Assembly (NCBI RefSeq): GCF_000582785.1
Contig: NZ_HG931174.1
Location: 896,313 to 936,332 of the forward strand
Direction: 5' to 3'
DNA: 40,020 nt
Source: Candidatus Blastococcus massiliensis AP3
Lineage (GTDB): Bacteria > Actinomycetota > Actinomycetes > Mycobacteriales > Geodermatophilaceae
The position numbers were made by a program, and so were the translations under genes. This document shows, one piece after another, positions 1 to 40,020 of this stretch. The notes below the pieces were generated by a model. The model saw only the letters and a program-made list of their open reading frames with translations. It was not told where the DNA came from and made no database searches. The stretch's first letter is position 1. Each line of letters opens with the position of its first letter.

Positions 1-988
1 CGGCGAGCAGCACGGCCGCGGCGGTGTCCGGCGCGAGCACCAGCGGCGAGACCAGTTCCCCGTGGCGGGCGGCCAGCAGCGCGGCCCCGGTCCCGTAGAA
101 GGCCCGCCGGCGCAGCCACTCCGCGGTTCCGGCCGGGTGCTGGTGGGCCACCTCGACCGCCGGCTCGTAACGCACCCGCCAGCCGGCCGCGGTCAGCCGC
201 CACACCAGGTCGACGTCCTCGGCCACCCGCATCGTCTCGTCGAAGCCCCCGGCGGGGCCGAGCGCCGAGCGCCGAGCGATCAGCGCCGCGCTGGGCACGT
301 ACGAGACGGCCGACAGCGGCTGGACGGGCGCGGGGTGCCGTCCCATGTCGAGGGCGCCCACCGCCGCCTCGTAGGGGTGCAGCCAGCCGCCACCGGGCAG
401 CGCGACGATCCGGGGCGCCACCATGGCCAGCCGCGGATCGGCCAGGTGCGCCAGGAGCGACGGCAGCCAGCCGGGCCGGGGGACGCAGTCGGAGTCCAGG
501 AAGGCGACGACGGCGGTCGCCGCCGCCCGGGTCCCGGCATTGCGCGCCGCCGCGGGACCGCGGGCCACCTGGTGCCGCAGCACGGTCGCCCCGTCTACCC
601 GGACGGGCACCGCCGAACCGTCGTCCACCACGACCAGCGGCAACCCGGCCGTGACGGGGTCGGCCCGGAGCGCGGCGAGCAGCCGGGCCAGCTCGTCCGG
701 ACGGTCCTTGACCGGGACGACGACGGTCACGTCGGCCAGGGCGGCACGGTCGGCGGGCGGCAGGTCGGGGTGTGCGAGACCGGCGTCCAGGAGCCGGGCG
801 GCCAGCGCAGCGGTCGGGGCGTCGCGGACGACGAGCCGATCGGCGGCGAGCATCTGCTGTGCCCGCGGAGCCAGACGCAGGAGCCGGAGCGGCGAGCCGC
901 CCATCAGCGTCGCGCCCGCGTCCCGCCGCCGCACTCGCGGGTCGAGCCGGACCGCGAACCCGTCAGGCAGGGCGCGAGCACGGTCCAC
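1..988 (-). CDS. mftF: Mycofactocin glycosyltransferase MftF (3' end cut by window edge)
   Basis: A GT2-family glycosyltransferase that in known clusters adds beta-1,4-glucose units to premycofactocin. I translated it by hand from a GTG at 988, preceded by a GGGGAGA Shine-Dalgarno; the frame stays open to the left edge, giving about 329 residues of a family that usually has about 470. The N-terminus (LPDGFAVRLDPRVRR, then GGSPLRLLRL) is typical of MftF. The GT-A fold shows as VVVPVKDRPDE, then VVVDDGS, then FLDSDCVPRPGWL. It lies 73 nt after mftE on the same strand and is probably co-transcribed with it. The identity is firm because of the neighbours; the missing C-terminal part cannot be judged. 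Confidence 0.9.
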   Translation of the reverse strand, partial: MDRARALPDGFAVRLDPRVRRRDAGATLMGGSPLRLLRLAPRAQQMLAADRLVVRDAPTAALAARLLDAGLAHPDLPPADRAALADVTVVVPVKDRPDELARLLAALRADPVTAGLPLVVVDDGSAVPVRVDGATVLRHQVARGPAAARNAGTRAAATAVVAFLDSDCVPRPGWLPSLLAHLADPRLAMVAPRIVALPGGGWLHPYEAAVGALDMGRHPAPVQPLSAVSYVPSAALIARRSALGPAGGFDETMRVAEDVDLVWRLTAAGWRVRYEPAVEVAHQHPAGTAEWLRRRAFYGTGAALLAARHGELVSPLVLAPDTAAAVLLA

Positions 989-1020
989 CGGAACAGTCTC
1001 CCCGGAGCCCCGGCACCGAC

Positions 1021-1034
1021 GCCCCCGCGGGGGC
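1021..1034. other. Perfect 14-bp palindrome between mftE and mftF
   Basis: GCCCCCGCGGGGGC reads the same on both strands and lies in the 73-nt gap between the mftE stop and the mftF start. It could form a short hairpin that tunes read-through into mftF. GC-only palindromes also arise by chance in such DNA. Confidence 0.35.
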
Positions 1035-1061
1035 GTGGGAGCCGGCGGACGGCCTCGCGGC

Positions 1062-1757
1062 TCAGCTGCCGAGCCGCCCCGTCGGATCGACCGTCCAGCG
1101 CCCCACCGCGGCCACCAGCCGGGTGGTCATCGCCGCCAGCAGGTCGCCCCCCTCGGCCGCCGAGGCGCCCGCCGGGTCGCCCAGCACCCCGGTCGGGCTG
1201 ACCGCCCGGACGCCGCCGGCCCGGAGCCGGCGCAGCAGATCCGCCAGGGGTGCGGTCTCGCCCGCCACGGCGTCGTCGACGCGGACCTCAGCAGGTTCCA
1301 CGTGCAACATCAGTGACGTCTCGGTCCGGCCCGCATGGGCGTCGCCGCCCGGCACACCGCAGGCGAACCAGGCCGCGTCCCGCCCCTCCGAGCGCAGCAG
1401 CGGCACCGCCGCCCGCAGCGCCTCGAGGTTCCCGCCGTGGCCGTTGACCACCAGCACCCGCCGCGCCCACCGGCCCGCCGACCGGCCCAGCTCCACCAGC
1501 ACCGCGGTCAGCGCCTCGGTCCCGAGCGACACCGTGCCGGGGAAGCCCTCGTGCTCGCCACTGGCCCCGTAGGGGAGCGCGGGCGCCAGCAGCGCATCCG
1601 GCAGCTCCGGCATCGCCGCGCGGGCCACGGCAGTGGCGACGGCGGTGTCGGTGGCCAGGGGCAGGTGATGGCCGTGCTGCTCGACCGAGCCGAGCGGGAC
1701 GACGAGCAACGGCGCCACGGGGATCCGCGGCCAGACGGCACCGGCGAGCTCGGTCAC
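1062..1757 (-). CDS. mftE: Mycofactocin precursor peptide peptidase MftE (creatininase family)
   Basis: Creatininase-fold metallopeptidase that releases the C-terminal Val-Tyr-derived dipeptide (AHDP) from MftC-modified MftA. The 231 residues are a normal length. Metal ligand motifs are visible: PLGSVEQHGHHLPLATD (residues 21-37, with E26, H28 and D37), VNGHGGN, and AHAGRTETS containing the second glutamate. The start is a GTG at 1757. TAGGCT lies exactly 6 nt upstream of it, so the transcript is probably leaderless. mftF follows. The divergent YchJ-like gene starts only 32 nt away, so mftEF has its own promoter here and is not the tail of an mftA-F operon. Confidence 0.93.
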   Translation of the reverse strand: MTELAGAVWPRIPVAPLLVVPLGSVEQHGHHLPLATDTAVATAVARAAMPELPDALLAPALPYGASGEHEGFPGTVSLGTEALTAVLVELGRSAGRWARRVLVVNGHGGNLEALRAAVPLLRSEGRDAAWFACGVPGGDAHAGRTETSLMLHVEPAEVRVDDAVAGETAPLADLLRRLRAGGVRAVSPTGVLGDPAGASAAEGGDLLAAMTTRLVAAVGRWTVDPTGRLGS

Positions 1758-1763
1758 CGGCGC

Positions 1764-1769
1764 AGCCTA
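1764..1769 (-). promoter_or_regulatory. Probable leaderless -10 box of mftEF
   Basis: On the minus strand TAGGCT is followed by GCGCCG and then the mftE GTG. The 6-nt gap places transcription initiation at or next to the start codon. No convincing -35 was seen. Confidence 0.5.
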
Positions 1770-1789
1770 GGAGAAGGCAGACTCGGGGC

Positions 1790-2167
1790 ATGGCGCCGCG
1801 ACGCTGCCCGTGCGGAACGGGGCTCCCCTACGCCGAGTGCTGCGGCCGGCTGCACGAGGGCGCGGCCGCGGCGGCGACGGCCGAGCAGCTGATGCGCTCG
1901 CGGTACAGCGCCTTCGCCGTCGGCGATCCGGCGTACCTGCTCGCCACCTGGCATTCGACCACCCGGCCGCGCGACCTCGACCTGGACCCGGCGACGCGCT
2001 GGACCGGCCTCGACGTGCTGGCGACGACGGGCGGCGGTCTGCTCGCCGCCGAGGGGCGGGTGCGGTTCCGGGCCTCCTACCTGCGGGACGGCGCCGACGG
2101 CACGCAGGAGGAACTGAGCCGCTTCGTCCGGGAGGACGGCGCCTGGCGCTACCTCGACGCGGTCTGA
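1790..2167 (+). CDS. YchJ/UPF0225 family SEC-C motif protein
   Basis: A 125-residue protein with an N-terminal zinc-binding SEC-C motif (CPCGTGLPYAECCGRLH, residues 6-22) followed by the YchJ domain, including the signature EQLMRSRYSAFAVGD. Members of this family are small NTF2-like proteins of unknown function. The ATG at 1790 gives the standard family length. It is the first of two plus-strand genes lying between mftEF and mftABC, and the next gene starts about 39 nt downstream. Nothing ties it to mycofactocin chemistry except position. Confidence 0.85.
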   Translation: MAPRRCPCGTGLPYAECCGRLHEGAAAAATAEQLMRSRYSAFAVGDPAYLLATWHSTTRPRDLDLDPATRWTGLDVLATTGGGLLAAEGRVRFRASYLRDGADGTQEELSRFVREDGAWRYLDAV

Positions 2168-2205
2168 GCGTGTCGGAGGGCGCCCCCGCGGGAACGGCCT
2201 CCGCC

Positions 2206-2685
2206 ATGAGCCACGACCAGACGCGCAAGGTGGCCGAACTGCTGAAGGGCGAGCGGTTCGGCTTCCTGACCACCATCACGATGGACGGTCGGCTGACCAG
2301 CCGCCCCATGACGCTGCAGGAGGTCGAGTTCGACGGCGACCTGTGGTTCTTCGCCGAGCGCGACTCCCACCCCGTCGAGCACATCCGCGCCTCCCCCGAG
2401 GTGAACGTCGGCGTCGGCTCCGGCGGCACCTGGGTGTCGCTCACCGGCGAAGCCGTCGTCGTCGAGGACGCGGCGAAGAAGCGCGAGCTGTGGAACAGCG
2501 CCGTCGGCGCCTGGTTCCCGCAGGGCCCGGACGACGACAGCGTCGTCCTGATCAAGGTGCAGGCGGACTCCGCGGAGTACTGGGACTCCCCCGGCGGCCG
2601 GCTGGCCACCGCCTTCAGCTTCGTGAAGGCGAAGGTGACCGGCGACCGCATCGACGCCGGCGAGAACGAGAAGGTCGATCTCTGA
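2206..2685 (+). CDS. Pyridoxamine 5'-phosphate oxidase-fold (general stress protein 26-like) protein
   Basis: A 159-residue split-barrel flavin-binding protein. RFGFLTTITMDGRLTSRPMT at the N-terminus, then DLWFFAERDSHPVEHI and the C-terminal stretch with EYWDSPGGRLATAFSFVKAKVTG, match general stress protein 26-type PPOX proteins, which bind FMN, FAD or F420. The ATG at 2206 was chosen; an in-frame GTG at 2170 would add 12 residues that do not look conserved. It probably shares a transcript with the YchJ-like gene and converges on mftC. A redox role alongside mycofactocin is possible but rests only on location. Confidence 0.85.
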   Translation: MSHDQTRKVAELLKGERFGFLTTITMDGRLTSRPMTLQEVEFDGDLWFFAERDSHPVEHIRASPEVNVGVGSGGTWVSLTGEAVVVEDAAKKRELWNSAVGAWFPQGPDDDSVVLIKVQADSAEYWDSPGGRLATAFSFVKAKVTGDRIDAGENEKVDL

Positions 2686-2697
2686 TCCGTCGGACCG

Positions 2698-2713
2698 GCC
2701 CGGCCGGCCGGGC
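2698..2713. terminator. Bidirectional hairpin between PPOX gene and mftC
   Basis: GCCCGGCCGGCCGGGC is a perfect 16-bp palindrome (6-bp stem, 4-nt loop) in the 33-nt gap between convergent stop codons. There is no U-tract, as is common for actinobacterial terminators. Confidence 0.5.
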
Positions 2714-2718
2714 TCAGC

Positions 2719-3960
2719 TCAGCGGAGCCCGGCCAGCGGGGACTCGTCGCAGGGCCGGGCGGGCGGTGCGGGTGAGGGACGGGCCGGGATCGACGGCATG
2801 CCCAGAAGCGTGGGCTGCCCGCGCACCGGGCCCGTGTGCGAGTGATCGATGTGGCTGCGCGGCGTGACCAGCTCGAGGTCGCGGGCGGCCAGGGCGGTCT
2901 CGCCGTAGCCCTGCACGCACTCGGGGTCAGGACCGTCCAGCGGCAGGCCGGTGAAGAACTTGGCCGCCATGCAGCCGCCACGGCAGGCGTCGAAGTGCGC
3001 ACACTTCGTGCAGGCGCCGCCGGTCTGCGGGTTGCGCAGGTCGGCGAACAGCTCCGACTGCTGCCACACCCGCTGGAAGCCACCCTCGTCGCGCACGTTG
3101 CCGGCGAGGAAGTTCTCGTGGATGGCGAACGGGCAGGCGTAGACGTCTCCCACGGGGTCGATCAGGCAGACGACGCGACCGGCGCCGCAGAGGTTCAGGC
3201 CCGGCAGGGCCTCGCCGAACGCCGACAGGTGGAAGAACGAGTCGCCGGTGAGGACGCCGTCGCCGTTGGCCAGCAGCCAGTTGTAGAGCTCGCGCTGCTG
3301 GGCCATCGTCGGGTGCAGCTCGTCCCACACGTCGGCCCCGCGGCCGGAGGGACGCAGCCGGGTGATCCGGAGCTGGGCGCCGAAGGAGTCGGTGAGCTCC
3401 TTGAACGCGTCGAGCTGCCCGGCGTTCTCGCGGGTGACGACGACGGAGACCTTGAAGTCCTTCATCCCGGCCTCGGCCAGGTTCTCCAGCGCGCGGATGG
3501 CGGTCGCGTAGGAGCCGACCCCGCGGACGCGGTCGTTCACCTCGGCGGTGGCGCCGTCCAGGGAGATCTGCACGTCGACGTAGTCGGTGCGGGCCAGCTG
3601 CGCGGCGCGGGTCTTGTCGAGCTTGATGCCGTTGGTGGAGAACTTGACGCCGACGTCGTGGCCGATGGCGTAGTCGAGCAGGTGCCAGAAGTCCGGGCGC
3701 ACGGTCGGCTCGCCGCCGCCGACGTTGACGTAGAAGACCTGCATCCGCTGCAGCTCGTCGATGACCGCCTCGGCCTCGGCGGTGGAGAGCTCGCGCGGGT
3801 CGCGCCGGCCGGAGGAGGACAGGCAGTGGGCGCACGCCAGGTTGCAGGCGTAGGTCAGCTCCCACGTCAGGCAGATCGGGGCGTCGAGGCCGTACTCGAA
3901 CTGGTCGATCAGCCGACCGCCCTCGGGGCGCTGCGGTCGGGCGGGCAGGACTGCGGTCAC
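2719..3960 (-). CDS. mftC: Mycofactocin radical SAM maturase MftC
   Basis: Radical SAM/SPASM enzyme that oxidatively decarboxylates the C-terminal Tyr of MftA and then cross-links it to Val. It has 413 residues. The radical SAM motif CNLACAHC gives C39, C43 and C46; GGGEPTVRP and the FSTNGIKL strand follow. The SPASM auxiliary-cluster cysteines are in CGAGRVVCLIDPVGDVYACPF and CTKCAHFDACRGGCMAAK. The start is a GTG at 3960 that overlaps the mftB stop as GTGA, which indicates translational coupling. The last 30 or so residues are Pro/Ala-rich and unlike the conserved core. Confidence 0.95.
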   Translation of the reverse strand: MTAVLPARPQRPEGGRLIDQFEYGLDAPICLTWELTYACNLACAHCLSSSGRRDPRELSTAEAEAVIDELQRMQVFYVNVGGGEPTVRPDFWHLLDYAIGHDVGVKFSTNGIKLDKTRAAQLARTDYVDVQISLDGATAEVNDRVRGVGSYATAIRALENLAEAGMKDFKVSVVVTRENAGQLDAFKELTDSFGAQLRITRLRPSGRGADVWDELHPTMAQQRELYNWLLANGDGVLTGDSFFHLSAFGEALPGLNLCGAGRVVCLIDPVGDVYACPFAIHENFLAGNVRDEGGFQRVWQQSELFADLRNPQTGGACTKCAHFDACRGGCMAAKFFTGLPLDGPDPECVQGYGETALAARDLELVTPRSHIDHSHTGPVRGQPTLLGMPSIPARPSPAPPARPCDESPLAGLR

Positions 3961-4259
3961 GGGAGCTCCCGCCTTTCGATCATCTGCGAGCGGGCGAGGT
4001 CGGCGAGCGCCTTCTCGTACGCGGGACGCTGCGCCTCGCTCACGCCGCAGGCGGCGAGGGTGGCGCTCGCGCTCGGGTGGTCGGCCAGCGCCTCGACGAC
4101 GGCGACCAGCGTCTTCGACTTCAGGAAGGAGAGCTTCCGGTTGCCGAAGTGGTAGACGAGCGCGCCGAACGGCTCGGGCCGCAGCGCCACCGAGCGGGCG
4201 CGCTGCCAGGGCTGAGCCGGGTCGAACGCGACCTCGGCAGGGGACACCGCCGTGGTCAC
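3957..4259 (-). CDS. mftB: Mycofactocin peptide chaperone MftB
   Basis: RiPP recognition element (PqqD-like) that binds the MftA leader and presents it to MftC. About 100 residues. The conserved core is PWQRARSVALRPEPFGALVY followed by HFGNRKLSFLKSKTLVAVV. The GTG at 4259 lies just after the mftA stop and fits family length. A longer reading from the GTG at 4289 would overlap the end of mftA by 16 nt and add ten residues. It is joined to mftC by a 4-nt stop/start overlap. Confidence 0.92.
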   Translation of the reverse strand: MTTAVSPAEVAFDPAQPWQRARSVALRPEPFGALVYHFGNRKLSFLKSKTLVAVVEALADHPSASATLAACGVSEAQRPAYEKALADLARSQMIERRELP

Positions 4260-4273
4260 AGGTACCGGCTCGC

Positions 4274-4393
4274 TCAGTAGACGCCGCACATGCCGTCGAT
4301 CGAGACCTCTTCGACCAGCGACTCCTCGACCAGGGCTTCCTCCGTGGCGACGGGGGCCTCGGCGGTGTCGACGGTGGTGGCGGTGTCAGCCAT
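4274..4393 (-). CDS. mftA: Mycofactocin precursor peptide MftA
   Basis: A 39-residue ribosomal precursor. It begins MADTATTVDTAEAP, has an acidic Glu/Val-rich middle, and ends in the invariant core IDGMCGVY, whose last Val-Tyr pair becomes the redox cofactor. The ATG at 4393 is preceded at proper spacing by AGGAG. It is the first gene of an mftABC operon transcribed away from mftR. Upstream, TTGCCC-N18-TAGCCT forms a promoter whose spacer contains an inverted repeat (separate entry). Confidence 0.95.
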   Translation of the reverse strand: MADTATTVDTAEAPVATEEALVEESLVEEVSIDGMCGVY

Positions 4394-4433
4394 GGCGAGC
4401 TCCTGGTGATCGCGGTCACGAACGGATGCAGCG

Positions 4434-4463
4434 AGGCTAGTGACACCCGGTGCCAGGGGGCAA
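4434..4463 (-). promoter_or_regulatory. Probable mftABC promoter
   Basis: On the minus strand, TTGCCC (4463-4458) and TAGCCT (4439-4434) are 18 nt apart. Transcription would start near 4427, giving a leader of about 33 nt with an AGGAG site. The operator-like repeat at 4441-4455 lies wholly inside the spacer. Confidence 0.5.
4441..4455. promoter_or_regulatory. Candidate MftR operator O1 (mftA-mftR intergenic)
   Basis: TGACAC-CCG-GTGCCA is a 6-3-6 inverted repeat with one mismatch. Read on the minus strand it is TGGCAC-CGG-GTGTCA, matching 11 of 12 arm bases of the perfect repeat upstream of mftD. It occupies the -35/-10 spacer of mftA and lies about 48 bp upstream of the mftR start, so a bound repressor could control both divergent units. 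Assigning it to MftR is inference. Confidence 0.6.
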
Positions 4464-4490
4464 ACCGGGGTGGGGCGCGGGTGGGCGCGG

Positions 4491-4496
4491 CACAAT
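4491..4496 (+). promoter_or_regulatory. Probable leaderless -10 box of mftR
   Basis: CACAAT followed by GCGGCC and then the GTG at 4503. The 6-nt distance suggests a leaderless transcript. It also supports the GTG at 4503 over the upstream in-frame GTG at 4440. Confidence 0.45.
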
Positions 4497-4502
4497 GCGG
4501 CC

Positions 4503-5105
4503 GTGACCGTGACGGGAACGGCGCCCCCCGGCGTGCCGGCCGAGACGACCCGTGCCCGCGTCGAGCGGGCGGCCCTGGACCTGTTCACGCTCCGCGGCTT
4601 CGAGCAGGTCACGACCGACGAGGTCGCCGACGCCGCGGGCATCAGCCGACGCACCTTCTTCCGCTACTTCGCCACCAAGGCCGACGCGGTGTGGGGCGAT
4701 TTCGGCGCCCACGTCGCCCGGCTGGAGGAGCTGCTGGCAGGCACCGATCCGGGCCGGCCGGTGCTCGAGTCGGTCTGCGCGGCCTACGTCGAGGTCAACG
4801 ACTACGCGGGCACCGAGTTGCCGCTGCTGCGCGAGCGGATGCTGCTCATCCTGAACGAGCCGGCGCTCCTGGCCCACTCGCAGCTGCGGTACGCCGAGGT
4901 CGACCGGGTCGTCGCGCGGTACGTCGCGGACCGTTCGGGGGCGACTCCGTCCGACCTGGTCCCGCGGCTGGTCGCGGCCACCACGCGGGCCTCCGCCACC
5001 ACGGCCTTCGAGGCCTGGCTGGCCGACGAGCACTCGGCCCTCGGGGACCAGCTGCGTCAGGCCTTCACCGAGCTCACCCGCGGTTTTCCGGGCCTGGTGC
5101 ACTGA
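4503..5105 (+). CDS. mftR: TetR-family mycofactocin regulator MftR
   Basis: A 200-residue TetR repressor. The N-terminal helix-turn-helix is clear: RARVERAALDLFTLRGFEQV, then TTDEVADAAGISRRTFFRYF and ATKADAVWGDF. The rest is a ligand-binding helical domain. MftR of mycobacteria represses the mft operon and is relieved by long-chain acyl-CoA; by position and sequence this is its counterpart. The GTG at 4503 was preferred because a -10-like box lies 6 nt upstream. It is divergent from mftA and 145 nt upstream of mftD. Confidence 0.88.
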   Translation: MTVTGTAPPGVPAETTRARVERAALDLFTLRGFEQVTTDEVADAAGISRRTFFRYFATKADAVWGDFGAHVARLEELLAGTDPGRPVLESVCAAYVEVNDYAGTELPLLRERMLLILNEPALLAHSQLRYAEVDRVVARYVADRSGATPSDLVPRLVAATTRASATTAFEAWLADEHSALGDQLRQAFTELTRGFPGLVH

Positions 5106-5148
5106 CTCCGACGGGGGGCGGTGTGGCCTTCGTCTCGTCGTGACCGGG

Positions 5149-5154
5149 TAGGGT
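5149..5154 (+). promoter_or_regulatory. Possible -10 box of mftD
   Basis: TAGGGT matches the actinobacterial TANNNT pattern, and its last base begins the operator-like repeat. No good -35 was seen, so mftD may instead be read partly from the mftR transcript. Confidence 0.4.
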
Positions 5155-5170
5155 GGCACTCAGTGCCACC
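5152..5170. promoter_or_regulatory. Candidate MftR operator O2 upstream of mftD
   Basis: GGTGGCACTCAGTGCCACC is a perfect 9-bp inverted repeat around a single central base. Its core, TGGCAC-N3-GTGCCA, is shared with the site in the mftA-mftR gap. It overlaps the end of a TAGGGT -10 box and lies about 80 bp before the mftD start. A short hairpin is an alternative role, but the shared core favours an operator. Confidence 0.65.
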
Positions 5171-5250
5171 GGCCGTACCAGGTCGGAGGCAGGAGATCAG
5201 GCGGCCTCCCTGCACGCGGGACGGCCCGGGTGACGAGGAGAGCAGCAGAC

Positions 5251-6486
5251 ATGGCCAACGCATGGTTCGAATCGGTCGCAGAGGCGCAGCGGCGCGCCAG
5301 GAAGCGGCTGCCGAAGGGCGTCTACGGCGCGCTGGTCGCCGGCTCCGAGCGGGGGCTGACCACCGAGGACAACCTCGCCGCCTTCGCCGAGATCGGCTTC
5401 GCTCCGCACACCGCGGGTCTGGCCAACGAGCGCAACATGGGCGTCACCGTCATGGGCCAGGAGATGTCCATGCCGGTGATGATCAGCCCGACCGGCGTCC
5501 AGGCCGTGCACCCCGACGGCGAGGTCGCGGTCGCCCGTGCCGCCGCCAACCGCGGCGTCGCCATGGGGCTGTCCTCCTTCGCCAGCAAGCCGATCGAGGA
5601 GGTCGTCGCCGCCAACCCCAAGACGCACTTCCAGATGTACTGGGTCGGCACCCGCGACGAGATGCTCGCCCGCATGGAGCGGGCCAAGCGGGCCGGCGCC
5701 GTCGGCATGATCGCCACCCTGGACTGGTCGTTCGCCTACGGCCGGGACTGGGGCAGCCCGTTCATCCCCGAGAAGATCAACTTCGAGGCCGCCCGCCGCT
5801 ACGCACCGCAGGTGCTCACCAAGCCGCGCTGGCTCTGGGATTTCGCCAAGACCGGGAAGATCCCCGACCTCAAGGTCCCCAACATGGTCTCCGGGCCCGA
5901 TGAGGAAGCGCCCACCTTCTTCGGCGCCTACGGGATGTGGAACGCCTCCCCGATGCCGACCTGGGAGGACGTCGCCTGGCTGCGCTCGCAGTGGGACGGC
6001 CCGTTCATGCTCAAGGGCGTCATGCGGCCCGACGACGCCAAGCGCGCCGTCGATGCCGGCGTCACCGCCATCTCCGTGTCCAACCACGGCGGCAACAACC
6101 TCGACGGCACCCCGGCCTCGATCCGGGCGCTGCCCTCGGTCGCGGCTGCCGTCGGCGACCAGATCGAGGTACTGCTCGACGGCGGCATCCGCCGCGGCGG
6201 CGACGTCGCCAAGGCCGTCGCGCTCGGCGCCAAGGCCGTGATGATCGGTCGCGCCTACCTCTGGGGCCTCGGCGCCAATGGTCAGGCCGGCGTCGAGAAC
6301 GTTCTCGACCTGCTGCGTGACGGCCTCGGCTCGGCGATGGTCGGCCTCGGCAGGCCGACCGTCAGCGACCTCAGCCGCGAGGACCTCGTCATCCCCGAGG
6401 ACTTCGAGCGCGGCCTGAGCCGCGTGGCCGTCAACAACGCGCTGATCCACACGTCCCCGGCGCGTCGGCGGGGCCGGGAGGCCTGA
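5251..6486 (+). CDS. mftD: Mycofactocin flavin dehydrogenase MftD (lactate dehydrogenase-like)
   Basis: FMN-dependent alpha-hydroxy-acid dehydrogenase-type enzyme that deaminates AHDP to premycofactocin, the redox-active alpha-keto amide. It has 411 residues. Flavin-barrel motifs are present: MISPTGVQAVHPDGE near residue 80, AISVSNHGGNNLDG, then LLDGGIRRGGDVAKAVALGAKAVMIGR. The ATG at 5251 follows GACGAGGAGAG. In most clusters mftD sits between mftC and mftE on one strand; here it is detached and follows mftR. A strong terminator hairpin follows its stop. Confidence 0.93.
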   Translation: MANAWFESVAEAQRRARKRLPKGVYGALVAGSERGLTTEDNLAAFAEIGFAPHTAGLANERNMGVTVMGQEMSMPVMISPTGVQAVHPDGEVAVARAAANRGVAMGLSSFASKPIEEVVAANPKTHFQMYWVGTRDEMLARMERAKRAGAVGMIATLDWSFAYGRDWGSPFIPEKINFEAARRYAPQVLTKPRWLWDFAKTGKIPDLKVPNMVSGPDEEAPTFFGAYGMWNASPMPTWEDVAWLRSQWDGPFMLKGVMRPDDAKRAVDAGVTAISVSNHGGNNLDGTPASIRALPSVAAAVGDQIEVLLDGGIRRGGDVAKAVALGAKAVMIGRAYLWGLGANGQAGVENVLDLLRDGLGSAMVGLGRPTVSDLSREDLVIPEDFERGLSRVAVNNALIHTSPARRRGREA

Positions 6487-6495
6487 CCACTCCGC

Positions 6496-6521
6496 CGGGT
6501 GGCAGCTCCGGCTGCCACCCG
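6496..6521. terminator. Bidirectional terminator between mftD and the small membrane gene
   Basis: A perfect 11-bp stem (arms 6496-6506 and 6511-6521, starting CGGGTGGCAGC) with a TCCG loop lies between two convergent stop codons. There is no U-tract. Confidence 0.7.
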
Positions 6522-6525
6522 CGGA

Positions 6526-6879
6526 TCAGGCGGGCTGCCCGCCGGGACCGAGGAGCGCTGCCCGCCGGCGGGCCTGCGCGCGCAGGTACGGGTGGCCGAT
6601 AGCGCCGGCGAGCCACAGCGGCACCGTCCCCCACACCCACGTGGCGCCGGTGAGCGCCACCCCTGCCGCGAGCAGGGCGGTCGCCACGAAGACCGCCGGC
6701 GCCCAGTAGCGCTGGCGATCGAGGGCGTGCTGGTGCTCGAGCGCGAGGTCGTACGCCGCCGCGCGCTCGTCCGGGTCCTCGGGCACCGGTCCCCCGGACG
6801 CCGCCCGGCGCACGCGTCGCCAGGCAGCCCGGGGTGACGTGTCGAGCTCCTCGGGGGAGTCCTGCCGTCCGTTCCGCAT
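6526..6879 (-). CDS. Small two-helix membrane protein
   Basis: 117 residues. The first half is charged and soluble (EDPDERAAAYDLALEHQHAL). Two hydrophobic helices follow, YWAPAVFVATALLAAGVALT and ATWVWGTVPLWLAGAIG, and the C-terminus is basic. I do not recognise a family beyond a generic 2-TM layout common in actinobacteria. The ATG at 6879 gives the whole ORF. It converges on mftD across a shared terminator and lies about 30 nt downstream of the 65-residue gene, possibly in the same operon. Confidence 0.65.
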   Translation of the reverse strand: MRNGRQDSPEELDTSPRAAWRRVRRAASGGPVPEDPDERAAAYDLALEHQHALDRQRYWAPAVFVATALLAAGVALTGATWVWGTVPLWLAGAIGHPYLRAQARRRAALLGPGGQPA

Positions 6880-6911
6880 GACCGGATCGTCCCAGGCGCC
6901 CGGCGAGGAGC

Positions 6912-7109
6912 TCAGCCGAGCAGGCCGCCGAGCTTGCCGCCGCCGAACTTCGTGATCAGCTCCATCGGGTCGATGCCGAACTTCGAGAGCAGCCCGGCGT
7001 CCTTCTCGGTGTCCACCTGGTCCGGCAGCTCCCGGTCGGCCTGCTGGGCCTTCGCGTCGTCGCCCTGGGAGCGGAGGAGCTGCAGGATCTGGTCCTTGTC
7101 GATGTTCAT
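6912..7109 (-). CDS. Conserved small hypothetical protein (65 aa) coupled to the monooxygenase
   Basis: A 65-residue protein beginning MNIDKDQILQLLRSQGDD, with DQVDTEKDAGLLSKFGIDP in the middle and a Gly/Leu-rich tail (KFGGGKLGGLLG). The pattern resembles small uncharacterised actinobacterial proteins; no function is known to me. Its ATG overlaps the stop of the FAD monooxygenase as ATGA, so the two are translationally coupled. The overlap and the well-ordered reading frame argue that it is real. Confidence 0.7.
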   Translation of the reverse strand: MNIDKDQILQLLRSQGDDAKAQQADRELPDQVDTEKDAGLLSKFGIDPMELITKFGGGKLGGLLG

Positions 7110-8554
7110 GGCCCCCGGGTACCCCGCACCGAGGCGACGATGCGGTCCGGGCGGATCCGCACGGACCGGGCGTCGCCCATCCACGACCGCAGCGCGCCCG
7201 TCGGCTCCGCCAGCCGCAGCCGGCTCCCGTCGGCGCGATGCACGTCCAGGTCGGCGGTCAGCTCCGCGGCGCCGTCCCCGAGGACGTCGTCCAGCCGGCG
7301 GCGGGTGCCGTCGACCGTGACCCACGGCTGCGGGACGAGGGTGCCCGCCAGCCGCCGGCCGGCCCGGCCGCGTCGGTCGACCAGCGGCCCGCGCAGCGGC
7401 GGGGTGGCGCTGTCGGTCGCCAGCCGGGCCACCGCGGGAATCCTGCGGACGGCGGCGAGGACGGCCCGCCGCAGCACCGCGGCACTCCGCCCGCCCCCCG
7501 TCATGAGGCGGCCCAGCAGCAGCGCGAGCCGGATCAGCGCGCGGGCGTGCGGCTCCCGCTCGGCCCGGTAGGTGTCGAGCAGCGCCTCGTCCGCCTCGCC
7601 GGCCAGGACGGCGGCGAGCTTCCAGCTCAGCTGGTGGACGTCGCGCAGGCCCAGGCCGAGGCCCTGCCCGACGAAGGGCGGGGTGAGGTGGGCGGCGTCC
7701 CCGGCGAGCAGCACGCGCCCGACCCGCCAGCGATCGGCGACCTGGGCCCGGAACGTGTACTCCGCGGCCCGCAGCACCTCCACCGCGTCCGCGTCGATCG
7801 GCGCGAGCAGCGTGCCGAGGACGGCCGGCGCGGTCAGGTCCGCCACCGACTCCCCAGGCCCCAGGCGGAACTCCCAGCGGTAGCGGTCGCCGGTCACCGG
7901 CATGAAGGTCGCGGCCCGCCGGGGGTCGCAGATTTGGTGCACGCCCGACCACAGGGGGAGCGGCTCGGAGGACCGGACGTCCAGCACCAGCCAGCGGTCG
8001 GCCGGCCCGAGGTCGTGCATGCGGCCGCCGAGCAGCCGGCGCACGGTGCTGTTGGCTCCGTCGCAGCCCAGCACGGCCGCGGCACGGACGGACCGGTCCG
8101 CCCCGTCGTCGCGGCCGCGGACCGCGAGCGTCACCCCGCCGGCGTCCTGGACGAGACCGGTGACCTCCGCACCCAGGCGCAGTTCGATCCCCGGCGTGCC
8201 GGCCACCGCGCCGGCCAGCACCGCCTCCAGATCGGGCTGGTGCACGAGCGAGCCCTGCGGCCAGCCGTTGCTGCCCGCCGACGGATTCCGGCGGAACTCG
8301 GCCAGCAGCCGGTGCCCGGCGTCGAGCAGCCGGAGCCCCTCCAGCGGACGCGTCAACGGAGCCAGGTCGTCGGCCACGCCGGCGTCCTGCAGCACCCGGA
8401 ACACCTCGTCGTCGAGGTGCACCGCCCGCGGGAGGGGATAGGGCGCGCGGTGCCGTTCGAGGACCAGCACCGCGAGCCCCCGCCGGGCGAGCAGCAGCGC
8501 CGCCGTCAGCCCCACCGGCCCGGCGCCCACCACGACAACGGGCTCGCCGGACAT
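7106..8554 (-). CDS. FAD-dependent aromatic-ring-type monooxygenase (MhpA/UbiH-like)
   Basis: A 482-residue class A flavoprotein monooxygenase. The N-terminal Rossmann motif is VVVVGAGPVGLTAALLLARR; the DG motif is LGCDGANSTVRRLLGG; the GD motif is RVLLAGDAAHLTPPFVGQGL. A thioredoxin-like C-terminal domain of the type seen in phenol/MhpA hydroxylases appears to follow. Such enzymes hydroxylate phenolic or polyketide substrates with NAD(P)H and oxygen; the substrate here cannot be read. The ATG at 8554 directly precedes the FAD motif. It is divergent from the alcohol dehydrogenase, with 159 bp between them. Confidence 0.85.
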   Translation of the reverse strand: MSGEPVVVVGAGPVGLTAALLLARRGLAVLVLERHRAPYPLPRAVHLDDEVFRVLQDAGVADDLAPLTRPLEGLRLLDAGHRLLAEFRRNPSAGSNGWPQGSLVHQPDLEAVLAGAVAGTPGIELRLGAEVTGLVQDAGGVTLAVRGRDDGADRSVRAAAVLGCDGANSTVRRLLGGRMHDLGPADRWLVLDVRSSEPLPLWSGVHQICDPRRAATFMPVTGDRYRWEFRLGPGESVADLTAPAVLGTLLAPIDADAVEVLRAAEYTFRAQVADRWRVGRVLLAGDAAHLTPPFVGQGLGLGLRDVHQLSWKLAAVLAGEADEALLDTYRAEREPHARALIRLALLLGRLMTGGGRSAAVLRRAVLAAVRRIPAVARLATDSATPPLRGPLVDRRGRAGRRLAGTLVPQPWVTVDGTRRRLDDVLGDGAAELTADLDVHRADGSRLRLAEPTGALRSWMGDARSVRIRPDRIVASVRGTRGP

Positions 8555-8656
8555 GATCAGCAGTGTCCCCGCCCGGTGCTCCGTGTCGCCCGCTGGGGCA
8601 GCGCAGGAACCCCCCTCCTTGACGGGCCGGGGGACCCTGCTGAGAGTGTGGCGAGG

Positions 8657-8693
8657 AGCACTGTCGTGCTGCGATCCCGCCATCGACGGCGGG
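8657..8693 (+). other. Two small inverted repeats in the alcohol dehydrogenase leader region
   Basis: AGCAC-TGTC-GTGCT (8657-8670) and CCCGCC-ATCGAC-GGCGGG (8676-8693) lie just upstream of the SD GGAGGA and the GTG at 8714. The first has a GCAC/GTGC core like the mft sites but a 4-base spacer, so I do not count it as the same operator. They may be operator or leader structures. Confidence 0.35.
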
Positions 8694-8713
8694 TCTTGAC
8701 TGGAGGAACAGCT

Positions 8714-9841
8714 GTGAAGACCAAGGGCGCGATTCTGTGGGGCGTGGGCGAAGAGTGGTCGGTCGAGGAGATCGAGGTCGGCGATCCCGTCGCCGGTGAG
8801 GTCACCGTCGAGCTCGCCGCCTCCGGCCTGTGCCACTCCGACGAGCACCTCGTCACCGGAGCCACCCCGGTCGGTTTCCCGTCGCTGGGCGGGCACGAGG
8901 GCGCCGGCGTCGTCACCAAGGTCGGCCCCGGTGTGACCGGCCTCAAGGAGGGCGACCACGTCGTCACCGCCTTCATCCCCGCCTGTGGCGTGTGCCCGCC
9001 GTGTTCGCGCGGGCAGCAGAACCTGTGCGACCTCGGCGCCCACCTGCTCGGCGGCAAGGCGATCTCCGACGGCACTCACCGGGTGACCGCCAAGGGCCAG
9101 GGCGTCTCGCCCATGTGCCTGCTCGGCACGTTCTCGCCCTACATCACCGTCAACCAGGCCTCGGTCGTGCGCATCGAGCCCGACATCCCGCTGGAGATCG
9201 CCGCCCTCGTGGGTTGCGGCGTCACCACCGGCTGGGGTTCGGCCACCAAGGTCGCCGACGTCCGTCCCGGCGAGAACGTCGTGGTCATGGGCGCCGGCGG
9301 TGTCGGGATGAACGCCGTCCAGGGCGCGGCTGCGGCCGGCGCCAAGCGGGTCATCGTCATCGACCCGCAGGCCTCGAAGCGCGAGTGGGCCATGGAGCTG
9401 GGCGCCACCCACGCCTTTGCGAGCATGGAGGAGGCCACCCCGGCCATCAACGAGCTCACCTGGGGCCGCATGGCGGAGAAGACGATCATCACCGTCGGCG
9501 ACATCCAGGGCGAGGACATCGCCGCCGCCATGAGCGTCACCGGCAAGGGCGGCCGCGCCGTCGTCACCGGCATGGGCAACTTCGCCAACGTCGACGTGAA
9601 GCTCAGCCTGTTCGACCTCACGCTGATGCAGAAGGACCTGCAGGGCGCCATCTTCGGCGGCCTGGCCCCGCGCAACGCGATCCCCGAGCTGCTCTCGCTC
9701 TACCAGGAGGGCCAGCTCAAGCTCGACGAGCTCGCCACCACGAAGTACAAGCTCGAGGACGTCAACCAGGGCTACCAGGACATGAAGGACGGCAAGAACA
9801 TCCGCGGCATGATCGTCTACACCGACGCCGACCGGAAGTAA
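8714..9841 (+). CDS. NDMA-dependent (mycofactocin-linked) zinc alcohol dehydrogenase
   Basis: A 375-residue MDR-superfamily alcohol dehydrogenase of the Rxyl_3153 type, whose tightly bound NADH is thought to be reoxidised through mycofactocin. Catalytic zinc ligands are C40 (GLCHSDE), H61 (GGHEGAG) and C168 (GCGVTTGWGSA). Structural zinc ligands are C91, C94, C97 and C105 (CGVCPPC and QNLC). The nucleotide motif is VMGAGGVGMNAVQG. It starts at a GTG at 8714 with TGGAGGA ahead. Its closeness to the mft genes supports the assignment; the alcohol it oxidises is unknown. Confidence 0.9.
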   Translation: MKTKGAILWGVGEEWSVEEIEVGDPVAGEVTVELAASGLCHSDEHLVTGATPVGFPSLGGHEGAGVVTKVGPGVTGLKEGDHVVTAFIPACGVCPPCSRGQQNLCDLGAHLLGGKAISDGTHRVTAKGQGVSPMCLLGTFSPYITVNQASVVRIEPDIPLEIAALVGCGVTTGWGSATKVADVRPGENVVVMGAGGVGMNAVQGAAAAGAKRVIVIDPQASKREWAMELGATHAFASMEEATPAINELTWGRMAEKTIITVGDIQGEDIAAAMSVTGKGGRAVVTGMGNFANVDVKLSLFDLTLMQKDLQGAIFGGLAPRNAIPELLSLYQEGQLKLDELATTKYKLEDVNQGYQDMKDGKNIRGMIVYTDADRK

Positions 9842-9852
9842 GGCCGCACGGC

Positions 9853-9900
9853 CCTCGGGCCCGTTCTCACCCCAGCAGGCGGGTGAGGGCGGGCCCGAGG
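9853..9900. terminator. Long hairpin terminator after the alcohol dehydrogenase
   Basis: Arms 9853-9863 (CCTCGGGCCCG) and 9890-9900 pair perfectly. The stem continues through two U-G wobbles into CTCACCC/GGGTGAG (9866-9872 with 9881-9887), with an 8-nt loop. In the plus-strand RNA this is a 20-bp stem starting 12 nt past the stop codon. It overlaps the last codons of the convergent AAA+/VWA gene. Confidence 0.7.
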
Positions 9901-11750
9901 TCGTTCAGCGACCGCACGGGCTCCATCCGCCCGCCGCCGCGGGCGGCGAGCAGGCGGGCGGCGTCCAGCGCCTCGTCACTCGGCAGCGGGCACAGCACGT
10001 GCAGCCGGTCGATCCCGGCCAGCGCCGCCTCGGCCGGCTCCCCCGCCGTCGACAGGCAGTCCGACAGCAGGACGACGACCCGCTCGTCCGCCGTCGCCGG
10101 TGACAACTGCCGCCACGCCCCGCGCAGCGCCGCGGCGAGGTCGGTCTTCCCGTGCCCGCGCAGGCCCACCAGCTCCAGGACGACGTCCTCGGCCGCCCGG
10201 TGCCGGCCGAGGGGCTGCAGCACGCTCACCTCGTCGGCGAAGGTCAGCACGCTCGTCTGCAGCCGCTCGTCGGCCGCCAGCACCACGCCGGCCGCCGCGA
10301 CGGCGGCGATCGCCACCCCCAGCCCCTGCATCGACCCCGACCGGTCGACCGCCAGACAGACCGCCCGGCGCGAGCCCGTCCAGTTGCGGGTGACCAGGTC
10401 CTCGGCGGCCGGGGGCCAGATCCCCGACCAGCGGTCCAGCGTGCGGTCGAGGTCCAGGTCCCCCTCGGGACGGCGCGTGGGCACCAGCCGCCGGGTACCG
10501 CGGGCACGGGTGGCGCCCACCCGGCCCACCTGGACGAAGACCCGGGCGGCCAGCCGGCGGGCCGCCGTCCGCAGTTCCCGGTCCGTGGCGGTGGCCAGAT
10601 CGGCCAGCAGGGCCGCGGCGGCGTCGGGATCGGCGCCCATCAGCCCGGCGAAGGCGTCCTCGTCGAGCTCGCCGACCTCGGGGCTGACCTCGGAGAAGGC
10701 CTCGTGCCGGAGCTGCATCTCGCGGCGCCCCGTCGTCCGGGGTCCGCGCCGGGAGGCCCGGTCCTGCCGGGGGGTGTTCTGGTCGGAGCCCGCCTCAGCC
10801 GACGGGCCCGGCGCTTTTCCCGAACCACCACCGGCGGGAGCCCCGTCGTCGGCCGGCCCGGGGTCCGCCTCGGGCGGAGCGGAGTCGACCGGCCAGACGT
10901 CGTCCAGGATCTCGTCGAGGACGGCCTCGGGCGTCCGCTCCACGCCCTCGGTGACCCGGATCCGGCCGGACAGCGCGGCGTGCGTGGCGTCCCGGGCCGT
11001 CTCCCGCCCGCCGGCGAGCTGCTCGCCCCGCATGCGGAGCAGGCCGTCGAGCAGCAGCACCAGGTCGATGGCACCGCGCACCGACGAACCGGTGCGCAGG
11101 TCGCGGTGCTCCCGGGTGGCGCGCACCAGGCGGACTGCGAGCACGATCTGCGCGGCGTCGGCACCCGTGACGCCGGCGACGATCTCGCGCTCCGCCTCCT
11201 CCGTCTGGTAGCCGAGGACCACGCGGCACATCCGGTCGGCGATGGCCTGCCCCACCCGGGCGGTGCCGATGGCGTCGAACGGGTTCATGGCGGCGATCAG
11301 CCGGAACCCCGCCGTGGCGCGCACCGTGCCGAGCCGGGGGACGGCGATCTCCCCCTCGGTGAGCACCGTGATGAGGACGTTGAGCGTCTCCTCGGGGATG
11401 CGGTTGAGCTCCTCGAGGTAGAGCAGTCCCGAGCCCCGCATCGCGGTGAGCAGCGGCCCGTCGGTGAAGTTCTCCGGCAGGTAGCCGCCCGCCAGCACGG
11501 CGGACGGGTCGTACTGCCCGACCAGCCGGGCCGGCGTCAGCTCGGCGTTGCCCTCGACGAAGACGACGTCCTGACCGGTCTCGGCGGCCACCGACCGGAG
11601 CAGGGTGGACTTGCCCGTACCGGGCGGCCCCTCCAGGACGACGTGCCGGTGGGTCGCCAGCGCGACGGTGAGGACCTCGCGCTCGCGCCCCAGCCCGACG
11701 ACGGGACCGGGCACCGAGGGGTCGGCCGGCACCGGGGGATCGACTGTCAT
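9867..11750 (-). CDS. AAA+ ATPase/VWA fusion, Mg-chelatase subunit D-like
   Basis: A 627-residue protein with three parts. An N-terminal MoxR/ChlI-type AAA+ domain (residues 15-300) has Walker A GPPGTGKS ending at S48, Walker B LLYLEELNRIPEE and sensor AAMNPFD. A Pro/Gly/Asp-rich linker follows (roughly 310-370). The C-terminal VWA domain has the MIDAS motif DRSGS at D469 and later LLSDC. This is the layout of BchD/ChlD, but no photosynthesis genes are near, and similar stand-alone proteins occur widely in actinobacteria. It may act as a chaperone for metal or cofactor insertion; the target is unknown. The ATG at 11750 is the natural start. Confidence 0.8.
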   Translation of the reverse strand: MTVDPPVPADPSVPGPVVGLGREREVLTVALATHRHVVLEGPPGTGKSTLLRSVAAETGQDVVFVEGNAELTPARLVGQYDPSAVLAGGYLPENFTDGPLLTAMRGSGLLYLEELNRIPEETLNVLITVLTEGEIAVPRLGTVRATAGFRLIAAMNPFDAIGTARVGQAIADRMCRVVLGYQTEEAEREIVAGVTGADAAQIVLAVRLVRATREHRDLRTGSSVRGAIDLVLLLDGLLRMRGEQLAGGRETARDATHAALSGRIRVTEGVERTPEAVLDEILDDVWPVDSAPPEADPGPADDGAPAGGGSGKAPGPSAEAGSDQNTPRQDRASRRGPRTTGRREMQLRHEAFSEVSPEVGELDEDAFAGLMGADPDAAAALLADLATATDRELRTAARRLAARVFVQVGRVGATRARGTRRLVPTRRPEGDLDLDRTLDRWSGIWPPAAEDLVTRNWTGSRRAVCLAVDRSGSMQGLGVAIAAVAAAGVVLAADERLQTSVLTFADEVSVLQPLGRHRAAEDVVLELVGLRGHGKTDLAAALRGAWRQLSPATADERVVVLLSDCLSTAGEPAEAALAGIDRLHVLCPLPSDEALDAARLLAARGGGRMEPVRSLNDLGPALTRLLG

Positions 11751-11828
11751 GCACGCCTTCCTACAGATCCGTCCGAGTGCGTTCAGCGGCCGGGGGCCCA
11801 GCAGGACCCGGTCCAGCCCCTCGACGCA

Positions 11829-11863
11829 GACCGGCCGGGACCTCAGCGAGGTCCCGGCCGGTC
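11829..11863 (-). terminator. Strong terminator after the LppX/LprG-like lipoprotein gene
   Basis: A perfect 16-bp stem (arms 11829-11844 and 11848-11863, GACCGGCCGGGACCTC on the plus strand) closes a 3-nt loop. It lies about 35 nt past the lipoprotein stop on the minus strand. There is no U-tract. Confidence 0.8.
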
Positions 11864-11897
11864 GAGGTCGCAGCCCGGTCGCCGACCGGGCCAGGGC

Positions 11898-12572
11898 TCA
11901 GCTGCCCATGAGCTCCTCGAGGTCGAGCACGTCCTCGGGCGCGGAGATGTCCTCCTTCTTGCCGTGGTTCGTGAAGTTCACGGTGCCCTCGGCGTCACCG
12001 GCGCCGGTGATCTGGAGCGGGTAGGCCGGGTCGTCGTCCTTGACGGTCAGCGTGCTGCCGTCCTCCTGCTCGACGATGACGACCGAGTCGCCGTCGAGCT
12101 CGTCGCTGCGGGTCTCGTCCTTGATCTCGCCGTCGGGGTTGCGCAGCTCGTCGGCGAAGCCCTTGAGCGAGAAGTCCTCGAAGTCGGCGGCGGCGTCGGC
12201 CGGCATGAGGATCCACTGACCCTCGAACTCGGCGGCGATGTCCTCGGGAAGTCCGAAGGAGGCCAGCAGGTCCGGGGAGGCCTTCATGTAGACGTCGCCG
12301 TCGACGCTGATGAGCTCGATCTCGGTGCCGTCGACGGTGATGGTGCCGGCGGCGTCGTCGCCCTGCAGCTGCAGGTCGACCTCCATCTCCTGGCCGTCCT
12401 CGGTCATGGTGCCGGACATGCGCACCGCGCCGGCCTCCTCGAGGGCGTCGGCGGCGAGCTCGGCGACCTCCGGGCCGGTCTTGCCCTCCAGCGGGCTGTC
12501 ACCGCCGCACGCGGACAGCAGCAGAGCCGCGCTGAGCAGCACGGCGGGGGCGGTGAGCGAACGGGTGCGCAT
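11898..12572 (-). CDS. Secreted lipoprotein, LppX/LprG-like
   Basis: A 224-residue lipoprotein. The signal peptide (MRTRSLTAPAVLLSAALLLSACGG) ends in the lipobox LSAC. The mature part is acidic and rich in beta-strand patterns: GAVRMSGTMTEDGQEMEVDL, then ISVDGDVYMKASPDLLASFG. This resembles the mycobacterial LppX/LprAFG fold, which carries lipids across the periplasm; the match is by pattern, not by diagnostic residues. The ATG at 12572 is preceded by GAGGAGAACC. It appears to be a single-gene unit ended by a strong hairpin. Confidence 0.75.
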   Translation of the reverse strand: MRTRSLTAPAVLLSAALLLSACGGDSPLEGKTGPEVAELAADALEEAGAVRMSGTMTEDGQEMEVDLQLQGDDAAGTITVDGTEIELISVDGDVYMKASPDLLASFGLPEDIAAEFEGQWILMPADAAADFEDFSLKGFADELRNPDGEIKDETRSDELDGDSVVIVEQEDGSTLTVKDDDPAYPLQITGAGDAEGTVNFTNHGKKEDISAPEDVLDLEELMGS

Positions 12573-12682
12573 GGTTCTCCTCGTCAGGACGACCCGGCTG
12601 GTCCGGGCGGCGCAGATACTGCCAGGGGTGCCGCCCGGGCGTCGGAGGCGTGGTGGCCGTCCCAGGGGTCCCCGCTGCTCCC

Positions 12683-13357
12683 TCAGCCACCGCCGTCCGC
12701 CACCCCGGCCAGCCGCGCGATGCGCTGGCGCTCCCGGCCGTCCAGGTTGCGATCGGCCAGCCTCCGTGCCGCGGCCGTCGGCAGAGCCGGTCCGAGGTCC
12801 AGCCCCGCCGCTCGCCGGAACGTGCGGGCGAAGGTGCCCTGCGCGGCCGCGACCGTGGCCGCCCGCCACGCGGGTCCGGGCACGCGCGCCGCGGACAGGA
12901 CCAGCCAGGTGTCGGCCACGTCCACCTCCGCCGGCCCGCGGGCGGCGTTCGTCCAGTCGATGACCGTCGGCCCGGCGGCGGTCATCAGCACGTTCTCGGG
13001 GTGCAGGTCCAGGTGCAGCAGCGCGTCGCCGGTGCCGACCCGTCGGTCCAGCCAGTCCGGCGCCGGGACCGCGTGCACGGCCCGGTGCAGCGTCGCGAGG
13101 ACACCGGCCTGCCGGGCCAGGGTCCAGGGCCGGCGCACGAGCGCGTCCGCCATCGTGGGCCCGTCGGCCCGCTCCAGGACCAGGTCCGGCCCGTCGACGT
13201 CGAAGACCTCCGGCACGGGCACCCCGTGCGAGCGCGCGTACGCCATCACGGCCGCCTCCCGCTCTGCCGAGCGTCCCGGGTCCCGGTAGCGACGCAGGAC
13301 CCGGTCCGGGCCGAGAGCGAAGACGTCGGCGTCCCGACCCACGCCCAGCAGCTGCAC
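12683..13357 (-). CDS. APH-family (aminoglycoside phosphotransferase fold) kinase
   Basis: A 224-residue kinase-like protein. VGRDADVFALGPDRVLRRY is the nucleotide-binding N-lobe, LHLDLHPENVLM the catalytic loop with its aspartate, and VIDWTNAARGP the metal-binding DFG equivalent. At 224 residues it is shorter than resistance-type APH enzymes and is more likely a metabolic small-molecule kinase; the substrate is unknown. The start is a GTG at 13357, and it follows the MOSC gene by 27 nt on the same strand, probably as an operon. Confidence 0.8.
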   Translation of the reverse strand: MQLLGVGRDADVFALGPDRVLRRYRDPGRSAEREAAVMAYARSHGVPVPEVFDVDGPDLVLERADGPTMADALVRRPWTLARQAGVLATLHRAVHAVPAPDWLDRRVGTGDALLHLDLHPENVLMTAAGPTVIDWTNAARGPAEVDVADTWLVLSAARVPGPAWRAATVAAAQGTFARTFRRAAGLDLGPALPTAAARRLADRNLDGRERQRIARLAGVADGGG

Positions 13358-13384
13358 GAGCGGGAGTCTGGCAGGCCTGCGCCC

Positions 13385-13978
13385 TCAGGGGCGGCGCACC
13401 GGACGGACGGCGGCGCCCGCGGCGGCGACGTCGAGCGGCACGGCCGAGCGCAGGACGGCCGGGCCCAGCCGCAGGACGCCGTCGGTGAGCGCCGCGCAGC
13501 GGATGCCGGCGCGGCCCCGCAACCCCCTGTGGGCCCCCGGCGCGAGGGCGGTGTCCAGCCAGGCGCACGGGTTGGCCGGCCGGCCGCCGCGCAGCCGCAC
13601 CTCGCCCTCGCCGCAGTCCAGGGAGAACTCCTGGCCGCGCAGGGCCTCCACCTGGGCGCCGCGCAGGACCACGGTGCGCCGGGCGAGCAGCGGGTCCAGC
13701 GGGCCCACCCCCAGCTCCGCGGCGAGCGCCTCGACCGCCTCGGCAGCGAGCACGGTGACCTGCGCGTCGCGGTGCGCGGGTCGTCCGGCGTACCGGTCGC
13801 CGACGACGCCGTGGTCCGCGCGCACCTCGACCGTCGTCCGCCGGTCGCCGTCCTGTCCGGGCACCGTCTGCCCGGGCCGGCCGTCATAGCGGTGCCGGGG
13901 CGAGGCCACCAGCCCGAGGATCTCGACGTCGTAGGCGTGCGGCAGGGCAGGGACGGCCATGTCGGCAGTGTCGGGCAC
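13385..13978 (-). CDS. MOSC domain protein
   Basis: A 197-residue protein with a MOSC beta-barrel: HGVVGDRYAGRPAHRDAQVT, then the active-site cysteine in GRPANPCAWLD, then RGLRGRAGIRCAALTDG. MOSC proteins bind molybdenum cofactor or carry sulfur for it. Without partner domains this one resembles the stand-alone YiiM-type proteins. The GTG at 13978 was taken; an ATG at 13960 (MAVPALPHAYDVE) is a good alternative. It is divergent from the M18 aminopeptidase. A link to the molybdenum genes elsewhere in the window is plausible. Confidence 0.82.
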   Translation of the reverse strand: MPDTADMAVPALPHAYDVEILGLVASPRHRYDGRPGQTVPGQDGDRRTTVEVRADHGVVGDRYAGRPAHRDAQVTVLAAEAVEALAAELGVGPLDPLLARRTVVLRGAQVEALRGQEFSLDCGEGEVRLRGGRPANPCAWLDTALAPGAHRGLRGRAGIRCAALTDGVLRLGPAVLRSAVPLDVAAAGAAVRPVRRP

Positions 13979-13987
13979 GATGACGGC

Positions 13988-15283
13988 ATGCCGACGCCGG
14001 ATGCCACCCCGACCGACGAGCTCGCCCTCGGCGACGACCTGCGCGCCTTCGTCGACGCCTCGCCCTCACCCGGTCACGCGGTCGCGGAGCTGGCGCGGCG
14101 GCTGACCGCCGCCGGGTTCACCGAGCTCGCGGAGGCCGACCGCTGGGCGCCGGTGGCCGGCGGCCGCCACTTCGTCGTCCGTCACGGCAGCCTGATCGCG
14201 TTCCGGCTGGGCAGCGGCGCCCTCGGCGACACCGGGATGCGGCTGGTCGGGGCGCACACCGACTCGCCCACGTTCAAGGTCCGCCCGCACGCGGACGTCC
14301 GGCAGTCCGGCTACCGCCTGGTCGGCGTCGAGCCCTACGGCGGCGGGCTCTGGCACACCTGGCTGGACCGGGAGCTGACCGTGGCCGGGCGGGTGGCCCT
14401 CCGCGGCGGGACGACGGCGCTGGTCCGGCTGCCCGGGGCGCCCCTGCGCTTCCCGTCGCTGGCCGTCCACCTCGACCGCAGCGTGCGCGAGGGCCTCACG
14501 CTGGACCCGCAGCGCCACCTCGTGCCGGTGTGGAACGGCGACCTCGGCGACGAGCCGGGGCTGCTCGAGGCCATCGCGCTCGCTGCGGGCGTGGCACCCG
14601 ACGACGTCGTGGGGCACGACCTGGTCCTGGCCGACACCCAGCCCGCGGCCCGTGCCGGCGCCGACGGCACCTGGATCGCCGCGCCCCGGCTGGACAACCT
14701 GACCTCCTGCCACGCCGGCCTGCTCGCCCTGCTCAACGCGCCGGCCGGGCAGCGGACGCAGCTGCTGGTCTGCAACGACCACGAGGAGATCGGCAGCGGC
14801 TCGATGTCCGGTGCGCGCGGCAGCTTCCTCGAGGACGTCGTCCGCCGGCTGGCCACGGCCACCGATCCCGGCGACCCGGAGGCCGTGCACCGGGCCGTCG
14901 CCCGCTCGGTCCTGGTCTCGGCCGACATGGCGCACGGCGTCCACCCGACCCGGGCCGAGCGGCACGAGCCGGCGCACCAGCCGCGGCTGGGCGGCGGCCC
15001 GGTGGTGAAGCTGAACGCCAACCAGGCCTACGCGACCGACGCCACGACCGGCGGTTGGTTCCGCGAGCGCTGCGCGGATGCGGGGGTGCCGGTGCAGTCG
15101 TTCGTCATGCGCGCCGACCTGCCCTGCGGCAGCACGATCGGGCCGCTCACCGCGACCCGCCTGGGCATCGCGACGGTGGACGTCGGGATGGCGCAGCTGG
15201 CGATGCACTCCTGCCGCGAGGTGGCCTCGGCCCTCGACGTCCCGCTGATGGTGGGGGCGCTCACGGCCTGCCTGCGCGACTAG
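13988..15283 (+). CDS. M18 family aminopeptidase (DapE-like zinc peptidase)
   Basis: A 431-residue dinuclear zinc aminopeptidase that removes N-terminal, preferentially acidic, residues. Family landmarks are all present: VGAHTDSPTFKVRP (zinc His and Asp), SLAVHLDRSV, APRLDNLTSC, NDHEEIGSGSMSGA (catalytic and zinc Glu), SADMAHGVHP, and LAMHSCREVAS (final zinc His). The length is normal. The ATG at 13988 has CACGAT exactly 6 nt upstream, so it may be leaderless. Confidence 0.93.
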   Translation: MPTPDATPTDELALGDDLRAFVDASPSPGHAVAELARRLTAAGFTELAEADRWAPVAGGRHFVVRHGSLIAFRLGSGALGDTGMRLVGAHTDSPTFKVRPHADVRQSGYRLVGVEPYGGGLWHTWLDRELTVAGRVALRGGTTALVRLPGAPLRFPSLAVHLDRSVREGLTLDPQRHLVPVWNGDLGDEPGLLEAIALAAGVAPDDVVGHDLVLADTQPAARAGADGTWIAAPRLDNLTSCHAGLLALLNAPAGQRTQLLVCNDHEEIGSGSMSGARGSFLEDVVRRLATATDPGDPEAVHRAVARSVLVSADMAHGVHPTRAERHEPAHQPRLGGGPVVKLNANQAYATDATTGGWFRERCADAGVPVQSFVMRADLPCGSTIGPLTATRLGIATVDVGMAQLAMHSCREVASALDVPLMVGALTACLRD

Positions 15284-15377
15284 GGCGACAGCCTCCGCAC
15301 ATGGCGACGTCGACCGGCCAGGGCATCTGAGGTCGCCCGGCCGGCCGCCGCTGTCCTGCGCCGTGAGGGGCCGAGGA

Positions 15378-16220
15378 TCACATGCGCCGCTTGTCGTCCG
15401 CTGCGCCGTCGACCTCGATCTCCTCCTTGCGGAGGTCGGCCGAGACCCGCTCCTCGTCGGTGACCGTCGTCTTGTCCATGCGCACCCGCTCGACGGGCAC
15501 GGCCTCCTTGTCCACGACCGGGCGCTCGGCGTGGAGGGTCACCTCGTGCTCCTCCTCGCTGATGGCCGGTCCGTCCATCGCGTCACCGACGTTGGCGTCG
15601 GTGATGGGTTCGCGCTCGAGGCGGACCTCCTCGTGCGACACCGGCACGGTCTCGGTCACGTTCTCGGTGACGACGTACTTGCGCAGCCGGGCGCGCCCGG
15701 CCTCCTGACGCTGCGTGCCGACGTTCAGGCGCTCCTCCGAGCGCGTCATCGCGTCGTCGGTGGTGGGGCCGGAGGTGTCCCGGCCGACCGTCCCGTGCCT
15801 GTTCCTGTCCGTGTCCGTCCCGGTGCCGGCCATGCCGGTGCCGGCCATGCCACGGCCCGAGGTGTCCTCGAGGTCCATGCCCTGGTCGGTCATACCGGTG
15901 CCCGTGCCGCCGGTCATGCCGTAGTAGCGGTAGAGCTCCTGCTCCTCCTGGGGGGACAGGTGCCCGTCGGTGTCGATCTTGGGCGCGTCCTTCACCCGGT
16001 CCTTGCTCACCGGTACGCGCACGCCGTCGGCGGTCAGGTCGGCGTCGCGGATCGGGACGAAGGACTCCTTGGTCCCGAACATGCCGGTGCGGACGGTCAC
16101 CCACTCGGGCTGACCCGTCTCGTCGTCGAGGTAGACCTCGGCGGCGGAGCCGATCTTCTGACCCGCCTCGTCGTAGACGTCCTTGCCGATCACGCGGTCG
16201 AGGGTCTCGGTACCGATCAT
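15378..16220 (-). CDS. PRC-barrel and DUF2382 stress-type protein
   Basis: 280 residues. The N-terminal PRC-barrel domain (about 1-75: GKDVYDEAGQKIGSAAEVYL) is followed by a Gly/Thr/Met-rich linker with a short tandem repeat, then a DUF2382 domain with the characteristic lines RKYVVTENVTETVPVSHEEV and REPITDAN. This domain pair is common in desiccation- and radiation-tolerant actinobacteria and in Deinococcus, where it is linked to stress; the molecular role is unknown. The ATG at 16220 has GGGAG upstream. A perfect 7-1-7 palindrome lies 31-45 bp upstream. Confidence 0.85.
   Translation of the reverse strand: MIGTETLDRVIGKDVYDEAGQKIGSAAEVYLDDETGQPEWVTVRTGMFGTKESFVPIRDADLTADGVRVPVSKDRVKDAPKIDTDGHLSPQEEQELYRYYGMTGGTGTGMTDQGMDLEDTSGRGMAGTGMAGTGTDTDRNRHGTVGRDTSGPTTDDAMTRSEERLNVGTQRQEAGRARLRKYVVTENVTETVPVSHEEVRLEREPITDANVGDAMDGPAISEEEHEVTLHAERPVVDKEAVPVERVRMDKTTVTDEERVSADLRKEEIEVDGAADDKRRM
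15821..15850. repeat. Tandem 15-bp repeat (2 copies) in the PRC-barrel gene
   Basis: CGGTGCCGGCCATGC occurs twice back to back (15821-15835 and 15836-15850). It encodes two GMAGT units in the linker between the PRC-barrel and DUF2382 domains. The linker length may vary between strains. Confidence 0.8.
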
Positions 16221-16250
16221 CGTGGAATCGCTCCCGTCTGAGCAGAGTGG

Positions 16251-16265
16251 TTCAGGTCACCTGAA
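16251..16265. promoter_or_regulatory. Perfect palindrome upstream of the PRC-barrel gene
   Basis: TTCAGGT-C-ACCTGAA is a perfect 7-1-7 inverted repeat, 31-45 bp upstream of the ATG at 16220. The position and odd-length symmetry suit an operator for a dimeric regulator. An overlapping GGTCACC/GGTGACC repeat (16255-16274) is also present. Confidence 0.5.
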
Positions 16266-16390
16266 TGGGTGACCGGGTGCGGGCAGGCGAAACGGAAGAG
16301 ATCCGTCCCGGGCTCGTCACTACCGCTAAACTTCCGGTTTTCCGCGGTTGCGACGACGGCGGCCGCAGCTTCGCCAGGGGGTACCCGCAG

Positions 16391-16410
16391 GTCATCCGCC
16401 ACCGGATGAC
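16391..16410. promoter_or_regulatory. Inverted repeat in the PRC/DUF3097 gap
   Basis: GTCATCCG-CCAC-CGGATGAC is a perfect 8-bp inverted repeat with a 4-base spacer, roughly midway between the two divergent genes. It could be an operator or hairpin. Confidence 0.4.
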
Positions 16411-16554
16411 GCGCAATCGGCAGGTGGTTGCAGCGACAAACCAGCCGACCGGCAGGTCACGCTGAGTGATGTCAAGGCGGCCCGGGCGCGTCGGACGGAC
16501 CCGCTCTCGGCGCGTCGCCGCCGAGCCGCGCGCACGGCTGCTCAGCATGGAGGG

Positions 16555-17364
16555 ATGCCGCCCCGCTCGCCGTACGACGACCTCGTCCACCCGCGCACCG
16601 TCAAGAAGCCGGTCCCCACCGTCGAGGCCGAGAAGGACCTCGTCGTCGAGGACCCCAGCTCGGGGTTCGTGGGCGCCGTCGTCCGCTGCGAGAAGGACGT
16701 CGTCCACCTCGAGGACCGCCACGGGCGGGTCCGCGGCTACCCGCTGGGGCCGGGCTTCTGGGTCGAGGGCCGGCCGGTGGTGCTGGTGCGGCCCAGGGCG
16801 GCGGCACCGGCGATGCCCACGCGCAGCGCGTCCGGCTCCACCTACGTGGCGGGCGCGAAGGCCCGCGTCGCCCGCGAGGGCCGGATCTACGTCGAGGGCA
16901 AGCACGACGCCGAGCTGGTCGAGAAGGTGTGGGGTCACGACCTGCGCATCGAGGGCGTCGTCGTCGAGCCGCTGCACGGCGTCGACGACCTGCCGGGCAT
17001 CGTCCGCGAGTTCCGGCCGTCGTCCGGCCGCCGGCTCGGTGTGCTGGTCGACCACCTGGTGCGCGGCTCCAAGGAGTCGCGCATCGCCGAGCAGATCACC
17101 GGGGACCACGCGCTCGTGGTCGGGCACCCGTTCGTCGACATCTGGCAGGCGGTCAAGCCGTCGGTGGTCGGGATCAAGGCCTGGCCGACCGTGCCGAAGG
17201 GCGAGGACTGGAAGACCGGCGTCTGCAAGCGCCTCGGCTGGGAGGACGACACCGGCTACGTGTGGGCGCAGCGCATCCTCGCCCGCGTGCGCACGTGGAC
17301 CGACCTGGAGCCCACCCTGATCGGCCGGGTCGAGGAGCTCATCGACTTCGTCACGACCGACTGA
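16555..17364 (+). CDS. DUF3097 family protein
   Basis: A 269-residue protein of the actinobacterial DUF3097 family, function unknown. An N-terminal beta-rich segment (FVGAVVRCEKDVVHLEDRHG) is followed by a stretch that looks like a TOPRIM fold: RIYVEGKHDAELVEKVWG with an acidic EGKHD, then LGVLVDHLVRGSKE and HPFVDIWQAVKP. TOPRIM domains bind metal in primases, topoisomerases and nucleases, so a nucleic-acid role is possible; that is inference. The ATG at 16555 has GGAGGG immediately before it, closer than usual. Confidence 0.85.
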   Translation: MPPRSPYDDLVHPRTVKKPVPTVEAEKDLVVEDPSSGFVGAVVRCEKDVVHLEDRHGRVRGYPLGPGFWVEGRPVVLVRPRAAAPAMPTRSASGSTYVAGAKARVAREGRIYVEGKHDAELVEKVWGHDLRIEGVVVEPLHGVDDLPGIVREFRPSSGRRLGVLVDHLVRGSKESRIAEQITGDHALVVGHPFVDIWQAVKPSVVGIKAWPTVPKGEDWKTGVCKRLGWEDDTGYVWAQRILARVRTWTDLEPTLIGRVEELIDFVTTD

Positions 17365-17381
17365 GACCCCAGCGAGACCTG

Positions 17382-17402
17382 ACACGGGCACTCTGCCCGT
17401 GT
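17382..17402 (+). other. Hairpin overlapping the GTG start of the next lipoprotein gene
   Basis: ACACGGGCA-CTC-TGCCCGTGT is a perfect 9-bp stem with a 3-nt loop, 18 nt past the DUF3097 stop. Its last two bases are the first two of the lipoprotein GTG at 17401. It can serve as terminator for DUF3097 and, if transcribed through, would hide the start codon. Confidence 0.6.
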
Positions 17403-18861
17403 GACCTCGACGAACAAGCTCCGAGCGGCGCTGCTGGCCGCCGCGATGATCGCGGGACTGGCGGGATGCTCGGACGCGGCCGGCGGTGAGCGGGGGGCGA
17501 ACGAGGGCCCCGAGCGGCCGGCGGCGGGTGGCGACGACGTCGTCGTCGATCCCCTCCCGCTCGAGGCACCGGTGATCCTCGACCCGGTCCCGGACGGGCT
17601 ACGGCTCAGCGGCCTGTCGTACGACCCGCCGGGCACCGACCTCTTCTACAACGAAGCCTCGGGGAAGTACGAGCCGGCCCGCGCCACCCTGTACGGCGAT
17701 CCCGACCTGGCCGACACCCTCGACGGACCAGTCCTGCTGGTGGGTACGAGTACGGGCTCGGCGACCATCGCCGGCCCGGGGTACGAGGCTCCGGGCGAGG
17801 AGGTCGATCTCGGTGGTGGGCGGACGGGGCGGGTGGTTCCCGACACCGACCGGACCTGGGTCGTGATCGAGCACAACGACTACACCGAGTTCGTCGTCGG
17901 GCGAGGGATCGATGAGGACGACCTCGTCGCGGCTGCGCGCGGAGCCGATTTCGAGTCGGCCACCGTGGCGCTCGCGTCGGACGACGTTCCGGCCGGGCTG
18001 GAGCCGCTGGTCGCCGGCAGCCCGCAGGATCAGCCCGGCGCCGGCTCCGGCGAATCCATGTCCCTGCAGGGGAGCGGGAGCTACCTCTCCGTCTCCGTGG
18101 TGCGCGCCGACCCACGCCTCGCGGCGCTGTGGGGGTTCTGGATCGAGGACGCGTCGGGCACAGCGGTACGCGGCCATCCGGGCTCCGCGGGCGACCTCCA
18201 GGGGGCGAACGTCGGCGATCCGGACGCCCGGGGCCGGGTCTGGGCCGAGGACGGCATGGTCCTGTCGGTGATCGTGACCGCGAACGGGGACAGGGACCGG
18301 AACGCGGATCCGGACCAGCTGCTCGACCAGGTGGTCGAGAACCTGCGCGTGGGCACGTGGGAGGAGTTCGAGGCGCTGGACGGAGAGATCCGGACGAGGC
18401 CGCCGACCCGGGAAGAAGCGGGCTGCGGCGAGCAGGGCTGGTTCGTGAGCGGCGTGGAGGGCGACGTGCGGTGGGCGTTCAGCCTCCAGCCCGGGTCGTC
18501 CGGCGGGGACGAGTGGTCCTTCTGCGCCATGGAGGTCTCGTCCGGCGGAAGCGGGGGGACGCTCGTCGCCCCGCCGGTCGGCGAGCTGGTCAGCTCGACG
18601 GGCGGAGCGAGCAGCCGACCGGACGGCAGCGGCGGCGGCGTCGTCGGCGGAGTCGCCCCGCCGGGAACCGCGCGAGTCATGATCACCACGTTCGACGGGC
18701 GCGCGTTCGAGGCAGAGCTGTCCACCGAGGGCCCACGGCTCTGGGAACGGGTCTGGGGCGCGTTCATCCCGCCCGTCGAGCCGCCCCCCGGGAGCCCGCC
18801 GCTCCTCACCGCGACCGCCTACGACGCGGAAGGCGTGGTCGTAGGCACCACGCCCGTGTAG
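17401..18861 (+). CDS. Large secreted lipoprotein of unknown function
   Basis: 486 residues, starting at a GTG that is the only possible start (TGA lies in frame at 17380). The signal peptide MTSTNKLRAALLAAAMIAGLAGC ends in a lipobox LAGC at about residue 23. The mature protein is acidic, with TWVVIEHNDYTEFVVGRGID in the middle. Two cysteines near ARPPTREEAGCGEQGWFVSG and WSFCAMEV may form a disulfide, and a Gly/Ser-rich linker precedes a final beta domain (ARVMITTFDGRAFEAEL). I do not recognise a family. CACTCT lies 6 nt before the GTG, a weak leaderless -10 candidate. Confidence 0.7.
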   Translation: MTSTNKLRAALLAAAMIAGLAGCSDAAGGERGANEGPERPAAGGDDVVVDPLPLEAPVILDPVPDGLRLSGLSYDPPGTDLFYNEASGKYEPARATLYGDPDLADTLDGPVLLVGTSTGSATIAGPGYEAPGEEVDLGGGRTGRVVPDTDRTWVVIEHNDYTEFVVGRGIDEDDLVAAARGADFESATVALASDDVPAGLEPLVAGSPQDQPGAGSGESMSLQGSGSYLSVSVVRADPRLAALWGFWIEDASGTAVRGHPGSAGDLQGANVGDPDARGRVWAEDGMVLSVIVTANGDRDRNADPDQLLDQVVENLRVGTWEEFEALDGEIRTRPPTREEAGCGEQGWFVSGVEGDVRWAFSLQPGSSGGDEWSFCAMEVSSGGSGGTLVAPPVGELVSSTGGASSRPDGSGGGVVGGVAPPGTARVMITTFDGRAFEAELSTEGPRLWERVWGAFIPPVEPPPGSPPLLTATAYDAEGVVVGTTPV

Positions 18862-18892
18862 CGCTCCCGCAGACGGACCCGGTCGGCCGTGC

Positions 18893-19729
18893 TCAGCGGG
18901 GGAGGTAGTTGAAGGTCTCCGGGTCGGGTCCGGTGCGCTCGCCGCGGTCCAGGCCGGTGAGGGTGGCCATGTCGTCGGTGCCGAGCTCGAAGTCGAAGAG
19001 CGCGAAGTTCTCGGCCATCCGCGCGCGCGACATCGACTTCGGGAAGACGACGTCGCCCCGCTGGACGTGCCAGCGGAGCACCACCTGGGCCGGCGTGCGG
19101 CCCAGCCGCTCGGCGATCGCGGTGATGGCGGGGTCGCCGAGGACCTTGCCCTGCGCGATCGGCGACCACGCCTCGGTGACGATCCCGTGCTCGGCGTCGA
19201 AGGCCCGCAGCTCGTCCTGGGCGAGGTAGGGGTGCACCTCGATCTGGTTCACCGCCGGGACGACGTCGGCCTCGTCGAACAGCCGGTTCAGGTGGTGGGC
19301 GTTGAAGTTGGAGACGCCGACGGCCGTGCAGCGACCGCCCGCGTAGATCTCCTCCAGGGCCTTCCAGGTCTCGACGTAGTCGACGTCGATGCCGGGCAGC
19401 GGCCAGTGGATCAGGAACAGGTCGAGGTAGTCGGTGCCGAGGTCGGCCAGCGTCCGGTCGAACGCCCGCAGCGCGTCGTCGCGACGGTGGAAGCCGTTGT
19501 TCAGCTTGCTGGTCACGAAGATCTCGCCCCGGTCGATGCCCGACCGGGCGATCGCCTCGCCCACGCCCTTCTCGTTGCGGTACATCTCCGCGGTGTCGAT
19601 GTGCCGGTACCCGACCTCGAACGCCTGGGTGACGACGTCGGCGGTCTCTTCCGGGGGGACCTGGTAGACGCCGAAGCCCAGCTGGGGGATCTCGACGCCG
19701 TTGTTCAGAGCGATGGTGGGCACGGCCAC
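18893..19729 (-). CDS. Aldo/keto reductase (2,5-diketo-gluconate reductase type)
   Basis: A 278-residue NADPH-dependent (beta/alpha)8 reductase. The catalytic tetrad is complete: D45 and Y50 in RHIDTAEMYRNEKGVG, K75 in VTSKLNNG, H108 in FLIHWPLPG. The C-terminal NADPH-binding segment FPKSMSRARMAENF is present. The substrate cannot be read. The start is a GTG at 19729 with GGAAGGAC upstream. It follows the MFS gene on the same strand by 71 nt, so co-transcription is possible. Confidence 0.9.
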   Translation of the reverse strand: MAVPTIALNNGVEIPQLGFGVYQVPPEETADVVTQAFEVGYRHIDTAEMYRNEKGVGEAIARSGIDRGEIFVTSKLNNGFHRRDDALRAFDRTLADLGTDYLDLFLIHWPLPGIDVDYVETWKALEEIYAGGRCTAVGVSNFNAHHLNRLFDEADVVPAVNQIEVHPYLAQDELRAFDAEHGIVTEAWSPIAQGKVLGDPAITAIAERLGRTPAQVVLRWHVQRGDVVFPKSMSRARMAENFALFDFELGTDDMATLTGLDRGERTGPDPETFNYLPR

Positions 19730-19800
19730 AGAGCAAGTCCTTCCGAAGGTCGGTGAGCGGCCGGCGGCACGGAGAGAGCGCTCGCGCGGTCCGCCCCCGC

Positions 19801-21081
19801 CTACCCGAGCGCGCTCTGCTCAACCGGGGGCGGCGCGTCGACCGGGGCGGTCGCGTCGATCGGGGCCTGCGCGGCCGTCCCGGTGCGCTCCCGCAGCAGC
19901 GGGGCCCCGAGCAGCGCCAGCACCCCGGCGGCGGCGGCGGCCAGGGCCGGCACCGCGAACGCGTCCCCGGCTCCCCAGCGGTCGACGGCGGCGCCGGCCA
20001 GCGCCGAGCCGACGGTCACCCCGAGCGTCAGGCCGGTGATGGTCCAGGCCAGTGACTCGGTCAGCACGCCGCGCCCCACGCGCGACTCGACCAGCGAGGT
20101 GCCCGACACCAGGACGGGCGCGATCGTGAGGCCGGCCAGGAAGCCGCAGACGACGAGGGACGCCAGCGAGCCGACGGTCCACAGCAGCTGGGCGGCCAGC
20201 GCGATGACGACCGCCGTCACCACGAACCGGGCGGCCAGCGTGCCGGGGGGACGCACGAGGCCGTAGACCAGGCCCGCGATCAGGCTGCCGCCCGCGAAGA
20301 CCGCGAGCACCAGACCGGACAGCGCCTTGGCGCCCTCGGCGTCGGCGAACCCGATCACGACGACGTCGATGGCGCCGAACAGCGTGCCCACGGCGAGGTA
20401 GGTGAGCGACACGACCAGCAGGGCCGGGGTGAGCACCGAGCGGCGGCGGCCGGACGGCGAGGTCTCGCGCGGGTGCAGCGGCGGCTCGGTGGCGCGCTGC
20501 ACGGCCAGCGCCAGGCCGCCGGACACCGCCAGCGCGATGCCGGTGAGGAAACCGACGGGTGGGGCGATCAGCGTCGCCAGCAGGGTGACCAGGACCGGCC
20601 CGAGGACGAACACGAGCTCGTCGGCGACCGCCTCGAAGGCGAACGCCGTCTGCCGGCCCTGGGGGTCCAGCGCGGCGGCCCACCGCGCCCGCACCATCGA
20701 GCCGACGTTCGGCGCCGACGCGCCGGTCAGCGCCGCGAGCAGGAACCAGCTCCACCGCGGGGTGCCGACCTGCACCGCGAGCGTGAAGGCGACGCCGGTC
20801 AGCAGCAGCGCGGCCATCGCCACCTGCAGGACCACCCCCTGGCCGCGGCGGTCCATGGCCCGGGCCCACTGCGGCCCGGCCACCGCGAAGCTCAGCGCCA
20901 GCGTCCCGGAGACGGCGCCGGCCAGGCCGTAGCTGCCCGACGCCTCCTCGACGAGGAGGACGGCACCCAGGCCCAGCATCGGCGCGTGCAGCCGGCCGAC
21001 CCAGCCCGCGAGGGCGAACGCCCGCGAGCCGGGGACGGCGAACAGGCGCACGTAGGGATCGAAGATGTTGCGGGACGACAC
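19801..21081 (-). CDS. Major facilitator superfamily transporter
   Basis: A 426-residue membrane protein with about twelve hydrophobic segments. It starts at a GTG (MSSRNIFDPYVRLFAVPGSR). A cytoplasmic loop carries GPQWARAMDRRGQGVVLQ, the MFS motif-A position between helices 2 and 3, and a basic loop (HPRETSPSGRRRS) separates the two halves. The layout resembles the drug-efflux-like MFS proteins widespread in actinobacteria; the substrate is unknown. The GTG at 21081 has AGGAAG 11 nt ahead. It is divergent from moaA. Confidence 0.82.
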   Translation of the reverse strand: MSSRNIFDPYVRLFAVPGSRAFALAGWVGRLHAPMLGLGAVLLVEEASGSYGLAGAVSGTLALSFAVAGPQWARAMDRRGQGVVLQVAMAALLLTGVAFTLAVQVGTPRWSWFLLAALTGASAPNVGSMVRARWAAALDPQGRQTAFAFEAVADELVFVLGPVLVTLLATLIAPPVGFLTGIALAVSGGLALAVQRATEPPLHPRETSPSGRRRSVLTPALLVVSLTYLAVGTLFGAIDVVVIGFADAEGAKALSGLVLAVFAGGSLIAGLVYGLVRPPGTLAARFVVTAVVIALAAQLLWTVGSLASLVVCGFLAGLTIAPVLVSGTSLVESRVGRGVLTESLAWTITGLTLGVTVGSALAGAAVDRWGAGDAFAVPALAAAAAGVLALLGAPLLRERTGTAAQAPIDATAPVDAPPPVEQSALG

Positions 21082-21201
21082 GGGCTCTCGCGCTTCCTGG
21101 CCACGGACGAGTGCGGGTGATTCCTCCGCCGGTCCCTCGGGTGGCGCAGCGACGGTAGCAACGGGCGCGGATTTCCGGCCGCCGCGCACCGTCGGCGCGG
21201 C

Positions 21202-21207
21202 TACATT
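21202..21207 (+). promoter_or_regulatory. Probable leaderless -10 box of moaA
   Basis: TACATT, then CGAGCG, then the ATG at 21214. The 6-nt distance fits leaderless initiation. No clear -35 and no molybdenum-cofactor riboswitch fold were seen in the 132-nt gap. Confidence 0.5.
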
Positions 21208-21213
21208 CGAGCG

Positions 21214-22284
21214 ATGACCGGCCACTCGCTGCCCGACCCCCGGGTCCACCCGGTGCCGGAGAACGGTGTGCCGGGCAGCGGTGTGCCGGGCAGCGGCGGG
21301 CTGGTCGACCGGCACGGACGGGTCGCGACCGACCTCCGCGTCTCGCTCACCGACCGCTGCAACCTGCGCTGCACCTACTGCATGCCGCCCGAGGGGCTCG
21401 ACTGGCTGCCCAAGGTGGAGGTGCTCACCGACGAGGAGATCGTCCGGCTGGTGCGGATCGGCGTCGAGCTCCTCGGCATCGAGGAGGTCCGCTTCACCGG
21501 CGGCGAGCCGCTCCTGCGCCCCGGTCTGGTCGGCATCGTGGCCGGCGCGACGGCGCTGACGCCCCGGCCCGAGGTCAGCCTCACCACCAACGCCATCGGG
21601 CTGGCCCGGGTGGCGCCCGCGCTCGCCGAGGCGGGGCTCGACCGGATCAACGTCAGCCTCGACACCGTCGACCGCGAACGCTTCCGGCAGCTCACCCACC
21701 GCGACCGGTTCGACGACGTCCTCGCCGGGCTGGCCGCCGCCCGGAGCGCCGGTCTCACCCCGGTCAAGGTCAACGCCGTCCTGCTCCGCGGGATGAACGA
21801 GCAGGACGCCGTCCCGCTGCTCGACTTCTGCCTGGAGCACGGATACCAGCTGCGGTTCATCGAGCAGATGCCGCTGGACGCCCACCACGCCTGGACCCGC
21901 GGCGAGATGGTCACCGCCGAGGACATCCTCGAGCGGCTGTCGGCCGCCCACACGCTGACGCCGGACACCGAGGCCCGCGGCTCCGCGCCCGCGGAGCGCT
22001 GGCTGGTCGACGGCGGCCCGGCGACCGTCGGCGTCATCGCCTCGGTGACCCGCTCCTTCTGCGGCAGCTGCGACCGCACCCGGCTGACCGCCGACGGCCA
22101 GATCCGCAACTGCCTGTTCGCCCGCGAGGAGTCCGATCTGCGGACGCCGCTGCGCGAGGGCGCCACCGACCAGGAGATCGCGGACCGCTGGCGCATCGCG
22201 ACCCTGGGCAAGCTGCCGGGTCACGGCATCGACGACCCGTCGTTCCTGCAGCCGGCCCGCCCGATGTCGGCGATCGGCGGATGA
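21214..22284 (+). CDS. moaA: GTP 3',8-cyclase MoaA
   Basis: Radical SAM enzyme that begins molybdenum cofactor synthesis by cyclising GTP. It has 356 residues. The SAM cluster cysteines are C49, C53 and C56 (CNLRCTYC). RFTGGEPLLRP and SLTTNAIGLAR follow. The C-terminal second cluster is FCGSCDRTRLTADG plus RNCLF, and the chain ends in the essential Gly-Gly (SAIGG). The N-terminal extension before residue 30 is variable and carries a GVPGS repeat. moaD follows after one base. Confidence 0.96.
   Translation: MTGHSLPDPRVHPVPENGVPGSGVPGSGGLVDRHGRVATDLRVSLTDRCNLRCTYCMPPEGLDWLPKVEVLTDEEIVRLVRIGVELLGIEEVRFTGGEPLLRPGLVGIVAGATALTPRPEVSLTTNAIGLARVAPALAEAGLDRINVSLDTVDRERFRQLTHRDRFDDVLAGLAAARSAGLTPVKVNAVLLRGMNEQDAVPLLDFCLEHGYQLRFIEQMPLDAHHAWTRGEMVTAEDILERLSAAHTLTPDTEARGSAPAERWLVDGGPATVGVIASVTRSFCGSCDRTRLTADGQIRNCLFAREESDLRTPLREGATDQEIADRWRIATLGKLPGHGIDDPSFLQPARPMSAIGG
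21265..21294. repeat. Tandem 15-bp repeat in the moaA 5' region
   Basis: GGTGTGCCGGGCAGC is repeated exactly (21265-21279, 21280-21294), giving GVPGSGVPGSG in the poorly conserved N-terminal extension. A likely slipped-strand duplication. Confidence 0.8.
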
Positions 22285-22285
22285 G

Positions 22286-22531
22286 ATGAGCACCGTCACC
22301 GTCCGGTACTTCGCCGGGGCCCGGGCGGCGTCCGGCGTCGACACCGAGGCGCGCGAGGCCGCGTCCCTCGACCAGCTCGTCGCGCAGCTCGTCGACGCGC
22401 ACGGGGAGCGGCTGGCCCGGGTGCTGACCGCCTGCTCGTTCCTCGTCGACGGGGCGCAGGCCCGGGACCGCTCGCTGCGGTTGTCACCCGGATCGGTCGT
22501 CGACGTGCTCCCGCCCTTCGCGGGCGGCTGA
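22286..22531 (+). CDS. moaD: Molybdopterin synthase small subunit MoaD
   Basis: An 81-residue ubiquitin-like sulfur carrier. It begins VTVRYFAGARAASGV and ends PPFAGG, whose terminal Gly-Gly is thiocarboxylated before sulfur transfer to cyclic pyranopterin. The partner large subunit, moaE, lies about 2 kb away on the other strand. The ATG at 22286 is one base past the moaA stop. Confidence 0.93.
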   Translation: MSTVTVRYFAGARAASGVDTEAREAASLDQLVAQLVDAHGERLARVLTACSFLVDGAQARDRSLRLSPGSVVDVLPPFAGG

Positions 22532-22552
22532 CCGGCACGGGAGGATGAGCGC

Positions 22553-22750
22553 ATGAGCATCTTCGGCAAGGTCAAGGCCAAGGCGCAGGAGCTGCTGGGC
22601 CGCGCCGAGCAGGTCTACGGCGAGTCCCACGGCGACGCGGCCGCCACCGTGGCCGGCGAGGCCAACGTCATGGAGGCCCAGGCGGAGGAAGAGGAGCTCG
22701 ACCGCGCGGAGAAGCGCGACGACGACGACGGGTTCGCACCCGCGCGCTAG
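22553..22750 (+). CDS. Small CsbD-like acidic protein
   Basis: 65 residues. The first half (FGKVKAKAQELLGRAEQVYG) has the amphipathic helix of CsbD-type stress proteins; the second is highly acidic (EAQAEEEELDRAEKRDDDD). The CsbD relation is tentative. The ATG at 22553 follows GGAGGATGAGCG. Its TAG stop overlaps the TAG of the convergent phosphatase gene within one CTAG (22747-22750). Confidence 0.65.
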   Translation: MSIFGKVKAKAQELLGRAEQVYGESHGDAAATVAGEANVMEAQAEEEELDRAEKRDDDDGFAPAR

Positions 22751-24348
22751 TCCCTCCGCGCGCCCAGCCGGATCGCCACGAGGGCCACGTCGTCCTCGGG
22801 CCGGCCGTGGACGAGCCGCTCGATGATCTCGTCGCACAGCTCGCCCAGCGGCAGCGCACCGAGCTCGCGCGCGGTCTCCCGGAGCCGCTCCATCCCGGCG
22901 TCGAGGTCGCCGGACCGCCGTTCGATGAGCCCGTCGGTGAACAGCAGCACCGTGGTGCCGTGGCCCAGCTCGACGACGGACTCCTCACGCGGTGCGGCCG
23001 GGTCGACGCCCAGCAGCAGGTCTCCCTGCCAGTCCCCCAGCTCGGCCAGCTGCCCGTCGGGGTGGATCACCAGCAGGGGCAGGTGCCCGGCGTTCGACCA
23101 GCGCATCCGGGTCACTCCGCGGGCGAGTTCCTCCTCGGTGTGCTCGAACCGGGCGACCGCCGCGGTGGCGTACGTGCTCACCTGCAGCTGCGCCATCGCG
23201 CCGTCCAGACCGCGGAGCACCTCCGCCGGGGAGCCGTCGCTGTACGAGGCGATGCCGCGCAGCAGCGCCCGCAGCTGGCCCATCAGCGCAGCAGCCTCGG
23301 TGTCGTGGCCGACGACGTCGCCGATGACCAGCATCGTCGCGCCCGACGGCTGGACGAAGGCGTCGTACCAGTCCCCGCCGACCCGGGCCGCCTCGGCGGC
23401 CGGCGTGTAGCGCACGGCGATCTCCGCGTGGTCGGGCTGCACCGGCGCGGTGAGCAGGGTGCGCTGCAGGCCCTCGGCCAGCTGGCGCTGCTGGTCGAAC
23501 AGGCGGGCGTTGTCCAGCGCCAGCCCGATGCGGTCGGCGACCTGGCGGGCGGCGGCCAGATCGGCCTCGCCGGGGGCCTCCGGCCGGTTCATGAGCAGCG
23601 TCAGCGCGCCCACCACGCGGGCGTGTCCGCGCAGGGGCAGGGTGACGGCGTGCCCCAGCCGCACGGCGGCGAGGAGTTCGCGAGCCTCTCCCTCGGGCAG
23701 GGTGGCCATCGCCTGGGCGGCGGAGAAGGAGACGGTCCGGCCGTCCCGCAACGACGTCATGAGCGGTGCGTTCGCCGGGAGGTCGGCCAGGCGCACCGCC
23801 GCGTACCGCACGAGGAGGGGACGCGCCTCCGGGGCGGCGTGCCAGGAGCCGACGTCGCGCGGCCGCCCCTCGCCGTCGACGACGGTGAGCAGGCAGCCAT
23901 CGGCGAGCCCGGGGACGACCAGCCGCGGGATGCGCGACACCGCGGCGTCGATGTCGAGGGTGCCGGCCAGCTCGGCGCCGATGCGGTCCAGCAGAGCCAG
24001 CCGGTCCTGGGCCACCCGCCGCTCGGTGACGTCGGAGAAGTAGAAGTGCAGCCCGTCCTGGACGGGCACGGCCTCGGCGCCGAACCACCGATCGAGCGGC
24101 GCGGGATAGAACGCCTCGACCGTCATCGTCACCCGGTCGGCCATCGCGGCGCGGTAGGCCCGGCCGAACTCGTTGTCCACGTTGGCGGAGTAGGCGTCCC
24201 AGTAGTTCCGCCCGACCAGGTCGGCCGCCTCGATGAACAGCATCTGCTCGGCCGCCGGGTTCACGTGCGTGATGGTCCAGTCGGCGGCGACGGCCATGAA
24301 GCCCACGGGCATCGAGGAGAGGACCTGGTCACCGTCGGGCCGGCCCAT
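22747..24348 (-). CDS. PAS-GAF-SpoIIE/PP2C phosphatase
   Basis: A 533-residue signalling phosphatase. An N-terminal PAS domain (about 5-115: VGFMAVAADWTITHVNPAAE) is followed by a GAF domain (about 125-290) and a SpoIIE/RsbU-type PP2C phosphatase (about 310-530). Phosphatase motifs are ARVGGDWYDAF, MLVIGDVVGHDTEAAALMGQ, WSNAGHLPLLV, LLFTDGLIERR and EDDVALVAIRL. Such proteins dephosphorylate anti-sigma-factor antagonists in partner-switching stress pathways; no partner genes lie within the window. A sigma70-like promoter lies about 70 nt upstream. Confidence 0.9.
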   Translation of the reverse strand: MGRPDGDQVLSSMPVGFMAVAADWTITHVNPAAEQMLFIEAADLVGRNYWDAYSANVDNEFGRAYRAAMADRVTMTVEAFYPAPLDRWFGAEAVPVQDGLHFYFSDVTERRVAQDRLALLDRIGAELAGTLDIDAAVSRIPRLVVPGLADGCLLTVVDGEGRPRDVGSWHAAPEARPLLVRYAAVRLADLPANAPLMTSLRDGRTVSFSAAQAMATLPEGEARELLAAVRLGHAVTLPLRGHARVVGALTLLMNRPEAPGEADLAAARQVADRIGLALDNARLFDQQRQLAEGLQRTLLTAPVQPDHAEIAVRYTPAAEAARVGGDWYDAFVQPSGATMLVIGDVVGHDTEAAALMGQLRALLRGIASYSDGSPAEVLRGLDGAMAQLQVSTYATAAVARFEHTEEELARGVTRMRWSNAGHLPLLVIHPDGQLAELGDWQGDLLLGVDPAAPREESVVELGHGTTVLLFTDGLIERRSGDLDAGMERLRETARELGALPLGELCDEIIERLVHGRPEDDVALVAIRLGARRD

Positions 24349-24423
24349 GGACCTCGCTCCCTCCGGTCGTCCGCTCGCCGCGGGACGCCGGAGCAGTGTG
24401 ACGGCAGCGGCCGTCGTCGTTCA

Positions 24424-24453
24424 GTTATGCCATGCCGGGTCGCGCACACTCAA
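24424..24453 (-). promoter_or_regulatory. Promoter of the SpoIIE-type phosphatase gene
   Basis: On the minus strand TTGAGT (24453-24448) and CATAAC (24429-24424) are 18 nt apart, the best sigma70-like pair in the window. It lies between the moaE stop and the phosphatase start. Confidence 0.5.
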
Positions 24454-24459
24454 GTGTCC

Positions 24460-24471
24460 ACTCCCGGGAGT
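24460..24471. other. 12-bp palindrome just after moaE
   Basis: ACTCCCGGGAGT is self-complementary and begins 6 bp past the moaE stop on the minus strand, next to the -35 of the phosphatase promoter. It may be an operator or part of a terminator. Confidence 0.35.
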
Positions 24472-24476
24472 CACGG

Positions 24477-24887
24477 CTACGGACAGGCGACCCATTCCTC
24501 CTCGCCGTCGGTGAAGACCTGCCGCTTCCAGATGGGAAGGCGCTTCTTCACCTCGTCGACGAGGTCGGCACAGGCCGCGAACGCCTGCCCGCGATGCGAC
24601 GAGCTGACGGCACAGGCCAGCGCGACGTCGCCGATGCCGAGCAGGCCGATCCGGTGACTGACCGCGACGGCGTGCACGTCGTCGCGGGCGGCGAACTCCT
24701 CGGCCAGCTCCTGCAGCACCTGCTCGGCCGTGGGGTGCCCGACGTACTCGAGCTCGCTCACCGACCGCCCGCCGTCGTGGTCCCGGACGACCCCGGCGAA
24801 GGAGACGACGGCGCCGGCGGCCTTGTCTGCCACGGCGTCCTCGTGCTCGGCGACGGACAGCGGCGCGTCCACGACCCGGGCGATCAC
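24477..24887 (-). CDS. moaE: Molybdopterin synthase catalytic subunit MoaE
   Basis: A 136-residue subunit that joins MoaD thiocarboxylates to cyclic pyranopterin monophosphate to make molybdopterin. Family motifs: VVSFAGVVRDHDGGRSVSELEY near residue 35, HRIGLLGIGDVALACAVSSSHRGQAF, and the catalytic lysine region VKKRLPIWKRQVFTDGEEEWV. It starts at a GTG overlapping the MocA-like stop as GTGA. It is the last gene of the six-gene minus-strand molybdenum operon. Confidence 0.95.
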   Translation of the reverse strand: MIARVVDAPLSVAEHEDAVADKAAGAVVSFAGVVRDHDGGRSVSELEYVGHPTAEQVLQELAEEFAARDDVHAVAVSHRIGLLGIGDVALACAVSSSHRGQAFAACADLVDEVKKRLPIWKRQVFTDGEEEWVACP

Positions 24888-25477
24888 GGGGCCGAAGGTA
24901 CTCCGGACGGGGGGACGTCGAGGTCGGCCGGATCGGCCAGCCCGGTGCAGTCCACCTCCGTGACCTCGCCTCCGGCGCCCGAGTGCTCGGCGAGGTAGCG
25001 ACGGGCCCCCTCGTCGCCGGTCGCCGTCGCGATCACGCCGGTCCAGTGGTCGCGGCCGAGCAGCACCGGATGGCTGCGGACGCCGTCGTAGGTGGCGACG
25101 GCGAGGGCACCCGGCGCGGCGTGCGCGGCGACCGCGGTCAGCGCCTCCGGCGTCATGCCCGGCATGTCGACCAGCGTGATCAGGGCGGCGTCGACCGTGC
25201 CGGGGAAGCCGCGCAGCCCGTCGAGCCCCGTGCGCAGCGAGGAGGCCATGCCGGTCTCCCAGTCCTTGTTCGCGAGCACGGTGGCGCCGGTCAGGTCGGC
25301 CGTGCGCCAGACGTCGACCGCCTGCGCGCCGAGGACGACGAGGACGACGTCGCACGCCGCGCGCGCCGTCCGCACCGCCCGCTCGACCAGCAGGCTGCCC
25401 TCGTGTTCGACCAGCGCCTTCGGCATCCCGTAGCGGCGGCCGCCCCCGGCGGCGAGGACGACGGCGGCTGTGGTCAT
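24884..25477 (-). CDS. MocA-like molybdenum cofactor nucleotidyltransferase
   Basis: A 197-residue NTP-transferase with the nucleotide-binding motif VVLAAGGGRRYGMPKAL at the N-terminus and TLVDMPGMTPEAL for metal binding. The family includes MobA (adds GMP) and MocA (adds CMP). The presence of a CoxL-type hydroxylase and XdhC in this window favours MocA, which makes the cytosine dinucleotide cofactor these enzymes use. That choice is inference. The ATG at 25477 lies 28 nt after modC. Confidence 0.85.
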   Translation of the reverse strand: MTTAAVVLAAGGGRRYGMPKALVEHEGSLLVERAVRTARAACDVVLVVLGAQAVDVWRTADLTGATVLANKDWETGMASSLRTGLDGLRGFPGTVDAALITLVDMPGMTPEALTAVAAHAAPGALAVATYDGVRSHPVLLGRDHWTGVIATATGDEGARRYLAEHSGAGGEVTEVDCTGLADPADLDVPPSGVPSAP

Positions 25478-25505
25478 GCCTCCCACTGTCTCAGCGTGCC
25501 CCCCG

Positions 25506-26552
25506 TCACCGCGCATAGACGGCGACCTCGGAGGCCTTGACCGCCGCCCACACCTCCGCCCCCGGGGCGAGACCCAGCTCGGCGAACGCCGCGGCGGTCA
25601 CGTCCGCCAGCAGGGACACCTCGCCGGTGAGCTCGCAGCGCACCGTCCCGCCGTGCGGCGTCGCCCCGGCCAGCCGGACGGGCCACACGTTGCGTGGGCT
25701 CCCCTCGGGCCGGGCGAGGAAGATCGACACCGATTCCGGCCGGACCGCCGCGAACACCGGGCCGGAGGCCTCCTCCGACGCCGTCACGACGCCGCCCCCG
25801 GCCAGCCGGACGCGGGGGCCCTCCGCCAGTCCCGGGAGCAGCGACAGGCCGACGAGGCGGGCGACGTAGTCGGTGCGCGGGCGGGTGGCGATCTCGGCCG
25901 GCTCGCCTTCCTGGACCACCGCGCCGTCCTCGAGCACGAGCACCCGGTCGGCGAGCGCCATCGCGTCCACCGGGTCGTGGGTGACCAGTACGGCGCTGCC
26001 GGAGAACTCGGCCAGGTGACGCCGCAGCTCGGCCCGGACGGTCAGCCTGGTACGGGCGTCCAGCGCCGAGAGCGGCTCGTCGAGCAGCAGGAGGTCGGGG
26101 GAGCCGATGAGGGCCCGGGCCAGCGCGGCCCGCTGAGCCTGACCGCCGGACAGCTCCGCCGGGCGCCGTCCACCGAAGCCGTCGAGCCCGACCCGGGCGA
26201 GCCACTCGCCGGCCGCCGCGCGCGCCTGCCCGCGGGGGACGCCGCTCGTGCGCAGACCGAACGCGACGTTGTCGGCCACGCTGAGGTGCGGGAAGAGCAG
26301 GGCGTCCTGGAAGACCATCCCCAGCGCCCGGCGGTGCGGAGGGAGGTGTCCGCCGTCGCCGTCCCACGTGCGCCCTGCCACCACGACCCGGCCCTCGTCC
26401 GGCGGGAGCAGCCCCGCGAGCACGCGCAGGAGCGTGGACTTCCCGGCCCCGTTGGGCCCCAGCACGGCGAGCACTCCGCCGTCGGGCACGTCGAGGTCGA
26501 GCCGCAGGTCGAGCGCGCCCCTGCGGACCGCGATCGCGGCGGCGAGGCTCAC
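25506..26552 (-). CDS. modC: Molybdate ABC transporter ATP-binding protein ModC
   Basis: A 348-residue ATPase. Walker A is GPNGAGKSTLL, the signature LSGGQAQRAALARAL, Walker B LLLLDEPLSALD, and the switch His lies in VLVTHDPVDAM. A C-terminal TOBE domain (about 260-345, VRPESVSIFLARPEG through WAAVKASEVAVY) binds molybdate and is typical of ModC. The GTG at 26552 overlaps the modB stop as GTGA. Confidence 0.93.
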   Translation of the reverse strand: MSLAAAIAVRRGALDLRLDLDVPDGGVLAVLGPNGAGKSTLLRVLAGLLPPDEGRVVVAGRTWDGDGGHLPPHRRALGMVFQDALLFPHLSVADNVAFGLRTSGVPRGQARAAAGEWLARVGLDGFGGRRPAELSGGQAQRAALARALIGSPDLLLLDEPLSALDARTRLTVRAELRRHLAEFSGSAVLVTHDPVDAMALADRVLVLEDGAVVQEGEPAEIATRPRTDYVARLVGLSLLPGLAEGPRVRLAGGGVVTASEEASGPVFAAVRPESVSIFLARPEGSPRNVWPVRLAGATPHGGTVRCELTGEVSLLADVTAAAFAELGLAPGAEVWAAVKASEVAVYAR

Positions 26553-27361
26553 GCCGCCACCCCGGCGCGGAGCCAGCGGTCGCGGAGCAGGAGCAGGGTG
26601 GCCAGCGAGACGCCCAGCAGGACCAGCGACAGCACGATGGCCGCCTCCGGTTCGCGCTGCAGCGCCAGGTAGACGGCGAGCGGCATGGTCTGCGTCGTGC
26701 CGGGGAAGTTGCCGGCGAAGGTGATCGTCGCGCCGAATTCGCCCAGCGCGCGGGCCCAGCAGAGCACCGCGCCGGCGGCCACGCCGGGGGCGACCATCGG
26801 GAGGGTCACCCGGCGGAACGTCGTCCAGCGGTCGGCGCCGAGAGTGGCGGCGACGTCCTCGAACCGGGCGTCGGCCGCCCGGAGCGCGCCCTCCACGCTG
26901 ATCACGAGGAACGGCATCGCGACGAACGTCTGGGCGATGACCACGGCGGTGGTGGTGAACGGGATCGTGATGCCGAAGGCGTCGTGCAGCCGGCTGCCCA
27001 CGACCCCCTGGCGTCCGAGGACGAGGAACAGGGCGACGCCACCCACCACGGGCGGCAGCACCAGGGGGACGGTGACCAGCGCGCGCAGGAGGCTGCGGCC
27101 GCGGATGCGGGAGCGGGCGAGCACCCAGGCCAGCGGGACGCCGAGGACGAGGGAGAGCGCGGTCGCGGCCGTCGCCGAGACGAGGGACAGCCGGAGCGCC
27201 TCCCCGACGCCGGGTGCGGTGAGTTGCTGGGGCAGCGACGACCACGGGGCGCGGATCAGCAGGCCCAGCACCGGGAGGACGAGGAAGGCGACGGCGAGGG
27301 CTGCGGGGACGACCAGCGGGAGAGGCACGCCGGCGCCCCCGCGTCGGCGGCGGCGTCTCAT
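26549..27361 (-). CDS. modB: Molybdate ABC transporter permease ModB
   Basis: A 270-residue inner-membrane permease with about five or six hydrophobic helices. The EAA loop that docks on the ATPase is visible in FEDVAATLGADRWTTFRRVTLP. LGEFGATITFAGNFPGTTQT is the ModB hallmark. It starts with a basic Arg-rich stretch. The ATG at 27361 overlaps the modA stop as ATGA. Confidence 0.93.
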   Translation of the reverse strand: MRRRRRRGGAGVPLPLVVPAALAVAFLVLPVLGLLIRAPWSSLPQQLTAPGVGEALRLSLVSATAATALSLVLGVPLAWVLARSRIRGRSLLRALVTVPLVLPPVVGGVALFLVLGRQGVVGSRLHDAFGITIPFTTTAVVIAQTFVAMPFLVISVEGALRAADARFEDVAATLGADRWTTFRRVTLPMVAPGVAAGAVLCWARALGEFGATITFAGNFPGTTQTMPLAVYLALQREPEAAIVLSLVLLGVSLATLLLLRDRWLRAGVAA

Positions 27362-28128
27362 GGCTCGCGGAAGCCGGCGTCGGCCAGCGCCCGCCGGCCC
27401 CGCTCGGACAGCAGCAGGTCGACGAACGCCCGGGCCGCCCGGGGGTTGGGGGCGTCGTCGAGGACGCAGACCGGGTACTCGTTGGTCGAGTCCGCCGCCT
27501 CGGGGACGGGGATCCCCTCGACGTCCCCGCTCGACGAGACGACGTCGGAGGCGTAGACGAGGGCGGCGTCGACCTCGCCGAGCCGCACCTTGGTCAGCAC
27601 GGCCCGCACGTCCTGCTCGAGGGTGTCGGGGGCCGGCGTGACGCCGGCCGCGGCCAGGACCTGATCGGCCGCGGCGCCGCAGGGCACCTCCGGGGCGCAG
27701 AGGGCGACGACCAGCTCGTCTCGGGCCAGGTCGGCCAGCCCGGTGACGCCGGCCGGGTTGCCGGCCGGGACGGCGATCTCCAGCACGTTCGCCGCGAACA
27801 TCGTCGGCTGACCGGCCAGGCCCGCGTCGGTGACGACGGCCATCTGCGTCTCGTCCGCCGCGGCGAAGACGTCCACGGGGGCGCCCTGGGCGATCTGCGT
27901 GGCCAGGGCGGAGCTGCCGGCGAAGTTGAAGCGCACCCCGAGCCCGGGGTGCGCTTCCTCCAGCTCCTGCCCGAGCCGGGGGAAGACGTCGGAGAGCGAG
28001 GCGGCGGCGAAGACGGTCAGCGTGCCGCTCGGCCCGTCCCCCGTGCCCGCGTCCGGGCCACCCGTGGTGCAGCCGACGAGCATCGCGGTCGCCGCGAAAG
28101 CGGCGATTGGGCGCCCGATGCTCCGCAT
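27358..28128 (-). CDS. modA: Molybdate-binding lipoprotein ModA
   Basis: A 256-residue substrate-binding protein that captures molybdate outside the membrane. The signal peptide MRSIGRPIAAFAATAMLVGC ends in lipobox LVGC. Oxyanion-binding motifs TVFAAASLSDVFPRLG and NFAGSSALATQIAQGAPVDV follow. The ATG at 28128 was chosen; another ATG at 28140 would add MVPH. Neither has a clear SD. The gap to the upstream regulator gene is about 35-47 nt. Confidence 0.93.
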   Translation of the reverse strand: MRSIGRPIAAFAATAMLVGCTTGGPDAGTGDGPSGTLTVFAAASLSDVFPRLGQELEEAHPGLGVRFNFAGSSALATQIAQGAPVDVFAAADETQMAVVTDAGLAGQPTMFAANVLEIAVPAGNPAGVTGLADLARDELVVALCAPEVPCGAAADQVLAAAGVTPAPDTLEQDVRAVLTKVRLGEVDAALVYASDVVSSSGDVEGIPVPEAADSTNEYPVCVLDDAPNPRAARAFVDLLLSERGRRALADAGFREP

Positions 28129-28175
28129 GTGCGGAACCATAGCCGTGTGACCGCTGCGCCGACACGGTTGTGTTT

Positions 28176-28568
28176 TCAGGGGACGTCGACGCTGACCTGG
28201 GTCGCCTTCACCGTCGCGACGGCGCGCACACCCACCTCGAGGCCGAGCTCGTCGGCGGCCTCCCGCGACATGAGGGAGACCACCCGGAACGGGCCGGCCT
28301 GGATCTCCACCTGCGCCATCACGGCGTCGCGGACCACCCGGGTGACGATGCCGGTCAGCCGGTTGCGCGCGGAGGACGGCGTCGTGCCGGGCTCGGGCGC
28401 CTCGCGCAGCTGCGTGGCGAGCCGAGCCAGCTCGGCGCCGTCCACCACCGCGGGACCGCCACCGTCGCGCCGGGCGGGCAGGCGCCCGCTGTCGATCCAC
28501 CGCCGCACCGTGTCGTCGCTGACGCCGAGCAGCGCCGCCGCCTCGGCTATCCGGTAGGTGGCGGCCAC
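28176..28568 (-). CDS. HTH-TOBE molybdate-responsive regulator
   Basis: 130 residues. The N-terminal excisionase/MerR-type helix-turn-helix is YRIAEAAALLGVSDDTVRRW followed by IDSGRLPARRDGGG. The C-terminal half is a single TOBE/Mop domain (RNRLTGIVTRVVRDAVMAQV through VRAVATVKATQVSVDV). TOBE domains bind molybdate, so this is likely the molybdate sensor for the operon it heads. It is smaller than ModE and uses a different DNA-binding domain. The GTG at 28568 has TAGGGT exactly 6 nt upstream. Confidence 0.88.
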   Translation of the reverse strand: MAATYRIAEAAALLGVSDDTVRRWIDSGRLPARRDGGGPAVVDGAELARLATQLREAPEPGTTPSSARNRLTGIVTRVVRDAVMAQVEIQAGPFRVVSLMSREAADELGLEVGVRAVATVKATQVSVDVP

Positions 28569-28574
28569 GGCCAG

Positions 28575-28580
28575 ACCCTA
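28575..28580 (-). promoter_or_regulatory. Probable leaderless -10 box of the mod operon
   Basis: On the minus strand TAGGGT, then CTGGCC, then the regulator GTG. It fits leaderless initiation for the six-gene molybdenum operon. Confidence 0.5.
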
Positions 28581-28649
28581 GACCGAGGTCGTGGACGGCA
28601 CCCCGGTGTCCACAAGGGATCCGACCCACCGCCGGCAGGACGGGGCAGC

Positions 28650-29870
28650 ATGCCCGACGTGATCGACGACGCCTGGCTCGCAGACCTCCTCCGGAACGGG
28701 GCCTTCCAGCTCACCGACGCCGGGATCGCGGCCGAGACGGCCGCCGCTCTCGTGCAGCACGGCATCCACCTCGACGCCGACGGGTCGGTCACGCGCACCC
28801 TGCTCGACGCGCTGGACGAGACCTGGGAGCGCGGGTGGCAGCCGGCCGACGTCGCGCACACCGCCCGCCGGAAGGCGACCGCCGGCTCGGTGCCGCTGGC
28901 CGTCGCCCTGATCGCCGAGCACGCCCGCCGCACATCGGCGGCAGAGCGGGCGCCGGACCCCTGGGTCGACCAGCTGCGGGAGCTGGGCGCCCTCGAGGCG
29001 GGGGAAGCCTCCGTGGTGGGCGCCTGGCAGCGGGCGGAGCGCCGAGCGCCGGTCGACGCCTGGCGCATCGCCCTGCAGCTGCTCGGGGTGCTGCGCTGCA
29101 CGCCGAGGATCGAGCTGCTCGTGCCGCCGCCGTCACGGTGGGGCGGGACCCGGCGGTGCACTCCCGCCCGCGGAGGCGGCCCCGGGGAGGAGCGTGCGCT
29201 GCGCGTCATCCGCGGGCTGCTGGCCAAGGCGGAGGCGACCGAGTTCGCCGAGGAGGCGGAGGCGTTCACGGCCAAGGCGCAGGAGCTGATGACCCGGCAC
29301 GCCGTCGACGCCGCGGTGCTGCAGGGCGACCTCCCCGCCGGCGAGGTCGAGACCCGACGGGTCCACGTCGCGGACCCCTACGTGCGGGCCAAGGTGCAGC
29401 TGCTGGGATCGGTCGCCGAGGCCAACGACGTCCGGCTGGTCTGGTACCAGACGCTGGGCATCGCGACGATCGTCGGCGGACGGGTCGACCTGGACGCCGT
29501 GGAGCTGCTGTTCACCTCGCTGCTGCTGCAGGTGGCGCAGGGCCTCGCCGCCGCCGAGCGGACGGCCGGGCGGGGCTCGTCGCAGCGGACGTTCCGCCGG
29601 GCCTTCCTGCTCGGCTACGCCCACCGCGTCGGCGAGCGCCTGCAGGACGCGCGCCGCCGGGCCACCGCCGAGGCCGCCGCAGAGCGCCAGGTCGACCTGC
29701 TGCCGGTGCTCCGGTCGCGGCGAGAGGCGGTGGACGCCGCGGTGGCGCAGCTGTTCCCCCGTGTCCGCGCCGGCCGGAGCCGGGCCTCGGTGGACGCCGG
29801 TGGGTGGTACGCCGGGCGGTCCGCCGCCGAGCACGCCGACGTGGGGTCCCGCCGCTCCCCGCTGACCTGA
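28650..29870 (+). CDS. DUF2786 domain protein
   Basis: 406 residues. The DUF2786 signature RGLLAKAEATEFAEEAEAFT followed by AKAQELMTRHAVDAA lies near residue 190-225, and a C-terminal domain (ETRRVHVADPYVRAKVQLLG onward) follows, as is usual for the family. The first 180 residues are helical and unassigned. Function unknown; relatives occur in phages and actinobacteria. The ATG at 28650 has a weak SD. It is divergent from the mod operon. Confidence 0.82.
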   Translation: MPDVIDDAWLADLLRNGAFQLTDAGIAAETAAALVQHGIHLDADGSVTRTLLDALDETWERGWQPADVAHTARRKATAGSVPLAVALIAEHARRTSAAERAPDPWVDQLRELGALEAGEASVVGAWQRAERRAPVDAWRIALQLLGVLRCTPRIELLVPPPSRWGGTRRCTPARGGGPGEERALRVIRGLLAKAEATEFAEEAEAFTAKAQELMTRHAVDAAVLQGDLPAGEVETRRVHVADPYVRAKVQLLGSVAEANDVRLVWYQTLGIATIVGGRVDLDAVELLFTSLLLQVAQGLAAAERTAGRGSSQRTFRRAFLLGYAHRVGERLQDARRRATAEAAAERQVDLLPVLRSRREAVDAAVAQLFPRVRAGRSRASVDAGGWYAGRSAAEHADVGSRRSPLT

Positions 29871-29877
29871 GCGCCCG

Positions 29878-29893
29878 CGTTCCCGCGGGAACG
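29878..29893. repeat. 16-bp palindrome, copy 1 (upstream of the HNH gene)
   Basis: CGTTCCCGCGGGAACG is a perfect palindrome 54-69 bp before the HNH start. An identical copy lies at 31695-31710, and a half copy (GCGGGAAC) lies at 29911-29918. Confidence 0.7.
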
Positions 29894-29917
29894 TCGCACG
29901 CCGCTGACCAGCGGGAA

Positions 29918-29940
29918 CTGTCGGTGGGCACCCCTACTGT
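29918..29940 (+). promoter_or_regulatory. PafBC-type (RecA-NDp) DNA-damage promoter of the HNH gene
   Basis: CTGTCGGTG (29918-29926), eight bases, then TACTGT (29935-29940). The known LexA-independent damage promoter of mycobacteria is TTGTCRGTG-N8-TANNNT; only the first base differs. The start ATG lies 6 nt after the -10, so the mRNA is probably leaderless. Confidence 0.7.
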
Positions 29941-29946
29941 CCGAAC

Positions 29947-31728
29947 ATGCGATCGAACCGCGACAGCGACGGGACACCTCTGGACGAACTGGCCGCGGCC
30001 ATCACCACCGGTGCGGTCCGGCTGGCCGCGGCGACGGCGGCGTGGCTCCGGCTGGTGGCCGAGTTCGACCGGCGCGGGGGCTGGAACGGCGTCGGCATCC
30101 TGTCCTGCGCGCACTGGCTGGCGTGGCAGTGCGGCCTCGGGCCGGGTGCGGCCCGGGAGCACGTCCGCGTGGCGCGGGCGCTCACCGGCCTGCCGCGCAT
30201 CGAGGCCGCCTTCGCCGCCGGCCGGCTCTCCTACTCCAAGGTGCGCGCCCTGACGCGCATCGCCGAACCCGACTGCGAGGAGATGCTGATCGAGTTCGCG
30301 CTCGCGGCCACTGCGTCGCAGACCGAGCGGTTCTGCCGCCAGTGGCGGCAGGCCGACGACGCGGCGGCCGGCACCCCGGGATCCGGCCGTACCGCGCGCG
30401 AGGCGGAGGACGGCATGACCTTCGAGCACTGGTACGACGACGACGGCTTCCTCACGCTCAAGGTGCGCATGCCCGCGGCGGACGGCGCGGCGCTGATGAC
30501 CGCCGTCGAGGGCCGGGCCGAACGGGACGCGCGCCGGGAGCGCGCCCAGGCCGGCAAGGCGGCCGCGGCTCACGAGGCGATCGAGGCCGCCGGCGGGACC
30601 GTCGATGCCGACCTGGTCGAGCGCTGCGCCGAGGACAGCGCGATCGGCCGGGTCCGCGAACGCCGGACCGCACGGAGGGTCGCGGCCCTGGCCGAGCTCG
30701 TCTCCGCCGGCGCCGCGCAGGAGGAGCGCCGTCCTGGGGATCCGCCGCGGCGCGAGGTCGTCGTGCACGTCGACGCCGCCGTCCTGGCCGACGACACCGC
30801 CGCCGGGCGCGCCTACCTCGACGGTGGGCCGCCGATCACCGGCGCCCAGGTCCGCCGGATGCTGTGCGAGGCCACCGTCGTGGCCATGCTCGAACGAGAG
30901 CGGGAGCCCCTGGCCGTCGGACGCCGGAAGCGGCGGGCGACCAGGGCCCAGTGGCGCGCGCTGCTGCGCCGCGACGGTGGGTGCGCCCGCCCTGGCTGCC
31001 CCGAGACCCGGGTGGAGCGCCTGCACGCCCACCACATGCGGCATTGGCTCGTCGGCGGACCGACCGACATCGACAACCTGGTGCTGCTGTGCGACGTCGA
31101 CCACGGTCTGGTCCACGAGCACGACCTGGTCGTCCGGCGCGAGGGCGGCCGCCTCGTGGTCACGACGCCGGACGGTCACCGGGTGTGGGGCGGCGCCGAC
31201 GCCGCCTTCGTCACCGGCGTGGACGGACCGGCCCCCGACCCGCTCAGCGGCGCGGACCCGTTCGCCGGTGTCCACCCCATCGACACGACCGCCGGCCGCC
31301 GCCCGACGGCGCCTCCGTCCGAGAACCCCCTCGCCGCAGGTTCCGCCGGCGCGATCGAGGGCAGCGTCCCCCTCGCCCGCCCCCGACGCCGGCCGAGCGT
31401 GCGGCGCCGCCGGGGCTCGACACCGACCCGTCCCCGTCCTGCCGGACCGCACCCGACGGCACTTCTCGCCGCTCGGCGCTCCCGGCTGCGGGGTCGCGCC
31501 GCCGCGACCGCCGTCTCGGTGGAGGTGGAGGCCCGCCGCCTCGAACGGACGCTCTTCCCGGAGGGGGCGCCTCGCCTCGCCGCCCTGCCGGACGCACGCT
31601 GCGAACGACTCGACATGGCCTACGCGCTCGGCGTGCTCATGACCAACCGCGACCTCGTCCGGCGGCTGGAGGTCGAACGAGGTCTCGCGCCGGACGTTCC
31701 CGCGGGAACGCCCGGGCTCGCCGGGTGA
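29947..31728 (+). CDS. DUF222/HNH endonuclease (13E12 repeat family)
   Basis: 593 residues. The N-terminal DUF222 domain (about 10-330) includes WLRLVAEFDRRGGWNGVG, then SCAHWLAWQCGLGPGAAREHVRVA and FAAGRLSYSKVRALTRIA. The HNH nuclease motif follows around residues 340-380: RDGGCARPGCPETRVERLHAHH, then HWLVGGPTDIDNLVLLCDVDH. A basic, low-complexity C-terminal region ends in a short helix (MAYALGVLMTNRDLVRRLEV). These multi-copy genes are typical of actinobacteria and resemble the mycobacterial REP13E12 element genes. It has a damage-type promoter and flanking palindromes. Confidence 0.9.
   Translation: MRSNRDSDGTPLDELAAAITTGAVRLAAATAAWLRLVAEFDRRGGWNGVGILSCAHWLAWQCGLGPGAAREHVRVARALTGLPRIEAAFAAGRLSYSKVRALTRIAEPDCEEMLIEFALAATASQTERFCRQWRQADDAAAGTPGSGRTAREAEDGMTFEHWYDDDGFLTLKVRMPAADGAALMTAVEGRAERDARRERAQAGKAAAAHEAIEAAGGTVDADLVERCAEDSAIGRVRERRTARRVAALAELVSAGAAQEERRPGDPPRREVVVHVDAAVLADDTAAGRAYLDGGPPITGAQVRRMLCEATVVAMLEREREPLAVGRRKRRATRAQWRALLRRDGGCARPGCPETRVERLHAHHMRHWLVGGPTDIDNLVLLCDVDHGLVHEHDLVVRREGGRLVVTTPDGHRVWGGADAAFVTGVDGPAPDPLSGADPFAGVHPIDTTAGRRPTAPPSENPLAAGSAGAIEGSVPLARPRRRPSVRRRRGSTPTRPRPAGPHPTALLAARRSRLRGRAAATAVSVEVEARRLERTLFPEGAPRLAALPDARCERLDMAYALGVLMTNRDLVRRLEVERGLAPDVPAGTPGLAG
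31695..31710. repeat. 16-bp palindrome, copy 2 (3' end of the HNH gene)
   Basis: CGTTCCCGCGGGAACG, identical to 29878-29893, lies in the last codons of the HNH gene (encoding VPAGT) and about 65 bp before the RecQ GTG. Confidence 0.7.
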
Positions 31729-31736
31729 GGCCCGGC
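31720..31736 (+). terminator. Hairpin over the HNH stop codon
   Basis: GCCGGG-TGAGG-CCCGGC is a 6-bp stem with the TGA stop in its loop. A weak terminator candidate. Confidence 0.35.
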
Positions 31737-31774
31737 ACGGTTTGCCGGACACCCGCCCCGGGGACAGGGAGCCG

Positions 31775-33511
31775 GTGCCGCGCGCGTCCGCAGAAGCCCC
31801 CGCCGAAACCCGTAGCGACGACAACCCGGCCGGCGCCACCGCGTCGGTCCGCACCCGTCGCATCCGCGAGTTCGCCCGCGACGTCCTCGGCTACGAGTCC
31901 TTCCGCCCCGGCCAGGAAGCGGCCATGCAGGCGGTGGTCAGCGGGCGGGACACCCTCGCCGTCCTCCCCTCGGGGGCCGGCAAGACCGCGATCTACCAGG
32001 TGGCGGGGCAGCTCCTCGACGGTCCGGTCGTCGTCGTCTCGCCGCTGATCGCCCTGCAGCGCGACCAGGTGGAGCGGCTCACCGAGCTCGAGGAGCAGGC
32101 CGGGGCCGCCGCGCAGCTGAACTCCACTCTGTCGGCCGGCGACCAGCGCGAGGCACTGGACGGATTGCGTGACGGAACGGTTCGCTACCTCTTCCTGGCC
32201 CCGGAGCAGCTGGCCAAGCCCGACGTGGTCGAGGCCCTCGCCGCCGCCGCACCCGCCCTGTTCGTCGTCGACGAGGCGCACTGCGTCTCCGCCTGGGGCC
32301 ACGACTTCCGCCCCGACTACCTCCGGCTCGGCAACGCTGCCGAGCAACTCGGCTCGCCCACCGTCCTCGGGCTCACCGCCACCGCGGCTCCCCCGGTGCG
32401 CGCGGAGATCGTCGAGCGGCTCGGGATGACCGACCCCGAGATCGTCGTCGCGGGCTTCGACCGGCCGGAGATCCGGCTGGAGGTCGACCACCATGCCGAC
32501 GCGCACGGCAAGGAGCAGGGCGTGCTGGACCGCGTCCTCGCCGAGATCGGGGACGGCCGGGGGCCGGGCATCGTCTACAGCGCCACCCGCAAGGGGACGG
32601 AGACCATCGCCGACGAGCTGCGCGAGCGCGGGCTGCGTGCCCGGCACTACCACGCGGGCCTCAACAAGGGAGACCGCGAGGAGACCCAGCGCGTGTGGAT
32701 GGAGGACGAGCTGGACGTCGTCGTCGCCACCACTGCCTTCGGCATGGGCATCGACAAGCCCGACACCCGGTTCGTCATCCATTCCGAACCGGCCGACTCG
32801 ATCGACAGCTACTACCAGGAGATCGGCCGGGCGGGCCGTGACGGCGAACCGGCCCTGGCCGTGCTGGTCTACCGCCAGGAGGACCTCGGCCTGCGCCGCT
32901 TCTTCGCCGCCGGCACCCCCGCCGAGGAGGAGCTCCAGCAGGTCGCCGGGCTGGTGGCCGCGGCCCCCGCCGCCGGGCTCGAGGACGGCGTCAACGTGAA
33001 GACGCTCCGCGAGGAGACCGGCCGGGCGGCCACCCCGCTGGTCCGCGACCTGAACCTCCTCGAGCAGGTGGCCGCGGTCGTCCTGGACGAGGAGGGCGCG
33101 GCCCACCCCGCGCAGGGCGCGCCCCCGCCCGGCGCAGCCGCCGAGCAGGCCCGCGAGCTCGCCGAGCACCACGAGAAGGTCGACCAGAGCCGCGTGGAGA
33201 TGATGCGCGGCTACGCCGAGACCACCGAGTGCCGCCGCCAGTTCCTCCTCGGCTACTTCGGCGAGCAGCTCGACGAGCCGTGCGGCAACTGCGACAACTG
33301 CTCCGCCGGCACCGCCCAGGAGAACCCGGGCCCCGACGACCACGACACCCCGTTCCCGGTCGAGACGCCCGTCGAGCACAGCGAGTGGGGCAACGGCGTC
33401 GTCATGCGCGTCGAGGACGACCGCCTCACCGTGCTGTTCGACGAGGTCGGCTACAAGACGCTCGGACTGGCCGCCGTCGTCGAGAACGACCTGCTGCGCA
33501 CCCGCCCCTGA
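31775..33511 (+). CDS. RecQ-like DNA helicase with Tudor-like C-terminus
   Basis: About 578 residues. An SF2 helicase core: Walker A LPSGAGKTAIYQV (near residue 70), DEAH box VVDEAHCVSAWGHDFRPDY, LGLTATAAP, and motif VI QEIGRAGRDGE. The RQC zinc cluster is CRRQFLLGYFGEQLDEPCGN followed by CDNC. There is no HRDC domain. The last 50 or so residues (VEHSEWGNGVVMRVEDDRLT, then VLFDEVGYKTL) resemble the Tudor-like C-terminal domain of UvrD/PcrA. The GTG at 31775 has GGGGACAGGGAG before it; a TTG at 31742 is the longest alternative. Probable role is DNA repair. Confidence 0.87.
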   Translation: MPRASAEAPAETRSDDNPAGATASVRTRRIREFARDVLGYESFRPGQEAAMQAVVSGRDTLAVLPSGAGKTAIYQVAGQLLDGPVVVVSPLIALQRDQVERLTELEEQAGAAAQLNSTLSAGDQREALDGLRDGTVRYLFLAPEQLAKPDVVEALAAAAPALFVVDEAHCVSAWGHDFRPDYLRLGNAAEQLGSPTVLGLTATAAPPVRAEIVERLGMTDPEIVVAGFDRPEIRLEVDHHADAHGKEQGVLDRVLAEIGDGRGPGIVYSATRKGTETIADELRERGLRARHYHAGLNKGDREETQRVWMEDELDVVVATTAFGMGIDKPDTRFVIHSEPADSIDSYYQEIGRAGRDGEPALAVLVYRQEDLGLRRFFAAGTPAEEELQQVAGLVAAAPAAGLEDGVNVKTLREETGRAATPLVRDLNLLEQVAAVVLDEEGAAHPAQGAPPPGAAAEQARELAEHHEKVDQSRVEMMRGYAETTECRRQFLLGYFGEQLDEPCGNCDNCSAGTAQENPGPDDHDTPFPVETPVEHSEWGNGVVMRVEDDRLTVLFDEVGYKTLGLAAVVENDLLRTRP

Positions 33512-33524
33512 CCGGAGCGGTCAG
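33508..33524. terminator. Hairpin sharing the RecQ and CoxG stop codons
   Basis: CTGACCG-GAG-CGGTCAG is a perfect 7-bp stem. It contains the RecQ TGA in one arm and the complement of the CoxG TGA in the other. A possible bidirectional terminator. Confidence 0.5.
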
Positions 33525-34198
33525 CCGCGACGGCGGGCCAGCCAGACGACGAGCAACACCAGGACGGCCACAGCGACTCCGGGACCCGCGTACCGGGCCG
33601 CCGCGGCGCCGCCCGCCACCCCCAGCAGGTCGATCGGCTCCGGCTCCTGCGTCTCGCGGACCTCCAACAGCGGGCGGGGAACCGTGGGCACCGACCGGAC
33701 GACCTCCTCCGGGGAGGCGGGCGCGGCGGCCGGCGGTTCGGCCGCCGGCTGGTCCCCCGCGCCGAGCTGGGCGGCGAGCCTGTCGGCGAACTGACCCAGC
33801 AGCTTGTTGCCGACGTCGGTCATCACGCCCCGGCCGAACTGCGCCGGGCGGCCGGTGATGTTCAGGTCGGTGAGGACGTCGACCCGGGTCGAGTCGCCCT
33901 CGGCAGCCAGCGTGGCCGTGACCACCGCCGCCGCCGTGCCGTTGCCCCGCTGGTCCTTGCCGCGAGCGTCGATCACCGCCCGGTGCGCCTCCTCGTCCTT
34001 CTCGACGAACGACGCCTTGCCCGTGTAGGTCAGGTTGATCATGCCGAGCTTGACCTTCACCCTGCCGGTGAAGTCGTCGCCCTCGACGGTGTCCAGGGCA
34101 GCACCGGGCATGCACGGCGCGATCCGCTCGATGTCGAGCAGCACCCGCCAGGCCTCGTCGACGGGCACCGGCACGGTGAACGAGTTCTCCAGTTGCAC
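33521..34198 (-). CDS. CoxG-like SRPBCC protein with C-terminal membrane anchor
   Basis: 225 residues. The CoxG/SRPBCC domain covers residues 1-145: NSFTVPVPVDEAWRVLLDIE, then RIAPCMPGA, LTYTGKASFVEKDEE and DVLTDLNITGRPAQFGRGVM. A Pro/Ala-rich linker leads to one C-terminal helix (GPGVAVAVLVLLVVWLARRR). CoxG is thought to hold CO dehydrogenase-type enzymes at the membrane. The GTG at 34198 lies 15 nt after the coxM stop. It is the last gene of the operon. Confidence 0.88.
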   Translation of the reverse strand: MQLENSFTVPVPVDEAWRVLLDIERIAPCMPGAALDTVEGDDFTGRVKVKLGMINLTYTGKASFVEKDEEAHRAVIDARGKDQRGNGTAAAVVTATLAAEGDSTRVDVLTDLNITGRPAQFGRGVMTDVGNKLLGQFADRLAAQLGAGDQPAAEPPAAAPASPEEVVRSVPTVPRPLLEVRETQEPEPIDLLGVAGGAAAARYAGPGVAVAVLVLLVVWLARRRG

Positions 34199-34213
34199 GT
34201 GAAACCCCTGGGG

Positions 34214-35071
34214 TCAGATACCGGCCGCAGCGGTGACCGCGCGGCGGGTCAGCACCCTGGCCAGGTGCTCGCGGTAGTCGGCCTGCGCGTTGAGGTCGTC
34301 GCTCGGCTGCGTCCCTTCCGCGGCATGTCCCGCCGCCTCGGCGATCGCCCCTGCATCCGCGGCGGCACCGGCCAGCGCCTGTTCCGCCGCCGTCGCCCGC
34401 AACGGGGTCGGGCCCATGTTGGTCAGCCCGATCCGCGCCTCGGCGATGTGCCCGTTCTCGCGCCGCACGGCCGCGGCCACCCCGACGATCGCCCACGCCT
34501 GCGCGACCCGGTGGAACTTCTCGTAGTGCATCCCCCACTGACCGGCCAGCTTCGGCAGGCGCACCTCCACCAGCAGGTCCTGCTCCCCCAGCGCCGTCGT
34601 CAGGTAGTCCACGAAGAACTCCCGGGCCGGCACCGTCCGCCGCCCGCCCGGCCCGGCGACGACGAACTCGGCGTCCAGGGCCAGCGCGACCGCCGGCAGG
34701 TCCCCGGCGGGGTCAGCGTGCGCCAGCGCGCCGCCGAACGTCCCGCGGTGGCGCACCTGACGGTCGGCCACGGTCGCCGTCGCCTCGGCGACGAGCGGCG
34801 CGTGCTGCGCGATCAGAGGGTCGGCCAGCACGTCCGAGTGGGTGGTCATCGCCCCGACGACGATCGCATCGCCGTCGTCCCGGACGCCGCGCAGCTCGGC
34901 CACCTTGCTCAGGTCGACGACGAGGGACGGCGCCGCGAGCCGCAGCCGCATGACCGGGATCAGCGACTGCCCGCCGGCGAGGACCTTCGCGTCCTCCCCG
35001 CCCTCGACGATCGCCGCGAGCGCCTCGTCGACGGTGGTCGGCCGGGCGTAGTCGAAGGCAGCGGGGATCAT
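34214..35071 (-). CDS. Molybdenum hydroxylase FAD-binding medium subunit (CoxM type)
   Basis: A 285-residue FAD subunit that passes electrons from the 2Fe-2S subunit to an acceptor. FAD motifs: KVLAGGQSLIPVM (residues 29-41) and GTFGGALAHADPAGDLP. The C-terminal CO_deh_flav domain follows (FHRVAQAWAIVGVAAAVRRE). The second motif usually reads TIGG; here it is TFGG. The ATG at 35071 lies 28 nt after the coxL stop. Confidence 0.92.
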   Translation of the reverse strand: MIPAAFDYARPTTVDEALAAIVEGGEDAKVLAGGQSLIPVMRLRLAAPSLVVDLSKVAELRGVRDDGDAIVVGAMTTHSDVLADPLIAQHAPLVAEATATVADRQVRHRGTFGGALAHADPAGDLPAVALALDAEFVVAGPGGRRTVPAREFFVDYLTTALGEQDLLVEVRLPKLAGQWGMHYEKFHRVAQAWAIVGVAAAVRRENGHIAEARIGLTNMGPTPLRATAAEQALAGAAADAGAIAEAAGHAAEGTQPSDDLNAQADYREHLARVLTRRAVTAAAGI

Positions 35072-35099
35072 GGCTCGACTCCTTCGTCGTCGCGGCGGA

Positions 35100-37601
35100 T
35101 CATCGGTCGCCTCCCAGCGAGGACTCGGGCGTCGAGACGCCCGCGGTGGTCTCGGTCTGCGCTCCGCCGTAGGCGTTCGTGCCGGCGGTAGCGCGATCTC
35201 CGCCATCACCCCCGGACTGCAGGGCCCGCCAGACGCGCTCGGGGGTGAGCGGCATCCGGATGTCCGAGACGCCCAGGTGCCGGACGGCGTCGAGGGCGGC
35301 GTTGACCACGGCCGGCGTCGAGGCGATGCACCCCGCCTCGCCCACGCCCTTGGCCCCGATCGGGTTGCCGGGTGCCACGTGCACGGTGTTGCCGGTGTCG
35401 AAGTGCGGCAGGTCGGCGGCCGAGGGGACCAGGTAGTCGACGAACGTGCCCGTCGTCAGATTGCCGTCGGCGTCGTAGACCGCCTCCTCGTACAGCGCCT
35501 GGGCGATCCCCTGGGCCAGCCCGCCGTGCACCTGACCCTCGACGATCAGCGGGTTGACGATCGTCCCGACGTCGTCGACGCACGCGTACTTGCGGATCCT
35601 CACCATCCCGGTCTCGGTGTCCACCTCCGCCGCGCAGATGTGCGTGCCGTGGGGGAAGGAGAAGTTGACCGGGTCGAACGTCGCGTCGGCGTCGATCGAG
35701 GGCTCGATCCCCTCCGGGAAGTCGTGCGCGGCGAACGTGGCCAGCGCGATCTCCTGGATGGTCTTCCCGGTGCCGGGCGTGCCCCGTACGGAGAAGGTCC
35801 CGCCCTCGAACTGCAGGTCCTCCTCGGCGGCCTCCAGCAGGTGGGCGGCCACGGCGCGGGCCTTGGCCACGACCTTCTGCGACGCCCGCACGACCGCCGC
35901 CCCGCCGACCACCAGCGACCGCGAGCCGTAGGTGTCCAGGCCGCGCGGGGAGATCGCGGTGTCGCCGTGCAGCACCTCGACGTCCTCGAACGGCACGCCG
36001 AGCTCGTCGGCGACCAGCTGGCTCCACGCCGTCTCGTGGCCCTGGCCGTGCGGGGTGGACCCGGTGACGACCTCGACCTTGCCGGTGGGCAGCATCCGGA
36101 TCGAGGCGTGCTCCCAGCCCCCGGCCCCGTAGTCGAGCGAGCCCAGCACCCGCGACGGCGCCAGGCCGCACATCTCGGTGAACGTGGAGAAGCCGATGCC
36201 GAGCTGGACCGGATCGCCGGACTCCCGGCGGCGGCGCTGCTCCGCGCGCAGGTCGTCGTAACCGAGCAGCTCCAGCGCCTGCCGGGTCGCCTCGTCGTAG
36301 TCGCCGCTGTCGTACTCCAGCCCGGCGACCGTGGTGAACGGGAACTCCTCGGCCCGGATCCAGTTCTTCCGGCGCAGCTCGAGCGGGTCCATGCCGAGCT
36401 CGACGGCGAGCTCGTCCATGATCCGCTCGACGGCGAAGGTGGCCTCGGGCCGGCCGGCGCCGCGGTAGGCGTCGGTGGGCGTCTTGTTGGTGAACACGCC
36501 CTGGCAGTCGAAGCGGTAGGCCGGGAACTTGTAGATGCCCGGGTACATGAACGCCCCGAGGATCGGCACGCCCGGGCTGACCAGCCGCAGGTAGGCGCCC
36601 ATGTCCGAGAGGATGTGGACCTTGAGCCCCCGGACGGTGCCGTCGCGGTCCGCGGCGATGTCGACGTACTGGATCTGGTCGCGACCGTGGTGGGCGCTCA
36701 TCAGCGACTCGCTGCGGGTCTCGGCCCACTTGATCGGCTTGCCCAGGCGCTTCGCGACGAGGAGCGTGATCACCTCCTCGGGCGTGACCTGCAGCTTCCC
36801 GCCGAACCCGCCGCCGACGTCGGGGGCGATGACCCGCAGCTTGTGCTCCGGGACGCCGGTGACCATCGCCAGCATGATCCGCAGGATGTGCGGCACCTGG
36901 GTCGAGGACCACATCGTGTAGTTGTCGCCCTGCGGCTGCACGACGGTGGCGCGTGGCTCCATGAACGCCGGGATCAGCCGCTGCTGCACGAACCGGCGGC
37001 TCACGACCACCTCGGCGTCCGCGAACGCCCGGTCGGTGTCCTCGCCGGTGCCGGCCTCGCCCGCGTCGAAGACCCACCGGAAGCTCTCGTTGGAGTCCAG
37101 GTGGTCGTGGCAGAGCTGCGGCGCCTCCCCCAGCGCCTGCTCCATATCCAGGACGACGGGCAGCTGGTCGTAGTCGACGTCGACGAGCTCGACGGCGTCC
37201 TGCGCGGCGGCCTTGCTCCGCGCCACGATGACCGCGACCGCCTCGCCCACGTGGTTGACCTCGTCGACGGCCACCGACGGGTGGCCGGGGTTGACCATGT
37301 CCGGGGTCACCGGCCACGCGCAGGGGATGGAGCCCTGCTCGTCGGCGAGGTCGCGCCCGGTGAGGACGGCGACGACGCCCGGCGCGGAGCGCGCCGCCTC
37401 GACGTCGACACCGGTGATCGTGGCGTGCGCGACCGGGCTGCGGACGATCGCGAGGTGCAGCATCCCGGGCAGCACGAGGTTGTCGGTCCACGTCGTCCGG
37501 CCGGTGATCAGCCGGGCGTCCTCCTTGCGCCGACGGGCCTGCCCGACCTCCTTGGCCGGGCCGGCGGCGGGAGCCTGGGCGCGGTCCTCGACGGCGGTCA
37601 T
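35100..37601 (-). CDS. Molybdenum hydroxylase large subunit, Form II CoxL type
   Basis: An 833-residue catalytic subunit that binds molybdenum cytosine dinucleotide cofactor. The active-site loop is AYRGAGR (residues 378-384), the Form II signature; true CO dehydrogenases (Form I) carry AYXCSFR, with the copper-binding cysteine. Cofactor motifs [31 protein letters not shown] and the catalytic glutamate region [11 protein letters not shown] are intact. The substrate is unknown; aldehydes, purines or N-heterocycles are plausible. The ATG at 37601 overlaps the coxS stop as ATGA. The last 30 or so residues are a disordered Gly/Thr tail. Confidence 0.93.
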
Positions 37602-38077
37602 GCCTGGGCTCCCGTGTTCATCTCGCGGGCCGCCTGCTGCACGGCCCGGACGATGTTCTGGTAGCCCGTGCACCGGCAGAGGTTGCCCTCGATGCCCTCG
37701 CGCACCTCGTCGTCGCTGGGATCGGGGTTGTCGGCGACCAGGTCGACCGCGGCCATGATCATCCCCGGTGTGCAGTAGCCGCACTGGAGGCCGTGCAGCT
37801 CGTGGAAGGCCTTCTGCATCGGGTGCAGGGCCCCGTCCGGGGCGAGACCTTCGATGGTGGTGACGTCGCTGCCGTCGGCCTGGACGGCCAGCACCGTGCA
37901 GCTCTTCACCGCCTCGCCGTCCAGGTGCACGGTGCAGGCGCCGCAGTTGCTGGTGTCGCAGCCGACGACGGTCCCGACCTTGCCCAGCTGTTCCCTGAGG
38001 TGGTGCACCAGCAGGGTGCGGGGTTCGACCTCGTCGGTGTAGGTCACCCCGTCCACGCGCATCGAGATTCGGCTCAC
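37598..38077 (-). CDS. Molybdenum hydroxylase 2Fe-2S small subunit (CoxS type)
   Basis: A 159-residue two-cluster ferredoxin-like subunit. The plant-type 2Fe-2S site is C40, C45, C48 and C60 ([15 protein letters not shown]). The second cluster is [11 protein letters not shown] and NLCRCTGYQ. It relays electrons from the CoxL-type molybdenum site to the FAD subunit. The GTG at 38077 has GGAGGA 6 nt upstream. Confidence 0.95.
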
Positions 38078-38199
38078 GGATCCTCCGCTCGGATCGCCGG
38101 TTCGTGCATACCGGCCGCGGCCGGAGCACCTGAGCGGAGTCTGTCGCCTCGGAGTGATTCACGCCACACCTCCTGCGGCGGGCGGGCGGAAAGCTGCGG
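38078..38199 (-). other. 122-nt gap between xdhC and coxS
   Basis: A short odd palindrome GTGATTCAC (38154-38162) and a well-formed SD (AGGAGGT) that leads to no credible gene lie here. No clear promoter was seen, so coxSLMG may be read from upstream or from here. Confidence 0.35.
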
Positions 38200-39321
38200 T
38201 CAGCCGTCCACGGGACGGTGGATGGGGCCGTCGGTGCCGGCCAGCCGTTCGCCGGATCCTCCCCAGCGACCGGCGATGATCTCCGCCGCGATCGACACCG
38301 CCGTCTCCTCCGGGGTGCGGGCGCCCAGGTCCAGCCCGATCGGCGAGGCCAGCCGGCGCAGCTCGTCGTGCGTCATCCCCGCTTCGGTCAGCCGCGCCAG
38401 TCGTTCGGAGTGCGTGCGCCGCGACCCCATCGCCCCGATGTAGGCGACCGGGAGCCGCAGCGCGAGCTCCAGCAGGGGGACGTCGAACTTCGGGTCGTGG
38501 GTGAGCACGCACAGCACGGTGCGCTCGTCGAGCCGGCCCGCGTCCGCCTCCGCCTGCAGGTAGCGGTGCGGCCAGTCGACGACGACCTCGTCCGCGTCCG
38601 GGAAGCGCTTCGGTGTGGCGAACACCGGCCGGGCGTCGCAGACGGTCACCCGGTAGCCGAGGAACACTCCGAGCCGGGCGACGGCGGCGGCGAAGTCGAT
38701 GGCCCCGAACACCACCATGCGGGCCCGCGGGGCGAACGCGTTGACGAACAGCGCCAGGTCGTCGCCACGGCGCTCGCCGTCGTGCCCCATGTGGAGCATC
38801 CCGGTGCGACCGGCGGCCAGCATCCCCCGGGCATCGGCGGCGACGGCGTCGTCGAGACGCTGCAGCCCGAAGGTTCCCGAGACGCGGTCGGGCCACAGCA
38901 CCATCCGGCGGCCGACGCGGTCGGCGGGCCCCTCGACGCAGGTGGCGACGGCGACCGGCTCGTGGCGGTCGACGGACTCCTTGACCTCGCCGAGCTCCGG
39001 GAAGGACTCCCGCGAGACGGGCTCGACGAAGACGTCGAGGATCCCGCCGCAGGTCAGGCCGACGGCGAAGGCGTCGTCGTCGCTCACGCCGTAGCGCCGC
39101 AGCGCCGGCTCCCCGGTGTCGACGGCGTCGCGCGCCTCCTCGTAGACCGCACCCTCGACGCAGCCGCCCGAGACGCTGCCCACCGCTGTCCCGTCGGGGC
39201 CGACGAGCATCGACGCTCCCGCGGGGCGGGGGGCCGAGCGCCAGGTGGCCACCACGGTGCCCACGCCGACGGTCTCCCCCGCCTGCCACCACCCGACCAG
39301 GTCGTCCAGGACATCACGCAC
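38200..39321 (-). CDS. XdhC/CoxI family molybdenum hydroxylase maturation protein
   Basis: 373 residues. The N-terminal XdhC_CoxI domain (about 1-70: TVGVGTVVATWRSAPRPAGA and GSVSGGCVEGAVYEEA) is followed by a C-terminal Rossmann domain (MVVFGAIDFAAAVARLGVFL then GYRVTVCDAR; later AYIGAMGSRRTH). XdhC binds molybdenum cofactor, helps install its sulfido ligand and delivers it to the hydroxylase. The GTG at 39321 overlaps the upstream coxE-like gene by 8 nt. Confidence 0.92.
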   Translation of the reverse strand: MRDVLDDLVGWWQAGETVGVGTVVATWRSAPRPAGASMLVGPDGTAVGSVSGGCVEGAVYEEARDAVDTGEPALRRYGVSDDDAFAVGLTCGGILDVFVEPVSRESFPELGEVKESVDRHEPVAVATCVEGPADRVGRRMVLWPDRVSGTFGLQRLDDAVAADARGMLAAGRTGMLHMGHDGERRGDDLALFVNAFAPRARMVVFGAIDFAAAVARLGVFLGYRVTVCDARPVFATPKRFPDADEVVVDWPHRYLQAEADAGRLDERTVLCVLTHDPKFDVPLLELALRLPVAYIGAMGSRRTHSERLARLTEAGMTHDELRRLASPIGLDLGARTPEETAVSIAAEIIAGRWGGSGERLAGTDGPIHRPVDG

Positions 39322-40020
39322 CGGATGGCTCCTTCCTCGAGTTCGGACGGCCCGCGTGCAGGGGCCCGCTGCGAGCCTGCGAGTGGCGGGGGGCACGGGG
39401 GTCCTTCAACACCTCCGACAGCTCCTCGAACGCGGCCAGGCTGTGCCCCGCCACGAAGCGGTCCACCGAGGGCAGGACCGCCTGCATGCCCACGGTCAAC
39501 GGCTCGTACCCCGCCCGGCCCTTGTGGGGGTTCACCCACACCACCGCGTGCGCCAGCCGGCGCAGCCGCGCCATCTGCTCGCGGAGCAGCCGGGCGTCGC
39601 CACGCTCCCAGCCGTCGCTGCACACGACGACGACCGCGCCGCGGGCGGTGCCGCGCTGGCCCCACCGGTCGAGGAACGCCTTGAGCACCTCGCCGAGCCG
39701 CGTGCCCCCCGACCAGTCGGGGATCGCCGATCCGCTCGCCGCCAGTGCCCGGTCGGGGTCGCGCGAGCCCAGCTCCCGGGTCACCCGGGTGAGCCGCGTG
39801 CCCACGGTGAAGACCTCGGTGTTCGCCGGGCGCGCCCGCACCGCGGCGTGCGCGAAACGCAGCAGCGCGTCGGCGTACGCGCTCATCGAGCCGGACACGT
39901 CCACCAGCAGCACGAGGCGCCGGGGGCGCGGCGCCCTGCGGTGCCGCAGCAGCCGGGTCACCTCGCCCCCGTCCCGCAGGGCACGGCGCACCGTGCGCCC
40001 GGGGTGGACGGCGCCGACGG
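39314..40020 (-). CDS. CoxE-like VWA domain protein (5' end cut by window edge)
   Basis: About 234 residues are visible; the frame stays open at the right edge (RTVRRALRDGGEVTRLLRHR), so the true start lies beyond. The VWA domain begins LVLLVDVSGSMSAYADALLRF with the MIDAS residues DVSGS, followed by VVVCSDGWERGD. CoxE works with the MoxR ATPase CoxD in the post-translational assembly of the Mo-Cu site in CO dehydrogenase; the matching coxD is presumably outside the window. It overlaps xdhC by 8 nt. Confidence 0.88.
   Translation of the reverse strand, partial: VGAVHPGRTVRRALRDGGEVTRLLRHRRAPRPRRLVLLVDVSGSMSAYADALLRFAHAAVRARPANTEVFTVGTRLTRVTRELGSRDPDRALAASGSAIPDWSGGTRLGEVLKAFLDRWGQRGTARGAVVVVCSDGWERGDARLLREQMARLRRLAHAVVWVNPHKGRAGYEPLTVGMQAVLPSVDRFVAGHSLAAFEELSEVLKDPRAPRHSQARSGPLHAGRPNSRKEPSGA

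Follow-up and report, generated by a model that had tools for sequence, protein, structure and literature searches.

In the genome of Candidatus Blastococcus massiliensis AP3 (3.87 Mb in four contigs) mftD lies outside the mftABC operon and on the other strand, which raises the question of how these genes could be controlled together. The window analyzed here is a stretch of 40,020 nucleotides (contig NZ_HG931174.1, positions 896,313 to 936,332), and coordinates refer to it unless another contig is named. The genes for the mycofactocin precursor peptide, mftA (4274..4393; TIGR03969, 48.1 bits, cut-off 25), for mftB (3957..4289; TIGR03967, 117.5 bits, cut-off 33, matched over residues 23-107 and with a provisional start codon) and for the radical SAM maturase, mftC (2719..3960; TIGR03962, 647.4 bits, cut-off 265), are on the minus strand. 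Between mftABC and mftD, on the plus strand, lies mftR (4503..5105, with GTG 4503 as the chosen start codon), followed on the same strand by mftD, encoding the pre-mycofactocin synthase (5251..6486; TIGR03966, 682.2 bits, cut-off 470.85). The product of mftR, a TetR-family repressor, scores 237.8 bits against the MftR equivalog TIGR03968, above the curated cut-off of 224.9, and its gene adjoins mftA, mftB and mftC; its solved relatives are 2rae and 8x0a, of which 8x0a carries the name MftR. Named relatives found by MftR are Blastococcus and other Geodermatophilaceae, with up to 86% identity. On the minus strand and apart from mftABC lies mftE (1062..1757; TIGR03964, 330.5 bits, cut-off 172), beyond a plus-strand pyridoxamine 5'-phosphate oxidase-like frame (1810-2685, assigned by domain match) that separates it from mftC, and therefore mftE needs a promoter of its own. 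A minus-strand frame with a glycosyltransferase-family-2 domain (2-988) is a candidate mftF. The ORF caller goes by composition when choosing reading frames, and its start positions are frequently wrong; the neighbors named here were checked by BLAST or NCBIfam.

The answer is very probably given by two palindromes that flank mftR, which we predict to be operators through which MftR controls both mftABC and mftD. Operator 2 has the core TGGCACTCAGTGCCA (5154-5168), a perfect TGGCAC-N3-GTGCCA repeat upstream of mftD, which extends to a perfect 9-1-9 palindrome, GGTGGCACT-C-AGTGCCACC (5152-5170). Operator 1, TGACACCCGGTGCCA (4441-4455), deviates from the motif by one mismatch and lies between two start codons, the mftA ATG and the mftR GTG (4503), at 47 nt from each. 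Both repeats are present in the sequence exactly as the original prediction had described them, and at up to one mismatch they are the sole matches in the window, with 0.06 expected (100 dinucleotide shuffles, none of which gave two). At up to two mismatches, three matches were found versus 2.42 expected, which is not significant. Across the whole genome eight sites with up to one mismatch were counted versus 14 for the reversed control, and this raw count is uninformative because the control is higher; five of the eight lie within unrelated reading frames and three beside mftR and an mftR paralogue. Genome-wide significance was therefore rejected for the one-mismatch motif, the signal residing in position and in the stricter motif TGRCACNNNGTGYCA (TGRCAC-N3-GTGYCA). 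The latter occurs three times in the genome, at operator 1, operator 2 and positions 203855-203869 of contig 3, and not once in its reversed control. The further claim that neither mftEF nor the alcohol dehydrogenase of the window carries a third copy also held, the best matches being 8/12 upstream of mftE and 9/12 upstream of the dehydrogenase; mftE may be expressed independently. A third copy does exist elsewhere in the source genome, namely the one on contig 3.

For Mycobacterium smegmatis, Mendauletova and Latham (PMC8728441) describe a 27-bp MftR operator upstream of mftA that was identified by footprinting, with the core TGGCACTCGATGCCA and a palindrome given as T-N2-GGCA-N5-TGCC-N2-A. 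As described there, MftR was released by long-chain acyl-CoA and single base changes did not abolish binding. Of the 15 bases of the published core, operator 2 shares 13 and operator 1 shares 12. The inner palindrome GGCA-N5-TGCC is exact at operator 2, while operator 1 has GACA in place of GGCA. Neither operator keeps the T and A at the outer ends of that palindrome (G/C at operator 2, A/G at operator 1), and for this reason we describe them as predicted to act like Omft and as sharing its core, not as fitting the full mycobacterial consensus. The likeness comprises a TetR-family MftR, the operator core and one copy upstream of mftA, operator 1 lying within the mftA promoter region. It extends to the MftR orthologue Rv0691c, for which the Discussion of PMC8728441 refers to a ChIP-seq site 5' of the mftA homologue, the position of a predicted MftR operator in our window. 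In contrast to the single operator upstream of the mft genes in M. smegmatis, two operators flank mftR in the window, the second being placed at a separate mftD, and a third lies at a pair formed by the MftR paralogue and a short-chain dehydrogenase/reductase (SDR) gene. Judged from sequence, the operator type is known, while its arrangement, with two operators and dispersed, is new. Among the titles and abstract openings listed from the open-licence mycofactocin literature, none concerns a second MftR operator, a paralogue sharing one or the operator at an SDR or alcohol dehydrogenase gene, and the word "operator" was not found in the available text of PMC3023750 and PMC11778925. The Discussion of PMC8728441 does not mention a second mft operator and regards the mycofactocin regulatory network as likely incomplete.

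The placement of both palindromes relative to the promoters is as originally proposed. On the minus strand (4434..4463), the mftA promoter consists of TTGCCC (4463-4458), a spacer of 18 nt that contains operator 1, and TAGCCT (4439-4434). On the plus strand, the last T of the mftD -10 element TAGGGT (5149..5154) is the first base of the 15-base core of operator 2. A strict E. coli-type promoter scan found neither promoter in the window stretch, and the assignment therefore rests on conservation. Read in the direction of mftA, 73 aligned sites from the window and its relatives follow roughly the order TTGCC, a few bases, TGGCACYSGGTGTCA, one base and TANCNT, with the T, the A and the final T of the -10 box each kept in 71 of the 73. 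Where mftD is adjacent to mftR, T and A occur at positions -5 and -4 from the core in all 31 loci, so that the closing T of a TANNNT box is also the first base of the core. In the direction of mftR, a conserved -10 box was looked for in the 73 aligned sites and none was seen. At many displaced mftD genes the operator occupies a -35-like position ahead of a CANNAT-like box. In a tree of 63 nearly full-length mftD proteins, the -10 layout makes up one side of a branch (33 rows, 100/99), the remaining layouts occurring elsewhere; the layout labels follow loose pattern rules. The tree thereby suggests, but does not prove, repeated gain or re-setting of the operator at mftD. The mftA-side site in the window and its relatives (L009-L082) is often imperfect in one and the same half (TGACAC, beside the mftA -10 box), unlike the sites before adjacent mftD genes, which are mostly perfect palindromes. 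The half-site imperfection may tune affinity.

The original prediction had been made dependent on conservation of the repeat near mft genes in relatives, and such conservation was found. It was assessed in 75 loci, comprising the window and L009-L082; L083-L088, which had no mftA, mftC or mftD hit, were excluded. With 10 to 12 of the 12 motif positions matched, the operator is present upstream of mftR and mftA in 73 of the 75 loci, L014 and L059 having no good site at mftA. In all 31 loci in which mftD lies downstream of mftR on the same strand, a site precedes mftD at a distance of 45-97 bp. None of the other 44 loci reaches 10/12 within 350 bp downstream of mftR, with L044 offering only 166 bp for the search. 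In the six loci where over 300 bp separate mftD from the mftR match (L013, L014, L027, L069, L078 and L079), the site is located 51-83 bp before mftD. One record with a Geodermatophilaceae-type mft cluster (L058) is titled Bacillus sp. AZ43 and marked as unverified, a label that is probably wrong.

Of 345 genomes drawn from across the class, 89 contained a TIGR03968 match at E ≤ 1e-45, the window's own genome among them. Besides the two matches in the window's genome there were 95, and 30 of these loci, with MftR proteins 38-46% identical to that of the window, were examined. A site (at least 10/12) was detected within 400 bp upstream of mftR in 27 of the 30, and none of the 30 has one within 350 bp downstream of mftR. 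Several of these loci contain TGGCATCGAGTGCC, the reverse complement of which is part of the published core, and we infer that the genomes concerned are mycobacteria. At six distant MftR-like TetR loci without mft neighbors the same site was found in three (L085, L086 and L088; not L083, L084 or L087). The three belong to Amycolatopsis, have proteins 31-36% identical to MftR, and carry TGACACCTAGTGCCA 86 bp upstream. The motif is therefore common to a wider TetR clade and not exclusive to MftR.

Conservation follows mftD also where the gene has moved. In many relatives mftD is distant from mftR; among 30 mftD loci sampled there, a site lies 40-119 bp upstream in 28, and the two loci without one (L153 and L160) are both from genomes without an MftR match. 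MftR and mftD occur together in 89 genomes, and in every one of them at least one mftD is preceded by a site at 26-132 bp (nearer copy counted), a count compiled by hand from 33 genomes with mftD near mftR and 56 for which upstream DNA was used. Another 12 genomes have mftD but lack an MftR match, and nine of these have no site. The three MftR-less genomes with a site (G036, G095 and G097) are 88, 70 and 72% complete, and MftR may therefore be missing from the assembly only; the nine without a site comprise G066 (81%), G071 (74%), G094 (70%) and six that are 92-100% complete. Association of MftR with the site at the genome level gave a Fisher p of 1e-10, which ignores shared ancestry and overstates the true weight because the MftR-less genomes cluster in few genera; the genomes are phylogenetically related, so that none of these counts are independent. 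More independent cases of an absent MftR are G027 and G028, in whose genus 12 of 16 genomes retain it. Of the 115 mftD copies listed, 103 are in MftR-bearing genomes, and nine of these 103 have no site, all of them second or third copies (L203, L206, L210, L212, L223, L224, L241, L242 and one on contig 3 of G105). The first eight of these encode proteins 60-80% identical to the mftD product of the window, and the site-less second mftD of L210 adjoins its own mftA and mftC.

The strict motif behaves likewise. It occurs 285 times in 112 genomes, and its reversed control 66 times. The 92 MftR-bearing genomes account for 276 sites (control 53), with at least one in every genome, and the 20 genomes without MftR for nine (control 13). 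In the window's genus, exactly two strict sites are present in 18 of 23 genomes, one preceding mftD and the other across mftR from it (site positions were listed for genomes up to G038). Together with the match to the footprinted operator of M. smegmatis, this conservation supports the proposal that the repeats are MftR operators of a shared circuit.

We infer from these results that MftR binds both sites, and the mechanism would be as follows. An MftR dimer on operator 1, between the -35 and -10 boxes of the mftA promoter, would block mftABC, and a dimer on operator 2, over the -10 end and the transcription start region of mftD, would block mftD. As operator 1 is situated 47 bp upstream of mftR, mftR may in addition be autoregulated. 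With mftD outside the mftABC operon and furnished with its own operator copy, the precursor, the maturase and the next enzyme would be switched together. Both operators would be freed by an inducer, which by analogy with mycobacteria may be a long-chain acyl-CoA. We regard this mechanism as the most likely one; its repression, common release and acyl-CoA inducer are modeled on M. smegmatis.

Assigning the sites to repressors is less straightforward. The third strict site of the source genome (contig 3, 203855-203869) lies between a gene for an MftR paralogue and a divergent gene for a mycofactocin-coupled SDR; it is intergenic provided that the paralogue starts at one of its own ATG codons. 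The protein scores 163.8 bits against TIGR03968, below the cut-off of 224.9, and is therefore regarded as a paralogue and not as MftR. The SDR scores 423.3 bits against TIGR03971 (cut-off 300) and is followed by a second SDR-like stretch that is 71% alike. To MftR the paralogue is 47% identical in the helix-turn-helix region and 25% in the ligand domain. Sixteen paralogue loci, 15 from relatives and that of the source genome, were compared, of which L003, L125 and L126 are nearly identical. In 14 the family match is preceded at 66-131 bp by a site (at least 10/12), in each case together with a divergent SDR gene related to the mycofactocin-coupled one; the two loci without a site (L120 and L129) are also without a divergent SDR. 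All four paralogue-linked SDRs that were scanned scored above the TIGR03971 cut-off. In L128, L130, L131 and L132, operator copies are present on both sides of the paralogue, as around mftR in the window. One genome, G105 (L127, L133), has two mftR-bearing clusters, each with operator copies, as well as an MftR paralogue, and one of its clusters adjoins a mycofactocin-coupled SDR gene with its own site.

The segment GISRRTFFRYF, which we take to be the recognition helix as in TetR proteins, is identical in MftR and the source-genome paralogue; across the family it varies, some paralogues having GIGRRTFFRYF and some MftR orthologues differing at two or more positions. The paralogue could, judging from this segment, also use the sites. 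That the sites mainly belong to the paralogue or to other TetR proteins of the clade, with MftR as one of several users, is a reading to which the shared segment and the operator before 14 of the 16 paralogues lend some weight. It is nevertheless improbable, since a second TIGR03968 match (E up to 1e-35) is listed in only 16 of the 92 MftR genomes, all of which have at least one site, and since the pair around mftR accounts for every strict site in those 18 genomes of the window's genus.

Very improbable is an origin of the 5152-5170 palindrome as an RNA hairpin, that is a terminator or attenuator of mftR and not a DNA operator, even though the palindrome starts 47 nt past the stop codon of mftR and the gap is predicted to fold more stably than shuffled sequences (z -2.03; 7 of 200 shuffles equally stable). 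No terminator-like site was found in the stretch, displaced mftD copies keep the same palindrome where mftR is not upstream, operator 2 overlaps the mftD promoter, and the same motif lies between the mftA promoter boxes, outside the transcript; the hairpin was rejected. Chance palindromes in G+C-rich DNA, with which the window count at two mismatches and the genome count at one are compatible, have a negligible probability, as the two good copies flank mftR against an expectation of 0.06 and hold their position across relatives.

Returning to MftR operators as the preferred reading, the regulon extends beyond the mft cluster. Among nine relatives, the strict motif precedes six NDMA-dependent alcohol dehydrogenase genes in five genomes (L243, L256, L264 twice, L267 and L273), all six products scoring above the TIGR03989 cut-off, and two mycofactocin-coupled SDR genes away from a paralogue (L266 and L133). 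These nine genomes were picked largely because they have many sites and are thus not a fair sample; their 58 sites were assigned by hand count, and 36 are at mftA/mftR (11), mftD (14), MftR paralogues (3), mycofactocin-coupled SDR genes (2) or NDMA-dependent alcohol dehydrogenase genes (6). The other 22 are at no recognised mycofactocin gene, compared with three for the reversed control, so that further targets or other users of the sites exist. The idea that every operator copy marks a mycofactocin gene was rejected on this count.

Some of the sites elsewhere have identifiable neighbors. In three genomes of one genus (L247, L269 and L272), TGGCACGGGGTGCCA or a relative of it lies beside a similar hydrolase frame, for which the best NCBIfam match in L269 is the methyl acetate hydrolase AcmB, below its cut-off; these sites are apparently unrelated to mycofactocin. 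Site 1501 of L257, TGGCACCCGGTGCCA, is placed just 5' of a gene resembling acyl-CoA dehydrogenases, though its matches stay under the equivalog cut-offs; the site deserves mention because acyl-CoA is the known MftR effector. Site 2037 of L268, TGGCACTTGGTGTCA, lies within a frame that is 31% locally identical to MftR, near two SDR-like genes, and the frame is possibly, by its sequence, another member of the same TetR clade.

The third copy, at the paralogue/SDR pair, would put a probable cofactor-using enzyme under an operator of this kind. MftR and the paralogue might form a network of two sensors that share one operator, each also occupying the other's promoters by virtue of the identical helix-turn-helix segment, with MftR governing cofactor supply, the paralogue governing cofactor-using enzymes and the operator serving as a portable tag for supply and demand. 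We propose this tentatively and consider it somewhat less probable than its opposite. A comparable arrangement is reportedly found in KstR and KstR2, TetR-type regulators with genome-wide dispersed regulons, two for one metabolism; these are different regulators, and the likeness concerns the arrangement of the regulon.

The purpose of mycofactocin and the timing of its production are standing questions. The predicted operator at mftD would show how a gene outside the usual operon is kept under common control by an operator of its own, in more than one promoter layout. As a short and rare sequence that marks the cofactor genes and some users of the cofactor, the operator offers a sequence-only route to propose cofactor-dependent enzymes and makes the idea of cofactor supply and demand directly testable. 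If the two-sensor reading is true, supply by mftABC and mftD would be coupled to demand by the mycofactocin-coupled SDRs and NDMA-dependent alcohol dehydrogenases wherever these genes move.
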